NCBI GenBank assembly: GCA_015501585.1
Contig: JADNRY010000010.1
Coordinates: 248,001-312,000, forward strand
Direction of reading: 5' to 3'
DNA: 64,000 nucleotides
DNA from: Rhodocollybia butyracea
Lineage: Eukaryota > Basidiomycota > Agaricomycetes > Agaricales > Omphalotaceae
A program made the translations under genes and the position numbers. The notes below the pieces were generated by a model. It had not been told where the DNA came from. It made no database searches and saw only the letters and a list, made by a program, of their open reading frames with translations. Positions within the stretch are counted from its first letter, which is position 1; each line of letters begins with the position of its first letter. Of the stretch, positions 1 through 64,000 are shown in pieces.

Positions 1-2455
1 ATGAACGTCCTTCGCCAACGAGCTCAAGCTTTCTTCAGACCCAATGGAGACCCCGTTCTTGCACGAATAAAACGAAGAAAGGCAATGTTCTCATTAATAT
101 ATCGTCGGGTGTCAGTTCTCAGGTACATCTATCTGTTCGACTCAAGTGCCATATCCTCATATCCACTAGATTAGCACTATTTATTGCTGGATATGTCTGG
201 ATGCTCGTCATTCCCTCATCTCAACTCAACCGAGGAGTGTATTTTGACGAAAATGCTCTTCAACCAGGACAAGTGAGTATTTGCTCTGAAGTTGTAATGT
301 TCTACAGCTAGTTATATCCAGGTCAACACTTATTGGAACTGGAAAGAAGTACGCGACGCAGATGTGTTTCTAGAACAGCTCGAACGACTTCGAGACTCTA
401 ATGCCACGAGTGAGCAGTGAGATCCCAAACACTCTTCTAATCCTTTTCCGCCTGTTTCTAATGTTTGTGCAGGCGCTCGCAGTTTCTCATGAACGAATTT
501 CTGAAAATTGGTCTTTCTGCATCCACTCAGAGCTATGAATTCACCGGTATCCACAAGGTTGGTTGGTTGTTTCTGGCCCCTAGATGCTCAACGAATCATA
601 ACATAGGTCATCAACGGAACGAACGCGTATGCTATACTCTCTTCGCCTCGTGTCTCTGGAGCGGAAGCAACCGTGATATCTGCCTCTTGGCTCAGTCGGA
701 CAAACGAAGGTGATGGGACTTTGAATCTGCGAGGTGTTGCTACCGTCCTTGCGCTGTCGAAATTCGTAAAAGGCAAGTGCGTTCGTTGCTTCTTCCCTAT
801 CCTTTCTTATTCTGAATCAGGTTATTCGCTATGGGCCCGAGATATCATCTTTGTTATTAGTGACGGTTATATGGAAGGCATGCAGGCATGGTTGAGCGCG
901 TACCATGGTGCTCCTCAATCCAGTGCGTCACTCGCTTTCATCTTCACCTTTTCTTGTTTATGTTTTTGGCAGATTTATACGCTCAATCATTAGAATTGAC
1001 CTCTGGTGTAATCTGGACCGCTATCAACATCGACTATCCCGGTCATTCTCTCTCTCACCTTGGGATTTTCCATGGTACGTACTGGCCATATAGACCACAA
1101 CTCTCAAAACTTATGAACTTACGTTCTTTTCTCTCCTTCTAGAAGGACTCAACGGCCGACTCCCCAATCAAGACCTACTAAACTCTTTCCAATACATCTC
1201 TCGTCGTACTGGAGTACCAGTCGTTATCTATGACCACAAAGAAGAAGATTCTCAACTGAATTGGCTCCCCTCCAGCATGCAGAATCACCACGAGATTAAA
1301 ACCTATGCGGCCCAAGCCAGGAATCTGTGGCGTCATGTAGGATTCCAAGCATCTGGTCGGGGAAGTGGAGTTCATGGGTTGTTTCACCAGTCAGTTGTTA
1401 TATGTTCACCTTCTTACACCGAATCTGATGTATATCTATAGATATCGGATCGACGCATTCACAATGTTTGCATTGCCCGCCTCTGGACCTCACGGCTTCC
1501 ATTCACTTGGTCGGTGAGTGAAAACGATGCTAGCTGTACTTTGTATCTATCTCTAATGTCTCTGTCTACAGTATCATCGAATCAACAATGCGAACAACAA
1601 ACAACCTCCTCGAAAGACTCCATGCCTCCTTCTTTTTCTACGTCCTTACAAACTCTGATCGGTTCGTCAAGATCGGCAACTTCCTTCCTAGCGCGATTTT
1701 AATCAGCGTCGCGATGATGTTTGGGGGATTGCATGTTTGGGTTGATGCGGCCTGGGTTTGGACGAATGTCACGAAAGGAGAGATGAAGGAAGACGAAAAA
1801 AAATCGGTCGAGAATAAACGGCTTGAACCTCAGCCGACCGCGACTCCGCATACAGCTATGGTTTGGGTCAGGCGCAAACGATCAGTCCTTGACGTCTTGT
1901 TTATAATGATTGGGACACACATCTTTGGTGCTAGTACGTTCTTCGTGCTGAGTAGTCGGTGGTATAATACGGTTTCGGTAAGCTTTTGACTTCCTTGTTA
2001 GCCAATTGACCGACAACCAGATACAGTTTGGCCCGGTGGTCCTCTTTGCGGTTGCATACGCGCTACCACTGGTCTTACGGCAACTGATATCTCAGCCTCA
2101 GGACCATCTAGCTGTCTCTTCTCTTGCTCCAGCACATCTGGTTCTAAAAGCTTTCAATCTATGCCTCAGCTCCACAGTAATTTCCATCATAACAGTATTG
2201 AACTTTTCTCTTGCTGCTTGTTTGGCTGTTGCTTTAGGGATACCGTTATCTACCTCTTCTCCTTCCTCGCATAAGGTCGTCAGCCTTGTCAAATATTCCG
2301 CCTATATTGTATTAGGCTTTGGTTGGATATTGTTGGGTGAGACGACGAAGCGAGTGATATGGAATTGGGATATACTGGGAGTGTGGTTATTGCCGTTTCT
2401 GTGCATTGTTTACTTTCCGTTGATGCTACAGGCTGCACTGGTTTGTATAATATAG
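1..2455 (+). CDS. GAA1: GPI transamidase subunit Gaa1
   Basis: Subunit of the ER-membrane GPI transamidase complex, which attaches preformed GPI anchors to proteins. The spliced frame gives an N-terminal LARIKRRKA segment followed by a membrane anchor (LALFIAGYVWMLVIP), then the Gaa1 signature YFDENALQPGQV, and a luminal domain with INIDYPG, NQDLLNS and GPHGFHSLG blocks. The C-terminal third (from about 1680) is strongly hydrophobic with several membrane spans, as in the family. At least eight short introns are visible, the first at about 122-171 (gtacat...ctag). The ATG is at base 1 of the window, so an upstream exon cannot be excluded. It ends 73 bp from the convergent SAM37. The family call is secure; exact exon borders are inferred. 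Confidence 0.9.
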
Positions 2456-2528
2456 TAAAGACGCGATTTTAATTCAAAATTCAAGAATCTAGCTTGTAAA
2501 ACCTTGGACCAAGTGTTCTACGACGATC

Positions 2529-3722
2529 TCAATTACTCGGTAATGCACCGTAACTATAAGCAAGTAGACCTCCCAAAGTAAGTCCCGCAAACGCAAACCT
2601 GCAACGAGTCAACCACACATCAGATCCTTCTCCTGAGTCCCCCAAACCTAGAAACGCATCTGGCACTTCTATTCGGGCAGGCTTTATCATATTGTCACTG
2701 AGCTGGGCTCGGGCGTACAAACGATCCGCATGTGCGACGAGAGAGGAGTATGAGGTGTTGACTAGATCTTTGAGTAAAGGATCTCGGAAAGGTGGCCGTG
2801 ACAGCAGTAGGACATGAGCCGCTACAACACAGTCTAACAACGAAGGACTATAAACAAAGTTACTCAGATTCAGGGACCTAGAATGACGGAGGAAGAACGC
2901 ACTGGTGCCCATTGAGAAAATAATCCCTTTCGCCTAAAAGGCGAGAATAGAGATCAAGCGTGGTTCGAGCCTTGTCCAGTACCTTCATCTAAAGTTTAAA
3001 CAAGAGATTTAAAGACAAAAACGCACATTCGCGTACCTTTTCTCTCTCGAAAACTTGAAGAAACCTATCCCGAGGTTTAGGCTTGACTTCCGTCTCACCT
3101 TTTGAACGCTCAGAGAACGTCCGCTCTTTCTCTTGCTCAGTCTCTGGCATACTCATACTCCACAATCCAGCAGCATCCAGTCTAAGTTTGTACGAGTCTC
3201 GTATAGCGCGAGGGACGTAGTACCTTTGAGGAATGGGAAACCGATATACAATTGAGGGATGTGTGAGTTCGGTCCAGTTTGCGTGGAGAGAGTAGAACAT
3301 GTGTAGCTTGTTTTGTAGCTATTATCAGTACTCGAGTTGGCGAGTTATAGTAAGTCAAACTTACCACTAGATCTCCGAGGTTTGATTCGGCGTGAGCGAG
3401 CCAGGGCATAATCGAGGTGGAGGTGCTAACCTCATCACCAAGATATGATAGAATGGAAGAAAGAGGCGCGACAGTGTCTTTTCCATTTCTCAGGAATGGT
3501 AGCTGGCCTATGCAGAAATTTAGGGGGTTTGGTCAAATACTTTGGAACGAATTCCAGGTGATATACTTACCTACCAGAAGGTGATTTGTCCAAATTAACG
3601 CTTTCAACGAGGACAAATTGCGAAGACATTTTTAGTTGTAGGTACAGGATGAGGGCGAGCGAGATAGGTTCTGAAGAGGGAAGGCCCCATTGAGCAGGCC
3701 ATATGTAGATTTCCAGAGTCAT
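2529..3722 (-). CDS. SAM37: Metaxin/Tom37-family mitochondrial outer-membrane protein (SAM37-like)
   Basis: Predicted component of the sorting and assembly machinery that inserts beta-barrel proteins into the mitochondrial outer membrane. The start MTLEIYIWPAQWGLPS with SSEPISLALILYLQL matches the N-terminal thioredoxin/GST-like domain of Tom37/metaxins. An exon ending ...VNLDKSPSG is joined across an intron (about 3510-3572) to QLPFLRNGKDTVAPLSSIL, then to a metaxin-like C-terminal helical part (MPWLAHAESNLGDLV, LTHPSIVYRFPIPQRYYVP). A hydrophobic segment near the C-terminus (FAFAGLTLGGLLAYSYG) is a likely tail anchor. The ATG at 3722 was preferred over one 20 codons upstream because it begins at the conserved domain. 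Introns follow standard GT-AG rules. Confidence 0.82.
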
Positions 3723-4026
3723 TGGTCGGTGTCGAACTCTTAAGCGCTGAAGCGGTGACCATTGTGAAGCAACATCATTCATTCATTTTACGTAGGTAAT
3801 TAATACATCGAAAACTACTTTAACAACTCGTTGGGCCCAGCCGAGAGTCAGTAGACCTCTCATAACAATCAAAGCAAATTTGAAGCACCGGATAACTAGA
3901 TAACACGAAAGCAGACGGATAGCAGAGCAAAGCAGGAAAACAACGAGAAAACAAAGCGAAGATACGAAGAAAACGATATAACGATACATTACAGATACGG
4001 GTCCAAATATTCAATCCAACAAGGCA

Positions 4027-5289
4027 TTACTGTGAGGCATTGTATTCCGAGTCCGAGCCGTCTCTTGTGGTAGATGAGTCGGGTGAATAAAAACTTTTCG
4101 GGCCATAGTACGAAAGCGGCTGGCTGGAGGCACTTGGCGTAGGCCGCCAGCTTGCTATCCTGCGAGTATCTATTGTTGGCCTGCGCAGTGGATAAGGAGC
4201 CTAAGGTTGGTTATGGGTTAAAAGCGAGGAAAGCAAAGGGTATAACAACTTACTGCAATGTACGGCTTCTGTGGTCTCAGAGGTGGGGTAGGACTTGGTG
4301 TAGGAGGAGCTGCTCCTGCTGGAGCGCTTACAATACGACGTACAGGGACCCGTTTGGGAATGGGTGGTGTGTCTGGAACTGGGTCAGGTTCTGTAATGAT
4401 CCCTTGGGTTTGTAGAAATTCTGGTGTGACTTGGGTCAGTACCTACTAATGAAACGGCTGGTAATGTATCACCTCGAGTTCTGTATCTAAATACGAAAGA
4501 TACGTGTGTAGCGATTTTTTTAGATTTTGAAGGACTTGGATCATGACCCTTGATGGTCCAAGTGTAAGGGGACTGTTCATAAGATTTGTTGTCTTCGCCG
4601 AAACTGAAATGGAAAGAGTTGAAAACAAATTCACGGGACAACTTCAACGAGCGTACCCAGTACATATTGCACCCTGTCTCTGGCCTGCCTCACTGAGCTT
4701 TGAGACATCTTGATACAGGTTTGCGGGGCGAGAGGAGACACGATCAACCCGCTTGATTTTAAGAGTGATCATACCAGCTTCAGCTTTGGAAGACGAAGGA
4801 GTACCGACGTCTACAGAAGATAAAATCAGGAGTTACGAACAGGGATAGAGGGCAACAGGATTGGCATACTATCAGTTGCATGTTGGAATTGTTTAAAGAC
4901 AAAAGGTGCCTCAGTGTTCTTGGAAGTACGAACACCTGAACGAAACGTTGCTCCAGATCCCAGTAGAAATCGACCAGGAACAAGGACGCCATCGAGAGTA
5001 ATGAAGGAGCACGTATCGACCTTGCCACCGGAGTCTGACCAATGTATAGAGAAGGCCTGCAACGCGTTAAGATTGTTATAGCTCGCGAGGCACAGTACAA
5101 ATAATTTTAACCTTGTTAGGGATTCCTTCTATCCAACAAGAAACTTGATTTGAGTTGGAGCTAACAGCTGTAAGATATTCTTTGGCGGGTGAGCCGTCAA
5201 CAACAACCCATGCCTGCCCAATGCCACTAAGTTTCGCGATCTACAGAATACAAGGACCATCATACCGAAAAGCCGCGATGAGTGAGCAT
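4027..5289 (-). CDS. DUF7918 domain protein
   Basis: Uncharacterised family abundant in Agaricomycetes; no biochemical function is known. The first exon encodes MLTHRGFS, and an intron of about 56 nt (gtatga...gggcag) joins it to AWVVVDGSPAKEYL, which is the usual DUF7918 opening. Downstream are VSCWIEGIPNK, FSIHWSDSGG, VDTCSFITLDGVLVPGRFL, SGVRTSKNTEAPFVFKQF and ITLKIKRVDRV, all in family order, followed by SKKIATHVSFVFRYRTRG. The C-terminal part is low-complexity (Pro, Ser, Thr) and ends ...DGSDSEYNASQ. Some four or five introns interrupt the gene. It is divergently placed relative to the AP endonuclease gene, with about 540 bp between the starts. Family assignment is by pattern recognition of these blocks. 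Confidence 0.78.
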
Positions 5290-5430
5290 TTCGTTAGGTC
5301 ATCAACAAAGTCGTAAGGATTTGGGGTAGCAAAGGAGCGTCCCCTGGTGGAACGTCGAAGAGAGAGCGACGCAAGTGAATAATCTCAGGTTTCGCGTAGT
5401 GGTAGCGCAAGAGAGAAAGTTGAAGGTCAA

Positions 5431-5460
5431 CCACGTGGGGTCTGATCGTCTAATTAGACG
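5431..5460. promoter_or_regulatory. E-box and 14-bp palindrome in a divergent promoter
   Basis: The intergenic region between the DUF7918 gene and the AP endonuclease holds the perfect palindrome ccacgtgg (5431-5438, core CACGTG) and, nine bases on, the perfect 14-bp palindrome cgtctaattagacg (5447-5460). CACGTG is the site of bHLH regulators such as Cbf1/Pho4 relatives in fungi. A regulatory role here is inferred from position and symmetry only. Confidence 0.4.
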
Positions 5461-5830
5461 CCGTCTTTTAGAATACACGCTACGAGGGCGGGAAGAAAGT
5501 AAGGAAAGTAAGCAACAAAAGAGTTCGGTTTAATATCATCTGCGAAGCGCGGCTGCATGCTCTGCTCTGACTTGGAAGCCACATGGGGTCAACCATTAAT
5601 CCATAGCTTGTCCATAGCCCGAAGTTGCTTGAGAAGCTCCTTATCTTTGGGGCGCATATCCATCGGCGGTGAACACAAAACGGTTCAGAACAATCCTATG
5701 TCTCCTTCTGAGTGGAATCATGAGCTGCTTCTTTAGATATTATTCAACCACTGATTTTGAGCATCAAGATCTTTGACATGAGTCAACCACAAGGGTCAGC
5801 GCTAACCTTAGCGCGCAAACGACGCGTCGC

Positions 5831-7356
5831 ATGTTGCGATTCGCCTTTCATCCGGTTCCCCATCTTCGTCCAGTTTTCTTTGCTGGTCCGAAACACGTTT
5901 ATACCATGCCACCCAAACGCACGAACTCATCAAAGCGGAAACTCGTATCTGATTCTGAAGATGACAATACTAATGCAGCAGCCGCGTCTTCGTCGTCAAA
6001 CAAAAAAGCCAAAGTCTCTCCTTCAAATACCAGCGAAAACCTGCTGTCTAGTAATGGTCAACCGACTAATAAGGTGCTTCCGGTAAACATCTCGTTTCCT
6101 GCGCGAATCCCAGGAACTATTCGAATGGCCACTTTCAATGTCTGTGGTCTAGCCGCAAGTCAGAAGAAGGTATGTTGCCTGTATATGACGCGAAGGTAAA
6201 CATGCTGATATCTACACGAAAGGGGTTCAGTTCTTATGTCGGTACGCGACTATGCTTTGTTTGATGCCCCGTGTTGATAAGATTTATCTAGCCGCAGAAG
6301 ATCCTGACATTCTAGTGCTTACTGAGACCAAGGTGCGCGTTGAAGGACGTTTGACTTGGGCCTTTAGCTCAAAGTTTTCGAGGTCAACAACGAACCCGTG
6401 GATCTTGCACTAAAGAACAGATTTCCACACTGTTACTGGTCAATAGCGGAGAAGAAGGGCTACTGTGAGTAGCCTGACCGTTATTAAGTTTCCCGATTGA
6501 TTGTCACCGGTTTCTTTTATTTAGCTGGAACCGCCATTCTTTCAAAGCACAAGGCTTTGTCCGTAGATCGGACTCTGCCTGGACATCCAAACCCTTCTTT
6601 AGTGAAAGGACGCATTGTTACTCTCGAGTTTGAGAATCATTATGTCATAGGCACGTATGTACCCAATGCTGGGACTGAGCTCAAGGTTTGTCTAGTTGCA
6701 TATATCTATGAATTGAATAAAGTGGCTGAACTGGTTTTTGAAGACTCTCAGCGACAAAAACGAATGGAACGTTCACTTTACCAAGTACATACGTGATCTT
6801 GACAAACTCAAACCTGTAATTTGGACTGGAGATCTGAATGTTGCACCAACTGAAATAGGTGAGGGCGGTCTAGAAATTTGGACCCACGCTGGATTAGCTC
6901 GTCTCTTTTTCTTAGACCTTTCCAACGCAAAGAAGAATTGGAATAAGACACCAGGATATACAGAAGATGAAACGACAGCGTACAGAAATATACTCAATGC
7001 TGAATCTGTTGCCGACGTCCCCAAATTCGCGGACATCTGGCGCGAATTCCATCCTGAAGACAAGCACTTTACATATTTTTCGTATCGGTTCAATTGCAGA
7101 CAGAAAGGCATAGGCTGGAGGTTGGATATGTGTAACTGGTCTCTCTGCCTCCGAACTGTCTCCAGACTGACTAGCATCCATAGTTGTTCTAAGCGAGCGA
7201 ATTAGAGATCGAGTTAAGATGGTATGTTGAGTGTTTATGCCCAGGCACAACGACTTGTTAATATTTTTTTAAAACTTCCAGTGCGAAATCCGAAGCGAAA
7301 TTTACGGTGCCTCAGATCACTGTCCACTAACTATGGAAATTGAGGGTCCATTGTAA
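5831..7356 (+). CDS. APE1: AP endonuclease, exonuclease III / APE1 family
   Basis: Base-excision-repair endonuclease that cuts DNA 5' of abasic sites. The spliced protein has the EEP-fold blocks in order: ATFNVCGLAA, DILVLTETK (catalytic Glu), GYSGTAILSK, GTYVPNAGTEL, WTGDLNVAPTEID (Asp/Asn pair), GWRLDMFVLSERIRD and YGASDHCPL (Asp-His pair). It lacks the C-terminal GRF zinc finger of Apn2, so it resembles human APE1. Two in-frame ATGs exist. The one at 5831 adds 25 residues (MLRFAFHPVPHLRP...) with basic and aromatic residues and no acidic ones, like a mitochondrial presequence. The one at 5906 begins MPPKRTNSSKRK, a nuclear-type basic stretch. About five introns. The stop lies 36 bp from the convergent OTU1 stop. 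Confidence 0.9.
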
Positions 7357-7392
7357 AGATAACTAATACAATGTCCGGAGGACTTGGCGTGC

Positions 7393-8718
7393 TTAATATT
7401 CACCAAAGCGTGTATGTCCCGTCTGCTCAGCATGAGCCCTTGCTTCTTTCTCGCCTTTGAGCCCCTGCCCACATTCCTAAAGACCGTTATTTCATGAATT
7501 GTACATAAATACAGGACTTACTTCGCATTTCAAATCGAAAGTCGAAGTGTTAGTAAATGCTTTCTTGGACCGCAGGGCGTCTGCCAGCTTCTTGCCTGCA
7601 ACCAGTACGCTATCGGACGTGTCCGGCGATGTCTGTAAGAACATACGTACTTCAACTTTAGTGAACAAAGACAGAGTACGCACGATAGGAAACATAGTCT
7701 GGTGCCACTCGAAGGGTGCTTCTAGCATTGGAGCTAGCGTCGCAGCATCATAGTGAATGCCTGAGTAGATCACAATACACCTCATTCCTCCATGATCAGT
7801 AGTTGGGGTAAACTGATCTATTCTACCCGTCTCCACGTCGATAGAGCAGATCTCGGTTCTATAGTGGGCAGCTAGAATTGTAAGCTCGATAGCCCCACCC
7901 CAAGTAGAAGGTTTGAGGATCGTTTCGATGTACTTGGACGGAGGCATCCTGATTACATAGATTCAAACAAGTCAAGTCGCGATACGGAAAATCTTACCCT
8001 AAGATGGCCTCGTTGTAGGTCTCCAGATCCTTCTTAATACCGTCTGCAACAGCTTTGAAAGAATAATGAGGGCAAGATATATGGGTGATCAAGAGGACAA
8101 ACTCTGCCTCATTTTCTGGGCTTTGTTCATATCCTGTTCGAATATTAGGGCCACTGATGAAAACAGGCATGAATTATCATCTGGAACGATCTAGAGGAGC
8201 GTCAAGGACCAAATTATATTGGGAGGCAAAGCATCTGTACGCGATGAATTAGAACGCCGCCATCTGTGTCGATGTGCACTGGGGCTCCCGATGACGCAGT
8301 AGGTGGAGTAGGTGGAGGCAGAGTCGACGTTGTTCTCGCTGAAGGTCTGGAAGAAGGTGTCGGTGCAGACGGCCTCTGCTGTGAAACCACGGAGCTGGCT
8401 GGCTTTGAATGGAGTCTCGGTGCAGATTCCGCTCCTTCGCTCACAATCAGTTGATCACCGCTCTTCAAGCCAAGACTGGATAGTGGTAGTTCCGGCACAA
8501 GATCAAGGCCCCTTGGTGGATATCCGGTTTTCACTATGTGGTCAAACTGAATAGAACAACAGCTCTCGGGGAGAAGACTCACGCAATTGCCGGGACGGTA
8601 GGATTTCTGTGGCTTTTAGAATTTCTTGTTGGAGATCCTGAACAGTGAATTCACTGTTATCAAAGGGGATCTGGATGGTAGCCATGCCTTTAGGATGTCG
8701 AAGCCGTACGGGAGCCAT
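7393..8718 (-). CDS. OTU1: OTU-family deubiquitinase Otu1/YOD1
   Basis: Ubiquitin thioesterase that works with the Cdc48/p97 segregase. Order of domains: N-terminal UBX-like fold (MAPVRLRHPKGMATIQIPF ... LSSLGLKSGDQLIVSEG), a Pro/Ser-rich linker, then the OTU domain starting VLIHR and, after an intron, the catalytic VPDDNSCLFSSVALIFEQ with Asp and Cys. The second half (MPPSKYIETILKPSTWGGAIELTILAAHY) carries the conserved Trp-Gly block, and GIHYDA supplies the catalytic His region. The last exon, across an intron around 7405-7500, encodes a C2H2 zinc finger (CxxC ... HAEQTGH) ending TRFGEY, the usual Otu1 tail. The start at 8718 is 82 bp from divergent FRG1. Confidence 0.9.
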
Positions 8719-8800
8719 GGTATAAGTAGACGGAGACAACGGAAGAACACTGGCGCTTACCAATTTCCGAATCAAGTAATTGACCTTGCGCTTAACCATC

Positions 8801-9748
8801 ATGAGCGACGAAAAAATTCGCTCTACAAAACTCAAATTCAAAGGCGACAAACTGAAAAAGAAACGGAGAAGAGACGAGGGCGAAGAGGGTGGCTCCAGCA
8901 GTAAACGGCGAAAAGAAGACAACTTTGACCCCGACACTTGGGTGTTTCCCGAAAATCCCAACGAAATTCGCGGTCCAACGTTCATAGTTCATCCATCAGA
9001 CCCTTCGCCAATATCCGTGAATTTCAACTCAACAACAAACCGCATTATTCTGCATCATCTTGACAAGGAAAAGTCTGAAGATGATGATACTCCGTCCCTA
9101 CTTGAACGCACGCCAACAGACATATCACAGGTTTGGGTAACAACCAGAGTAGCTGGCTCGACAACAATAAACATACGCTCAGGGTCTGGAGAAGGCAAGT
9201 TCGTATCTTCCAATGCAGTTGGTATTGTCTCTTCCGATCGAGATGCACGGGGGCCACAGGAAGAATGGACACCAGTTATCATGCCAGACGGTATGGTTGC
9301 GCTGATGAACTCGTACGAAAAATATCTCAGTATTGATGAGGTTGCTGGAGGATCTCTGCAACTTCGAGCAGATAGTGATGAAGTCGGGTTTAGGGAAAGA
9401 TTCTGGCTTAAAATCCAGAACAAGTACAAGAAGGAGGCAAACGAGGAGGAGAAGAAGAAGAAGGAAGGCATGGCTGGACCCCCAAAGATTGATGAGGCGG
9501 AGACAAAGTCAGTGCTACCATCTAATTGGCCCAGACACTGTTTTTCTCAACTTAATTTGGCAGTCACCTTTATCAAGCATGGGGGGCAAAGCGTAGTGTA
9601 GTCTCCAACAGTGACAAGAAAGAGGTGTGTACACGCTTTTCCCCATTCTCAAGCATGGTCGTTCAACGTTTTACAGTTGAAACGCGCGCGGAAAGAAGGG
9701 CGACTTGCAGAGGCGCTTTTAGATCGACGTGCTAAACTGAAGAGGTGA
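8801..9748 (+). CDS. FRG1: FRG1-like protein
   Basis: Homologue of FRG1, a nuclear/nucleolar protein with a fascin-like beta-trefoil fold linked to RNA processing and actin bundling. The N-terminus is Lys/Arg-rich (KLKFKGDKLKKKRRR ... SSKRRKED), a nuclear signal. The trefoil follows: FIVHPSDPSPISVNF, KFVSSNAVGIVSSDRDARGPQEEW, MVALMNSYEKYLSIDEVAG and DEVGFRERFWLKIQNK. The tail is rich in Lys/Glu, and two short introns (near 9510-9560 and 9623-9676) lead to the C-terminal ...LDRRAKLKR. It is divergent from OTU1. Confidence 0.88.
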
Positions 9749-9989
9749 GTTGATTTGTAAGTCCATCATGGGGAGGAACAGCATTTTAATATGGTTATCA
9801 CAGTGATCGATTTTGCTAGCAGGAATTTTGGGAAAGTATGTATATTGTATGTAATATTCACCAGAATCGAGATTTGAGTCACCCCTGTTCACCGAAGCCG
9901 GATGTTCAACCAGGAAACATTTCCATTTCCAGCGTCCTTGATGATTCAGCTCTTTTGCTCCTCCATCATCTCCCGTTTGACTTATAACC

Positions 9990-11389
9990 ATGCCCAAAGA
10001 CGCTCTCATACACAGACCCATCCAGTTGTCAGGCAGCCGGAGGTTCAGGCTACTTGATCTTCGAATCGCCATGAAGTACACCGAATGCGAATTCGACAGA
10101 TTTCGAGTTAGTAAAACGCGCGTACTGCACTATTGAGCTAACGTCTACCCAGCGCCTTGTATGGGCCTCTGCGAAAACTCTGGAGATTAAGCCCGCCAAA
10201 AGGTATGACCAAGTTCATCCTGACGTATGGGATGGACTGCTGCATAAAGTAAGCTGCTCGTTCCTCAACATAAACTGCATGTCTTTCCTAACAATACCAT
10301 AGTGTGTAGAAGAGCAACCAAAACTGAATAGCTTTCTCCTTCATTGGCCAATAGCTGCCTACTTTGACCGTTGGAATACAGCTCGAAAGGAAGGCAGAGG
10401 CAGAGGACGTCCTCGCAAAAATCATGTTCATGAAATCCCACCTATCAGGACCCGAGTTACTCATGTATGTTGAATTTTTCTATATACCAACAACCTGAAA
10501 GCGGAAGCGCTAACTTTTGAGAAGTACATTGGAAAAAAACCTCCGCCTCAGAAATTAATCTCTTACAACAAGGAAAACTACAGGGTAAGCAATCCATATC
10601 CTTCGATGATATTTTGTTCAGCTTAGTTGTTCCCTACCAAGCCTCTATCTCAGAAGTTCAGACCTTCACTCGCACCAACTCTGCACTCCAATGATCTCCC
10701 ATATGATGATGCCGATCCCCAGCCATGCCCCATTTGCAGAAGTACCCCAGTGCTAGCGGCTCAGCATCTCCATGCCCTATTTGAGGATGACTACGAGGCA
10801 ATATCTGGACTTGGCTCGATTGGCGTGCAGACTGACCTGGAGTACAATATGCTCCTGATGCTGAACGAGCATGAACGACATGAACTTATTCGAGCGTCGT
10901 CATTGTCGCCAATCAAAAAAGTCTCTGTCAAAAACAAACTAAAAACAATGCAGGTGTGTTACTTTGCCAAGTATGTATGAGCAAGGACCTGACTCTGTCT
11001 CCAGCCTGTAGTCCATGTCAAGCCAGGCATCTCGGTATGTGGATAGTCACTGTCAAAGATGGTTGTTTTTTTTTTACTGTCTTGTATTTGCTTCTCAGGA
11101 GTGCGAAGTACGCCAGTATCTCGCGAAACTCTACCGCTGCGAACATCATCGGCAAACTGTTCTTACCCGCGTTCCGCCAGCGTTACTCAAGCTTTTCAAC
11201 CGAAAACACATCGAGAGCCTTATCCCAGTTGCAATATTACTGGGTATGAAGACTGATCATGAGTATTGTGACGTGTTTGGTTTTGATGAGGCAGGCTGGG
11301 ATGAGATCTTATCTGAGAATCAGATGTTACTTTCGCCAGTCCAGAAGGCTGTTTTGAAATCTGCATTCAAGACTGCTATGTGCGATTAA
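9990..11389 (+). CDS. Uncharacterised protein with a CxxC motif
   Basis: No family recognised. Joining exons across five or six introns gives a hydrophilic protein of roughly 330 residues. It starts MPKDALIHRPIQLSGSRRF, continues WASAKTLEIKPAKRYDQVHPDVWDGLL, then a basic stretch (GRGRGRPRKNH), a QPCPICRSTP zinc-knuckle-like pair of cysteines, an acidic region and the helical end ILLGMKTDHEYCDVFGFDEAGWDEIL ... LKSAFKTAMCD. The ATG at 9990 is the first after an in-frame TGA; a second in-frame ATG lies at 10071. GRPRK resembles an AT-hook, which hints at DNA contact, but that is only a motif-level guess. The reading-frame continuity over several good splice sites supports a real gene. Confidence 0.7.
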
Positions 11390-11789
11390 AGAAGCGACGA
11401 AGAAAGCACTTTGTATGGCACGATAAAACGCATTTTGATTCACAATTCGCACTGTAAATATTATTGTAAATTCATCTAGGTAGTACTGGTTTTTTTTTTT
11501 TTGGTAATTCATGTACATCCTTCTCGATAAATCCATTCTGAAGCTTAGTTGATACAATTTATATTCCTATGTGACCCACTTGGATACCTGAATCCGTTGG
11601 AGTAATCGTATTCGATATGCAAAGTAGGAAGCATGTATCATAGGAGGAAAGAACTATATTGATAATGGTGGGAGGGAGAGAAAGATACATGAATATGCCG
11701 AAGGGATGAAAGAATATAACGCCAAGTCGGATGGAATTGAGGGCTGGAAGAAATCCGTGCAGCATGAACGAACCGTGTTGTATAAAACA
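11390..11789. other. Intergenic, convergent
   Basis: Between the stop of the uncharacterised gene and the stop of Ran. It contains a poly-T tract (around 11490) and is AT-rich. No coding signal seen; it probably holds both 3' untranslated regions. Confidence 0.6.
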
Positions 11790-12887
11790 TTAGAGGTCGT
11801 CATCTTCCTCGGGAAGAGGAACCGACTCGGCCTAAGTAAAAGCGTTAGAGAAAGATGACTTAGAATGAACGGGCGCTACACACCTGTTTCAGCTCCTGGT
11901 TGTACTGCTCCATAAGAGCAGCGTCGACAGCAACTTCAGCGGGAGCCAGAGCAGGAGCGGCGACGAATTCGAGGCTGGCGTTACTGTGGGAGTTATTGGT
12001 ACGGATAAGGAAATGCTAAGTAAATAAACATACCCAACCAGCTTCCTCGCTAGCCAGAGGAAAGGCTTCTCAAAGTTGTAATTCGACTTGGCAGAGATTT
12101 CAAAGTATTGGAGGTTCTTCTTTCGGTGGAAAGTGACTGCTCCAGTCTTGACTTTCCGCTCCTACAAGATATCATGAATGATCGTGATGAGACGAGGTAC
12201 GATGTTGGACTTACTTTTACGTCGACCTTGTTACCGCAGAGAACGATGGGAATGTTTTCACATACACGCTCGAGGTCACGGTGCCAGTTAGGAACATTCT
12301 TGTATGTGATTCGCGATGTGACGTCGAACATGATGATACCACATTGGCCTTGGATGTAGTATCCGTCTCGCAGACCACCAAATTTTTCCTGTCCAGCAGT
12401 ATCCCAAACATTGAAACATATGGTACCGAAGTTGGTAGAGAAGGAGAGAGGGTGGACTTCGACACCGAGCGTGGCTAAAATGAGTGGGGATAAGTTCCTC
12501 GGATGTATTTACAATCGCGAGATCGAAGAATCCAACGCGAAGGAGAGCATTCACTGCATACCGATGTACTTCTTTTCAAATTCACCCGTCAAGTGGCGCT
12601 AGATTTGTCAGATCAGTGAACGATCTTTTGCTCGAAATTTGGGGAGCAAGCTCACCTTGACGAAAGTGGTTTTTCCAGTTCCTCCGTCACCGACTGAAGA
12701 CCGATTTAACCACAAAAATTATTGGGAAAGCCAATTTGAGATACGAATGGAATGGAATACACAAAAAAAGTATAGTTTTCGGATCGATGAAAAGAAAAAC
12801 AGTCAGTCGCGTTAAATAGCGGAAAAATGAGAGAGAAGACACACCAAGGACGAGCTTGAAGGTTGGGATAGTGGTTTGTTCAGCCAT
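11790..12887 (-). CDS. GSP1: Ran-family nuclear GTPase
   Basis: Small GTPase that drives nucleocytoplasmic transport. Starting at 12887 ([15 protein letters not shown]), the exons give the P-loop [15 protein letters not shown], switch I region [15 protein letters not shown], switch [20 protein letters not shown], the NKVD guanine motif ([11 protein letters not shown]), [31 protein letters not shown], and the acidic Ran tail ending in ...PLPEEDDDL. Length of about 214 residues matches the family. Six or more short introns, one directly after the first 15 codons. This is one of the most conserved genes in the window. Confidence 0.97.
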
Positions 12888-13550
12888 GGATAATAGATCT
12901 AAAGAAGATGGAGGGGAAAGAGAATGAAAAGTGTTGAAAAGTCTGTCAATGTCACGTTACACGGCGTCATCTTTAGGCGCCTACCTCACCGGAACCGACT
13001 CGGACTGGTAACACCAGTGCTAACTTGAAGTGCCTCCAGCCTCTATCCAGCTTCTCCTTTGTGTGGCAATTGACATGGAGAACTCCGACTCCAAGCTTGA
13101 TACGAGTTCTGTCAATTGGAGAAGCAATCGAAGTGGCAGCCGAAAACTTGCCGTCGACCATAATTAGGATCTCATACTCAGAATGCACAGTCCGGCTTTG
13201 GTCCGGCTTGAGCTTGATTCCATTCAAGTACTTTGTTTACTGTACCTGGGTTGTCAATTATTCCGTTTTTCCGTCTAGAAGAATTCAGAAGTATGGGTTT
13301 AATTACGTTGATTCCTGCCCTGTATAGAGGAATTTCAGTCCAGCGACCCGGACACGCCTGAAGAAAGCAAAGCAGAAGTTTCATGGTGCATATAATTTCC
13401 CATCCTCTCGGAAAGAGAAATTTGTTACACGGCGTAGATCATATATGCATTCTAAAACCGGAATGCCGCTAGCGGCATTCACATGCTTTAAATAAGTTTG
13501 CTGTAATCACCCATGAGTTCCTCCTTCCCTTCCGCCCTACGACTTTTACG
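12888..13550. other. Divergent intergenic region Ran / MFS transporter
   Basis: Holds the promoters of both genes. On the minus strand there is an open stretch at about 12973-13230 (contains ...IMVDGKFSAATS...) and another at 13178-13384, but neither has a convincing start, family match or clean splice chain, so no gene is called. A perfect 20-bp palindrome lies at 13461-13480. Confidence 0.45.
13461..13480. promoter_or_regulatory. Perfect 20-bp palindrome with CCG-N4-CGG core
   Basis: The sequence gaatgccgctagcggcattc equals its own reverse complement. Its centre CCGCTAGCGG has the CCG-N4-CGG spacing bound by dimeric Zn(II)2Cys6 regulators of the Leu3/Uga3 type. It lies about 70 bp upstream of the MFS transporter start, a position suited to an operator controlling that gene. 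Function is inferred. Confidence 0.55.
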
Positions 13551-16378
13551 ATGTCTGCTTCTCCGAGCGCAGAACCCGAAACCGTTCCAGCTAAACCATC
13601 CGAGAAAGAGAAGGTAGCAGCTCCAAAGAAGGATCATGGACAATGGAGCAAAAACGAAACCCAGGTTTTGCCTCACAATCGCTTACCAATAGTGCGTCAA
13701 TCATACCCTCGAGTATCTGTTTCTTAAGATCTGGCTAGGTCTTCTTTGCTTTCATGTGCACTATTTTCTTAGCAGCAATGGATCAAGTATGTCGTTCAAT
13801 GTATCTGATCGTTTATTCCCTGTGTTCTAACGCGGTTCCGCATAGACCATTGTCGCAACAGCTTTGCCAACTATTGTGAAGGACCTCGGAGGAGGTGCGG
13901 ATTACAGTTGGGTAGGAAGGTATTACGAATACAAATTGCAGTCAGAGTGGTTATTGATCCGTGGTTTTAGTGCATATCTCCTCGCAGCGGCTACGCTAGG
14001 ACCGCTGTACGGGAAACTATCTGATATTACTGGTGTGTGCCCTTTCTCGAGCCAATCTCGTTACTTACACCTGGTAGGTCGAAAACCTATCCTTTACGGA
14101 TGCATAGCTATATTTCTTGTGCGCAAAAAGCTTCCCAATTACCTTCTGTGCCAAAAACGCTCACTTTGCTCCTACAGATTGGGTCCGCATTGTGTGGTGC
14201 TGCACAGTCGATGGTTTGGCTGGTCGTTTGTCGTGCCGTTCAAGGAATCGGTGGAGGAGGTATATCTTAGTTTCCTCCAAGCAGAATCTAATATGCTGAT
14301 GATCCGATGTGCCTGCTAGGTATAATTCAACTAGTAAGTACCCTTCGCTTCTTGTACGATCCTCTCTTCAGTCATTCCTTTCAGGTCAACATTACTATCA
14401 GCGACATTGTCCCTCTCAAAGAGTAAGGGCTTCTGAGTGGTCTTTCTGGCATTTATCTGATGTTTATCGCAGCCGTGGAAAATATGGAGGTTTAATTGGT
14501 TCTACATGGGGCATTGCTAGGTATGAGCTGTTTTTGCGTCCAGTTGCACCTTATTCATGTTTTGGCTAGTGTCGTTGGTCCTCTACTTGGTGGTGTAAGT
14601 CTGTTTAACTTTATACGGTTCTTAGTCATCCGACGTTGCTTGTAGGTTTTCACAGACCATGTTTCGTGGAGATGGTATGCAATTCTCCATCCATACTTAT
14701 AATGTACTAACATATACATTTCATTTCCAGGTGCTTCTGGATCAACTTGTAGGTGTCTTTAACGACTTGGTTCGCACTCCAAAGCTAAAGACAGATGCTT
14801 GCTTGCAGGCCTACTGGGGGTGTAGCAGCTGGACTGCTGTTCTTCTTCCTCAATTTAAATCCAAGACCACAAAAGTCATTCATGGAACATGCTCGTGAAT
14901 TCGACTTCTTCGGGTTATTTTTGATCATAGTGGGGGTCGTTTGTCTACTCGTTGGTTTCAACCAGAGTGAAACTAAGTGTAGGTTGAACACTTGCGTTCT
15001 TGGAGCTATACTTACGAGGACTATTCGTAGGGGATGATGCTGCTACTATCTCTTTGATCACTGTTGGCTGTGTTGTTCTTGTTGCCGCTGGGGCCTATGA
15101 AATGGTAACTACGAAAGGTGCTATCTTGCCTCCCCGATTGTTCAAGGTAAAAAATTTGCGGCGTACATATCTATAAACTATTGATCTCACGGTTTACTCT
15201 GTAGACACGTACAACGTCCATCATATTAGTGTCTGCCTTCCTCCATGCCGTCTGCTTCTTCGTAGGGTAAGTGTTCTTCCCTATTCTTTGCGTTAGGCTC
15301 ACCACATCTTGTTTATAGCGCTTATTACTTACCTGTTTACTACCAAATTCTGGGGGCATCTGCAACCGGTTCAGGTGTACGGATGCTCTCATTTTCTCTT
15401 GGTTCCGCCTTCGCCTCTGCTACCTCAGGTGTCTTGGTCTCGAAAACAAGGGAGTATCGTTTGGTCATGTGGATTGGGTGGGCTACCTTCGTTTTGGGAT
15501 ATGGGCTCATGACCATGCTCGATAGCTTTTCTAATACGTACGTTAATTTGTTGTTTTACTTGATGGTGGCGTATTCAATTGGTGAAAACATAGGGCAAAG
15601 AAGGAGTTGTTGCCCTTGGTTGCTGCGCTTGGTATTGGATGTCTATTCCAGGTAAGAGATTATTCCTTTTTAGGGCTGCTGTTTAGTACCTGTGCTGATA
15701 TGCTATTCGTAGACTCCTCTAATTGGGCTTCAAGCTGCAATGCCTGGGAAAGACATGGCTACCAGTACTGCTGCTTTTGGTTTCATCAGGTAAAGACAAA
15801 GACAAGAGCTCACAGCATGTAGCACTGACATCATTTTGCAGAACCCTTGGTGGAACAGTTGGTGTATCGATTGGTCAGGTTATTTTCGCGAGTGTAAGTC
15901 TCTCCTCTGAACAGCATGCGCTTGTATTCTCAAAAATTCTTCTAGACGCTGACACCACGTCTGGCCAAAATCCATAACATCACGATCGATACGTCAAGCG
16001 CCGCACTCGCGGAGAGTGTTACAAGTCTAAAAGATATTGCCGATCCTGTCACGCGGGCTGCAGTCATCCAAGCCTACGCAAAATCTATCAGCGATATCTG
16101 GGTTGTTTGTACACCTATTGCAGGTGTAGGATTCCTCATGGGTGGGCCTCTTTAATGCATCGCGTTTTCGTCATATTATAACTCCTCTTGCAGTACTCTT
16201 CGTTCGCAAATATTCTCTGAACCGGATTGTTGTACGCCAAGATGCAAAGGCACCTGTTGACGTGGAAAAAGGACAAACACCAGCCACCGAAGCGGATGAG
16301 GTTTCTGAAGCCCAACCGATTGGCGACGACATCACTATAGAAGGGGGCAACGAAGGGTCGAAAAAAGGAGAAGTTTAA
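13551..16378 (+). CDS. MFS drug:H+ antiporter, DHA14 type
   Basis: Plasma-membrane efflux transporter of the 14-span drug/proton antiporter group. The N-terminal 40-50 residues are hydrophilic (MSASPSAEPETVPAKPSEK...). The first span is VFFAFMCTIFLAAMDQTIVATALPTIV, followed by the MFS loop motif GPLYGKLSDITGRKPI, RAVQGIGGGGI, and the antiporter motif C region ASVVGPLLGGVFTD with WRWCFWINLPTGG. Later spans include FFFLNLNPRPQKSF, LLVGFNQSETKW and YYLPVYYQILGASATGSGV. The tail is acidic/hydrophilic. There are at least ten introns. Substrate cannot be told from sequence; related proteins export toxins, azoles or siderophores. The palindrome at 13461-13480 may regulate it. Confidence 0.9.
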
Positions 16379-17153
16379 GTGACTTTAATGACGTTTGCTA
16401 GAGATATGATTTCAGAATACCACTAATACGAATATTGGAAAGATGGCTCTCATTCTATGTTGAGCTTCCCTCCAGGGGCTTTTTTTTTTTTGTTTCGCCC
16501 GGTCGAGTCTCAGTAAGTGAGTTGTAGGTACATCAATACTCTCTGGGGGGATCGAGGTGCATGATACTCCGTCCTTACCATTTCTGTGTTTATACTTTCG
16601 GACCTTCGCTCCTCCTCCGCATATGTCGATTTACGCGGCGATGGAAAGTCGGGCTGTGTGAGGTGCCTGTGAACGTTGCGGTATTGACTCGGGTGCAAGG
16701 AACAATCAGGAAGGGATGACATGTTGTCAGTAGTTCATGGATTCAATCGTTGAATCAAAACCCCGACTCCCGGCCAATAATCATCAGCTTCAGGTTGTAA
16801 CGGTTATCTGTAGCGCTCCCAGCTGAGACTTTTGTGGACCAACTCATATTACTACTACATAGTTGTATATGTCGATGAAATTGTAAGCGCTCCAGAAGCA
16901 CTTTCTCTGCGGGTGTATGAATGATATATACTCATTTGACATCAACAATACTTACAACTGTTCCGTTTTTGAATGCAATAACAACGACTCGGACGCTGAA
17001 TCCTTGTGACGAAGTTCTAAAGTGGCTACTAGGTGGAAAAGAGTGGAAACCTGTGTAAACATAGCTCCAGGGGAGAGGAAGCCCCGAAGGCGCACTGGCT
17101 CGAGGAATAGATTATAAGAAGGCTAACCAGGGACAAAAGAGCCGAATTCAACC

Positions 17154-17173
17154 ACTGGACTGGACTGGACTGG
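17154..17173. repeat. Short tandem repeat (ACTGG)x4
   Basis: Four exact copies of a 5-base unit, 115 bp upstream of the GID4 start. A looser version of the same words occurs near 29,675. No function is implied. Confidence 0.6.
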
Positions 17174-17208
17174 AGTTGTAAAGATTTCGTGAATTTCTGT
17201 TTACATAA

Positions 17209-17214
17209 CACGTG
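17209..17214. promoter_or_regulatory. E-box CACGTG upstream of GID4
   Basis: CACGTG 74 bp before the GID4 start codon. The same hexamer occurs in the promoters of the AP endonuclease/DUF7918 pair, the RING gene at 29,791 and the UFD1/CCT4 pair. Confidence 0.35.
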
Positions 17215-17287
17215 CTGCTTCCCGAACTTCCTCCACCGTCCATTTTAACTCGGTCTTGCCTGAGACTGTGTGCTGTTTTTCTTCATT

Positions 17288-18643
17288 ATGCCCTCCGAGT
17301 ACACTGCTATACCAGAAGAGGGCCCTGTTGATATTCAGCAGCAAGCAAAACTCTGTAGTCGATGTCATTCTGCCGTCCACGCCAACTTTTTTCCAGATGC
17401 TGAAGCCATCGTCTGCGCTGGTTGCCGCAGCCAATTCTCGCCCTTTATAGCTCGACATCCGCCGCCAGTCATTCCGACTATATACTCAACACCAGAACCA
17501 ATAGCTCGCTCTCCTTCAATAAGCATTGAAAGCCCCACGAGGCTCATGTCTTATGACGAGGACGACGACAATGTCTTAGAGTCTGTCATATCTGACTCTG
17601 ATTTTCAGTGGTGTAACTCTCCTGCCGCCCCCTCTTATATCTCCAAAGCAACTGCTTTGGAAATCGCCCATTCTCCTCCTCGACAAACTACTCATCCTAC
17701 TCCGCATTCCGACCGTTCTTTCATCACTCCCAGCCCCTCAACCGACATCACTCGCCTGCGCGTTCGATCACAAGGAAACCACTGTTTGTATCCTGGCGCA
17801 GTTTTCCAAGGCACCCAGAAATCAGGGAGATCCTCCTATGACGTGAACGTGACCATCGTGGTACGCTGACTGTCGTCTCTTTCCTGGATATTCTAAAGTA
17901 AGAGAATCTTAGGATGTTGATTTCTCTTCATCTTTTCTTTGTGGTTATCTTCGCATTCGGGGCTTGACAGAGGATTGGCCAGATTTAACGACCTATTTTG
18001 ATGCCGAAATTATTGGCAGTCGTTATGGATTCTTGACGCAAGAATGGGGAGCTACAGAGCAGCAGGATCTCGTCCATTGGCAGCGATTCCCAGCGTTTAA
18101 GCACGTCAAGAGTGAGATGAAGAAACCCTATTTGACGATAAGTGACAGAGACCGAGGAGCTGTGTTCATGAGATGGAAAGAAAAGTTTTTAGTCCCAGAT
18201 CATCGTGTACATGATATAGTGGGAGCCAGTTTTGCCGGTGAGTTCGTACCTTACACTTTCATAGCTATGGCTAATGGTTGTTATAGGATTCTACTACGTA
18301 TGCGTTGACTTTAATCCCTCCACCTCGGGAAAGAGCTGTGATACCATGCCATTAACTCCGGAAGACGATGACTCCGTCACTGCACTTCCGTCCACAAAAC
18401 AAGAAAGTCCACGACGAGCTAGACGGAACTCTAGCACTAGGAGAAGAGCACGTTCGCCTTCTGCCGGCCCTCGTCAAGGCGCTCCAGTGGCGTCAATGAG
18501 TGGATTCTACTTTCACCAAAACTCCGAGCCGTACGTGTCTAGTCTCTTTAGCTTCACACTCTCTGACTGTCTTCTACAGCTATCAACAGCTCTCGTTATC
18601 TCACGTCCCGGAAAGAGCAACATCAAGCTTCGAGTTCCGTTGA
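17288..18643 (+). CDS. GID4: GID/CTLH E3 substrate receptor Gid4 (Vid24 family)
   Basis: Gid4 is the receptor of the GID/CTLH ubiquitin ligase that recognises Pro/N-degrons, for example on gluconeogenic enzymes. The conserved beta-barrel is clear: LYPGAVFQGTQKSGRSSYDVNVTI, SSFLCGYLRIRGLTEDWPDLTTYFDAEIIG, FLTQEWGAT...[41 protein letters not shown], and the terminal GFYFHQNSEPYQQLSLSHVPE. The N-terminal 130 residues are extra: a four-Cys zinc-ribbon-like pair (CSRCHSAV ... VCAGC) and a Ser/Pro-rich region. A basic, Ser-rich insert (SPRRARRNSSTRRRARSPS) sits between FYYVC and the last strand. Introns around 17860-17913, 18240-18286 and 18531-18579 were placed by frame. Confidence 0.9.
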
Positions 18644-19031
18644 ATGGCCCTGCCGCATGTGAGATGCTCCTCATCTGACCTAGTCCCTGGATCCCATTTT
18701 GTAGTCGACGTGTTCCCCTTTTTCTTCGTTGCTTTGTGTACGATTTATCTTAATAGTATAACCAACCGACATCTCATTGTAATAACGCAACATACCTTTC
18801 TTATCTCTTGCTCGTTCCACCTGCAACCTGAAATATGCTCTACTAAAAAAAGCTAAGTTGGGTTGCATATCATGTACATATCTATAACCGGTAAGGAACT
18901 GCGTCGGTAATGTGGAGTTCGCCGATGAGAAAATCACAGGCCGACAGATGCATTGCTTGGAGACTATATAGCGCATCCACAGCTTTTATTCTTTCGCCCT
19001 CTTCGAGTCGCTTGGCACTGGGTACTTATAC
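18644..19031. other. Intergenic, tandem genes
   Basis: 3' end of GID4 and promoter of the monooxygenase gene. AT-rich; no open frame with support. Confidence 0.5.
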
Positions 19032-21504
19032 ATGCAAAAGGAAGCTCATATCATCATTGTAGGTGCTGGGTAAGTGCCGAGTTAATCAAAACATCAGAGG
19101 TCCAACGCGATCAAACTAAAGGCTTGGAGGAATATGCGCCGCTGTAGAGCTAAAAAAACAATTTGGTTTTGAAAATTTCACGGTTTGTTGGCAGTGGTAT
19201 ATTCCCGTGATGTTCTTTTGTTCAATGAAGTTATAGATCTATGAACGCGATTCTCACCTGGGGGTACATGGAGGGTACGTTCAAATCACACAAAGTTTCA
19301 AAGATGGTTCGCTGATCATGATAACGTTCTAGGATAATACATACCCGGTATGTTGTAAAATCTCGAGCAGTCTATATAGTCCAACAAAAATCCGAATAGG
19401 GATGTGGCTGCGATGTTCCTGCACATTGGTACAGCCTCTCCTCAGAGTTGAATCCCAATTGGAGTGAGGTGTATGCTTCTCAGCCAGGTGAGCCTCGCCG
19501 TTCTGCATTGCATTCTGCTGAGAGATGCTCATACCTAAGTATAGAAATTCGCGCATATTGGGAAAATATCTTCTTCGTAAGTACCCAAGGAATATCGCCA
19601 CGAATGAGATAGAGGTAGATCGACGTTGATTCCTTTCTTCCAGAAATACGGCCTGGCCGCGCGTACTCAATTTTCTTCAATGGTTACTTCTGCAACGTGG
19701 AGTAACGAGACTCAGAAATATACTGTCGAAGTGACGGATATGATTTCGGGTTCCAAGAACCAGGTGGAAGCGAATATTATGTTCTATGCTATTGGTGGCT
19801 TTCAAAAGCCAGTGTTCTCAGCAGATGTCCCAGGCGCAGATAGTTTTAATGGGCCAATTTGGCATACGGCGCGGTATAATCATACTGTGGGTGAGTATGA
19901 ATTGGACTTTTGGATGTCGGATTAGCCTCAAGTGTTTCTGCAGAACTGAAAGGAAAACGGGTTGGTGTCATCGGGAATGGATGCTCTGGGTGCGGCCTGG
20001 ACTCTGGTCTTTTAAAACCTTTCTTGTTCTTAAACACTGTCTCATAGTGCCCAGCTGGTCCCTGCAATTTCCGTCGATCCTTCGGCAAGTCTCTCTTAGG
20101 CAGATCATGGAAAATACTGATGACGTGCATGCAGGTTCAAGTCACCAATTTCTGCCGTACGCCACAGTGGATTGTTCCTCGGGTAAGAAATTTCCTAGTT
20201 CTTATCTGGAGATTCATGCTCAATTCATGCGCATCTTGTGGTCCTAGCCCAACTATGTCTATCCCCGCTGGATTAAGTGGATGTTCGCGCACCTACCCTT
20301 CGTGATGAAACTTTATCGCCTTTTCATCACCCTCAGAGTAAGTGCAATAGGGATTTTAAAGCCTTTGTCTTCATTGTATTTCATTGTATTTCATAGAGCG
20401 ATATCACTTTTGTCATCTTCCGCAAGAGCAACAAAAGGATCATACGCCGGGTTCGAAAGGTCTGTTTTCATTTTTTTTTTGGAGTTGGACGTCGACGATT
20501 CGGAATTTAGTTTATGTCCGATTATATCGCTTCAAAGGCGCCAAAGGATGAAGTTGAACGACTGATACCAAGTTATCGTATGTTCTCTTTGAGCTTTTAT
20601 TGCCTTCAATCCGAAACCAAACCGACTTTTGCAGCTCCGGGATGTAAGCGTATTATCGTAGACCCGGGCTACTTGGATAGCCTGAATCGGCCCAATGTCA
20701 ACTTGAGCTGGGCTGGGATAGAAAGGATCGTCGATAATGGCATTAAGCTCAAGACAGGGGAGGTCGTTCCTCTGGATGTCATCATTTTCGCTACCGGGTT
20801 TTCGGTGGTGAGTTTTATTCTATTCCTCGAGAAAACACATTGCCAACGCTTGTAATCAGATACCCGAGGATCTACACGTTCGTGGAAGTAAAGGCGTTAC
20901 AGTGAAGGAGTACTTTGAGGCCCAAGGTGGTCCAACTGCGTACCTAGGGTGTTCCGCTCCAGGTAAGTTGGCTGGTCAAGGGACTATTGGAACGATCCGA
21001 GGACATAACCAATATTATTCGTACCTTTCCTCGAATCGAGAGCTAACCTCATACTTACAGGCTTCCCGAATCTTTTCCTCCTCCTTGGTGAAGAAAGAGG
21101 CTTAACGGACCATCGTTGACCGATCTAATTCCTTTTTTCGCAGGTCCAAACGTTGTTTCCGGCAGCACCTCTGTCATTTTTGTTCAAGAAGCTCAGGTTA
21201 GCGCTCTATATATGCATTTTTCGTTCTGAGCTGATCCAAATCGATATAGATCGAACTTGCTTTGAAATTGATAAAGCCTATACTTGACGGTCATATAAAG
21301 TCGGTTGAGGTAAAGGATGAAGTTTGCGAAGAATACAATTCGTGGCTTCAAAATAAACTGAAAGGTTCCGTTTGGACGTCCTGCAACTCTTACTACCACC
21401 GAGACGGGGATAAGGACACAAAGATCATTGCAACGTTCCCGGGATCGTCTCTATGGTTGTACTGGCTCATGAGGAAGGCGACAAGATGGGGGATTGGAAA
21501 GTAG
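19032..21504 (+). CDS. Flavin-binding monooxygenase, Baeyer-Villiger-like
   Basis: FAD/NADPH-dependent monooxygenase. After the start ([13 protein letters not shown], first Rossmann motif) come [43 protein letters not shown], the fingerprint region [14 protein letters not shown], the second nucleotide-binding motif [32 protein letters not shown] and [10 protein letters not shown]. The classical BVMO fingerprint FxGxxxHTxxW is matched except that the final Trp is Tyr. The C-terminal part ([30 protein letters not shown]) is also typical. More than ten introns. A second ATG is not needed. Substrate unknown; agarics carry many such enzymes in secondary metabolism and detoxification. The neighbouring genes do not suggest a pathway. 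Confidence 0.88.
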
Positions 21505-21741
21505 TTGATGAGACTGGGTGGCTCGAAAAACGAAACTTTAACTGGACGAGAAACTTGATCTTAAGTAGCATACCATTAGCGGCGATTTTGTATAAATATT
21601 TCTAGATAGGCGGATCAAAGTCAAAGGCCGTTCCGGCCGGCCAACTGCTCTCATTCTCATTGTCACCTCTTAACCTTTAGTAGGCCGCCTTGCTTCTCTC
21701 TCTGCCTCTTCCTTTGCGGACGGCCTCTCCCGCCACCGACA

Positions 21742-23730
21742 ATGACCTCACACTCACATTCCTCCTCTACCGCAAATGTTGTTGGGTGGGTGTTTTTCAA
21801 TTTTATCACTATTTTGCTCTGACGCTGAGTTCGATTAGCGTGCACTACCGCGTAGGCAAGAAGATAGGTGAAGGAAGTTTCGGCGTAATCTTCGAAGGCT
21901 AGTGTTCCGCTTGCAACTTTGGAGCTTTTATTCAACTATGATATGCAGGTACAAACTTGTTAAACTCCCAAACCGTGGCCATCAAGTTTGTGCGTATTCG
22001 CCGTGCTAATTATTCGTTCGGCATTAACGCGCACTTTCTCTCGTGGTACATTAGGAACCGAGGAAGGCTGAAGCGCCTCAGCTTCGGGATGAGTGTCGGT
22101 CGTATCGAATTCTGTCCGGCTGCAGTGCGTTTACATGTCCCTTGTTATTTATACTTCCAGCTGATTTTACTTGTAAAGCTGGAATCCCTCAGATTTATCA
22201 CTTTGGACAAGAGGGACTTCATAACATCCTGGTCATAGACCTTCTTGGCCCCAGTCTTGAGGATCTGTTCGACATGTGTGGTCGCAAATTTTCAATCAAA
22301 ACAGTATGCATGGCTGCTCGACAGATGGTGCGACCTTATCATTATTGTGTTCATGACGATTTTCGACCTCTCCTCCAGATATCTCGAGTTCAGACAATCC
22401 ACGAGAAGAATCTCATTTATCGTGACATCAAACCAGACAACTTTCTCATTGGCCGGCCTGGCACGAAGGGAGCAAACGGTACAGCTAACAACGTGTACGA
22501 ACGTGCATCGTTGGTCTAATCCCTCATTGTCTAGTTATTCATGTCGTGGATTTCGGTATGGCCAAACAGTATCGCGATCCCAAGAGCAAACAGCACATTC
22601 CATATCGTGAACGAAAAAGTTTGAGCGGCACTGCTCGGTATATGAGTATCAACACCCATCTTGGACGAGGTGCGTAGTACTAGTCACATTCTCTCCATAC
22701 ACTCGCTCTAAAATCGCATATAGAACAATCACGTCGAGACGATCTGGAAGCATTAGGGCATGTGTTTATGTACTTTCTCCGTGGCAGTCTTCCATGGCAA
22801 GGCCTTAAGGCGGCGACCAACAAGCAGAAGTATGAGAAGATTGGTGAGAAGAAACAGACAACTCCCATTAAAGAGCTTTGTGAGGGCTTCCCGGGTGAGT
22901 TTGATGTGCTACTCTAAAGGTTTCAAAGCTGACGTCCAGCGTTGTAGAGGAGTTCGGTATCTATTTAAACTATGTCCGAAAGCTCGGATTTGAAGAAACG
23001 CCTGATTATGATTTTCTGCGAGAACTATTCGCAAAAGTTATCAAGAATAATGGTGATGTTGACGATGGCGTATTTGACTGGAACTTGTTGAATGGTGAGA
23101 GAAGATCCTTGCGTTTTGTGTTTCCAGCTGCTGATTATCACCAGGCGGTAAAGGCTGGGAAGCGTCTGCGGTGAGCACTATCATGCAGTCACGTTTTCAG
23201 AACGACAAATGCTTACGAATTTCCAGGGACATACCCAAATTTTAGCGCAAATGCAAAGCGCGGGTCTCTCTGCTTCCCCAGATCGACGTAGAGAACACAG
23301 GGATGGTCGACGGGCTTCTCAAGTGGGTAACGTTGTTCCACCATCTCCTGCTCTCGTACGGCACGGCTCAAAACAGCGTAAGGCTACCAACAACCTTACC
23401 CCAGGTGGTTCCAATACCCCTGGGCAACTCACACCCCATTCGGCCGCTGCACAGGTAAATGTACCTGTAGGTTCGCAGCAGCGTGGAAGCTCTCAACATC
23501 CATACGCTAATGTAACTGGAGGCTATGACTATACAGATGATGCATATGCTCAACAGCCATACGGTGGAACATCGCCAATGATTTCAAGTAGCGCTGCCCC
23601 ACCTGCCCTTAGCAATGTTCGAGCAAGAGCTGGTGATGTGGGGGTTTCCAGGGGTGATTACGATGGGCAGGATGTTGAGGAATCACCGCCAAAGGTGTCG
23701 CTTATTCGAATCCTAACTTGTCGTTGTTGA
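21742..23730 (+). CDS. Casein kinase I, Yck/CK1-gamma type
   Basis: Ser/Thr kinase. [15 protein letters not shown] joins over an intron to [20 protein letters not shown] (Gly loop), then [19 protein letters not shown] (catalytic Lys), [42 protein letters not shown] (catalytic loop), [41 protein letters not shown] with the CK1-specific SIN in place of APE, and GSLPWQGLK. After the kinase domain (about 300 residues) there is a 170-residue Gln/Ser/Pro-rich tail. The open frame ends in ILTCRC, so cysteines sit at the very C-terminus as in membrane-anchored Yck kinases. An alternative splice at about 23696 would remove them, so this end is uncertain. Confidence 0.9.
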
Positions 23731-23951
23731 GTCACGTACAGCACTCATGAACTCTTCTTATGACTACCTCTTCATGCGCCCTACATCTCGTTGCATATCC
23801 AGCACTCACTCTTTTCTGTTATACCCATTATCTACTCATAATTTCACTTTCTGGTAAATTGGTTCTTCTGTCGACACAGTATGAGAATAGAACATTATTA
23901 CAGCTTGGTATTTACAGTACAACGGAACTCTGACGGTCAACAAGTCAAACG

Positions 23952-26900
23952 TTAATTCTCTTTTTCTTTCGTCCACGGATTATCAGTAACATCCCCAGCT
24001 GAAAGCGGAGTGAGCAAACCAAGTAGATTGATATATGCTGAACACTTACGGGGAAAGCGATTCGATGATTGATTTGATTCCTGTGAATGTGGAGGCTGGT
24101 TCCTTGAAACTGGTCCTTCAGGCGGTGGTGGAGTGCGCGCGCGGTCATCGTTTTGCTCATAATTATCTTCCCATTGTTGCGCATTATCTGACATGGGTGC
24201 GTCGTTGTCGCTATCGTGGCTATCGCGGCGGTTGTCACGATCGTCACCTCGGTCATCGTCTAGTACCGGTTAGGGAGGGAAGCGAAAATGGAGAGAAATC
24301 AGGAACGTACCACCAACATCCATATAGCGACGACCTCTCTCACTTGCGTCCTCCCTATTGACTAATGGGTCACGCGAACTGGACATTCGTCCACCAGAAG
24401 ATTCACCGCGAGGTCTCGGGTGGGGGTCATAGCTGCGAGCACGCGTTCGAGATCGCGGTGATTGGTTTTGTCCACGATAGTTTGCCTTGTAATATGGCTT
24501 GCGATATTGACGCTCACGAGGATGATATGCATAAGAATTACTTGGTCCTCGAGGTGGCATTCGCGCTATTGGGAACATCAGCGAGTAACGTAAGATACGG
24601 CGTGGTTGAACTAACTATGGTCATATCTCCTTTGATTCGGGTAGTACGCGCTATGTTCTACAGGAGCTACGGGAGCAGGATGATTCATCTATTAAAACGG
24701 TGAGATATACCAATTATACTGGCACCATATTTTACTTACAACTGCAGCTTGCGGACGGAGGATGTTATTGAAAGTTTGCTGAATCGAATTATCGACCGCG
24801 TTTTGAATTATAGCTGGCACGTAGTTCAAGTAGTTAACAATGCTGCTGTCTGAAGACTGTTGGAGACCGGCCTGATTCTGCTGCCGTGTGGTTTCGAGCA
24901 TATGCTGTTCGAGTTGGGTTACTCGATTCGTTAGCTCGGTATTTCGAGCCCGAAGGTCTGTATTCTGTGATTGTACATTGTTGAAAGCGGTCAGGATTTC
25001 GCTGAGGGCGTTCTCTGATTGCGCGGCCTTTATCGTTGTCAAAAATTCACTGAGCTGGGAAGTCAAATCCATTGGTATGGTAGCCCTCGCGTCTCCAGAA
25101 CGGAACAGACGTTCATCATGTTCTGGCCGTTCTGAGACTGGACGTTGCTTTCTGACATCGGCAGTCGGCTTCGAACGCAAGGCGCCTGCCCGAGATGATT
25201 CTGCAATTTGGTCCTCACTGGATTCTGGCTCTTTTCGCTTTCGGAATTTGGGAAGCGCAGCCTTAGGGCGGGACCCCTTCGCAACATTCGCTCCGGAGAT
25301 AATGACACTGGACGAGCTACTGACGGGAGGGTTTGTCTCAGTGGTCTCTTTTGACGGCACTGCTTGAGGCTTAGGAGCAACGATGTCCTTTGGCGGCACC
25401 GCTCGAGGCTTTGTACCTGTACCAGCGCCAGCGGCTGTAGTTGGTAGTCCTGCTGGACTCGTTCGACCCTCCTGTAGAGTGGAAGGGAAAGACGCAGTGG
25501 CTGGGCGTGCACGAGCCGTGTCTAACCCATGCGGATCGCTTCTACCGAGCGAGAATGGCCGCGGCTCAATGCGTCTCGACTTTGTTTGGGGTTTGGGCGG
25601 AGATGAAGGCATCTGTGGCGTGGCGACAATAGGAGCTTCATCTTCTTCACTAATTTCGGCTTCCGAGTCGGAGTCTATTTGCCGTCTTTTCCCCCATGAT
25701 ACAGAAGAAGTATTGCTGGGACGTGCGGATGGTTTCTTGGCCTTTTTCGGAACCATTTTCAGTGAAGAAGCATTGGCGGGTCTTGCCGAGGAAGCCAATC
25801 TGGAAGGCTTGGAAGATGCTGAAGCAGAAATAGGTTCGTTAACCTCTTCTTGTTGCTCTCGAAAGGCTGCGGCAGTGATCACAGAAGCTAAATCGTTCGG
25901 AAATTCAGATGGTTGCACAGGACGAGCGGGCCTCGAAAGAGCTGAAGCTCTTCGTCTTTCAGTATTTTTTGACTTGGTGGTTGAAGTGGCGCTGCTGATG
26001 CGCCTGTTGAGGGGAGGCGGTCTGGCAATATTCCGGCTAACCAGTGCAGTTGATGGTGGGGACGATTGCTGGTGGGAATCGTCGGATCCTGAGTCGGAAC
26101 TCAACTCAATCACATCATTTTCGATAGGTGAGCCTATTCGATTTTGTATCTGAAATTGAGATATTTTATGGATAATGCACAAAAAGTAGAGAAAACAAAT
26201 CAAACCTGAGTAGGGCGTGAGCTGGGGGGTTGTATAAAAACACAATCCATTACCATTTTCCGTTTCTTAGCTGGCGGTTTGGAAGATGATGCTTGGGCTG
26301 ACGTTTCCGCACCGGACAATGTGGTCGTAGCATTGACCCGTCTAGCGCTTCTCGGGTCAGGGTTAGTAGATGGACCAGCTACGCCGTTCCGAGAACGCGT
26401 TTGCGCAGCTGAGGATGATGCACTGGTTGATACAGGGGCTTCTGCAACATATGGCGGCGGGGGGGACCCTGCAGGCTGTAAAGAAAAATTAGTACTTATA
26501 CTATGAGCCATCGTAGTTACTACTCATTCTACTCACTGGAACATGAACAGGCGCCACGATGATTGAGTCGTACCACCCGGCTTGCGTGATCGACGGATTG
26601 TACGGACGGCACCTGTCGAAATTTAACGCCAAACTGGCCCTCTGGGTTTCAAGACTACTTGGTGCTTTGTCCCCTTTACTTTCTTCGTCCAAGTACGTAG
26701 GCAACTGGCGATCGTACTCTTTTTTACCTAGTAGATGCCGTTCATGGTGACTCACCAAAGTGCGCTCGGTATCACGTTGTCTGTCGAGCAGGATGTCGAC
26801 TGAGTGAAGCTTAGATTCGGTGAGCAGGTGAGCATAGCAAGATGATCGATGACAGTGCTTGCAAGTAACCACATCGTTGTGGTTGACTTCATGAGTGTGC

Positions 26901-28928
26901 TCGGATCTGGAGCGGCTGCAGACGCGTTTTTGGTCCTAAGAATAGCGACAATTAGTCTCTAGCTATTTATCTATATCATGTCACTCACCTTTTGTTGTCG
27001 GGACTTTGCAAGATAACAGCCAGCCTCGAAAGCTCCTCCAGCAAATAACGAGCTGATAGAAAGCGATGAGAATCAAAGAGAATCGATGCGGAGACAATTT
27101 ACTTTCTGCTTGCGAATGAAACCCCCTTCTCGTTGATTGATTTCCAATAACTTTGAAGAACTTCAATGGTCCCAGCGCGCTCTTGTAGAACATCGTCCAG
27201 AGGCTGCACTTGCTTTGGTTGCATCAATCTACAGTGACAGCTTCTACCCTCCGCATAACAATCAGGACAGATTGTACAAAAGTCTCCCTCGACAGAGGAT
27301 GTACAGCTAATGCATTCGAAATAGCTTTGGAATATATCACAGCCACAAAAATCACAAGATAAGGCATCTGTCTCCTGACCGGAAGGGGCGAGACAAGGAA
27401 GGGAGGTGTAGTCCTTGGTGCATTCATTCTTCAAAACGTGGTCAAACGTACGAAGAAGGACACCCAGGCGTCGAGAAGCTTCTAGTTTTTTATCTCCAGT
27501 GTAAGTGAAGTCCTAGAGAATTCAACAGTATGTCAAGGAAAGAAAACAATTTATGGTATACATGACCATACTTCAAACTGGGCATGGTACATCTTGATCG
27601 TATGATATAATGTCAGACGGACGCGATAGATTTCCGGACGGCAAACCCTGAACAGACGCATGAGAACTATGGAAACTGAAAGATCTGTAAACGTACCGGT
27701 GATATAAGGGAAGCTCATAATATATCGCTTGTTCTATGGATTTCATCGTCATACGACTCCACGAGAGTTTAACAGTGAGACCGCCTGAGTTTACGACTTG
27801 ATGGCAGCTCATCCTGGGAACCAAGACAAGATCACCCAGTTTCTGTTCAACGATGTAAACGTCAAAGGGTGCATCAGCGAAATCGTCAACGGTTGTGATA
27901 TGACTCTCGTGGTCGATCTCGTGTCCAAACTTAGTGTGGAAGTAGTCAGCAACCGTTCGAGCATCCGCTCGCTTGGTCATGAACCAAAACGATGAGCCTC
28001 CATTCTCAGTGAAGCACATTAGATTATGACCATGAGAAGAACAGAGGTCTTTGTGACTGGGAGTAAAAGTATCTCCAGTGCCGATGTAACACATCAAAGT
28101 CTCAACTTTGGCCTGTTAGAAGACTGGCATCAGATCGCGACGGGTCCTGCGTAGAGAGAAGATACTCACAGACTCCGGGAGGTGAGTCAAGAGATTATCA
28201 CTGTCTGGAAGAAATTGCTCTGGGACAACATTTGCTGTCTTCAGCCAGTTAGTCCATTCTTCGGGAAGGTAGAGATCTTTTCCGTATAGCCGTTCAGTTT
28301 CTGGATGAGGGTGTCAGATTTTTCTTTGTGGATATTGCGGACGTTTCACCTCCTTCCTGATAATAAACAGAAGAATTTCGCGATTTCTCGATGAATTCGG
28401 AAAGAGAAAGGAGCACATCACATGCGGTACGAATATTTCGTGCTGGAATGTCTGGCAAAATGAAAGAAAGAAGTTAATGTGACGCGAAACGCGAACAAAA
28501 GAAAACATACTTGTAATTTCTGACGAATTTTCTAACCAATCGATATTCACAAAATCATTCGCCCATCCTGGTAAGTGATGCAAATTCTCCACCACAAAGG
28601 GTATACCCGAATTTTCGTAGAAAGAAATGCAGTCATTGAGATCGTCTTGTAGTACTGAGATCCTGGGCGCAGGCAGAAATCTCTTGCCACGTCCCAAAAG
28701 GACCTCCAAAGTCCAGCCTTTGGAGGTGAGAATTGGATTCGGTGCTTTGGATTTCTCAACTCGCCGGTTCATGGGAGTAGAAGAACAGGAAGAACACTGC
28801 GCACCGTCCTCCGTGCCGGCCGATTGGCCGATAAGCGGACTGATCGCTATAGTGCTGATTAAGTCTCCCCACTCGTTCTGGTTTCGCATGACTTTTGCTC
28901 GCCATTGCTCAAAGCTGCCACGAGCCAT
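23952..28928 (-). CDS. JmjC-domain protein with zinc cluster and long disordered coiled-coil tail
   Basis: Candidate Fe(II)/2-oxoglutarate oxygenase, probably a chromatin lysine demethylase. It starts MARGSFEQWRAKVMRN at 28928. The JmjC core reads LMCYIGTGDTFTPSHKDLCSS (HxD iron pair), then LVLVPRMSCHQVVNSGGLTVKLSW (distal His and a likely 2-oxoglutarate Lys). Next is a Cys-rich zinc module (CDFCGCDI..FECISC..CTICPDC..GRSCHC) and a second Cys/His patch (VVTCKHCHRSSCYAH). A GT-AG intron of about 60 nt at roughly 26481-26541 (gtgagt...tttacag) joins APVHVP to PAGSPPPP in frame, so the following 700 or more residues belong to the same protein: Ser/Pro-rich disorder, basic patches (PKKAKKPS, KRRKMV type), a coiled coil around 24880-25060 and an Arg/Ser/Gly-rich end. 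Ends ...DNPWTKEKEN. Confidence 0.82.
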
Positions 28929-29790
28929 GGTGGGGGAAGAAAGGAAGAAACAGCGATGTCAAACTCATCAGAACCTTATGTACAGTGCAACTGATTGACA
29001 TTCTCAAGCGCGCGCTAGCATTTCATGAACAATGTATCAAGGTCTCTATGTTCTACTGGGCACATATGGGTCAAGGTGGACATGAGGTACACCACAGCAA
29101 TCCACAGGAATCGATGATTGGAACAAGGGAGAAGTATTGTTCAGCTCCGCCTTCTGCACACCAGTTGAGATGCAACGGATGTACAACAGCCTTGTTGAAT
29201 GAATCAAACTAATATGTCATTGTCAATGCAATGAGAGACCGCTTCTACATAGAAACCTTTGTGTCGGATCCAGTGCTATTCATCAAGAAGAGTTGGTGTT
29301 AAAATTTCTCAAAGACCAGGTGAATTAACAGCTGACCTTATCAGACCTCATCGCTTCAAGAAATGACCGGAATGAGCGGAGATGTTATAGTACAATACCA
29401 GCTGCCAACGAGCTCTGGCAGCACTCAAGCCTCGTGTAAGAATTCACAAGTAAAGCCTAAGTAAAGCCATTTTTCTCTACGGCAACGTTGTAAGTTGCAA
29501 AGGGTATGATTGTTACTAGGAAAGGATCAGCGTTGATTCTTGAAGATCAAGTTGTTGAACAACAACACTAACTATATGCAGCTATCTTCGTCAAAGAGCG
29601 GGGAAGGATCAGTTTAGGAATCAAAGAACAGACGAGACGTTTTAGCGAAAGTTGGTTCCTTGAGGACGTCGAACTGGACTCTACTGGACTCCGGAGACTT
29701 GAGTAGCCTGCCTGATGGGTGAACGGTCGAGTAACATCACGTGGGTGTTAGTCGTGACGACACATCCTTTGAACCTTTCTTTCCATTCTC
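28929..29790. other. Divergent intergenic region
   Basis: About 860 bp between the JmjC gene and the RING gene; holds both promoters. An E-box CACGTG lies at 29738-29743. A minor plus-strand open frame at 28895-29212 has no support as a gene. Confidence 0.5.
29738..29743. promoter_or_regulatory. E-box CACGTG upstream of the RING gene
   Basis: CACGTG hexamer 48 bp before the start codon at 29791, within atcacgtggg. Regulatory role inferred. Confidence 0.35.
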
Positions 29791-31251
29791 ATGTCCGCAG
29801 AGGTTACATGCCCAGATTTTGATTTCTGGGAATTTGTGGCCTGCAACCGATGCCAACTTCCTCTTTCTTCTCCGTCAGGCCCAACGGTACCCTTTTGGCT
29901 GACAGAATGTGGGCATGTTATATGCAATAATCATCTTAGTTCGTTGTACCATGGATCGTTTTTTGCTTGCTTATTGGCTTTGACTCAGGTCCTAACCAGA
30001 GCTGCTCACAATGCGGATCTCCAGGAATTCAGCTCATTCCTCTCCAGCAAGATGTGTGTAGCTTTTATTCTTCAAGCTCAATTCGTGACAATATTGCTAG
30101 ATGGAGCCTCCCATGTCAGATTGGTTCAAATCCGCTTCGCATGTATTAGATTCAGCGGCTTATACGATCAAGGTGCGCTGATATCTTGTTTTTCCTTATC
30201 TCATCCCACGAGAGTTTGTCCAGTTTCAACAAGAGAGCATGGCAGCTCAAATACGAAATCTCCAAGCCCGATATCAGCAACAGCGTACTTATATTGAAAA
30301 GTTGAAGAGAGAAAATACACAACTTAGGGAGATTTTAGCGACGCAAGGACAGGACTTACATCACGACCGTTTGCAAATTGAATCGTCGTCCTATCTAAAT
30401 CATAATGGTAAAAGACAAAAGATCGACGCGTTACGGTGAGTGCTTGTCATAATAGACATCTCTACTCTTCAAACGTGAAATTATCAAGTCCACCAACGTC
30501 GTCCAGTCCTCGATCAGTCGCCACTCCAGTTGGTCCCAATAGAATCACTCTTCCTCCTGGCCAACAGCCTCCTCAGCTATCATCGAATCAAAATGCTTAC
30601 CTAGATGAAAACGCGCCTCCTCACAATCAACATCTTCAGAGACCGGGGTCAAGTCGATTTACACAGTGCGTTACTGGTTACAACGTTCATACGATATTCA
30701 TTCTTCTTACCTGCACATACAGACAGTTTGCCCATGTCCCAGTTCAAGAGCAAATGCGCCTTCCACAGCTATCGCATACACAGGCAGCTCCCAAGCAACT
30801 ACGACGACCACTTCACCATAATTCTCAACCTCAGAATGCTTCGCACTCGCAAATGCTTCCGCCTCCGCCTCCTGCAAAGCCTAAACCGTCCACATCTTCC
30901 AATCCCAACATGTCTCAAGGTTTACATTCTAGCATAGGTCCTTCACAATCTTCCGGAAGATATTTCGGACCTTCTTTGAACACACAAGAATCTTCTCGAC
31001 ATTCTGCAGACTCACAGATGAACAGTACCACCACAAATCGTTTTCTACCCATGAACGAACGATTTCCACCTCCTAGTACTCCCGCTAATTTGACCGATTC
31101 TAGACGTTTCGTCTCACCGGCAACACGCGGTGGTACTTTTCGTCCTGCCGTTTTTACAACAAATACGTCATCGAGGGCGCCTGCGTCCAGAGCTCAGCCA
31201 AACCCTCCTGGTGGTAGCGGTCAAAGAATGCCTTTTGTCCCTGGAAAATAA
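29791..31251 (+). CDS. Zip3/RNF212-like RING protein (meiotic crossover E3 ligase)
   Basis: Predicted SUMO/ubiquitin E3 of the Zip3/RNF212 group, which marks crossover sites on the synaptonemal complex. The N-terminal RING reads FWEFVACNRC...FWLTECGHVICNNHL, and after a GT-AG intron (about 29934-29988) NQSCSQCGSPGIQLIPLQQ; this CNxC / TxCGHVxC / CxxC pattern is that of RNF212. Next comes MEPPMSDWFKSASHVLDSA, then a coiled coil (MAAQIRNLQARYQQQRTYIEKLKREN) and a long Ser/Pro/Gln-rich tail ending in QRMPFVPGK, all typical of the family. Five or so introns. Assignment to the meiotic group rests on domain order and spacing, since overall similarity in this family is low. Confidence 0.72.
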
Positions 31252-31300
31252 CGCTGGCTGTGCGCCTTCTTACCTTGTTCTCCTTGCTTTGAACTCTTTC

Positions 31301-31314
31301 GTGTGTGTGTGTGT
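31301..31314. repeat. (GT)7 microsatellite
   Basis: Seven GT units just after the stop codon of the RING gene, in its likely 3' untranslated region. Confidence 0.8.
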
Positions 31315-31602
31315 ATTACAAGTGTATAACTATCTGTACCACAATTCACATTTGTTATCGTTAATAATAGATTGCTTAATTTGCGAACTACATAACCTGA
31401 ATATCCGTCTTCACAGTACACCGTCTTCAGTACCAATGTAGTACAATTGTCGATCAGATACTGCGCAGGAGGCGATGACTTGGCGTGGGCGTTATGACAT
31501 CGGCATCGGCACTGCAATTGCTGTATTTTCTTCTTTCTTTGTTACGACGACGGCCGTTTAACCTTAACTCAACTTCTTTTTCTCTCTAATCCTTAGTTTC
31601 CT

Positions 31603-32815
31603 ATGGCTCACAACGATCAATACTCTGGAAATCATGATTTCAATCCATACTCAAATCCACAGCCTCACGCACCGTACGAAGAACCTACAACTGGATATGA
31701 GAATATAGATTCCAACACCGCCTACCAACCTGGTGAATCATCAATCTGTTTGGGCTACCCAATCTTTGTTCACGTTGCTCAAAAATGTTCTGTCAGGGTA
31801 CAAGCAAGCAGATGCAAGTAGCGGCTTTGATAGAGAAGAATATGGGAGCCCCAGAGGCGAAAAGTGAGATTCTTAACACATAGTTCATCCTGGACTTAAC
31901 CGAAGCGCTCTCTTCAAGGGCGCAGAACTTTGGCCAATATCGGCGAACTCGAGGTTATGGGTACGAGAATGCATGGACAAAGGTATGTCGCCCATCTTAA
32001 CTGCGGCTGGTCTTAGATTAAATTTAAACAAGGGCTCAAGACTGTCTTGCGTGGGGCGTTTCTTCTGCTGTACGCTGTTGATTGGTATCTTCATACTTGT
32101 CAGCATAGTCCTTGCCCTTGCGCTGTGGATACGACCGCCTTCTGTCATCATTGGAACCCCTGGGTTAACCTCAGCCGGCACTAGTGCTGTTCAGCTGAAC
32201 AACACTGGTATCACTGTTCCTCTTCAAGTGAACATCAGTGTTAGCAATCCCAATTATTTCTCTGTTGAATTAAAGAAAGTGACACTCGATGTGAGCACAA
32301 CATCCAGTTATCTCAGGAAATTTGTTCATTAGTTTTCTTTTAATCAGCTCACCTACCCTCTCAAGGGTAACGACACAGCTATCGGCAATGGCACCAAAAG
32401 CGATGTTACTTTCCACTCCCATTCCAATACCAGTTTCACATTTCCTTTCGACGTTAACTATCAATTCTCTACTGATCCTACGTATGCCATCTTGCTCGAT
32501 ATGGCCAACAAGTGTGGTGTGACTGGTGGTTCACAGTCGGATTTGAAGATCGATTACAAGGTTACGGTGAGTCCGCATTCTATTATCTTTAAATGATGGA
32601 ATACTAGAATGTCTCTTATAGGTTGATATCAAAATCCTCCTTGTCAGCATATCACCGTCTATAAGTAACACTTTCAGCCTTTCCTGTCCGTTTGATCAAT
32701 CGGAGCTCGAGGTTAGTAAACAATGTTTACAATGGTGGGGATATGCTCATCATATGCTATTCTACAGAGCTTTGTGAAGTCGCTTGGCTTGAGCAGTATT
32801 TTAGGCTCTCTCTAA
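31603..32815 (+). CDS. Single-span membrane protein with LEA2-like domain
   Basis: Uncharacterised. A cytosolic N-terminus rich in Asn, Pro, Tyr (MAHNDQYSGNHDFNPYSNPQ...) with a basic GQYRRTRGYGYENAWTKG segment precedes one strong transmembrane helix (CCTLLIGIFILVSIVLALALWI). The part after it, ITVPLQVNISVSNPNYFSVELKKVTLDLTYPL and later FTFPFDVNYQFSTDP, has the strand pattern of the LEA2/WHy fold (conserved N-P-N followed by hydrophobic strands). Ends QSELESFVKSLGLSSILGSL. Five introns inferred. Such LEA2-like membrane proteins occur widely in basidiomycetes with no assigned function. Confidence 0.72.
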
Positions 32816-32974
32816 ATTCATGAGCCTTCGTTGAATGTCATGGACTTTAAACGGGAGATAGCTAATCCCATGGAACAATTGTAGCGTATTTTGCATCGTA
32901 CCTGTATTGTAGCGCCACAGCGCCTAATTAACTGTCCTACGCTTAAATAATCTTCATATCGTCACACGACGCAT

Positions 32975-34786
32975 ATGGCCGTCACCCTCGAGAAACTTGC
33001 TCCTCCCAACGATTTGACCGATCCTGAGCAAAATACACTTTTCCAGTACATCTTTCGACGACTTGCCGCGTACAGAAATGCAGCTCAACTTCATGCTTTG
33101 GCGGAATATCATCTATCCACTACGCCAGAACGGGAGAAACAATGGAGAAAAAATATGTTCAGCAAGAACCTGAACGAATGGGCACAGGATCTTTGTTATC
33201 AAGCCTACATGGTTTGTGGCCAGCCAAGCGGAGGTGCTTCCAGATACAGTTTCACCGAATCTTTCTGACTCTTTGCCCAGATGAGTGTCCTGTATTAGAT
33301 GAGCTTTCCGATACATCTATAGGCGATTTGCCTGAAATATCCCACCAGCGCTTGGCCTCAGTGTTAAACGCAGTACTTTTCCTATCTATCACTTCGAAAA
33401 AAGAGTATTCAGCCAGAACACGGTCATTCTTGTTTTCGAATCGTTTCCCTGATGATGCAGTACCTGATGAAGAGTTAATCGCCACTACTCTAAAACACCC
33501 TGAGCAGGCTCTTCAGGAAGCGCAACAGAAGGCCGAGGCAAGTACTAAGGATCATGCTTCAAGGAACAAAACCTTGCGTATGGTTGGTATGGGCTTGGGA
33601 GCCTTGACCGGGGGAGCTTTGGTCGCGATTACTGGCGGTCTTGCGGCACCATTAGTAGGAGCCAGCTTCACCGCTGTTCTCGGGTGGCTCGGGGTAGGTG
33701 GGACTGCGGCTGGCCTATTGGCGAGCGGTCTCGCGGGATCCTCTGCCGTATGCGCGGCAGTGTTTGGTGCTTACGGGGCTAAGTCCGCTTCTACAATGGT
33801 TCAGAGACATACTAGAGAAATCCGAGATCTTGCCATTGTTCCTGTATCATCGAAGAAGGACGGAGATGAGACACTTGGAGTACGTCTCTGTGTAAGTGGG
33901 TGGCTGGCTTCGGAAGCGGATGTTACCGCTCCGTGGACTGTGTTTGGAGGAGACGAGACATTGGCATTGCGATGGGTGAGTGCATCATGACCTCTTTTAT
34001 TACGCTTTCTCAATTTCTATGCAGGAAGTAAAAGCGCTGGAGGAGCTCTCGGATGCACTTTATACTCTAATCAAAACTAATGCCATGAAATATGTCAGGG
34101 TAGAAATAATCAGACACACCGTTTTCGCTGCTCTAATGGCATCCCTTGCTCCGATAGCGTTGTTAAAGATTGGGGAAATCATCGGTAATGGTTTACATCC
34201 CATCTTTGACGCTCACTCACATTCTGCAGATAATCCCTGGATGAATACCAGAGCTCTTGCACTCAAAGCCGGTGCTGTTTTAGGCGATCTGTTATCTAAA
34301 CGAGTATTCGGGAATCGTCCTGTCACCTTGATTGGTTACTCGTTTGGTTCGCTGGTCATCCTCGAGGCACTTCGACGCGTTGCTTCCCTTCCTCCTTCCG
34401 AAACATCACACCTCATCCAGGACGTGTACCTCTTTGGTACTCCAGCCTCCACTGATCCAACTGTCTGGTCGAGTGTCCGCCGCCTAGTTGCTGGCCGTGT
34501 CGTCAACGGCTATAGCAGTAAAGACTATGTCTTGGCAGTCTTGAGTAGAGCTAGCTCAGGGAGTTGGAAGGTGGCTGGTCTTCACCCTGTCGACGTGCAG
34601 GGAGTAGAGAACGTTCATTTTGATGAAATTGACGGTCATACAAGCTGGAGAGAACGGATTGGCCAGTGTTTGAAAGACGTCGGAGCTCCAAAAATTAATG
34701 ACGACGAGGTTAAAGCTCAACTGAAGGCAGTAATAGAAGAGAGAAGCACGGAAGAAGCACAGGAGGCTGTAGAAGAAGGGATGTAG
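32975..34786 (+). CDS. DUF726 / TMCO4 family protein (Mil1-like)
   Basis: Membrane-associated alpha/beta-hydrolase-like protein; yeast Mil1 of this family is a medium-chain-lipase-like partner of AP-1 adaptors at Golgi/endosome membranes. The N-terminal helical part (residues 1-190) is followed by paired Gly/Ala-rich hydrophobic hairpins (MVGMGLGALTGGALVAITGGLAAPLVG ... AAGLLASGLAG), then the hydrolase part with the nucleophile elbow VTLIGYSFGSLVILEALRR (GxSxG), VYLFGTPAST and a late VNGYSSKDYVLAVL block followed by GHTSWRERIG. Only two introns are needed (around 33213-33281 and 33976-34024). The length of about 560 residues fits the family. Confidence 0.88.
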
Positions 34787-35175
34787 ATAGTACCCACTGT
34801 ATTTGTTACTTGACTGCAAAACATCTACCCCTGCATATACCAAAGCACTACCGGCTGGCTTCGTCAGGTGGGCAGCGAAGCATACTCTAAAAAATATCGG
34901 ATAGCCCGGCTTGAATTTCTTCTAGGTCTATTGCACCGTTGGTTGTACATCGTTATTGGATATTAGTAGCATAATGGTTATCACACTCCGAAGACCACTG
35001 CCTGAATTTCCGCTGGCGTCCTGCGACGGAGCCATGGCCACTGGCATACGAAAGCCAAGAAACAAGCGGGGATTCGTAGATACCATTCCATCGGGCCCTG
35101 GAATTCAAGAATACTAGTATGGAGGTTAAGGCGCTGTTTATGGCACAATTAAATCCTTCCATGAGGAACCAGCCT
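34787..35175. other. Intergenic, convergent
   Basis: Between the DUF726 gene and the F-box-like gene. A minus-strand open stretch (34953-35162) has no support. A short tRNA-A-box-like string at 34963-34984 was examined and rejected. Confidence 0.45.
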
Positions 35176-36399
35176 TCATACCCGCAGGAATCTCTTCCTT
35201 TCCTCTAGGAAGATTCCAGGGGGAGTAGGTTCAAATCTACCGTCTGAGTATTTAATGATCCACCATCGCATGTCATGATTGTCGTGTGGGCTGCCAACTT
35301 CAAACTTTGGCCAATACGATGGACCAACGAATTCACAGTTTATAACTAGGTGAACAAAGTGTAAAATTTCTGAAGCAGTTTTAGGGGAAAAATAAACTGA
35401 CCTGCGCCACCAACGATAGTCAATATACTGCTCCAATAACTCAAACGATTCCAGATTTCTCGGAAAATGCCATAAAAGAATCCCGGTTCGCTGTAGATCG
35501 TCTGTACTTCTTCTCCTGGTTCACATCAGTCACGCATAAAATCAGAGAATAATACACTCACTAGGTGCAGTCATTCCGACTACCCATAGATAATGGTTGA
35601 TACCCATACGGTCTTCCATTCGCAATGTCTCGCTGAAGACACTACTCCAGCTTGAACAGATATGATAGTTTCCACATATTCGAAGACCATTTACAAGACG
35701 ATCCGAAATCCATTGCCTCCAACCTCGAATTGGGTAATGCTCTTTATATTGGTGAGGATTCTTCATATCAAAGACACCGCGATATATTTGAGTAAAATAT
35801 ATGAGAAACCAGAAACCGTTCAGACACCATGGTCCAGAAGAAAGAGATAATCCAGCACAAAAAGGGTCATAGATAGTTAAATTGAAATGTACGCCATGTT
35901 GAGAGCAGATTCCACGAGAACTCGGAGGCCGATTGCAGTCAAAGATGATAGCCATCTGGGCATGGCCTATCTGTGGCTGGGCTGCAATTGGAAGAAAGGC
36001 AGTCTCAAAGGAGAGCTGTTGAACGCTGGGGAAACAGGTCCGAAGACCGATATAGTTACCCATGTGAGCGAAGATATGCCAGACGGTGTAAGAGTAGTAG
36101 TCCAGTGTAGTTGTACGCAAATCGAGGAAGCAGATGATGGACCGTGCACCTGTTCGGAGATATTTCCAGTCGTATATCAGTGATTTGCGAGTCCGGATGA
36201 TTTTTGCTAGATAAAGCAAGTAATTCATATAGGGAACGTGAATGGTGGTAGAGGCGATCCTGGCATACTGAGAGCTCCATGTCCTGCTGAGTCGAGGGCA
36301 GGCTGTCATGAAGAGGATTCGTTCATCTGGAGATAAGTGAGAGTGCCATACGTGTTGTACTATTTACTCAGTGATCTCTGGGGGTAGGTCGGAAGCCAT
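35176..36399 (-). pseudogene. F-box-like gene interrupted by an early stop codon
   Basis: The minus strand opens MASDLPPEITE at 36399, is cut by TAA at 36364-36366, and continues in the same frame as IVQHVWHSHLSPDERILFMTACPRLSRTW. Together these match the agaric F-box-like family, in which a short LPxE-xxxxI-x-VWHSHLS motif is followed by a long variable part. The stop falls where the family usually has Tyr. Downstream frames continue for about 230 residues (IHVPYMNYLLYL, LRTTTLDYYSYTVWHIF, FPSVQQLSF), then GT-AG introns lead to a C-terminal piece ending PPGIFLEERKRFLRV. No insertion fits a single-base repair, so a true nonsense change is the simplest reading. The family has no known specific substrate. 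The C-terminal exon chain is less certain than the N-terminal match. Confidence 0.45.
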
Positions 36400-36505
36400 A
36401 AGTGCGCAGCACCCCTGTTTAATTGAAATTACCAGAAATAGTATATTATGTAACCGAGGTCGTCTCCCATGATAATGTACAGTGGTAAAGGAATGAAGGA
36501 AAGTG

Positions 36506-37450
36506 TTAATCATCGCTGGGCGCCAGCTCTTGACGCAGGTAATTCTGATTAAAAAAAGAAGGCAAGTTAGCGATAATTATACTAGATCCCTAGAGAATAA
36601 CTCACCGTAACGTCAAACTCGACCATGGAAGCCTGCGTGAGCAGGTTCCCGAGGCGTTCTTCTGAGTCCGGACCAATCCTGTCCTTGCCCAGATCCAGAA
36701 AAAACGAGGCGGCGCTAACGAAAGAGGAAGAAACTATTATTAAAAGGGACAAACCTAGTTTATGGATCGCCGACCTGACCACCTCCATCACACGTTTATT
36801 GAGCTCCTGGTTTTTTACTACCTTGGAGTAGTATGAGAACTTGTAGTGTTCCACCGTTACATCTCGTAAACAGTGCAGCGCGCTGAAATATATCAATTAG
36901 AAAGATTGTATGCGGTGCGATGAAAGCTACATACCTGCTTCAACACCCAACGCTGGTGCTCCTGTATCAAGTTCTCCATGGTGCGATGGGTTTCATGTCC
37001 CCTGACTGCTTTTGAGGCCCCGAGCTGGAGCAAGAGACCCGCAATTTCGCCCAGCTACACGAGCGTCAGTGTTAAAGAAAATCAAGCCTGGGTTACTAAC
37101 CAGGTAGTGCAACCATACTGGGCACTTGAGGATAGTCCACCAGTGGGACAGCGAGGCAGGTCCCACGGGAGGACCGCGCAACGAGGGATCGCTTGGCGAG
37201 GCTGAAAACAAGGATTGATATTGAGGAGGCTGAGTAGCTGAGGAATAGTTTTGTGGTTGCTTTTCATAAGGGTCAGTATAGACGAGAGTCAAAGGTCAAA
37301 AGACTCACCCGCTGCGTACGATTTTTAAGAGGGGGCTGAGCATTGGCTAGGAGACTCGGAGTAGGGGAACCAGCCCTTGTAGTTGGTGCCTATCCAGGAT
37401 CAGTAGAAGCGAGAACAGAAGCGGAAAAAACTCACGTTTGAAGAGCTCAT
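36506..37450 (-). CDS. Uncharacterised conserved-looking protein
   Basis: Not recognised. Splicing five or so introns gives a protein of roughly 200 residues: MSSSN, a Pro/Ser-rich start (PTTRAGSPTPSLLANAQPP), then a helical part SLSHWWTILKCPVWLHYLLGEIAGLLLQLGASKAV, ENLIQEHQRWVLKQALHCLRDVTVEHYKFSYYSKV, NQELNKRVMEVVRSAIHKLGLSASFFLDLGKDRIG and the end VEFDVTNYLRQELAPSDD. Splice sites are good and the frame is kept throughout, which supports a gene. The absence of signal peptide or membrane span suggests a soluble, largely alpha-helical protein. Confidence 0.65.
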
Positions 37451-39195
37451 ATCAACTATAGAAGGTGTGTGGAGAGAGAGGGATACAAGGCAAGGAGGAG
37501 CGATGCGGAATTTGAACAGCGATTCGGGCTTTTATACCAGAAAGGGGGCTAATGTCACGTCTTTGAGCCATCGTACCAATCGTTTCAGAGTGGGCCTCCT
37601 AGAAACTTTGTTCAACTTTTTAGTCTAGGGCCATGAACAGCGAGAAAACGCGAAAGAACGCGAGATTGAGAAAAAGCGGGTTGATAGGTGACTAGCGCTG
37701 CAAAAGTTTGACGCTGACGTAGTTATACTTGGCGCCACACAACGTTCGTCTGGCCGAGTTCAAACAAGACGCGGTTTGGAGATTCTGCTATATGGCGTAG
37801 GCAAGCGCGGACAATCAATTCTTGCGGTTGGCCTGATACGTTGTTCCTTCCGCCAAGACCAATATCATTCAATTGCAAAGTCTGGGGGCTCGTACAGTAA
37901 GAAACGTAGTGTTCACAAACGAAAATACTCAGTTCTCAGATGCTGAAATCCGAAACAGGTGGACAGCCATGATTACAGCTAGACTATGGAATGACGCACA
38001 AGAAGTATGGAAGACGAACTCTATCCAAACAGCTGGTGGACCGGACATGGCGACACCTGCTCAAAAATGAAGAGAGTCTCCCAGATAACTGGACTGGGCT
38101 AACTGGAGTTTTAGTGGGCATTAAAACAGATCAGCAATGTAGGACAGGAAGAAGAGGAATGAAGGCAAGTAGGACATCGCTCCCAGAATCTGTCAGGTAT
38201 TGAACCCTACACTTTGTGCGTATAAGCATTTCTCTGGGGAGGGAAATATGGTTTGTGGATATATGATTATGACACTACCTATGTTTAAAAGTGCGCGAGG
38301 GCCACACCCAAGCTTAATGACTCTGGAGTGCTGAGGCTGGTGGTTGTATGGGTTGCGTTGAAGATGACCGCAGAAGTCAATAATGAACGGCCAGGTCATA
38401 CGAAAATCAAAAAGCACAGCGGAAACCAAAAACTAGATGACGATGCTCAAACTGGTGGCAGAATCTGAGGATATTGTCCGAGTACTTCCATAAGTTTCAT
38501 GGAACCATTCATGGAACCATCCAGATGAAGCGACAGGTACGGTACAGCCATTGAAAAGGATATGGACGACGCAAGGAAGTCGGGGGGAATGATGACTGGA
38601 CATCGTGGACAGCTTATGAGGTTTTCGACACCAAATGTAAACTCCAGCCAGTCCCAACGTCAGTCATAGTATGCCTTCGGAACAAATAGCATAGCTCGAC
38701 AGCTGTAAAGAATCGCATAAATCATAGCTGAGGAATGAATAGCAAAGTAGTAGACAAGACGATATACGACAAGCACTCAACCCAACCCAGCTTTGAAAGA
38801 TGGTTTGCGTCTCGTTTTCCATTATCGGCAGAAATATCTTGTTCCAGATTGTCCATCGCGAACTTTGGCCAAAGAAAACACCGAAGTCCCGATGATATTC
38901 GCAGGTATAAGATGTTTCAAGACGATTCGCAACTTCGGAAACCCGGATGTACAGATGTACATATATATGGCACGGCATAGCAGCTCGTAGCGGTTGGGGT
39001 ATAGCATTGGTTCTAAGAAAGACTTTCCGATTCGGACGAGTATCGTGATTGAAGTATCCATATAGACTTAGCCAAGTAAAGACCTAGCAGTGCATAATGA
39101 TCATTGTTTTGAATGTTTAATCGCGAGAACACCAGCTAGCCGCAAAGGTCACAATTGCAGTACCAAGATGTGAGTGTAGTACGACGGGTTTCATG
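37451..39195. other. Gene-poor stretch
   Basis: About 1.7 kb without a supportable gene. Short open frames exist on both strands (plus 37873-38070, 37991-38203 and 38735-38980; minus 38193-38429 and 38664-39061), but none has a family match, a consistent splice chain or a clear start. A tandem catggaacc doublet occurs near 38499-38516. It may hold decayed gene remnants or a fast-evolving orphan gene. Confidence 0.4.
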
Positions 39196-40046
39196 CTACG
39201 TGGTGCCCTGCCTTCCAATTAACTTCAACAAGAGTCGCGAGTCCTGTAAGTAAGTACTGATCCGCTCATCTTCAAGTTCGTCTGTGAGGAATACCCAACG
39301 ATTGATGGAGTGATTCTGTGTAGTCGGATTTGTTCCAGGTGTCAACGTCTGGGTAATCCTCTTCAGATAAGTCGGGCAGCAAAGCGACGTGAGGAGGTTA
39401 TGAAGATGCGCTGAAGAGAGAGTAGTGGGAAGGCCAGTTCTTGAGCTTGACAACAAGAGGTTACTTATGGCATTGTTGGGCGAGCGGATAATCGATGTCA
39501 GTGTATCGTTCATAGACCTAAAGACAATTTAAGTCATAAATTGAAAGCTGACATAGCTGAAATACCTTTCTTTTGCGAGATATTGTTCAGCTTGTTGTGT
39601 CCGGCTCAAGAGAAGGATATATGCGGAATTGCCGGACGCGACAAGGGTCTCGTGGCTAGCGGATCTGATAGCATGCATAGGTTCGAGGGACAGGGATGAA
39701 AAGGCATCGTAAGACGAGGAAGTTGGATCGTGGCTGCGAGAAGATGGCATAGTTTCAGCGTAATTCTAAAAGCATGTCAACGACAAGTGAGAAATCCAAT
39801 AAGAGAATGGAACTTGCATGTGAATCGGAGTCAAATGCATGTTCGTGCTTGTGATTCTGGATACTCATTGACATCGGGAAGGAAAAGCTGTTCTGCTGAT
39901 TGATGTTGGCACGATACTCTTCTAGTTCCTGAAGAAAAATAAACAAAAAGGGCGGGATCTAGAGTGGTGGAAGTACTTACTACATATATGTCGCCTTTTT
40001 GCTGGCCATACTTCTTTTGGGAGTTTTTCTGCTCCAGATTGTTCAT
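39196..40046 (-). CDS. Uncharacterised protein with N-terminal coiled coil
   Basis: Not recognised. The ATG at 40046 follows an in-frame stop. Exons read MNNLEQKNSQKKYGQQKGDIY, then across an intron ELEEYRANINQQNSFSFPMSMS, NHKHEHAFDSDSHA, NYAETMPSSRSHDPTSSSYDAF, HAIRSASHETLVASGNSAYILLLSRTQQAEQYLAKER, and finally MNDTLTSIIRSPNNAISNLLLSS...DELEDERISTYLQDSRLLLKLIGRQGTT. The start is a probable short coiled coil; the middle is Ser-rich. Splice sites conform to GT-AG. No function can be proposed. Confidence 0.55.
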
Positions 40047-40789
40047 CTCCACCTCCTTCTACCGGATCTTCATCGACAGGGAGGTTATTTGCCTTCCAGA
40101 AAAGTGGGGACTTGAGAAGCAATCAGAGCCTTTCGCCCCGGGTTGTGTCGACGGTACGTTCTCGCACTGACTTTTGCACCTTGGGTTCCGCAGAATTTTT
40201 GACACATGCAGAGAGGCATGAGAACGAGAGACAAGTGAGACCAGCTGAGAATTGACAACAAGAGACGGATGACAACGGATAAGCTAGACTGCCTTGTCGA
40301 TGGTCTAACGCAGATGTCCAAAGGAGTCTTGCTGCTCTGAAGTAATGAGGTGATTTGCCTGGGTTTGGCCCGGCGCGTGAGTGAGAATAATGCGGTACAA
40401 GATGGAGCCACCAGATAGTATCTGACTGTTGTGTAAGTCGATTTTCGGGAGGGTTCCCACTCTGGTGAGAAATGAAAGTCGAGTTTGTTGAACCCGATGA
40501 TAGCCGGAAGGAGAAAAGATGTCGTTTCACACGATATCGGCCGGCTTCATCGCCTGTGCTAATCTTATCCTTGGATAAGCGGCTATCATGATGGACGCTG
40601 AAGTACTCGCTAACCGTACCTGGCCAGGACAAGTCGGGATTGTGTTGGAGGCGTGGAGGCGTCGCGAAAAAGCCGAGCGGATTTAAGTTGACGCTGCCGC
40701 CCTCAAGTCACATGCGCCGGCTTTTTCAATATTTTGCTCGACATTGGAAGGCCATGATTTAAGAGCCCTTTCTCCCGGTTTATCTTGCC
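40047..40789. other. Divergent intergenic region
   Basis: Holds the promoters of the coiled-coil gene and the sulfur transporter. A 169-codon minus-strand open frame at 40123-40632 has no recognisable domain or supporting splice chain, so it is not called. Confidence 0.45.
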
Positions 40790-42058
40790 ATGCCATCTCC
40801 CACTCCGCTCGCCTCCTTGTTAGGAGGTCTAGGCCTCGCTATCCCAGTTCACGCTTTGATGATTTTGAATGGCAGTGTTTTCGGCATATCGGGATTCGTA
40901 CACAGTGCAATACGTGGAAATAAAGAGGCTGTGGTAGCGTCCGCGGGCTTGTTAATTGGAGGAGCGATTATTGGACTTATTGAAGGGCAAGGCCCCCCTC
41001 CACAGACCCAGGGACTGTTGCTGCTTTCTTTTTCTGGGTTTCTTGTCGGGTTGGGAACGAAGGTATCTCTTTCAGTTATCGTATTTCATCAATTTTTTCA
41101 TCAATTTCAATGCAGTTATCGAATGGATGCACGTCCGGGTACGCGAATAACGCGTTTTTTTTGTTTGGGATATCTTCTTACGATGTTACTAGGCATATGT
41201 TAGCAGGACTGTCGCGCTTTTCAAAACGGTGCTTTCATTCGACCATGCAATCGTTAATGTCTAATGTATGCACATGGTTAGGTCTATTGCCGCTACTGTG
41301 ACTTTCTTTGGCGCAGCTGTGGTTACGACCCGACTGCTATACTCACAACAACAGACGTTTGCACCTGTTACTTCGCCAGAGTGGAATATAAACTCCACGG
41401 ACAAGACTTTGCTCGTTGCCCAAGCCGCTCCGCTGATCGTTTCCTTGCTGTTATACACTCAAGTTGGTTTTATCCGTTCAATAATCCCCTCCTCTTGAGT
41501 CTTGCGTCCTAAATCATATGCTCAGGCCTCAACAAGCTCCAACAGTCCCTCTCCGGAAGCAAGTAAGCCTCGTGCTGTTGCTCGTCTCGTCGCTCTGCTG
41601 TCCACTACTGTCGAGTTTGCTCTGGCGTTACGACTGTCCAATCTTACCGATCCGAGCAAGGTTTCTGCTTTTCTACTTCTTCCTTTCCACCTGGCTTTTG
41701 ACCCTTCTTTGGCATTTCTCGCTATCGGAGCTATACCTTTGGGAAGTGTCTTGTACCACTTTTTCCGTGGATCAGAACAGCCGGTTTTAGGCGGTCGATG
41801 GGCTGTCCCGAAAGCTGGAAAGGTCAACGTGAGGCTCTTGTTGGGTGCTGTAATATTTGGAGTTGGGTGGGGGGTCTCTGGGTTCTGTCGTATGATCTGC
41901 TTAATTGGTTTCGTTCGTTTTCAAATGTTCTCACTCTGCATTTTTTAGCTGGACCAGTACTCATCAACTTTGGACGAGCTGTAGCGACATCCAGCGACTA
42001 TTCCCCGTGGCTGTGCTGGTTGTGTGCTTTTGTAGCGGGCGGTCTTTGCGTTAATTAG
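40790..42058 (+). CDS. YeeE/YedE-family sulfur (thiosulfate-type) transporter
   Basis: Multi-span membrane protein of the YeeE/YedE (TsuA) family; bacterial members import thiosulfate. It is built of two homologous halves. The first begins MPSPTPLASLLGGLGLAIPVHA and contains, across short introns, LSNGCTSGHMLAGLSRFSKRS with the conserved Cys. The second carries RLSNLTDPSKVSAFLLLPFHLAFDPSLAFLAIG and FGVGWGVSGFCPGPVLINFGRA with the second conserved Cys. Both are the key Cys motifs of the family. Introns lie at about 41063-41115, 41139-41190, 41227-41280, 41459-41524 and 41889-41948. MET8 is about 1.5 kb downstream, which fits a role in sulfur supply. Substrate is inferred from the family. Confidence 0.88.
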
Positions 42059-42243
42059 CATTGCAACCTGAATGACGGACTCGATGAATCGTAGAAACTT
42101 AACTTTATACTTTATGTATGCAGCTGATTAGCTTTAACTTTAACTACTCAAAAATCCGGAGTATGTAATGGTCCACGAGAAGAACCCGGACAGTAAGGTA
42201 CATAATGATACACGTATCAAAAAGTCGTACAAAGCAAACGCTA

Positions 42244-43485
42244 TTAAGATGCTACAGCAATTGGTGATGCTGACGCTGATGATACTGACGCTGGAGGTTT
42301 CGCCGCTTTTGATCTTCCCCATTTTACAGTCACTCGTTCTCCGTCAATCTCGAGACCATTGGCCCAAGCCTGAGCCGCCAGTTCGCTAGTATCGCGTTCC
42401 TTGAAATTAACGAAGGCACACCTTGAAAAAAATTGTAAGTATGGCAAACGAACGAATAATGCTCAACGGAGCGTACCTCGACTTGGCGACATGGACCACT
42501 GATTTAATATCGGCAGGTTGCACGGTTGGTAATGTTTTCAGGACTTGCGTGCGCACTGACAGTTCAGTTGAATTTGCAGAAAGAGATGACAGAAAGAGGG
42601 AGGTCTATAAAGATGGTTAGACAGGCAGCTTGCGAGAGATCGCTCGGCCACGCACGATAGTCTGATCTTCTGGTGCTTTGAGCCCTTGACTCTCAGCATG
42701 GGTAGACAGAATCTTTCGGGCGACAGGATCATTCCGACCATGGTACCGGTCTTGTATGTTTTGATGTGAAAGTTCATTGTCTACGGGCTTTTCATGTCGG
42801 TACGGACATTCTGAACCACGACTGCATTCGCCTTTGACAAAAAATGAGCAAATCTTTGGACGGTTGCGTTTGTAATATGGGTCTGTCCGAGCGAGCTGCT
42901 TGAGCATTTCTTTGCCTGCTGACTGTGCTTTGCCGTTGTCAAGTCCAGATTTATTTCCTTCGAGCTAAAATAGTGAGAAAGCAGCTTTATATGAGAGACG
43001 AAAAAATACCTTTCCCTCCATATTCTGAGCGTAATACTCTCGGTTGATATCGCTTGTCGGAGCTTCATTTACAAAGCCCAGCGCAGTATCCCGAACCTGA
43101 GTTGGTAAACCATATTCAAGATCCAAAAGGCATGTTTGGCAAATATTCTTAATCTTGGCACAAGTCTGGCAGATTACAGTTGTTTTGAACCGCATTCCAG
43201 AGCCAGGATTCCAGCGAAAGACGGTGAATGGCCGCGCACAGGTACCACAGGACTTGCCATATTCTTGTTTGGACTTGAGAAGAAGAGTAGTTAGCGTCTG
43301 TCAGCTATAATTATGGCAAAAAGTTCCAACCATCCTGATGAAGGGATTATCGCCCAAACCTAATGGATCATTAATTAATGAACTTTGCAAAGAAAAAGGC
43401 GACCAGCACACGCACAAGTTTCGCATAATATTGGGAATTCACTTTGTTCCCATCCAGCCTTGTTGATATCTGCTTTCGGAGGCAT
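42244..43485 (-). CDS. SLT11: Pre-mRNA-splicing factor SLT11/RBM22
   Basis: Component of the activated spliceosome (NineTeen-associated), contacting U6 and the pre-m[27 protein letters not shown] starts the Cys-rich N-terminal zinc domain ([50 protein letters not shown] is split by an intron only upstream). A CCCH zinc finger follows ([26 protein letters not shown]), then a linker ([17 protein letters not shown]) and an RRM ([23 protein letters not shown]...WGRSK). Ends [10 protein letters not shown]. Six or so introns. The start is 89 bp from divergent MET8. Confidence 0.93.
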
Positions 43486-43574
43486 GGTCGTAGTACAAGT
43501 TCAAGTTTGGAGAAATGAATTGACGCTGACAAATTCAATCTTCAGTGGCTTTTCTTTAGCTCTTCCATCTCGCC

Positions 43575-44456
43575 ATGCAATCTTTCTCAGAAATTGACAA
43601 TCTCTCACCTGGGGGTGGCTCGTTGATGATCGCATGGCAGCTCAAGGGTAAACGAGTTCTCCTTGTCGGCGGTGGCGAGGTCGCATCTACGCGCGTCGAA
43701 CATCTTCTCGGAGCAGATGCCCATATTACTATTCTCTGCCCCGAAAGAGGCCTCCATTTAACTACAAAACGCTACATTGACGCTTATCCATCTCGCATCG
43801 TTTACTTTGACCGGCGTTTCACTGGTCCTTCGGAACTCCACAAAATAGATCTAGTCCTCACAGCTATAGACAGCCCCGCTACCAGCAGAGAAATCGTTGA
43901 CCTTTGTCGCAAAGCCAAGATACCCGTTAATGCTGCTGATATCCCAGAACTTTGCGACTTTTACTTTGGTGCTCATATCCGCGACGGTCCTCTGCAGATC
44001 ATGATTTCGTCTAACGGCAACGGCCCTCGCGTTTCTGCTATCATCAAGGATAAAGTACGCGCTAGTCTTGGAGGTCACGAAGGCCTCGCCATCTCGAAAC
44101 TTGGTCTACTTCGTTCCCGTTTGAAGGAGCGCGTGCCAGAAGTCGGTGGATCCGTTGGTCGAAAACGTATGAGATGGATGACCAAAATTTGTAACGAGTG
44201 GTTATTGAAGGATTTCACATTTCTTGACGATGCAATGATTCAAAAGTTGTTGGATGATGGCTGGGAGCAGAACCGTACTCCAACGTTTGAAGAGGTCAGC
44301 GGGAAGCCTTCCACGTCTCCCTCCGAGGACACTGCTTCACAGCCAGAAAGAGCTTCGAAATCGCCCGTCTTTGGATCTCAATATCTTATCTCTATCGCGA
44401 ACTTTGCTGCTGGTGCGGCTGTCATGGCTGCCTTTATGTATGCTCGTCGGCGGTGA
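43575..44456 (+). CDS. MET8: Sirohaem synthase Met8 (precorrin-2 dehydrogenase/ferrochelatase)
   Basis: Converts precorrin-2 to sirohydrochlorin with NAD and then inserts iron, giving sirohaem for sulfite reductase. Single uninterrupted frame of 293 residues: LKGKRVLLVGGGEVASTRVEHLLGADAHITILCPE (NAD-binding Rossmann), LVLTAIDSPATSREIVDLCRK, PVNAADIPELCDFYFGAHI with the catalytic Asp, and LQIMISSNGNGPRVSAIIKDKVR. The C-terminal helical region follows. Unusually, the last 40 residues are a Ser-rich linker and a hydrophobic helix (YLISIANFAAGAAVMAAFMYARRR), suggesting membrane attachment. Intronless, in contrast to its neighbours. Confidence 0.95.
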   Translation: MQSFSEIDNLSPGGGSLMIAWQLKGKRVLLVGGGEVASTRVEHLLGADAHITILCPERGLHLTTKRYIDAYPSRIVYFDRRFTGPSELHKIDLVLTAIDSPATSREIVDLCRKAKIPVNAADIPELCDFYFGAHIRDGPLQIMISSNGNGPRVSAIIKDKVRASLGGHEGLAISKLGLLRSRLKERVPEVGGSVGRKRMRWMTKICNEWLLKDFTFLDDAMIQKLLDDGWEQNRTPTFEEVSGKPSTSPSEDTASQPERASKSPVFGSQYLISIANFAAGAAVMAAFMYARRR

Positions 44457-44626
44457 AATTCTTTCTGGGAAACTGGTACGCAACTTTTTATACTTGCCCG
44501 CCCTACCACTCACCGATGATCCCAGAGCGCAACTATTTATGAATGCATCGGGATTACAAGGTTATAGATGTACAATTATTATACAAATTAATGCAATGTA
44601 AATGATACTTTCATAGCACATACTTT

Positions 44627-46062
44627 TCATGCAAGATCTCTGTTTGCATTTACATGTCCAGTACCATAGCATGAATACAAAAGATCCGTCGCGTTGGGTT
44701 CAGTGGGGTCTGCAGGAACAATTTTGAACGATGTTCCAAAGAAATCCCGGATATCTCTGAGAAATTGTATTCTATGTAGCTATGTCAGTCCACGGAGTGA
44801 AGATAAATGGAATGATACTGACGTTCCAGGAGTTGGTTGAGACATTCGACATCGGCCAACGTCTTCACTACCCAACACCATCATCAAAAGAATTAGTGAC
44901 TGGTGTTTCTGGTCAACACAACCACCCTTGCTTATTTCGGATAGCAAGGAACGAGTCGCTTGAAGAGCGATGTCTTCTGGTGCAACTCCAGGTTTCGATA
45001 TTGCTTCGGAACAAAACAAAACAGAGGTGGTAGACTCGGCCAAGATAGTTAGAGCATAGCCTGGGGACCTTGAAAATAGATGAGAACCAGCCAAGAAAGT
45101 GTACGTGCTTCTAGGCCTTACTTTCCGCTTTCCTCGCCCTTATATACGTCCGAGTATAGATAAATATCGGGAATATATCGATTTAATATTGACCGTGAAG
45201 CTTCAATCATACGATTTGAGAACTGAGGATTTACACGAACAGCATGACTGCTGAGGAGTTAGACTAGCAAAAGATGTGAGCCAAATCACTAACGCAATGC
45301 CTCGTATTCGTTTAATTTTTCCCGGTTCCACAAAATTCAAAGTCTTGACTTGCTTCACGATAGGGCAGAGGAACTGTATTTCTCCTCCGCCCCTGGAGGT
45401 GCTCCACGTTTCTTTATCTACTCTTATGAGTTCCATGGTTTTCACGAAAACATCAGACGTACCCTTAATTCCAAACCATCGGAAATACCGAAAAGCTGCA
45501 AGTGAGGTAGTGTTACTGTTCGTATCAAGTCTGCCTATCACATAAGCGTCAAACGACAGCTTCATATTCAGTTGATTTACTGACCGAAAGGTCATGGTCA
45601 TCAGTTGTTATTCCCCGTAGTGTAAGTTGCACAGGACGTTTTGAGAATGGAGCCAACATGATTATCGGCTCGAGAAAATATCCAATTGATCTTGAGAGGG
45701 GACAATCATGAACTAACGGTCCACCTGAGATAATTCCGGGCTTTAACAAGATCGCAGTGCCTGTATATAGTGTAAGCAAGAGCAAGCCTGGGATGTAAGA
45801 GTTTTACGCGCCGGTGACTGATATTTCGATCACAGTTCCATTGGTAACTTTTTCCAACAGCCTCAATAAGCTAACTTCGAAATCTAGACAAAAGATTTAG
45901 TCTGGAGGTATGAGGACCACAAGAATATGGACCTCGAAGACCGGGATTCTTGTCGTCGGAACGGATTCCGTCGATTTTTATAGCCTTTCCGCTAAGAATT
46001 GATAGCACTAGACGATGCCTAAGGTACTTGTGGCCACTATACTGGACAACAGGCCCAGCCAT
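44627..46062 (-). CDS. RCL1: 18S rRNA-processing protein Rcl1 (apparent frameshift)
   Basis: Nucleolar RNA-cyclase-like protein needed for cleavage at site A2 in 18S rRNA maturation. Blocks in order: QYSGHKYLRHRLVLSILSGK, DYEVSLLRLLEKVTNGT, TAILLKPGIISGGPLVHDC, GYFLEPIIMLAPFSKRPVQLTLRGITTDDHDLS, DLIRTVTLPHLQLFGISDG, IKKRGAPPG, GGEIQFLCPIVKQVKTLNFVEPGKIKRIRGIA, YALTILAESTTSVLFCSEA, GGCVDQKHQSLILLMMVLG, ATDLLYSCYGTGHVNANRDLA. The frame changes by one base between KRGAPPG and GGEIQF at a C run (45390-45393, G on the coding strand). A missing G there would keep the conserved APPGGGGE. Otherwise complete, with seven or so introns. Confidence 0.9.
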
Positions 46063-46212
46063 ATGGGGAGAAACAAGTTACAAAAAACTTTTATCATAAG
46101 CGCTCATTGTTTACGGACCGGTCACCTGAGTCTAAGACGCGCTGACTCAGTACCCGGAAGCATCCATCCTTACTTCCTCTTTTACTTGGGTGTGCTTTAG
46201 ATTTCGTGAATC

Positions 46213-47873
46213 ATGGCTTTTTCACAATGCGATCATGACTGGGAAGGGCGTTATTACCATATAGATCAAATACTTGATGCTCCAGGGCCTCGTACAGATG
46301 AAGGCTTTATGGCTGGTGATGGTGTACGCGTCTTGCTTTTTCTCGACGAACAACTTTTGATCTCTACCAGGTAAAAGACTTTTTGAGGAATCAGTCTAAA
46401 ATTCTTGTGATTGGGGCTGGTGGTCTCGGCTGCGAAATTCTCGCGAATCTGGCGTTAACTGGCTTCAAGGATATTCATGTCATCGATATGGACACTATTG
46501 ATATCAGTAACCTCAATCGTCAGTTTTTGTTCAGGTATGCAGCTCAACTCTCTCGATTCCAGAACCTTTTCCCAGATTTGGTGACTTGCAACGCTCAGGC
46601 AGAAGGATGTTGGTAAATCCAAGGCTATAGTGCAGCAGAGTTCATCATGAATCGCGTTCCAGGAGTCAAAGTGACACCGTGAGCTGGAATACTTACCTGT
46701 TCATTCAATACTTGAAACTCACAAAAGGCCACCAGGTACTTCGGCAAGATACAGGACAAAGACGACGACTATTATCTGCAATTCAACCTGGTCATTTGTG
46801 GCTTGGATTCTATTGAGGCGCGTCGGTGGATCAACGCTACTCTAGTCAACCTGGTAGATCCTGAAAACCCAGAAAGCCTGAAACCTCTCATCGATGGCGG
46901 AACCGAAGGTGGTTGCTTTACTTGCAATAGCTGTTCCCATGGCTGATTTGAGTCCACAGGGTTCAAGGGTCAGGCCCGTGTCATTCTCCCAACGATCACG
47001 TCTTGCTATGAGTGTTCTCTTGATATGCTCAATAAACCTACTGCGTTTCCTATCTGCACGATTGCCAACACTCCACGATTACCAGAGCACTGCATTGAAT
47101 GGGCTTCGGTCTTGGAATGGCCCCGAGTGTATGGGGGTACAAAAATTCGGTTTTGCATGAGCCTTTGTGATGATTGACGGTTGTTTCCAGACAAAAAAAT
47201 GGACACTGATAACCCTGATGATATTACCTGGTTGTACACCATTGCAGCTGCGCGAGCAAAGGAGTTTAAGATTGAAGGAGTCACCTGGTCGCTAACACAA
47301 GGTGTTGTCAAGAATATCATTCCCGCTATCGCTTCGACGAACGCTATCATTGCTGGTACGAGGTTTACTTTTTTTTCCTTGCCGGTTGAAATGACTTTAT
47401 CTACAGCGTCATGTTGCAACGAGGCATTTAAAATTGCAACAAGCTCTGCTGCCTACCTCAACAACTACTTCATGCTGATCGGCACAGAAGGTATATACTC
47501 TTATACATTCGAGCACGAAAAGAAGAAGAATTGTCCTGTGTGTGGAGGAGATGCTGTGTCTCTAGCTGTCAAGCCCGACATGACATTGGAAGAACTTATA
47601 GAAATGTTGACGGAGAGACAGGATATGTGCGTCCACCCTTTTTTTTCGTGTTCAAAGGTATCCTGAGTACTCATCCCTTCTAGTCAAATAAAGAACCCTT
47701 CGCTTTCCACACCTACCAAGCAGCTATACCTGCGAGCTCCACCACAACTAGAAGAGGCTACCCGTCCCAATTTGCTAAAGACAGTGTCAGAACTTATCCC
47801 TGGAGGTGGCGAAGTCACTGTCACCGCTGGTACTCTACCTTTTAGTCTTTCGCTTGATATCACGTTCACTTGA
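46213..47873 (+). CDS. UBA3: NEDD8-activating enzyme E1 catalytic subunit Uba3 (apparent frameshift)
   Basis: Adenylates NEDD8/Rub1 and holds it as a thioester before transfer to Ubc12. Motifs: [24 protein letters not shown] (ATP site), [86 protein letters not shown] with the catalytic Cys, [35 protein letters not shown] and a C-terminal ubiquitin-like fold ending LSLDITFT. After the [13 protein letters not shown] exon the frame slips: bases at about 46630-46632 read as if one base (probably G of a GG pair) were missing before [11 protein letters not shown]. Six introns. Confidence 0.9.
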
Positions 47874-47951
47874 ACACTTTGTACTGTTACTCCCTGTCAT
47901 ACACTCACTCACTGATATTCATAGTATAGAAAAGTAGGTTTAGTTTACTAC

Positions 47952-50284
47952 TTATCTGTATATGATAAGAACTCTCCCATTTTGTCCTTCGCTGATCAAC
48001 GACAACCACTCTTCAAGCAGAGGCCATCCCGCTTCAAACCTGACAGCCAATTCGTCCGTATGGTGCTCGCCGTCTAGTAACTCCAGGAGTTCCATTGGGT
48101 ACGACAATGGAACTGCCGCCACTTTTGCGGCCATCCCATTGTACGTCCGGGTAATTGGAGCGGAAGGTGATCGCTCAAGCTGTGGTCTAGACCCTGAATT
48201 CAGGTTAAGTCGGGGGATATTTGGGGAGTTGGGAGGAACGTCGGTCGTTGTTATCGGAGGGATGAGAGATTGTCTTCGAGGATTTCGTGCAGGGATATTT
48301 TCCTGAGGCTTACTGGCCGTCGTAGTGATGCTCGGAACAGGCACTATTGTTGACACAGAAGACGGGTCTGCATTGAAAATCGAAGTTCGCGGGCTGGCCT
48401 GAGCAGTTCCAGGTGGGCGTGTAAGATTCTGGTCTCGGCTGCGAAGAGATTCAAGGATTCTCTCAGCGGCACTCGATCTACGCGGTCTGATATGGGGCTG
48501 ATCAGGCTCTACAACAGAGGCAGCAGTTTGGTTCATTCTGCCGCGAGGAGTGGGAGGTGCACTGGTTGCTTGCTCGGAGCTGAGTGACGTAGCCGCGAGT
48601 ACAATATGGGCTGTGCGTCCACGCAGGAGATACTGGCCCTGAGGAGAGCTTTCTGGGCTTTGATTGAGTAAAGTCGGCTGGATTCCAGTAAAGGACTTCC
48701 CTCGTTTGCGATTTTGGTTCGGTTGTATGTCAGAGGGAGACTGGGCAAGGGATCTAGAGCCAGGCACGAGAATTGGATATCTATGTACTCTTCGTAGGAA
48801 ACCTGCTTATAGAGTGAGATGAAGGAAGGCATGACAAGTCCACCGAATACTACCTTTGATTACGCCGAAACTAGTAAAACGTCGAACATCGATTCCTAGT
48901 TCTTGAACCTCATATTCTTCCATCCACTCGAGGACTGTACGCCCCGGTTTCATCCGTGAATAGAGGTGCAACAACTTTGGCCAGTCAGGGATAGAAAACC
49001 CTGATGAGGAATTACTTCTAACAGGTATGAAGGAATGAAATATCAAGTTTACCTGGTTTAGTAGAATAAGGACCGCATTCATCCTTGACATGAGCTTCAT
49101 CTGCAAGCCATTGTATGCTTTTCCGAAGAGTGTACATATTCGAGTACTGGAATATATCGATAGTCATAATCACTTGATAGTAGCTTCGAACATATTAGCA
49201 AGTATATAAGCAACTGAGAGCGTACTTACAGCAGATGCGATATTGCTTCCCGGGTTAGTTTGATATCGCAATCAGCCAAATGAGCTATCCTACTAACGTG
49301 GTTGACACCTGTTTAGATAGTTGGATACTGATTTAAAAGATAGCTTCGCGGAACCCCTTGAAACAAAATCACCGTCTATGTATCGACAAACCTACAGATT
49401 GTGAAGCGAATTAGCGGATAATAGAAAGAGTACATACTTTAGCCATCGTTAGGTCCCAGTTATCCTCAATCCGTCGGACCAAATTTATCAACATGATTGG
49501 AACCATCCAGTCCTTAACCTCGGGCGGATTTGGGTAAAATGGGAAAATTTTCAGTTCGATGGAATTGAACTGGTCGATCGAAATTGAAGTTTCAGAGTAC
49601 GAGTTCAAGTCCTCGTATAACTGTTCAATGATCGCGTTCATTGCAGCATGATTTCCAGGTGCTGAGAGAAATCCTGATTCCTCCTGATACGCATGTGGAG
49701 TAAGTAAGGCCCAAGACCAAGAGACATGGATGAGTCCCCACCTCGCAGGAAGCAAGGACACGGCTAATCTTCCGTACGATAGGCTCATAGCAACTCAAAT
49801 CAGCGGTTCTCTCGAAGACGAAGCAGAGATTGAACCGGAAGAAGTTACGTTGGTACTTTCCACCTCTCAATTGTGAAGGCAGTCCAATGATTCTGTGATT
49901 CTTTGTAGAGCAAATAACCAGTCTCCCACACAAGGCAGGGCCAGGGATAACATATTTCGAAATTTCCTCAAAATTGAACAGCGGTGCTTGGTTGTTCGGA
50001 AGTAATCGTTTGCCTTGCGGAGAGCTAAAGCTTCGGGAGCTAGGTCGAAACTCTGTAGGAGACGCAACCGCAGATAGGCTTGAGTTCCTCGAGGCGGTGA
50101 CATGCAGCGGAGGAAGAGAAGGTGAGGGACTGGTTTCTGAAGAGGGAGTGGGCGGAACAGTAGAGTTTGGAATAGACGGAGCAGTAATGAGGCCCTCGGG
50201 AACCTGGCAGATAATCTTGGGACCAGCAGTTAAGTCGAAGCCAGCATAAAAAACTGATTGGATTCTAGGCAGAAAAGTTCCCAT
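47952..50284 (-). CDS. NPR2: Nitrogen permease regulator Npr2/NPRL2 (GATOR1/SEACIT subunit)
   Basis: Subunit of the GAP complex that restrains TORC1 in amino-acid shortage. MGTFLPRIQSVFYAGFDLTAGPKIICQVPEG is the longin-like start, with a Ser/Pro insert, then YVIPGPALCGRLVICSTKNHRIIGLP, RGGKYQRNFFRFNLCFVFE, YEPIVRKISRVLASCE, QLYEDLNSYSETSISID, WDLTMAKVCRYIDG, VNHVSRIAHLADCDIKLTREAI, and GRTVLEWMEEYEVQELGIDVRRFTSFGVIKG. A disordered segment of about 200 residues (Ser/Pro/Arg-rich, 48100-48760) splits this from the family's C-terminal winged-helix block ELLELLDGEHHTDELAVRFE. Other Npr2 proteins are much shorter here. Several introns. Confidence 0.92.
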
Positions 50285-50401
50285 TAAAGCTGCGTTAGCG
50301 CCGGATTATGCCTGTAAGCGCCCATTCCTCGCCTGTGTTTCTTCTCAACGGATATTTAGCAGGTTTGTCTTGGGTTTGTCCCAACAGATCGGTCAACTTC
50401 T

Positions 50402-51754
50402 ATGACCAGTCTTCCACCAGGTTTTTACGCACTTCCTCTACCCATTCTTCAACTTTCGTTGGCTGCTGTTCTAAAATGTGGTCAATCTTTTCGTTGGTCC
50501 GCTTATCCTCTGCAGGTCAAATCCGAAGACCCGTCTATGCCAACTCACGAATATCGCTTCTGTCTTCGTGACCGTGTGGTTTGTCTTCGTCAGACCCCAA
50601 CCGATATCTTGTATCGCACAGCGTTACCAGAACCCCAGCCAAGTGCTACTCAACAAAAGCTACACGAAGCAGAAACGCTATTGTGGTTGAAAGACTATTT
50701 CCAACTTGCCATAGATCTTAAATTACTTTACAATGACTGGGGTTCTCGGGATAAAGTATTCCTGAGTATCAAAGAGAGATTCAGTGGAATCAGGATGCTA
50801 AGGCAGGACCCCTGGGAAACCCTTATTTCGTACGTTCCTGGTATCTATAGCCAGATATAGCTAAAATGAAGGCCCAGATTCATCTGCTCTTCAAACAACA
50901 ATATATCCCGTATCACAAAAATGGTGCAAAACTTATCCAAAGAATATTCACCTCCGCTTCTCTCTCTTCCTGTTCCGGATGGATCAGGCATTGAAGAAAC
51001 GTACCATCCATTTCCTCCTCCCTCGGCCTTGGCTAAACCGGATGTCAGCTCACGTCTACGTTCTCTTGGGTTTGGTTATCGTGCTGAGTTCATTCACCAA
51101 ACTGCCAAGATGCTCGTGGATTCTCACCATGGTGGTAAAACACATCCGCAAGAGTCAAGCGAGCCCTCCGAATTGTGGCTTCTCACACTTCGAGGTTATA
51201 CCACGGAAAATGCTCGTACGGAACTCCTCACATTTCGAGGGGTCGGACGTAAAGTGTCCGACTGTATTCTCCTCATGTCTCTTGACAAGGTATGGCTACC
51301 ACCGGTCGAGCAAAGTGTCTCCGGTCCTCATTGCACTTAGACAGATGTTGTCCCGGTTGACACACATGTCCATCAAATCGCAATCAAGCACTATGGTATG
51401 AAGGGTTCTGCCAAAGGAAAGACGAACATGACGCCCAAGCTTTATGAGGAAGTTTGCACAAAGTTTGTACAGGTATGGGGACAGTATGCAGGATGGGCTC
51501 ATTCGGTAAGCTTGATACTAGCCTTGAGGCAATCCACTGAAGTTTTTCCTCAGGTACTTTTCACCTCCGATTTGAAATCTTTTGCGCTACATGGATTACC
51601 GGAAGCATCAGATCCTCCTACCATTCAGAAAGGTCGGAACAAGCGAGAGCGTGACCAAGATGAGATTACGGCGACCACAAATGCGGAAGGCTCTGCCAGC
51701 CCGGCGGAACGCGTAAAGAAAAGGGCTCGAAAGCGAAGAACAAGTCCTGAATGA
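50402..51754 (+). CDS. OGG1: 8-oxoguanine DNA glycosylase Ogg1
   Basis: Bifunctional glycosylase/AP-lyase that removes 8-oxoguanine opposite C. MTSLPPGFYALPLPILQLSLAAVLKCGQSFRW carries the N-terminal FRW block. The HhH-GPD core follows: IRMLRQDPWETLIS, FICSSNNNISRITKMVQNLSKEY, SRLRSLGFGYRAEFI, and GVGRKVSDCILLMSLDK with the catalytic Lys, then TDVVPVDTHVHQIAIKHYG with the catalytic Asp. The C-terminus (KRERDQDE ... RVKKRARKRRTSPE) is a basic nuclear signal. Three introns at about 50831-50879, 51290-51342 and 51506-51553. The start lies 117 bp from divergent NPR2. Confidence 0.94.
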
Positions 51755-52172
51755 TGTGTATGTCTCTTTTACTTCACCGTCTTTCTTGGCCATTGTCTAA
51801 GGTACCGAGTCAGAGCTGTATCTTGAATGACAATGATACGTGCCTTTTTCCATATTTGAGGGCGTGATTGCTCGTTTTTTCATAGGCATCACTCGAACGG
51901 AACAAAGTGTCACTGAGTGCCAAGGATGTTCCTGGGTGGATAAAGCAGGCTTCTAGTTATTGGCGTCATATTCAGGAGCGCGAAATTAGCGGAATATTCA
52001 ATAAAGAGGAACAAATGTACGGCATCCAAGATTTTTGGATGCACTCAAAGTGCCTGACTGTCGACTCTCCCAAGATCTTGTAATGTTTGAATCTCTGACA
52101 AATTCCAGGGGCCGTCCACTTATAAGGACGTGTTTGCAAGCACTACTGCCCCAACATCCTGCATATACCATA
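51755..52172. other. Intergenic, tandem
   Basis: Between OGG1 and the repeat-peptide gene. A plus-strand open stretch at 52035-52172 is likely 5' untranslated sequence; no gene seen. Confidence 0.45.
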
Positions 52173-52593
52173 ATGCGTCCTCAAATATTCTTATCCATTC
52201 TTTTTTCCGCTGTTGCTGTTGTACATGCACTCACGATTGAAGTGGTATGTTACTGCTCTCTAGGGTCTGAGCAGCGCTCATTATTATTTTTTTCCAGCGT
52301 TCAGATGATCTAGTTGCTCGAGGAGAATCGTTGGAAGCCAGCGAGCTCGAGATCGAAGTAAGCTTCAATTTTGTTCCGCTATTGACGAGTACTGAGTGCT
52401 AATGATCTGTTGCAGGTTTATGAACCCAGTCCTCCGGACTGGAAGCGAGAGCCTGAGCCCTACCGCGCCGATTGGAAACGAGGGCCTGAGACGGCCTGGA
52501 GCGCCTGACTACCGCGCCGACTGGAAGCGAGGGCCTGAGCCCTACCGCGCCGACTGGAAGCGAGAGCCTGAGCCCTACCGTGCCGACTGGTGA
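52173..52593 (+). CDS. Secreted precursor with Lys-Arg-delimited repeat peptides (alpha-factor-like KEP)
   Basis: Exon 1 (52173-52244) encodes a signal peptide (MRPQIFLSILFSAVAVVHA) and LTIEV. Exon 2 (52298-52357) encodes an acidic propeptide (RSDDLVARGESLEASELEIE). Exon 3 (from 52416) holds repeats: KR sites at 52443-52448 and 52476-52481, and in a shifted frame 52525-52530 and 52558-52563. The core YRADW is encoded at 52461-52475, 52510-52524, 52543-52557 and 52576-52590, preceded by EPEP or GPEP. Kex2 would cut after KR, and a Ste13-type dipeptidase would remove the X-Pro pairs, leaving YRADW. The frame breaks near 52491-52506: frame 1 stops at 52508, while the rest is open to 52593. Not a CaaX pheromone. 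No homologue was recognised by name. Confidence 0.72.
52437..52590 (+). repeat. 33-base in-gene tandem repeat
   Basis: Units of the form GAC TGG AAG CGA (G/G)AG CCT GAG CCC TAC CGC GCC, that is 11 codons (DWKR-EPEPYRA). Copies begin at 52437, 52470, 52519 and 52552, with a terminal GAC TGG before the stop. The copy beginning at 52470 is damaged: 16 extra bases relative to the 33-base unit, which contain a partial GCC-TGG-A-GCG resembling another DWKR. Confidence 0.85.
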
Positions 52594-53229
52594 AGCGAAA
52601 CACTACTAGCTGGGATTTACCATACCACTGCGATGAACGCTGCAGTAGTACGATCTTGTTGGACGCTCGACTCTATATGTGCAGTCTTGTTAGCCATCCC
52701 CTCGTACCTTTTTTGCTTGCTGGCCGGGCTTGCCTGTACTACATTCATTTCTTTACCTTTAACTTCACGAGTTTATTATAATACTGTAATAATAGATATT
52801 TGCGTGCTGTTATGTTACTTGCTATCTATCTGTCTGCTCGGCGCAGACGTAGACGAGCATGGATCACACAGACGTCGGACCCGACGCAATCTAGCTGCAC
52901 TCTGGCGAGAACTGTAAATCTGTAATTGACTTTTGCGTTGAGAAGCCTAAAGAGCGTACGCGCGATACACGAGGGCTTCTCTGTCCAAATTGGCGTCGTG
53001 TTGATTAATCATTAGGGTTGGACATGGCAGTCCATGTTCCCTGGATAGAAGCCAAACCAGATTTGCATCAGGTCAACTGACGAAAGAAGCTCAAGCGGTA
53101 CCGATGGCCACATACTAAAGTGTCGCTATGCCAATATTGCTTTGGATCCCTACAGATTTCTACGCGTACAAAGTACTTGACCGAATGATCTCTAAAATAC
53201 ATACACGGCAATTCGCTCATTCATTTCAT
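52594..53229. other. Intergenic, convergent
   Basis: Downstream of the repeat-peptide gene. A 94-codon plus frame at 52633-52917 is hydrophobic but starts inside the probable 3' untranslated region and has no support. No other gene seen. Confidence 0.45.
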
Positions 53230-53606
53230 TTACTTCTGCCATTGCAATTCACCCATTTCCTGCTTCTTCCGTCCTGCCTGTCCGTCATGCCTTAGCTCTT
53301 TAGAAGTCATACCAGAACCTGGCTTTCCAAGCGAGTTGTCCACATCCGCAGAAGATGCACCGTTTAGAGTCTGAGCAGCGGATGTGTGTAGTTCAGAGCT
53401 ATGTTCAGTGTTTGGTAGCGAAGCGTCTTTGTCGACGACTGTGTCGAGGGTAACAGGGGCACGTTCGGGTTGTTGACCTGAGAAAAAACACTTGAGTATT
53501 TTCCTACCACAGAAAGACATTATTTACCCTCTGGTCGACCATCGACAATGCCCTGATTAGTTTGCTCAACAGTGCGAGCGTAGTTTTGTTGGTTGAGTCC
53601 AGACAT
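53230..53606 (-). CDS. Small hydrophilic protein, unknown
   Basis: Two exons. The first encodes MSGLNQQNYARTVEQTNQG and IVDGRPEG; a GT-AG intron (53471-53526) joins it in frame to QQPERAPVTLDTVVDKDASLP, and the protein ends GSGMTSKELRHDGQAGRKKQEMGELQWQK, about 107 residues. It has no Cys beyond chance, no membrane span and is rich in Gln, Asn, Ser, Asp and Lys, so it is probably disordered. Such proteins are often stress-induced (hydrophilin-like), but no named family was recognised. A clean splice junction and good start context support it as real. Confidence 0.65.
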
Positions 53607-53824
53607 AATGAAGCGTGAGTGAATGTACATCCTCTCCCACCCGGGGCTTTATATTGGGAGGAGAGGTAAGATATGACATCTTTCTTACCTTCTGCTGAAG
53701 TCATAAACTCATTCATGACGCAAACGCCCCACCCTCGCTGGTTGGATTGATCTAAACACATCACTCACTTGTCGGACCGTATATGGAGTACATGATATTC
53801 CACAATATACCTACATACCTCAAA

Positions 53825-55826
53825 TCAAACCATAACAACACCAATGCCTCTTCCTACGGGAACACCATTCTCGGCCTTCAGTCCTGCTAATGGCGCTGTC
53901 CTCCAGTTATATAGATAAAAGTTGAGAAACCCATTGCCGGTGGCAAACTTGAGGTTCATGAGTTTTTTCGAGAGAGACAGAAGATATTGAATGATTGGCT
54001 TACTCGTAATTCCCTCAAGAAAAGTTCATTATCCATCATTGTCAGTGCATTAAAGACGTCGAATTTTGCGTTATTGGCAACAATTAACGCATCGCCTATC
54101 AATGCTTGCAGCCGCTCCTTCAAAGCGCCGTTTGCGTCTGCGTTTTCGGTGAATGCGATGTCCGAGGCATAGTAATGGAGGTAGGCCGCTTCGAGCATCG
54201 CATGTTTAGAATGGTTGATGACGGTTGAAGGGAGGGAGTAGAACGACACGAAGTCGGTGATCTTGTGAGTATCTTTGTTCTGATTACCCGTTAAATCTAA
54301 ATTCAGAAGTAAAAGCGAGAGTTACGAACTTCGACCACATACGCCCAAACAACCTGACCGTTGTGTCTCCATTTGTCTCCAGTACCGGCCTTCCCGCTAC
54401 CACTCAGGAATTGATGCTTAATTTCCTGCGCAGTCATGACTGGAACCATATCGAACCGCTGCATATATTTGGTATAGAGCTCAGTAATCTGTGGAACGTC
54501 TTTTTCTGTCATTTCGCGGATTCCAGGTATTTGGAGTTTGCTCTGTAACTGGTTGACACGAATCATCCGAGCCAAAGTCATGTTCCTAGGGACAAATGAG
54601 AACTGAATCTCGACCAATTTGCTGACGTTGAGATTCCGGTGTTGATATCTAGACACGTGCATGAGCCTACAGTACGACGAGAAACGGGTGCGCCTCACTG
54701 TGTTGTTGAGACTGGAGTGGGTACTACTACCCCGGCAGTGTATATAGCTTGGAAGATGCCTTTTAGATGGATTTGTCGAGTAACTTCCTTGATCAAGACT
54801 GGTGCTAGACGCTTGGAACGCAACTTCTTGTGAACACAGAGATAGTTGATTTCTGCCGACATGAAAGAGCTGCGAGGAAGGGATTGTGGATCTGAGCGAA
54901 AATATTATCGATATCCAGGATCACGCACTGTTTCCGGACGCGAAGAAGCATAGGGACTCCCGAGATGAATCCAACAAGTTTCTTGTTTGATTTGACGCGT
55001 ACACCGACGTGCCATTCTTTGCTATAACCAGGGACTTGAAGAGCCCTAAGATCAAGAGGATTAGATATCCGATACAACCAAACATAGAAGTTCCACTCAC
55101 CACTGTAAGAATTCCGCACTGTATTTGAATCGGAACGTGGCATCATCGTCCTCGACGTAGTTGTGAGATAGAAGCTCATAGACTTCGACAACCTGCAGAC
55201 AAGAATTGATAGAGAACGTCTCTGGTTACAAATTGAAATACCTGCTGAGGATCATTGATATCTATCAACGTCCACTCAAAATCTTTTGGAAGTGGATAAG
55301 GCTCCTGACGAACTTCTTCTGCAGGCTTTGAGGGTTCTATATAGCCGTCGGCTTCTGGAGGTCCTTCCCCCATCTGCGGAACAGGTTGTGTTGACCAGAA
55401 CTTATGGACGAGTAAGCTTAGAGTCTGGATGAGTATGCGACGCCTAACCTTATGTTCTCCCATATCCTTCTTGTTTATCCCTCCGACACCAGCTTTACCC
55501 TTCACAACGTCCATGATCTTCATATGCTCCAACGCTTGGCGTACATTTTCCGCATTCGCCTCCTCGCTTCCTGCACCTCCCTCGGCCTTTACAGTATCGA
55601 GAACCTGGTTGACGAGTGCTTGTGGAATAGACCTTCCAGTCAGTGCACTGAGTGCTTTAGCAGCTTTGGATCTCTTCTTCTTCTTTTTCTTGGACGAAGT
55701 AGATGATGAAGGCTCTTGTTGAGCCTGCGCGTCGTCGTCGTGTTCTTCGACGTCCGAGTCATCATGAGCATCGGAATCTTGTGTGGTATCTATGATCTCT
55801 TCAATCTTGGACGTTAGACCCGACAT
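53825..55826 (-). CDS. NMT1: Glycylpeptide N-tetradecanoyltransferase (N-myristoyltransferase)
   Basis: Transfers myristate from myristoyl-CoA to N-terminal Gly of proteins. The start [19 protein letters not shown] at 55826 was preferred to an ATG 11 codons upstream. An acidic and a Lys-rich N-terminus ([15 protein letters not shown]) precede [105 protein letters not shown] (myristoyl-CoA site), [27 protein letters not shown] and the peptide-binding second half ([25 protein letters not shown]), ending [14 protein letters not shown]. About seven introns. Confidence 0.95.
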
Positions 55827-55971
55827 TTTTAGATGCAAAGTACTATGAAAATAATTCAAAATCTATGGGCGGCAACCATTGTCTTGCGTAATCTCCTTGA
55901 TAAGATATGATTACAGATCTATATCCATGTAGTATGTACAAGCGTGTTATGGTGTATGAACGACCAAGATA

Positions 55972-57705
55972 CTAGTCACTATCAATCATGATCACATCGT
56001 CATCCTCGTCCACACCCCAATCGACGTCGGGACTTGGACTACGCTTTTTTTCCTTCTGTTTCCCTTTCCGACTTTCAGTTTTCCGGGATGGTACACGAGG
56101 TATCCGTGCCCCACCAGCGCCAACAGGTCCCAAGTCTCTAGGAACACTATTACCCAAAGTCTGTCCAGTCCCGGCCCAGGAAACGGAAGACTGTGGCGAA
56201 TCAGTAGACGCTTTTGCCTTGCCTTTACCAGACGATGAAGACGAAGATGCTGCAGCAGCTCGTCCGTTCAGAGAATGTCCAGAGCCTGCAAATGCCACCG
56301 GTCCCTAGTCATCGAACAATTAGCAGGAAAACGAGATAAGCACTCGTAAGTACAAACTTGTGGTGTATCTAGTGTCGGCGAGGCAGCCTCAGTAGCAGGC
56401 GGGACATAAGGAGTTATATTGAAGCCAAAGAATAGCTGACCAAAGGGTAGGTTGAGAGCAGCCGGAACTTTGGAACCGTCTTCAAGTGTGGCGTTCGAGA
56501 CGATGCGGCGGTTACTACAGAAAAATTCAACAATGCAACCTGTAACACAGCGTGCATACTTACTCGGTTCGAATAATCTTACTACCTTCCGCCACCTGTT
56601 CAACTTTGCGATGACTGATTCCCTTGCCTTTGGTCTTACGTCCCCCAAGTGTCTCCCCCTTGCCTTTGAAGCTTTCCCAAGCATCACCGTCCTTCGACAC
56701 CACATTCTTCCCGGTACTAGTGCCTGAAAAGCCTCCGGCCAAAGATGATCCAGGTCGTGACGAGCCAGGAGATGTGGAGTTGAGATCTATCTTCAGCTTG
56801 TCGGCCATGGTAGGTATGGGAGCAGCTTTGGGCTTCTCTGGCTCGACATATCCCACAGGAGCTGCAAAATCAACAGACAGATCGGTATCCAGGATGTCTA
56901 TACCCCCTCCACCAGGCGTGGTCTCCATAACTAGGATTCCAAATACGATGGTGTTGTAGCATATCTCAATAATATCGCCCTGAGTCAGTGTGGAAAAGTT
57001 ACGCAATTCTTTCTCGAGACTGTAAGCGAAACCCAAGTAAATACGATCCAGAAAGTTATAAAACATAGACGAAACTTACACTGCTTTGTGATCAGATAAC
57101 TCCAAAAAATGTACTGACTGTGCTTGTAGTTTGACCAGTTGTCCCTTGGGAAGCTCGGCACCAGTAATGCGAATCGGGTCACCTTCGTTGAGTCTAAGAG
57201 TCTTCATCATCCAGTATGGTAGGTAGACCACGCCCTCTTCGGCGATGAACTCGAGGACACCGGCATGCGTCTCAGCAGCAGGATTTGATGGATTGCGTAG
57301 CTTAAACTGCCAGGGCGATTCAAGATCCATAGCCGTCAAGTTTGCCAACGAAGAAGGAGGCATTATGACTAGAACATTAAGATAAGCAAACATGCAAAAA
57401 GGTCAATGATAAGGTTACGCGTACTTTTGCCACCGTACGATACATTCGAGCGTTCCTTTCCAGGCATCATAGCTACGCTGTAGGCCTTGAGATACTCATT
57501 GAAGGCTCTTGGAGGTGCTCGGCCCATTGGATGACCGAGGCCTTGAGCAAAATTTCTGAAAGTCGACGATTAATTGGGATTGAGAAATGCTCAGGAGACT
57601 TACCCTGCGAGCTGGCCAAGCAGACCACCAGGTCCTTGGGGGTTAAACTACTCATGAAATTAGGTTGTAGCATCTGAAATGTGAGTGGAAACGTACAAAT
57701 GCCAT
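55972..57705 (-). CDS. UFD1: Ubiquitin fusion degradation protein Ufd1
   Basis: Ubiquitin-binding cofactor of Cdc48/p97 with Npl4, used in ER-associated degradation. MAF joins over a 49-nt intron (57649-57697, gtacgt...gagtag) to FNPQGPGGLLGQLAGNFAQGL, then RAFNEYLKAYSVAMMPGKERSNVSYGGKIIMPPSSLANL (double-psi barrel), SPWQFKLRNP, GVLEFIAEEGVVYLPYWMMKTLRLNEGD, SVHFLELSDHKAVLEKELRNF and GDIIEICYN. The Ala/Pro-rich rest contains VAFAGSGHSLNGR, an SHP box for p97, and ends in an acidic stretch (VDEDDDVIMIDSD). Seven introns. Shares a 74-bp bidirectional promoter with CCT4. Confidence 0.93.
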
Positions 57706-57779
57706 GAATGAAGATGTTTGGTGTAAGAGTGGCAAGTTAGACGCGTAATAGCAAATCTATCACGTGCAACTCTTTTTCT
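57706..57779. promoter_or_regulatory. Bidirectional promoter UFD1/CCT4 with E-box
   Basis: Only 74 bp separate the two start codons. CACGTG lies at 57761-57766. The pair joins a degradation cofactor and a folding chaperonin, so joint control is plausible. Confidence 0.4.
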
Positions 57780-59790
57780 ATGGCGTCCACTACAGTTGCT
57801 GCCCAGCAAGGCATCACGAAAAATCTCTCTGGATCCAATGCCACATTCAATGACAAGGCAAGTAATTCTTGTTCGAGCTTAAACCTTGTCTTTGACGCGC
57901 TCAAAAGGGCAAACCTATGGAGCTCAGACTGTCAAATATGGTCGCTGCAAAGGGTGCGTTTATTTTTCAGTGATAAAGTATCTGTACCGATCGATTCTTC
58001 CAGCGATAAGCGGTGCTGTACGGACGTCTCTAGGACCGAGAGGGATGGATAAAATGGTATTTTGGGATTTAGATGAGCAAAGATTTACCTTGTACTCATT
58101 TTCATCGCAGATCCAAACCGCCAAAGGCGAAACAATTATCACAAATGACGGTGCTACTATCCTCAAAAGCATACAAGCATTACATCCAGCGGCGAAAATG
58201 GCAAGTTTCTGTTTTCTTCCTCGTCCTTGCTTACTCATTTGTCGCTCAGCTCGTCGATTTGTCCGCTGCTCAAGATGTGGAAGCTGGAGATGGCACAACG
58301 ACTGTCGTGGTATTAGCCGGAAGTTTCCTTGATGCCGCGGAAAAAATGCTTCAGAAAGGAATACACCCAACCCTCGTCGCCGAATCTTTCATGAAGGCTT
58401 CTGTCAAAGCTACAGAATATCTTACGGATATCTCGACTCCGGTAGACTTGAATGACAAGCAGAGTCTTCTACGCGCTGCCAGCACCTCACTCAACTCAAA
58501 AGTAAGTGTACCTTTTGGTGTTCAACAGTCATCTTATATATGCTTAGATTGTGTCCCAATACTCTTCCACACTGGCGCCTATCGCTGTCGCTGCAGTCAC
58601 CCGTCTGGTCACGCCGACGTCCTCAAATGTTGACCTTCGGGATGTACGTGTTGTAAAGAAAATCGGTGGCACGATTGAGGACACTGAGTTGGTCGAGGGT
58701 GTTGTCCTCAACCAAAACGTTGTCACTGCAGCTGGCGGACCAACACGGATGGAAAAAGCCAAGATAGCCATAGCACAGTTCCAGCTATCCGCGCCGAAAC
58801 CAGATGTATGTTTTCTTCTATTCCTCTTCTTTGTAGGCCAACTCGCGCTTTAGATGGATAACACAGTGGTCATCAACGACTATCGTCAAATGGACAAGGT
58901 CATCAAGGAAGGCCGACAATACCTGCTCAATATATGCAAAAAAATCAAAAAGGCTAACTGCAATGTGCTCCTCCTCCAAAAATCCATTCTTCGTGACGCT
59001 GTCGATGATACTTCGCTTAATTTCCTGAAGCGGTTGAACATTCTGGTTGTAAAAGACGTAGAGCGTGATGAGATCGAGTTTTTGTCAAAGAGTTTGGGAT
59101 GCAAGCCGATTGCAGACATAGAGGCTTTCACTGAAGACAAGCTTGGTTATGCAGATCTTGTTGAAGAGACTTCTGCGGACGACGTAAAAGTTGTGAAGAT
59201 CACCGGAATCAAAAATCGGGGACGAACTGTGAGCATTCTCGCGATGGGAAGCAACAACTTGGTAGTGGAGGAATGTGAACGTAGTCTGCATGACGCCCTT
59301 TGTGTTGTTCGCTGCCTAGTGAAGAAACGGTCAGTAGTCTTGACATCTACTAATTGTCAGGCCTGACCTTGCCATAGAGCTCTTATCGGTGGAGGAGGTG
59401 CACCTGAAATCCATGTTTCTAGGATGCTCTCACAGTATGCACAGTCACTCAAAGGGATGGAGCGTACTGCTTCCAAGCATATGCGGATGCGCTGGAAGTA
59501 ATTCCAACAACCCTAGCTGAGAATGCTGGTCTGAACCCCATTGCAATTGTGACTGAATTGCGAAATCGTCATGCTCTGGGCGAGAGAAATGCAGGCATTA
59601 ATGTTCGCAAGGTAATATTGCATGTTCCGATTCGCTCTTCTGTGCTAATCTTGTCCTTAAGGGTCTCATATCCAACATTCTGGAGGAAGACGTCGTACAA
59701 CCCCTTCTCGTATCTACGAGTGCAGTTGAACTTGCGACCGAGACTGTTTGTCTTCTACTCAAAATCGATGACTACGTGCAATCTCGATAA
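57780..59790 (+). CDS. CCT4: T-complex chaperonin subunit delta, Cct4 (apparent frameshift)
   Basis: Cytosolic chaperonin subunit that folds actin, tubulin and WD proteins. [26 protein letters not shown] joins over an unusual GC-AG intron (57858-57907) to [16 protein letters not shown], then [191 protein letters not shown] and KIDDYVQSR. After KGME the DNA lacks one base (about 59462, probably a G) before [10 protein letters not shown]; the frame is otherwise intact. About seven introns. Confidence 0.9.
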
Positions 59791-60007
59791 GCAAAATTTG
59801 TACACTAGATAATAGTAATACAGGAATCATACACTTGGGGCGCAAATGAGATATTCTGAGATGTGAATGTATTGAATACGGTGGTCGATATACACAAAGG
59901 CCGAGGATGCAAGCATCGGTTAGATAATAGCGGGTTTATCTAGAGTACGTTAAGATCACAAGTATTGATAGCGTTGGAAACAAGGATTATAGCTGGGCCC
60001 GGGGATG

Positions 60008-61709
60008 TCAATCATCACCAGGTCTTGGTAAACGGTCGATATAGTTGGCAATAATGTCGAAAACAGTCCAAAGGAGACCATGTGTCGTAATACTGCGGAC
60101 AGCACTGACTCCTAAGCCTCGATAGAGGCGACCAACCCCAGCAAGGAAGGGTTTTGGGTTGTTGGGATCTGGACCTGAAAATAGATGAAACGCAGCCAGA
60201 TAATTATTCGTTCAAACGAATTACCTCGAATGAGGCGATGTAAAGTCTCGAAAGGACCTCTGTACTTTTCGCCAGCCAGAGCTCGTTGTTGCACTTTGGT
60301 TTTGACCCTAGGAACGCAACATGAGCGTGAGCGCTTTGAAATTATGGAAGAAGGGCATTACACGTCCAGAGGGTATATGAGAGCCCAAGAAGTAACCTTC
60401 AAAAAGATTTAAGATGGGAAAGCGCGTCAATGGAAGAGAAACCCACCCCAGCACAGCTACCACAAACAAAGGGAATGAGCGACGGATGAATGGGAAGCCA
60501 CGAAGGAGTATCGCCCTGCTCCCCAGATCTCTTTCGCCCAGTAGATACCGCAAGCCATCGTATTCGAGGAAGTAGAGCATGGTCGCAGTAGTGTCACGAG
60601 CTAAGCCAAGTAAATGGATCAAACATTGTGAATGAGCATTGCGTCAACTCACTTAGATGTAGTCTGAACCCAGTGTATAAACCACCAAGGCCGTTTTCTC
60701 TGAATATCTCCCTCACAGCTTCCAAAGTTCCCGGAGCTTTTTCAAGATGAATACCTTTACTGTTGGCAATGATGTATTCCAATTGTCGTCTAACTTTGAC
60801 AAGCTCGAAAGCTATGCTCACAAGTCAGTGAAGCGTAGATTACAGTGAGAAGTGTTCTTACGAGTACTTCCAACTGATATGAGCGCCCCAGACATTGCAC
60901 CACTGATGCCTCCAATAACGGAAACATCCAGTAATTTTTCCCTCTCCAACCAAGATTTTTTGTGAAAGTATTCTTTGGTGGAAGTGTAAATAGTGAAACT
61001 TGTAGCACCTGGGATAAAGCATAAGCAATGAACTGGTAGGGAAAACGAGGCCGACTACGCACGAACGAAAGATATTGTCACTAAAGGTATCCTGCGAGTC
61101 CAATGTCAGAGTGGTTCTTTTCTCCTTCAAGAGGACTTTGATACCATAGACCGCGATAGAAGCCGACCATACCCTCTTCACGATATATTGTTACCGCCAG
61201 GCCCCGCAATGAGATTCGGCCGGGTGTTTTTGTCGTTTGCAGTCTTGATTTTAGCGAGTCTAGCTGTAGTCGCGACTGATGAGGTGGAGGATACATATGA
61301 AGGCATGAAGCTTACCGGGTACCCCGCAAACGTGGATATACCGCTAGCAGATAGTGCACACACAACAGCCTTGTTCCCTATGCAACAAAATCACTGTCGG
61401 TGTCATTCAAGATGATTATAAAAAGCATCATACGCCCAAGAAAGTCATTGAACGCCGTCGAGTACACCGTGTTAGACGTTCTATAGGTGATGTCGCGTTT
61501 AGATTGTTGAAGGAGAAAACTAGGTTAAGAACCTTTTTCCATCCATATAGCGTTTTGGCTGGGCTGGTCCTCAGTCCAGCTTCATACCCTTGCGTTGAAC
61601 GCTTTCGAGATCGAGATCCGCTATACCAGAATATGTATGAAGGTACTAGTGGTTGTAAAGGGTAAAGAAGAAACAACGTGAACTTGGCGCTGACATTCAA
61701 AACGGTCAT
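60008..61709 (-). CDS. Mitochondrial carrier family protein
   Basis: Inner-membrane solute carrier with three repeats of two spans. First repeat: NKAVVCALSASGISTFAGYPLDSLKSRLQTTK (PxDxxKxR motif), GLAVTIYREEGMVGFYRGLWIPLVT. Second: STPFELVKVRRQLEYIIANSKGIHLEKAPGTLEAVREIFRENGLGGLYTGFRLH with YFLEYDGLRYLLG. Third: VKTKVQQRALAGEKYRGPFETLHRLI...LYRGLGVSAVRSITTHGLLWTVFDII. Ends NYIDRLPRPGDD. Eight or so introns. The 5' end is unsure: the frame can be followed back through TYRTSNTVYSTAFNDFLGR and, across one more splice, toward 61709, but no compelling start context was found. Substrate unknown; the family transports metabolites such as acylcarnitine or amino acids. Confidence 0.82.
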
Positions 61710-61950
61710 TTGACTGACCGACGCTTTATGATTGTACTAATTATGTATGGATGTTGTATGACATGATATGTGTGTTGAGATTCTGAGTGCTTGGCAAGCG
61801 AGGAAGTTAGTTTAGTTATATCATTAATTTATCAACTACAGTAGAATGAATATCCTAATACTGAGCATTTACCCTTTCAAAGTGAAGTTCAGTAACACTA
61901 TCGCTATAAGTACAACAAATTATACGACCACAGACAACAAGCAAGTACAT

Positions 61951-64000
61951 TCAGAAACCCCCCATACGCTTTTTGGCTTGTTTCTTTCTCCCATCCGCGG
62001 TTGGTCGACCTCCGAACGGTCCTGGGAGCACTTGCGTACTGATCATCAGGCTCTGGGTTTCACCTTCTTCAGGCTGCGTCAACTGACTCTCTACTCCCAA
62101 GACGCGGGGAGGAAGCACGGTCCGAGGCAAGATTGAAGGAGGCAATTGCGGGTGGAGGGAACTGGGGGGAGGAGTCGCTCGAGATCGCGCAAGTTCTTTC
62201 TTTTGAGGTCTAGCCTCGAGACCTAAGTCTGTGGGAACGGCGAACGGGTCATGCACAACATATTTTTCTGGGTCCCCTCCCACATCCCAATCTTCCAAAA
62301 GCAGCCGAACACCAAGTGGGAAGTTGTCGTCTAGTTGCTCGTCCCTCGAATAGTAGTCATCACGCTTGTACATCGGTTGCAGATAGTGAAAGGGGATAAA
62401 AGAAGTCGAAGCTCTGATTTCATCTGTGACCGGTGATTGAGAGAAGGGTATGGGTGAAAATATATCCTTGGCCAACGTGAGGTCGAGAGCAAGCTGCTCA
62501 CGAGCTTTCTTTTGCCTTCTTAAGGCTTGTTGAGGTGTATCAGGATTAGGAGAAAGATCAAAATTACGAAGACGCTTTGCAATTTTAGTGACATCTCCCA
62601 AAGTGGTTGCGTCAAAGTGTCCTATTATTGGAGCAATGTTGGAATGCCAGGATGCTCCATCTTTTAATTTTTCTATGGGTAGCTGGTCTTGCGACAATAT
62701 TTGATATCCTCGTGTGGAGTTGAAGACGGTTTCGGTCAAAACATCAGCGCGAGAAGGGTGGTTGGGCTCATCGCCTGCGCGGAACAGAATGTCGTAACTA
62801 TGGCCTTTTAAGTGCCTTTATCGAGGGATATAAAGTAGCAAACTGACGATGTTAACATCTGTTCCATTGGTGTCTCATCTGTTTGCCAAAAAAAGGGCAG
62901 TTGTTCGAGTAAATCATCCACGGCTTCAGAAGCTTCTTCCTCCTGGGCATCAATGTCGTCAACACTAGGAAAAAGTTCTAAATGATGCTGTCAGTTACAC
63001 TCCATTATAAAAATAAACTGCTGAAGCTTACGTTCGTACGCAGGCCTCATATTCGTTTCACTTGATTCACGAGCTCCCAAAGGACCAATATCCGCAAGCA
63101 TCTCGTCTGACCTGGACATATCGATAGGCATTTGGATCGTACGAGAGTGAGAGGTGGCGTGATATTCCAGATCAGTACAGCAGATGCGTCCTCTCTCGGA
63201 GATTCTGAACATTTTGAGCTGGTCCTCTCGAATCACGAAAGCTTCACCTAGACACCTACTTTCCGGTGATTCGAATGAGAACGAATAAGGTGCATTGTCC
63301 ATATGCAATAGTTGGCCTGTCGAACGCGATACATCATATACTGTAACGAGGTTGTTTTTACGACTTGTCATGACAGAGTGGTGACCTGCAATATGTTAAA
63401 GGACACCAAATATCATGTTCTCAATCACTTACGGTTACCCAAATTCAAGGTGTGAACAGTTAAAGTTCGATCGTAGTTGCGTCGATGTTTGATTCCAAAT
63501 AATGGCCGTCCTGGAAACCTGCGATCTAACCATAGCACTCGCTCGGTGGACGCAAGGCAAATCAGATAATCTGAGCCAGAGTCTTCAATACAGGTCAGGC
63601 TTTCGGCATTGACGATATTAAAAAGATTCAAGGATACGTCGGGTTTCTGTTCTACGTTAGATTCGGCAAGATGGAAGTTTGAAATGCAACTAACTCTGAA
63701 ATCAAGCTCTTGAACAGCTTTGCCTGATGAAAGAAGACATCCGTTTTCACTATCTCCAGCCAGAGCCAACTGCCAAAATTTATCGCTACTGTCAGGGTCT
63801 GGGTTTCCAGAAAAAACGAGAGATCTGCTGAGGATTAGAAAATGAACATAGTCCATGAATCAGTACTAACGTTGCTCTGTTCTCGAGGTTGTGTCTATAG
63901 ACCATTCCTATATCGTTCGCAATGAGCATGTCAGACTGTCGCGAATGGAACTTGATATCGACGGGTGGACGTTGTCCTAGATCATCTCGAGTAACGACGG
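61951..64000 (-). CDS. RRN6: RNA polymerase I core factor subunit Rrn6 (C-terminal part)
   Basis: Part of the core factor (TAF1C-like) that recruits RNA polymerase I to rDNA promoters. The gene begins beyond the right edge. Blocks include DLGQRPPVDIKFHSRQSDMLIANDIGMVYRHN, WQLALAGDSENGCLLSSG, SGSDYLICLASTERVLWLDRRFPGRPLFGIKH (WD-like propeller), YDVSRSTGQLLHMDNAPYSFS, CLGEAFVIREDQLKMFRISERG, FIPFHYLQPMY, and the ending SLMISTQVLPGPFGGRP...KKQAKKRMGGF, which is the hallmark Rrn6 C-terminus. The region from about 62100 to 62240 is Pro-rich. Introns around 62826-62850, 62975-63030 and 63381-63434 are inferred. Confidence 0.88.

Follow-up and report, generated by a model that had tools for sequence, protein, structure and literature searches.

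The window, meaning the whole 64,000-nucleotide stretch of Rhodocollybia butyracea DNA analyzed here, probably carries an Agaricomycete '-ADW' gene for a kexin-processed repeat protein (KEP) with a STE13-type X-Pro spacer. As assembled, the reading frame of this gene is broken past its first YRADW unit, leaving one complete core at most. The kind of gene is itself known: Agaricomycete KEPs bearing STE13 signatures (Le Marquer et al., 2019, PMC6339444) and KEP peptides that end in -ADW (Vogt et al., 2022, PMC9769878) have already been published. What appears new against the literature searched is the YRADW core, along with the presence within a single genome of three -ADW precursors that differ in build.

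The gene lies on the + strand of contig C2, in the interval between an OGG1-type 8-oxoguanine DNA glycosylase gene upstream (50360..51754, + strand; OGG_N domain in 50360-50857, with the extent to 51754 suggested by open frames) and an N-myristoyltransferase (NMT) gene downstream (54306..55862, - strand). A TATA-box-like site, TATAAG (52121..52126, + strand), begins 52 bases before the ATG and would be a promoter element judging from its sequence. Exon 1 (52173..52244, + strand) starts with the ATG at 52173 and encodes the signal-like leader MRPQIFLSILFSAVAVVHA followed by LTIEV; the leader is hydrophobic, with an 11-residue hydropathy of up to 2.68, and an N-terminal signal peptide of the kind that characterizes KEPs is predicted as judged by composition and hydropathy. 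Exon 2 (52298..52357, + strand) encodes the acidic pro-region RSDDLVARGESLEASELEIE. The two predicted introns, both on the + strand, are of phase 0 with canonical GT...AG ends: intron 1 spans 53 bp (52245..52297), and intron 2, which contains a GCTAAT branch-like site, spans 58 bp (52358..52415). Intron style, together with the relatives described below, fits a basidiomycete. Exon 3 reads VYEPSPPDW-KR-EPEPYRADW-KR-GPETAWSA-stop in the frame of the leader (52416..52508, + strand). The signal-like leader, the acidic propeptide and a predicted three-exon structure, as proposed in the initial annotation, are all found in the sequence. Further downstream, within 55871-55924 and just past the end of the NMT reading frame that encodes the N-terminus, a stretch of 40-50 bases resembles contigs C1104, C839 and C1116 at 87-93%.

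The repeat array is real and exceeds chance. It ranks first among the tandem repeats of the window with a TRF score of 150, against 51 for the runner-up and 66 for the best score obtained over 50 dinucleotide shuffles of the whole window. When both frames are pooled at the DNA level, the array comprises one PPDW unit and four YRADW units, separated by KR; RADW ends four of the five units, the first unit ends in PPDW, and the final unit lacks KR. The GAYTGG sites lie at 52437, 52470, 52519, 52552 and 52585, with spacings of 33, 49, 33 and 33 nt. The three regular units differ from one another at four codons. The changes are silent at three of these (GAC/GAT, AAG/AAA and CGC/CGT) and amount to an E/G exchange in the spacer at the fourth, a pattern that supports the coding nature of the array. 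In these regular units the X-Pro spacer is EPEP or GPEP, which places XP pairs directly after the Kex2 site.

The interruption falls in an irregular 49-nt unit (52482..52530, + strand; regular spacing 33 nt), which contains the irregular stretch GGCCTGAGACGGCCTGGAGCGCCTGAC of GGCCTG-like words and is 16 nt longer than a regular unit. Its spacer reads GPE in the leader frame and PGAP in the second frame. The leader frame passes through the PPDW unit and one YRADW unit and then stops at 52506-52508, while the remaining three YRADW units, up to 52593, can be read in another frame only. This second frame (52507..52593, + strand), DYRADW-KR-GPEPYRADW-KR-EPEPYRADW-stop, is out of reach from the leader frame. 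The repeated KR sites with EPEP or GPEP and YRADW cores that were annotated originally are thus present as motifs, but they do not share one frame, and the single open multi-copy frame that was assumed ends after one YRADW. Near-identical peptides repeated between KR, RR or KK are found at the DNA level with both frames counted, and the assembled leader frame holds one complete unit, whereas the 2019 survey set its threshold at three or more repeats per KEP protein (PMC6339444). The gene would hence be a KEP by descent whose assembled protein would fail such a survey, as only one complete unit precedes the stop. A search of the whole genome for the two-unit pattern W-KR...DW-KR matched three times at the window locus and once at a locus on contig C495, with no match for the backward control. 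The one match of a further pattern on contig C628 codes for DWKSG and was rejected as being at chance level, the backward control also giving one match.

The origin of the break may lie in the assembly or in the organism: an assembly error or mixed allele and a real allele that is damaged or of variant length are judged about equally likely. That two alleles of different repeat length in a dikaryon were collapsed or mixed into one consensus at this locus is quite possible, if short of probable. Short tandem repeats are error-prone, and other regions of the genome are present as near-identical second copies, including the DPP IV region (99.4% over 4 kb) and two duplicated UstYa regions (main pieces 98.2-99.6%, one 530-bp piece 93.6%). 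By contrast, the NMT neighbor is single and a separate second haplotype of the region was not found; a 421-bp DNA query of the locus matches itself only in the genome. A 10-kb DNA query had three of its four candidates scored, and the window itself is absent from its matches, so this query carries no weight. Speaking against a collapse, the two sister KEP arrays, on contigs C495 and C939, are intact in the same assembly. This very contrast, with sister genes open through 10 and 7 units, favors instead a decayed KEP pseudogene, in which an actual insertion within the third unit put the units downstream of it out of frame and left them as relics. The nature of the break points the same way, since an irregular stretch of GGCCTG-like words adding 16 nt is more than one homopolymer base. 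Decay is nonetheless a tentative proposal: the units on both sides of the break have near-identical cores, the regular units differing by silent changes and the one E/G spacer exchange, and no damage is apparent in the ATG, the leader or the splice sites. Any decay would therefore have to be recent.

It is highly improbable that the leader and the second frame are brought together by alternative splice sites, an arrangement by which one gene would yield either a one-core or a three-core precursor. Open products of this kind can be constructed, among others by combining the intron-2 donor at 52358 with an acceptor at 52449 (92-nt intron) or 52482 (125-nt intron), or the natural acceptor at 52415 with weak donors at 52330 (GTTGGA), 52345 or 52378 (GC donors), and these five predicted products keep RR-PGAPDYRADW-KR-GPEPYRADW-KR-EPEPYRADW. 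However, the acceptors at 52449 (CGGACTGGAAGCGAG) and 52482 (CCGATTGGAAACGAG) have no pyrimidine tract, the donors at 52330, 52345 and 52378 are poor, and all five products drop the YRADW unit of the leader frame. An enumeration with intron 1 kept gave 44 GT/GC-AG combinations with an open frame, hence an open frame alone is no evidence, and none of the 44 combines a good donor with a good acceptor by eye. Splicing was accordingly rejected as a way around the break.

The initial annotation called for a search for relatives in which KR repeats surround differing cores, and such relatives do occur. Two are encoded in the same genome: contig C495 carries 10 copies of SGTGESSAADW separated by RR or KR and open to the stop (448109-448687), and contig C939 carries seven copies of AGTGESSGADW, likewise open to the stop (92056-92474). 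In each of the two, a first exon encoding a signal-like leader precedes an intron of phase 0. The C495 core and the shiitake peptide SGTGEASAADW are identical at 10 of their 11 residues, and a metagenome protein (P0001) contains three SGTGDSSAADW units. In a genome search the window repeat ORF and the C495 exon did not find each other, and a blastn comparison of window positions 50001-54000 with the C495 and C939 loci gave no similarity. The case for common descent of the three genes therefore depends on their shared -ADW end and similar layout. Of the three, the window gene is the one with STE13-type spacers; the C495 and C939 precursors would apparently be cut by kexin alone.

A weaker candidate relative is found outside the genus. 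Searches with the 74-residue protein alone gave no relatives, and no candidate had three words in common with it. The profile built from the window's pieces matched a single protein among 619 candidates with E up to 10, namely F5147DRAFT_713265 (P0003) of Suillus discolor (Boletales), at a whole-database E of 0.4. This protein has a hydrophobic leader followed by LPTPPDWKR-APQPTADWKR, to be compared with P-S-PPDWKR and EPEPYRADWKR in the window gene; it differs from the latter in its TADW core and in having fewer units. The pairwise E value of 6e-9 was computed after P0003 had been selected. LVAR occurs in both P0003 and the window protein, but the two occurrences are aligned by neither BLASTP nor MAFFT. 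Although the E value of 0.4 lacks significance by itself, a relationship appears credible because both sequences run in the same way from a leader through P-x-PPDWKR and two X-P pairs to ADWKR. Two other leads were dropped: protein P0002 has scattered DWRR words and no KEP layout, and two matches on contig C517 lie in a different, FNST-rich repeat.

Peptides of this type have been described from several mushrooms. Mass spectrometry found SGTGEASAADW in shiitake fruiting bodies and SGVAADW forms in two oyster mushrooms, the precursors of the latter having STE13 motifs, and the common -AADW end of the shiitake and Pleurotus peptides was pointed out in the same study (Vogt et al., 2022, PMC9769878). 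The -AADW peptides also appear in a review (PMC10417677). Homologs of the shiitake KEP were reported from Gymnopus, Rhodocollybia and a species of Auriculariales (PMC9769878). The shiitake precursor, Lentinula edodes KEP 2599, contains seven copies of SGTGEASAADW (PMC9769878) and resembles the window gene in being a multi-copy Kex2 precursor with an -ADW end; the C495 and C939 cores are close to it, whereas the window gene has a different core from this 11-residue one and a different spacer. Pleurotus ostreatus KEP 1091723 and P. eryngii KEP 1439342 share Kex2 sites, STE13 spacers and an -ADW core with the window gene, and their peptides were detected in fruiting bodies; compared by description, their cores are [M/L]SGVAADW or SGVAADW rather than YRADW (PMC9769878). 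The relevant passage of that paper names STE13 motifs for the Pleurotus KEPs alone, and none are seen in C495 or C939. Another group comprises the basidiomycete KEPs that carry STE13 signatures and have XSDW as the repeated motif (PMC6339444). They occur in one ectomycorrhizal species and in saprotrophs and share the conserved -DW repeat; again compared by description, they have Ser before DW where the window gene has Ala. The letter string YRADW itself occurs in six papers, none of them on fungi judging by title, in a search of paper texts outside the supplementary tables of the KEP surveys, and the literature on mushroom peptide hormones offered nothing closer among the matches listed.

The alpha-factor-like layout proposed at the outset stands, in that a signal-like leader, an acidic pro-region, KR sites, X-Pro dipeptides and a short core are accompanied by kexin and DPP IV-like genes in the genome. 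Ascomycete alpha-factor precursors share this architecture and the predicted Kex2, Kex1 and Ste13 processing; they differ in their core and belong to another phylum. In the 95.6-Mb assembly of 1381 contigs, a kexin gene with S8 and P domains lies on contig C1 and gives the sole P-domain match of the genome. At this locus (around 267644-267925) the kexin is encoded in a single open stretch of 835 residues, intron-free there. Coprinopsis, for comparison, has three KEX2 genes, and KEP peptides are still present in its kex knockouts (PMC9769878), so the processing test in kex2-deficient strains suggested in the initial annotation could give a misleading answer. A DPP IV-like gene is found on contig C688, with a 99.4% identical second copy on C950; the match covers the N-terminal domain only, and the family search also matches bacterial and archaeal control genomes. 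Regions of contigs C688/C950 and C921/C1161 are present in two copies at about 98-99.6% identity (530-bp piece 93.6%), and the assembly seems to be partly two-haplotype.

In a working form of the gene, the precursor would enter the secretory pathway, with its leader presumably removed by signal peptidase. Kexin would then cleave after each KR, a Kex1-type carboxypeptidase would strip the KR, and a DPP IV/Ste13-type peptidase would take off EP-EP or GP-EP. The Pleurotus relatives are thought to be processed by the same kexin/Ste13-type route (PMC9769878). The expected product is the linear pentapeptide YRADW, or EPEPYRADW under incomplete trimming, which may serve as an extracellular signal, addressed either to the producing fungus or to other species. 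The predicted [M+H]+ values are 710.326 for YRADW, 1162.516 for EPEPYRADW and 1090.495 for GPEPYRADW, and 1067.428 and 1037.417 for the two sister peptides.

The initial annotation had also raised the prospect of a modification of Tyr or Trp. A dikaritin-type peptide cyclized by UstYa through the Tyr of the core could be considered, given that the genome has at least 18 UstYa-family (DUF3328) matches over the cut-off, on at least 11 contigs (for example C431, C1160, C517, C305, C827 and C921), with each exon counted separately and some of the regions duplicated; as search counts these numbers are lower bounds. In a survey of 7878 KEPs, 76 were related to six putative basidiomycete alpha-type precursors, and 17 of these 76 have a DUF3328 gene nearby (Umemura, 2020, PMC7329392). 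Such an origin for the window peptide nevertheless has very little probability. None of the at least 18 listed matches lies on contig C2, and a Pfam scan of the window gave no UstYa among 47 distinct ORFs (170 listed); the ORFs nearest the gene with a Pfam match encode OGG1, NMT, UFD1, CCT, NPR2, a ThiF-domain protein and a sirohaem protein. STE13 signatures are moreover described as absent from cyclic-tetrapeptide precursors (PMC6339444). A dikaritin cluster at the locus was rejected on the absence of C2 from the listed UstYa matches, and the proposed Tyr/Trp modification loses its support with it. Dikaritin-type clusters elsewhere in the genome are possible.

A mating role is not expected for the -ADW peptide, because basidiomycete mating pheromones are of the a-type (PMC6339444, PMC9769878). 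The locus was also rejected as a basidiomycete lipopeptide pheromone gene: its frames end in AWSA and RADW with no CaaX, and a signal-like leader is present. A search for STE2 (PF02116) gave no match in the genome, but none in any of the 14 control genomes either, so this silence carries no information. In Coprinopsis, axenic cultures of six kep knockouts looked normal, and the synthetic KEP peptides tested did not inhibit bacteria (PMC9769878).

Our preferred reading of the -ADW peptide, offered as a guess, is an extracellular signal recognized through its C-terminal -ADW. The -ADW precursors of this genome, at least three in number, are separately built, with different leaders, spacers and copy numbers, and their predicted products have only the C-terminal -ADW in common. 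When the TADW core of Suillus, the XSDW repeats and the -AADW peptides known from shiitake and Pleurotus are considered as well, the three cores raise the speculative and rather unlikely idea that -(A/S)DW at a free C-terminus is the recognized part of a mushroom-wide family of peptide signals, of which YRADW would be the smallest member. The window gene also serves as a caution: assemblies can break KEP genes with short tandem repeats or get their unit number wrong, and surveys requiring an open multi-repeat protein may for this reason miss some KEPs. With its three -ADW precursors, this genome provides defined synthetic peptides and masses with which receptors or interactions could be screened. 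Since the three are built differently, the conserved C-terminal ADW can be told apart from features that vary, namely length, N-terminus and trimming route.
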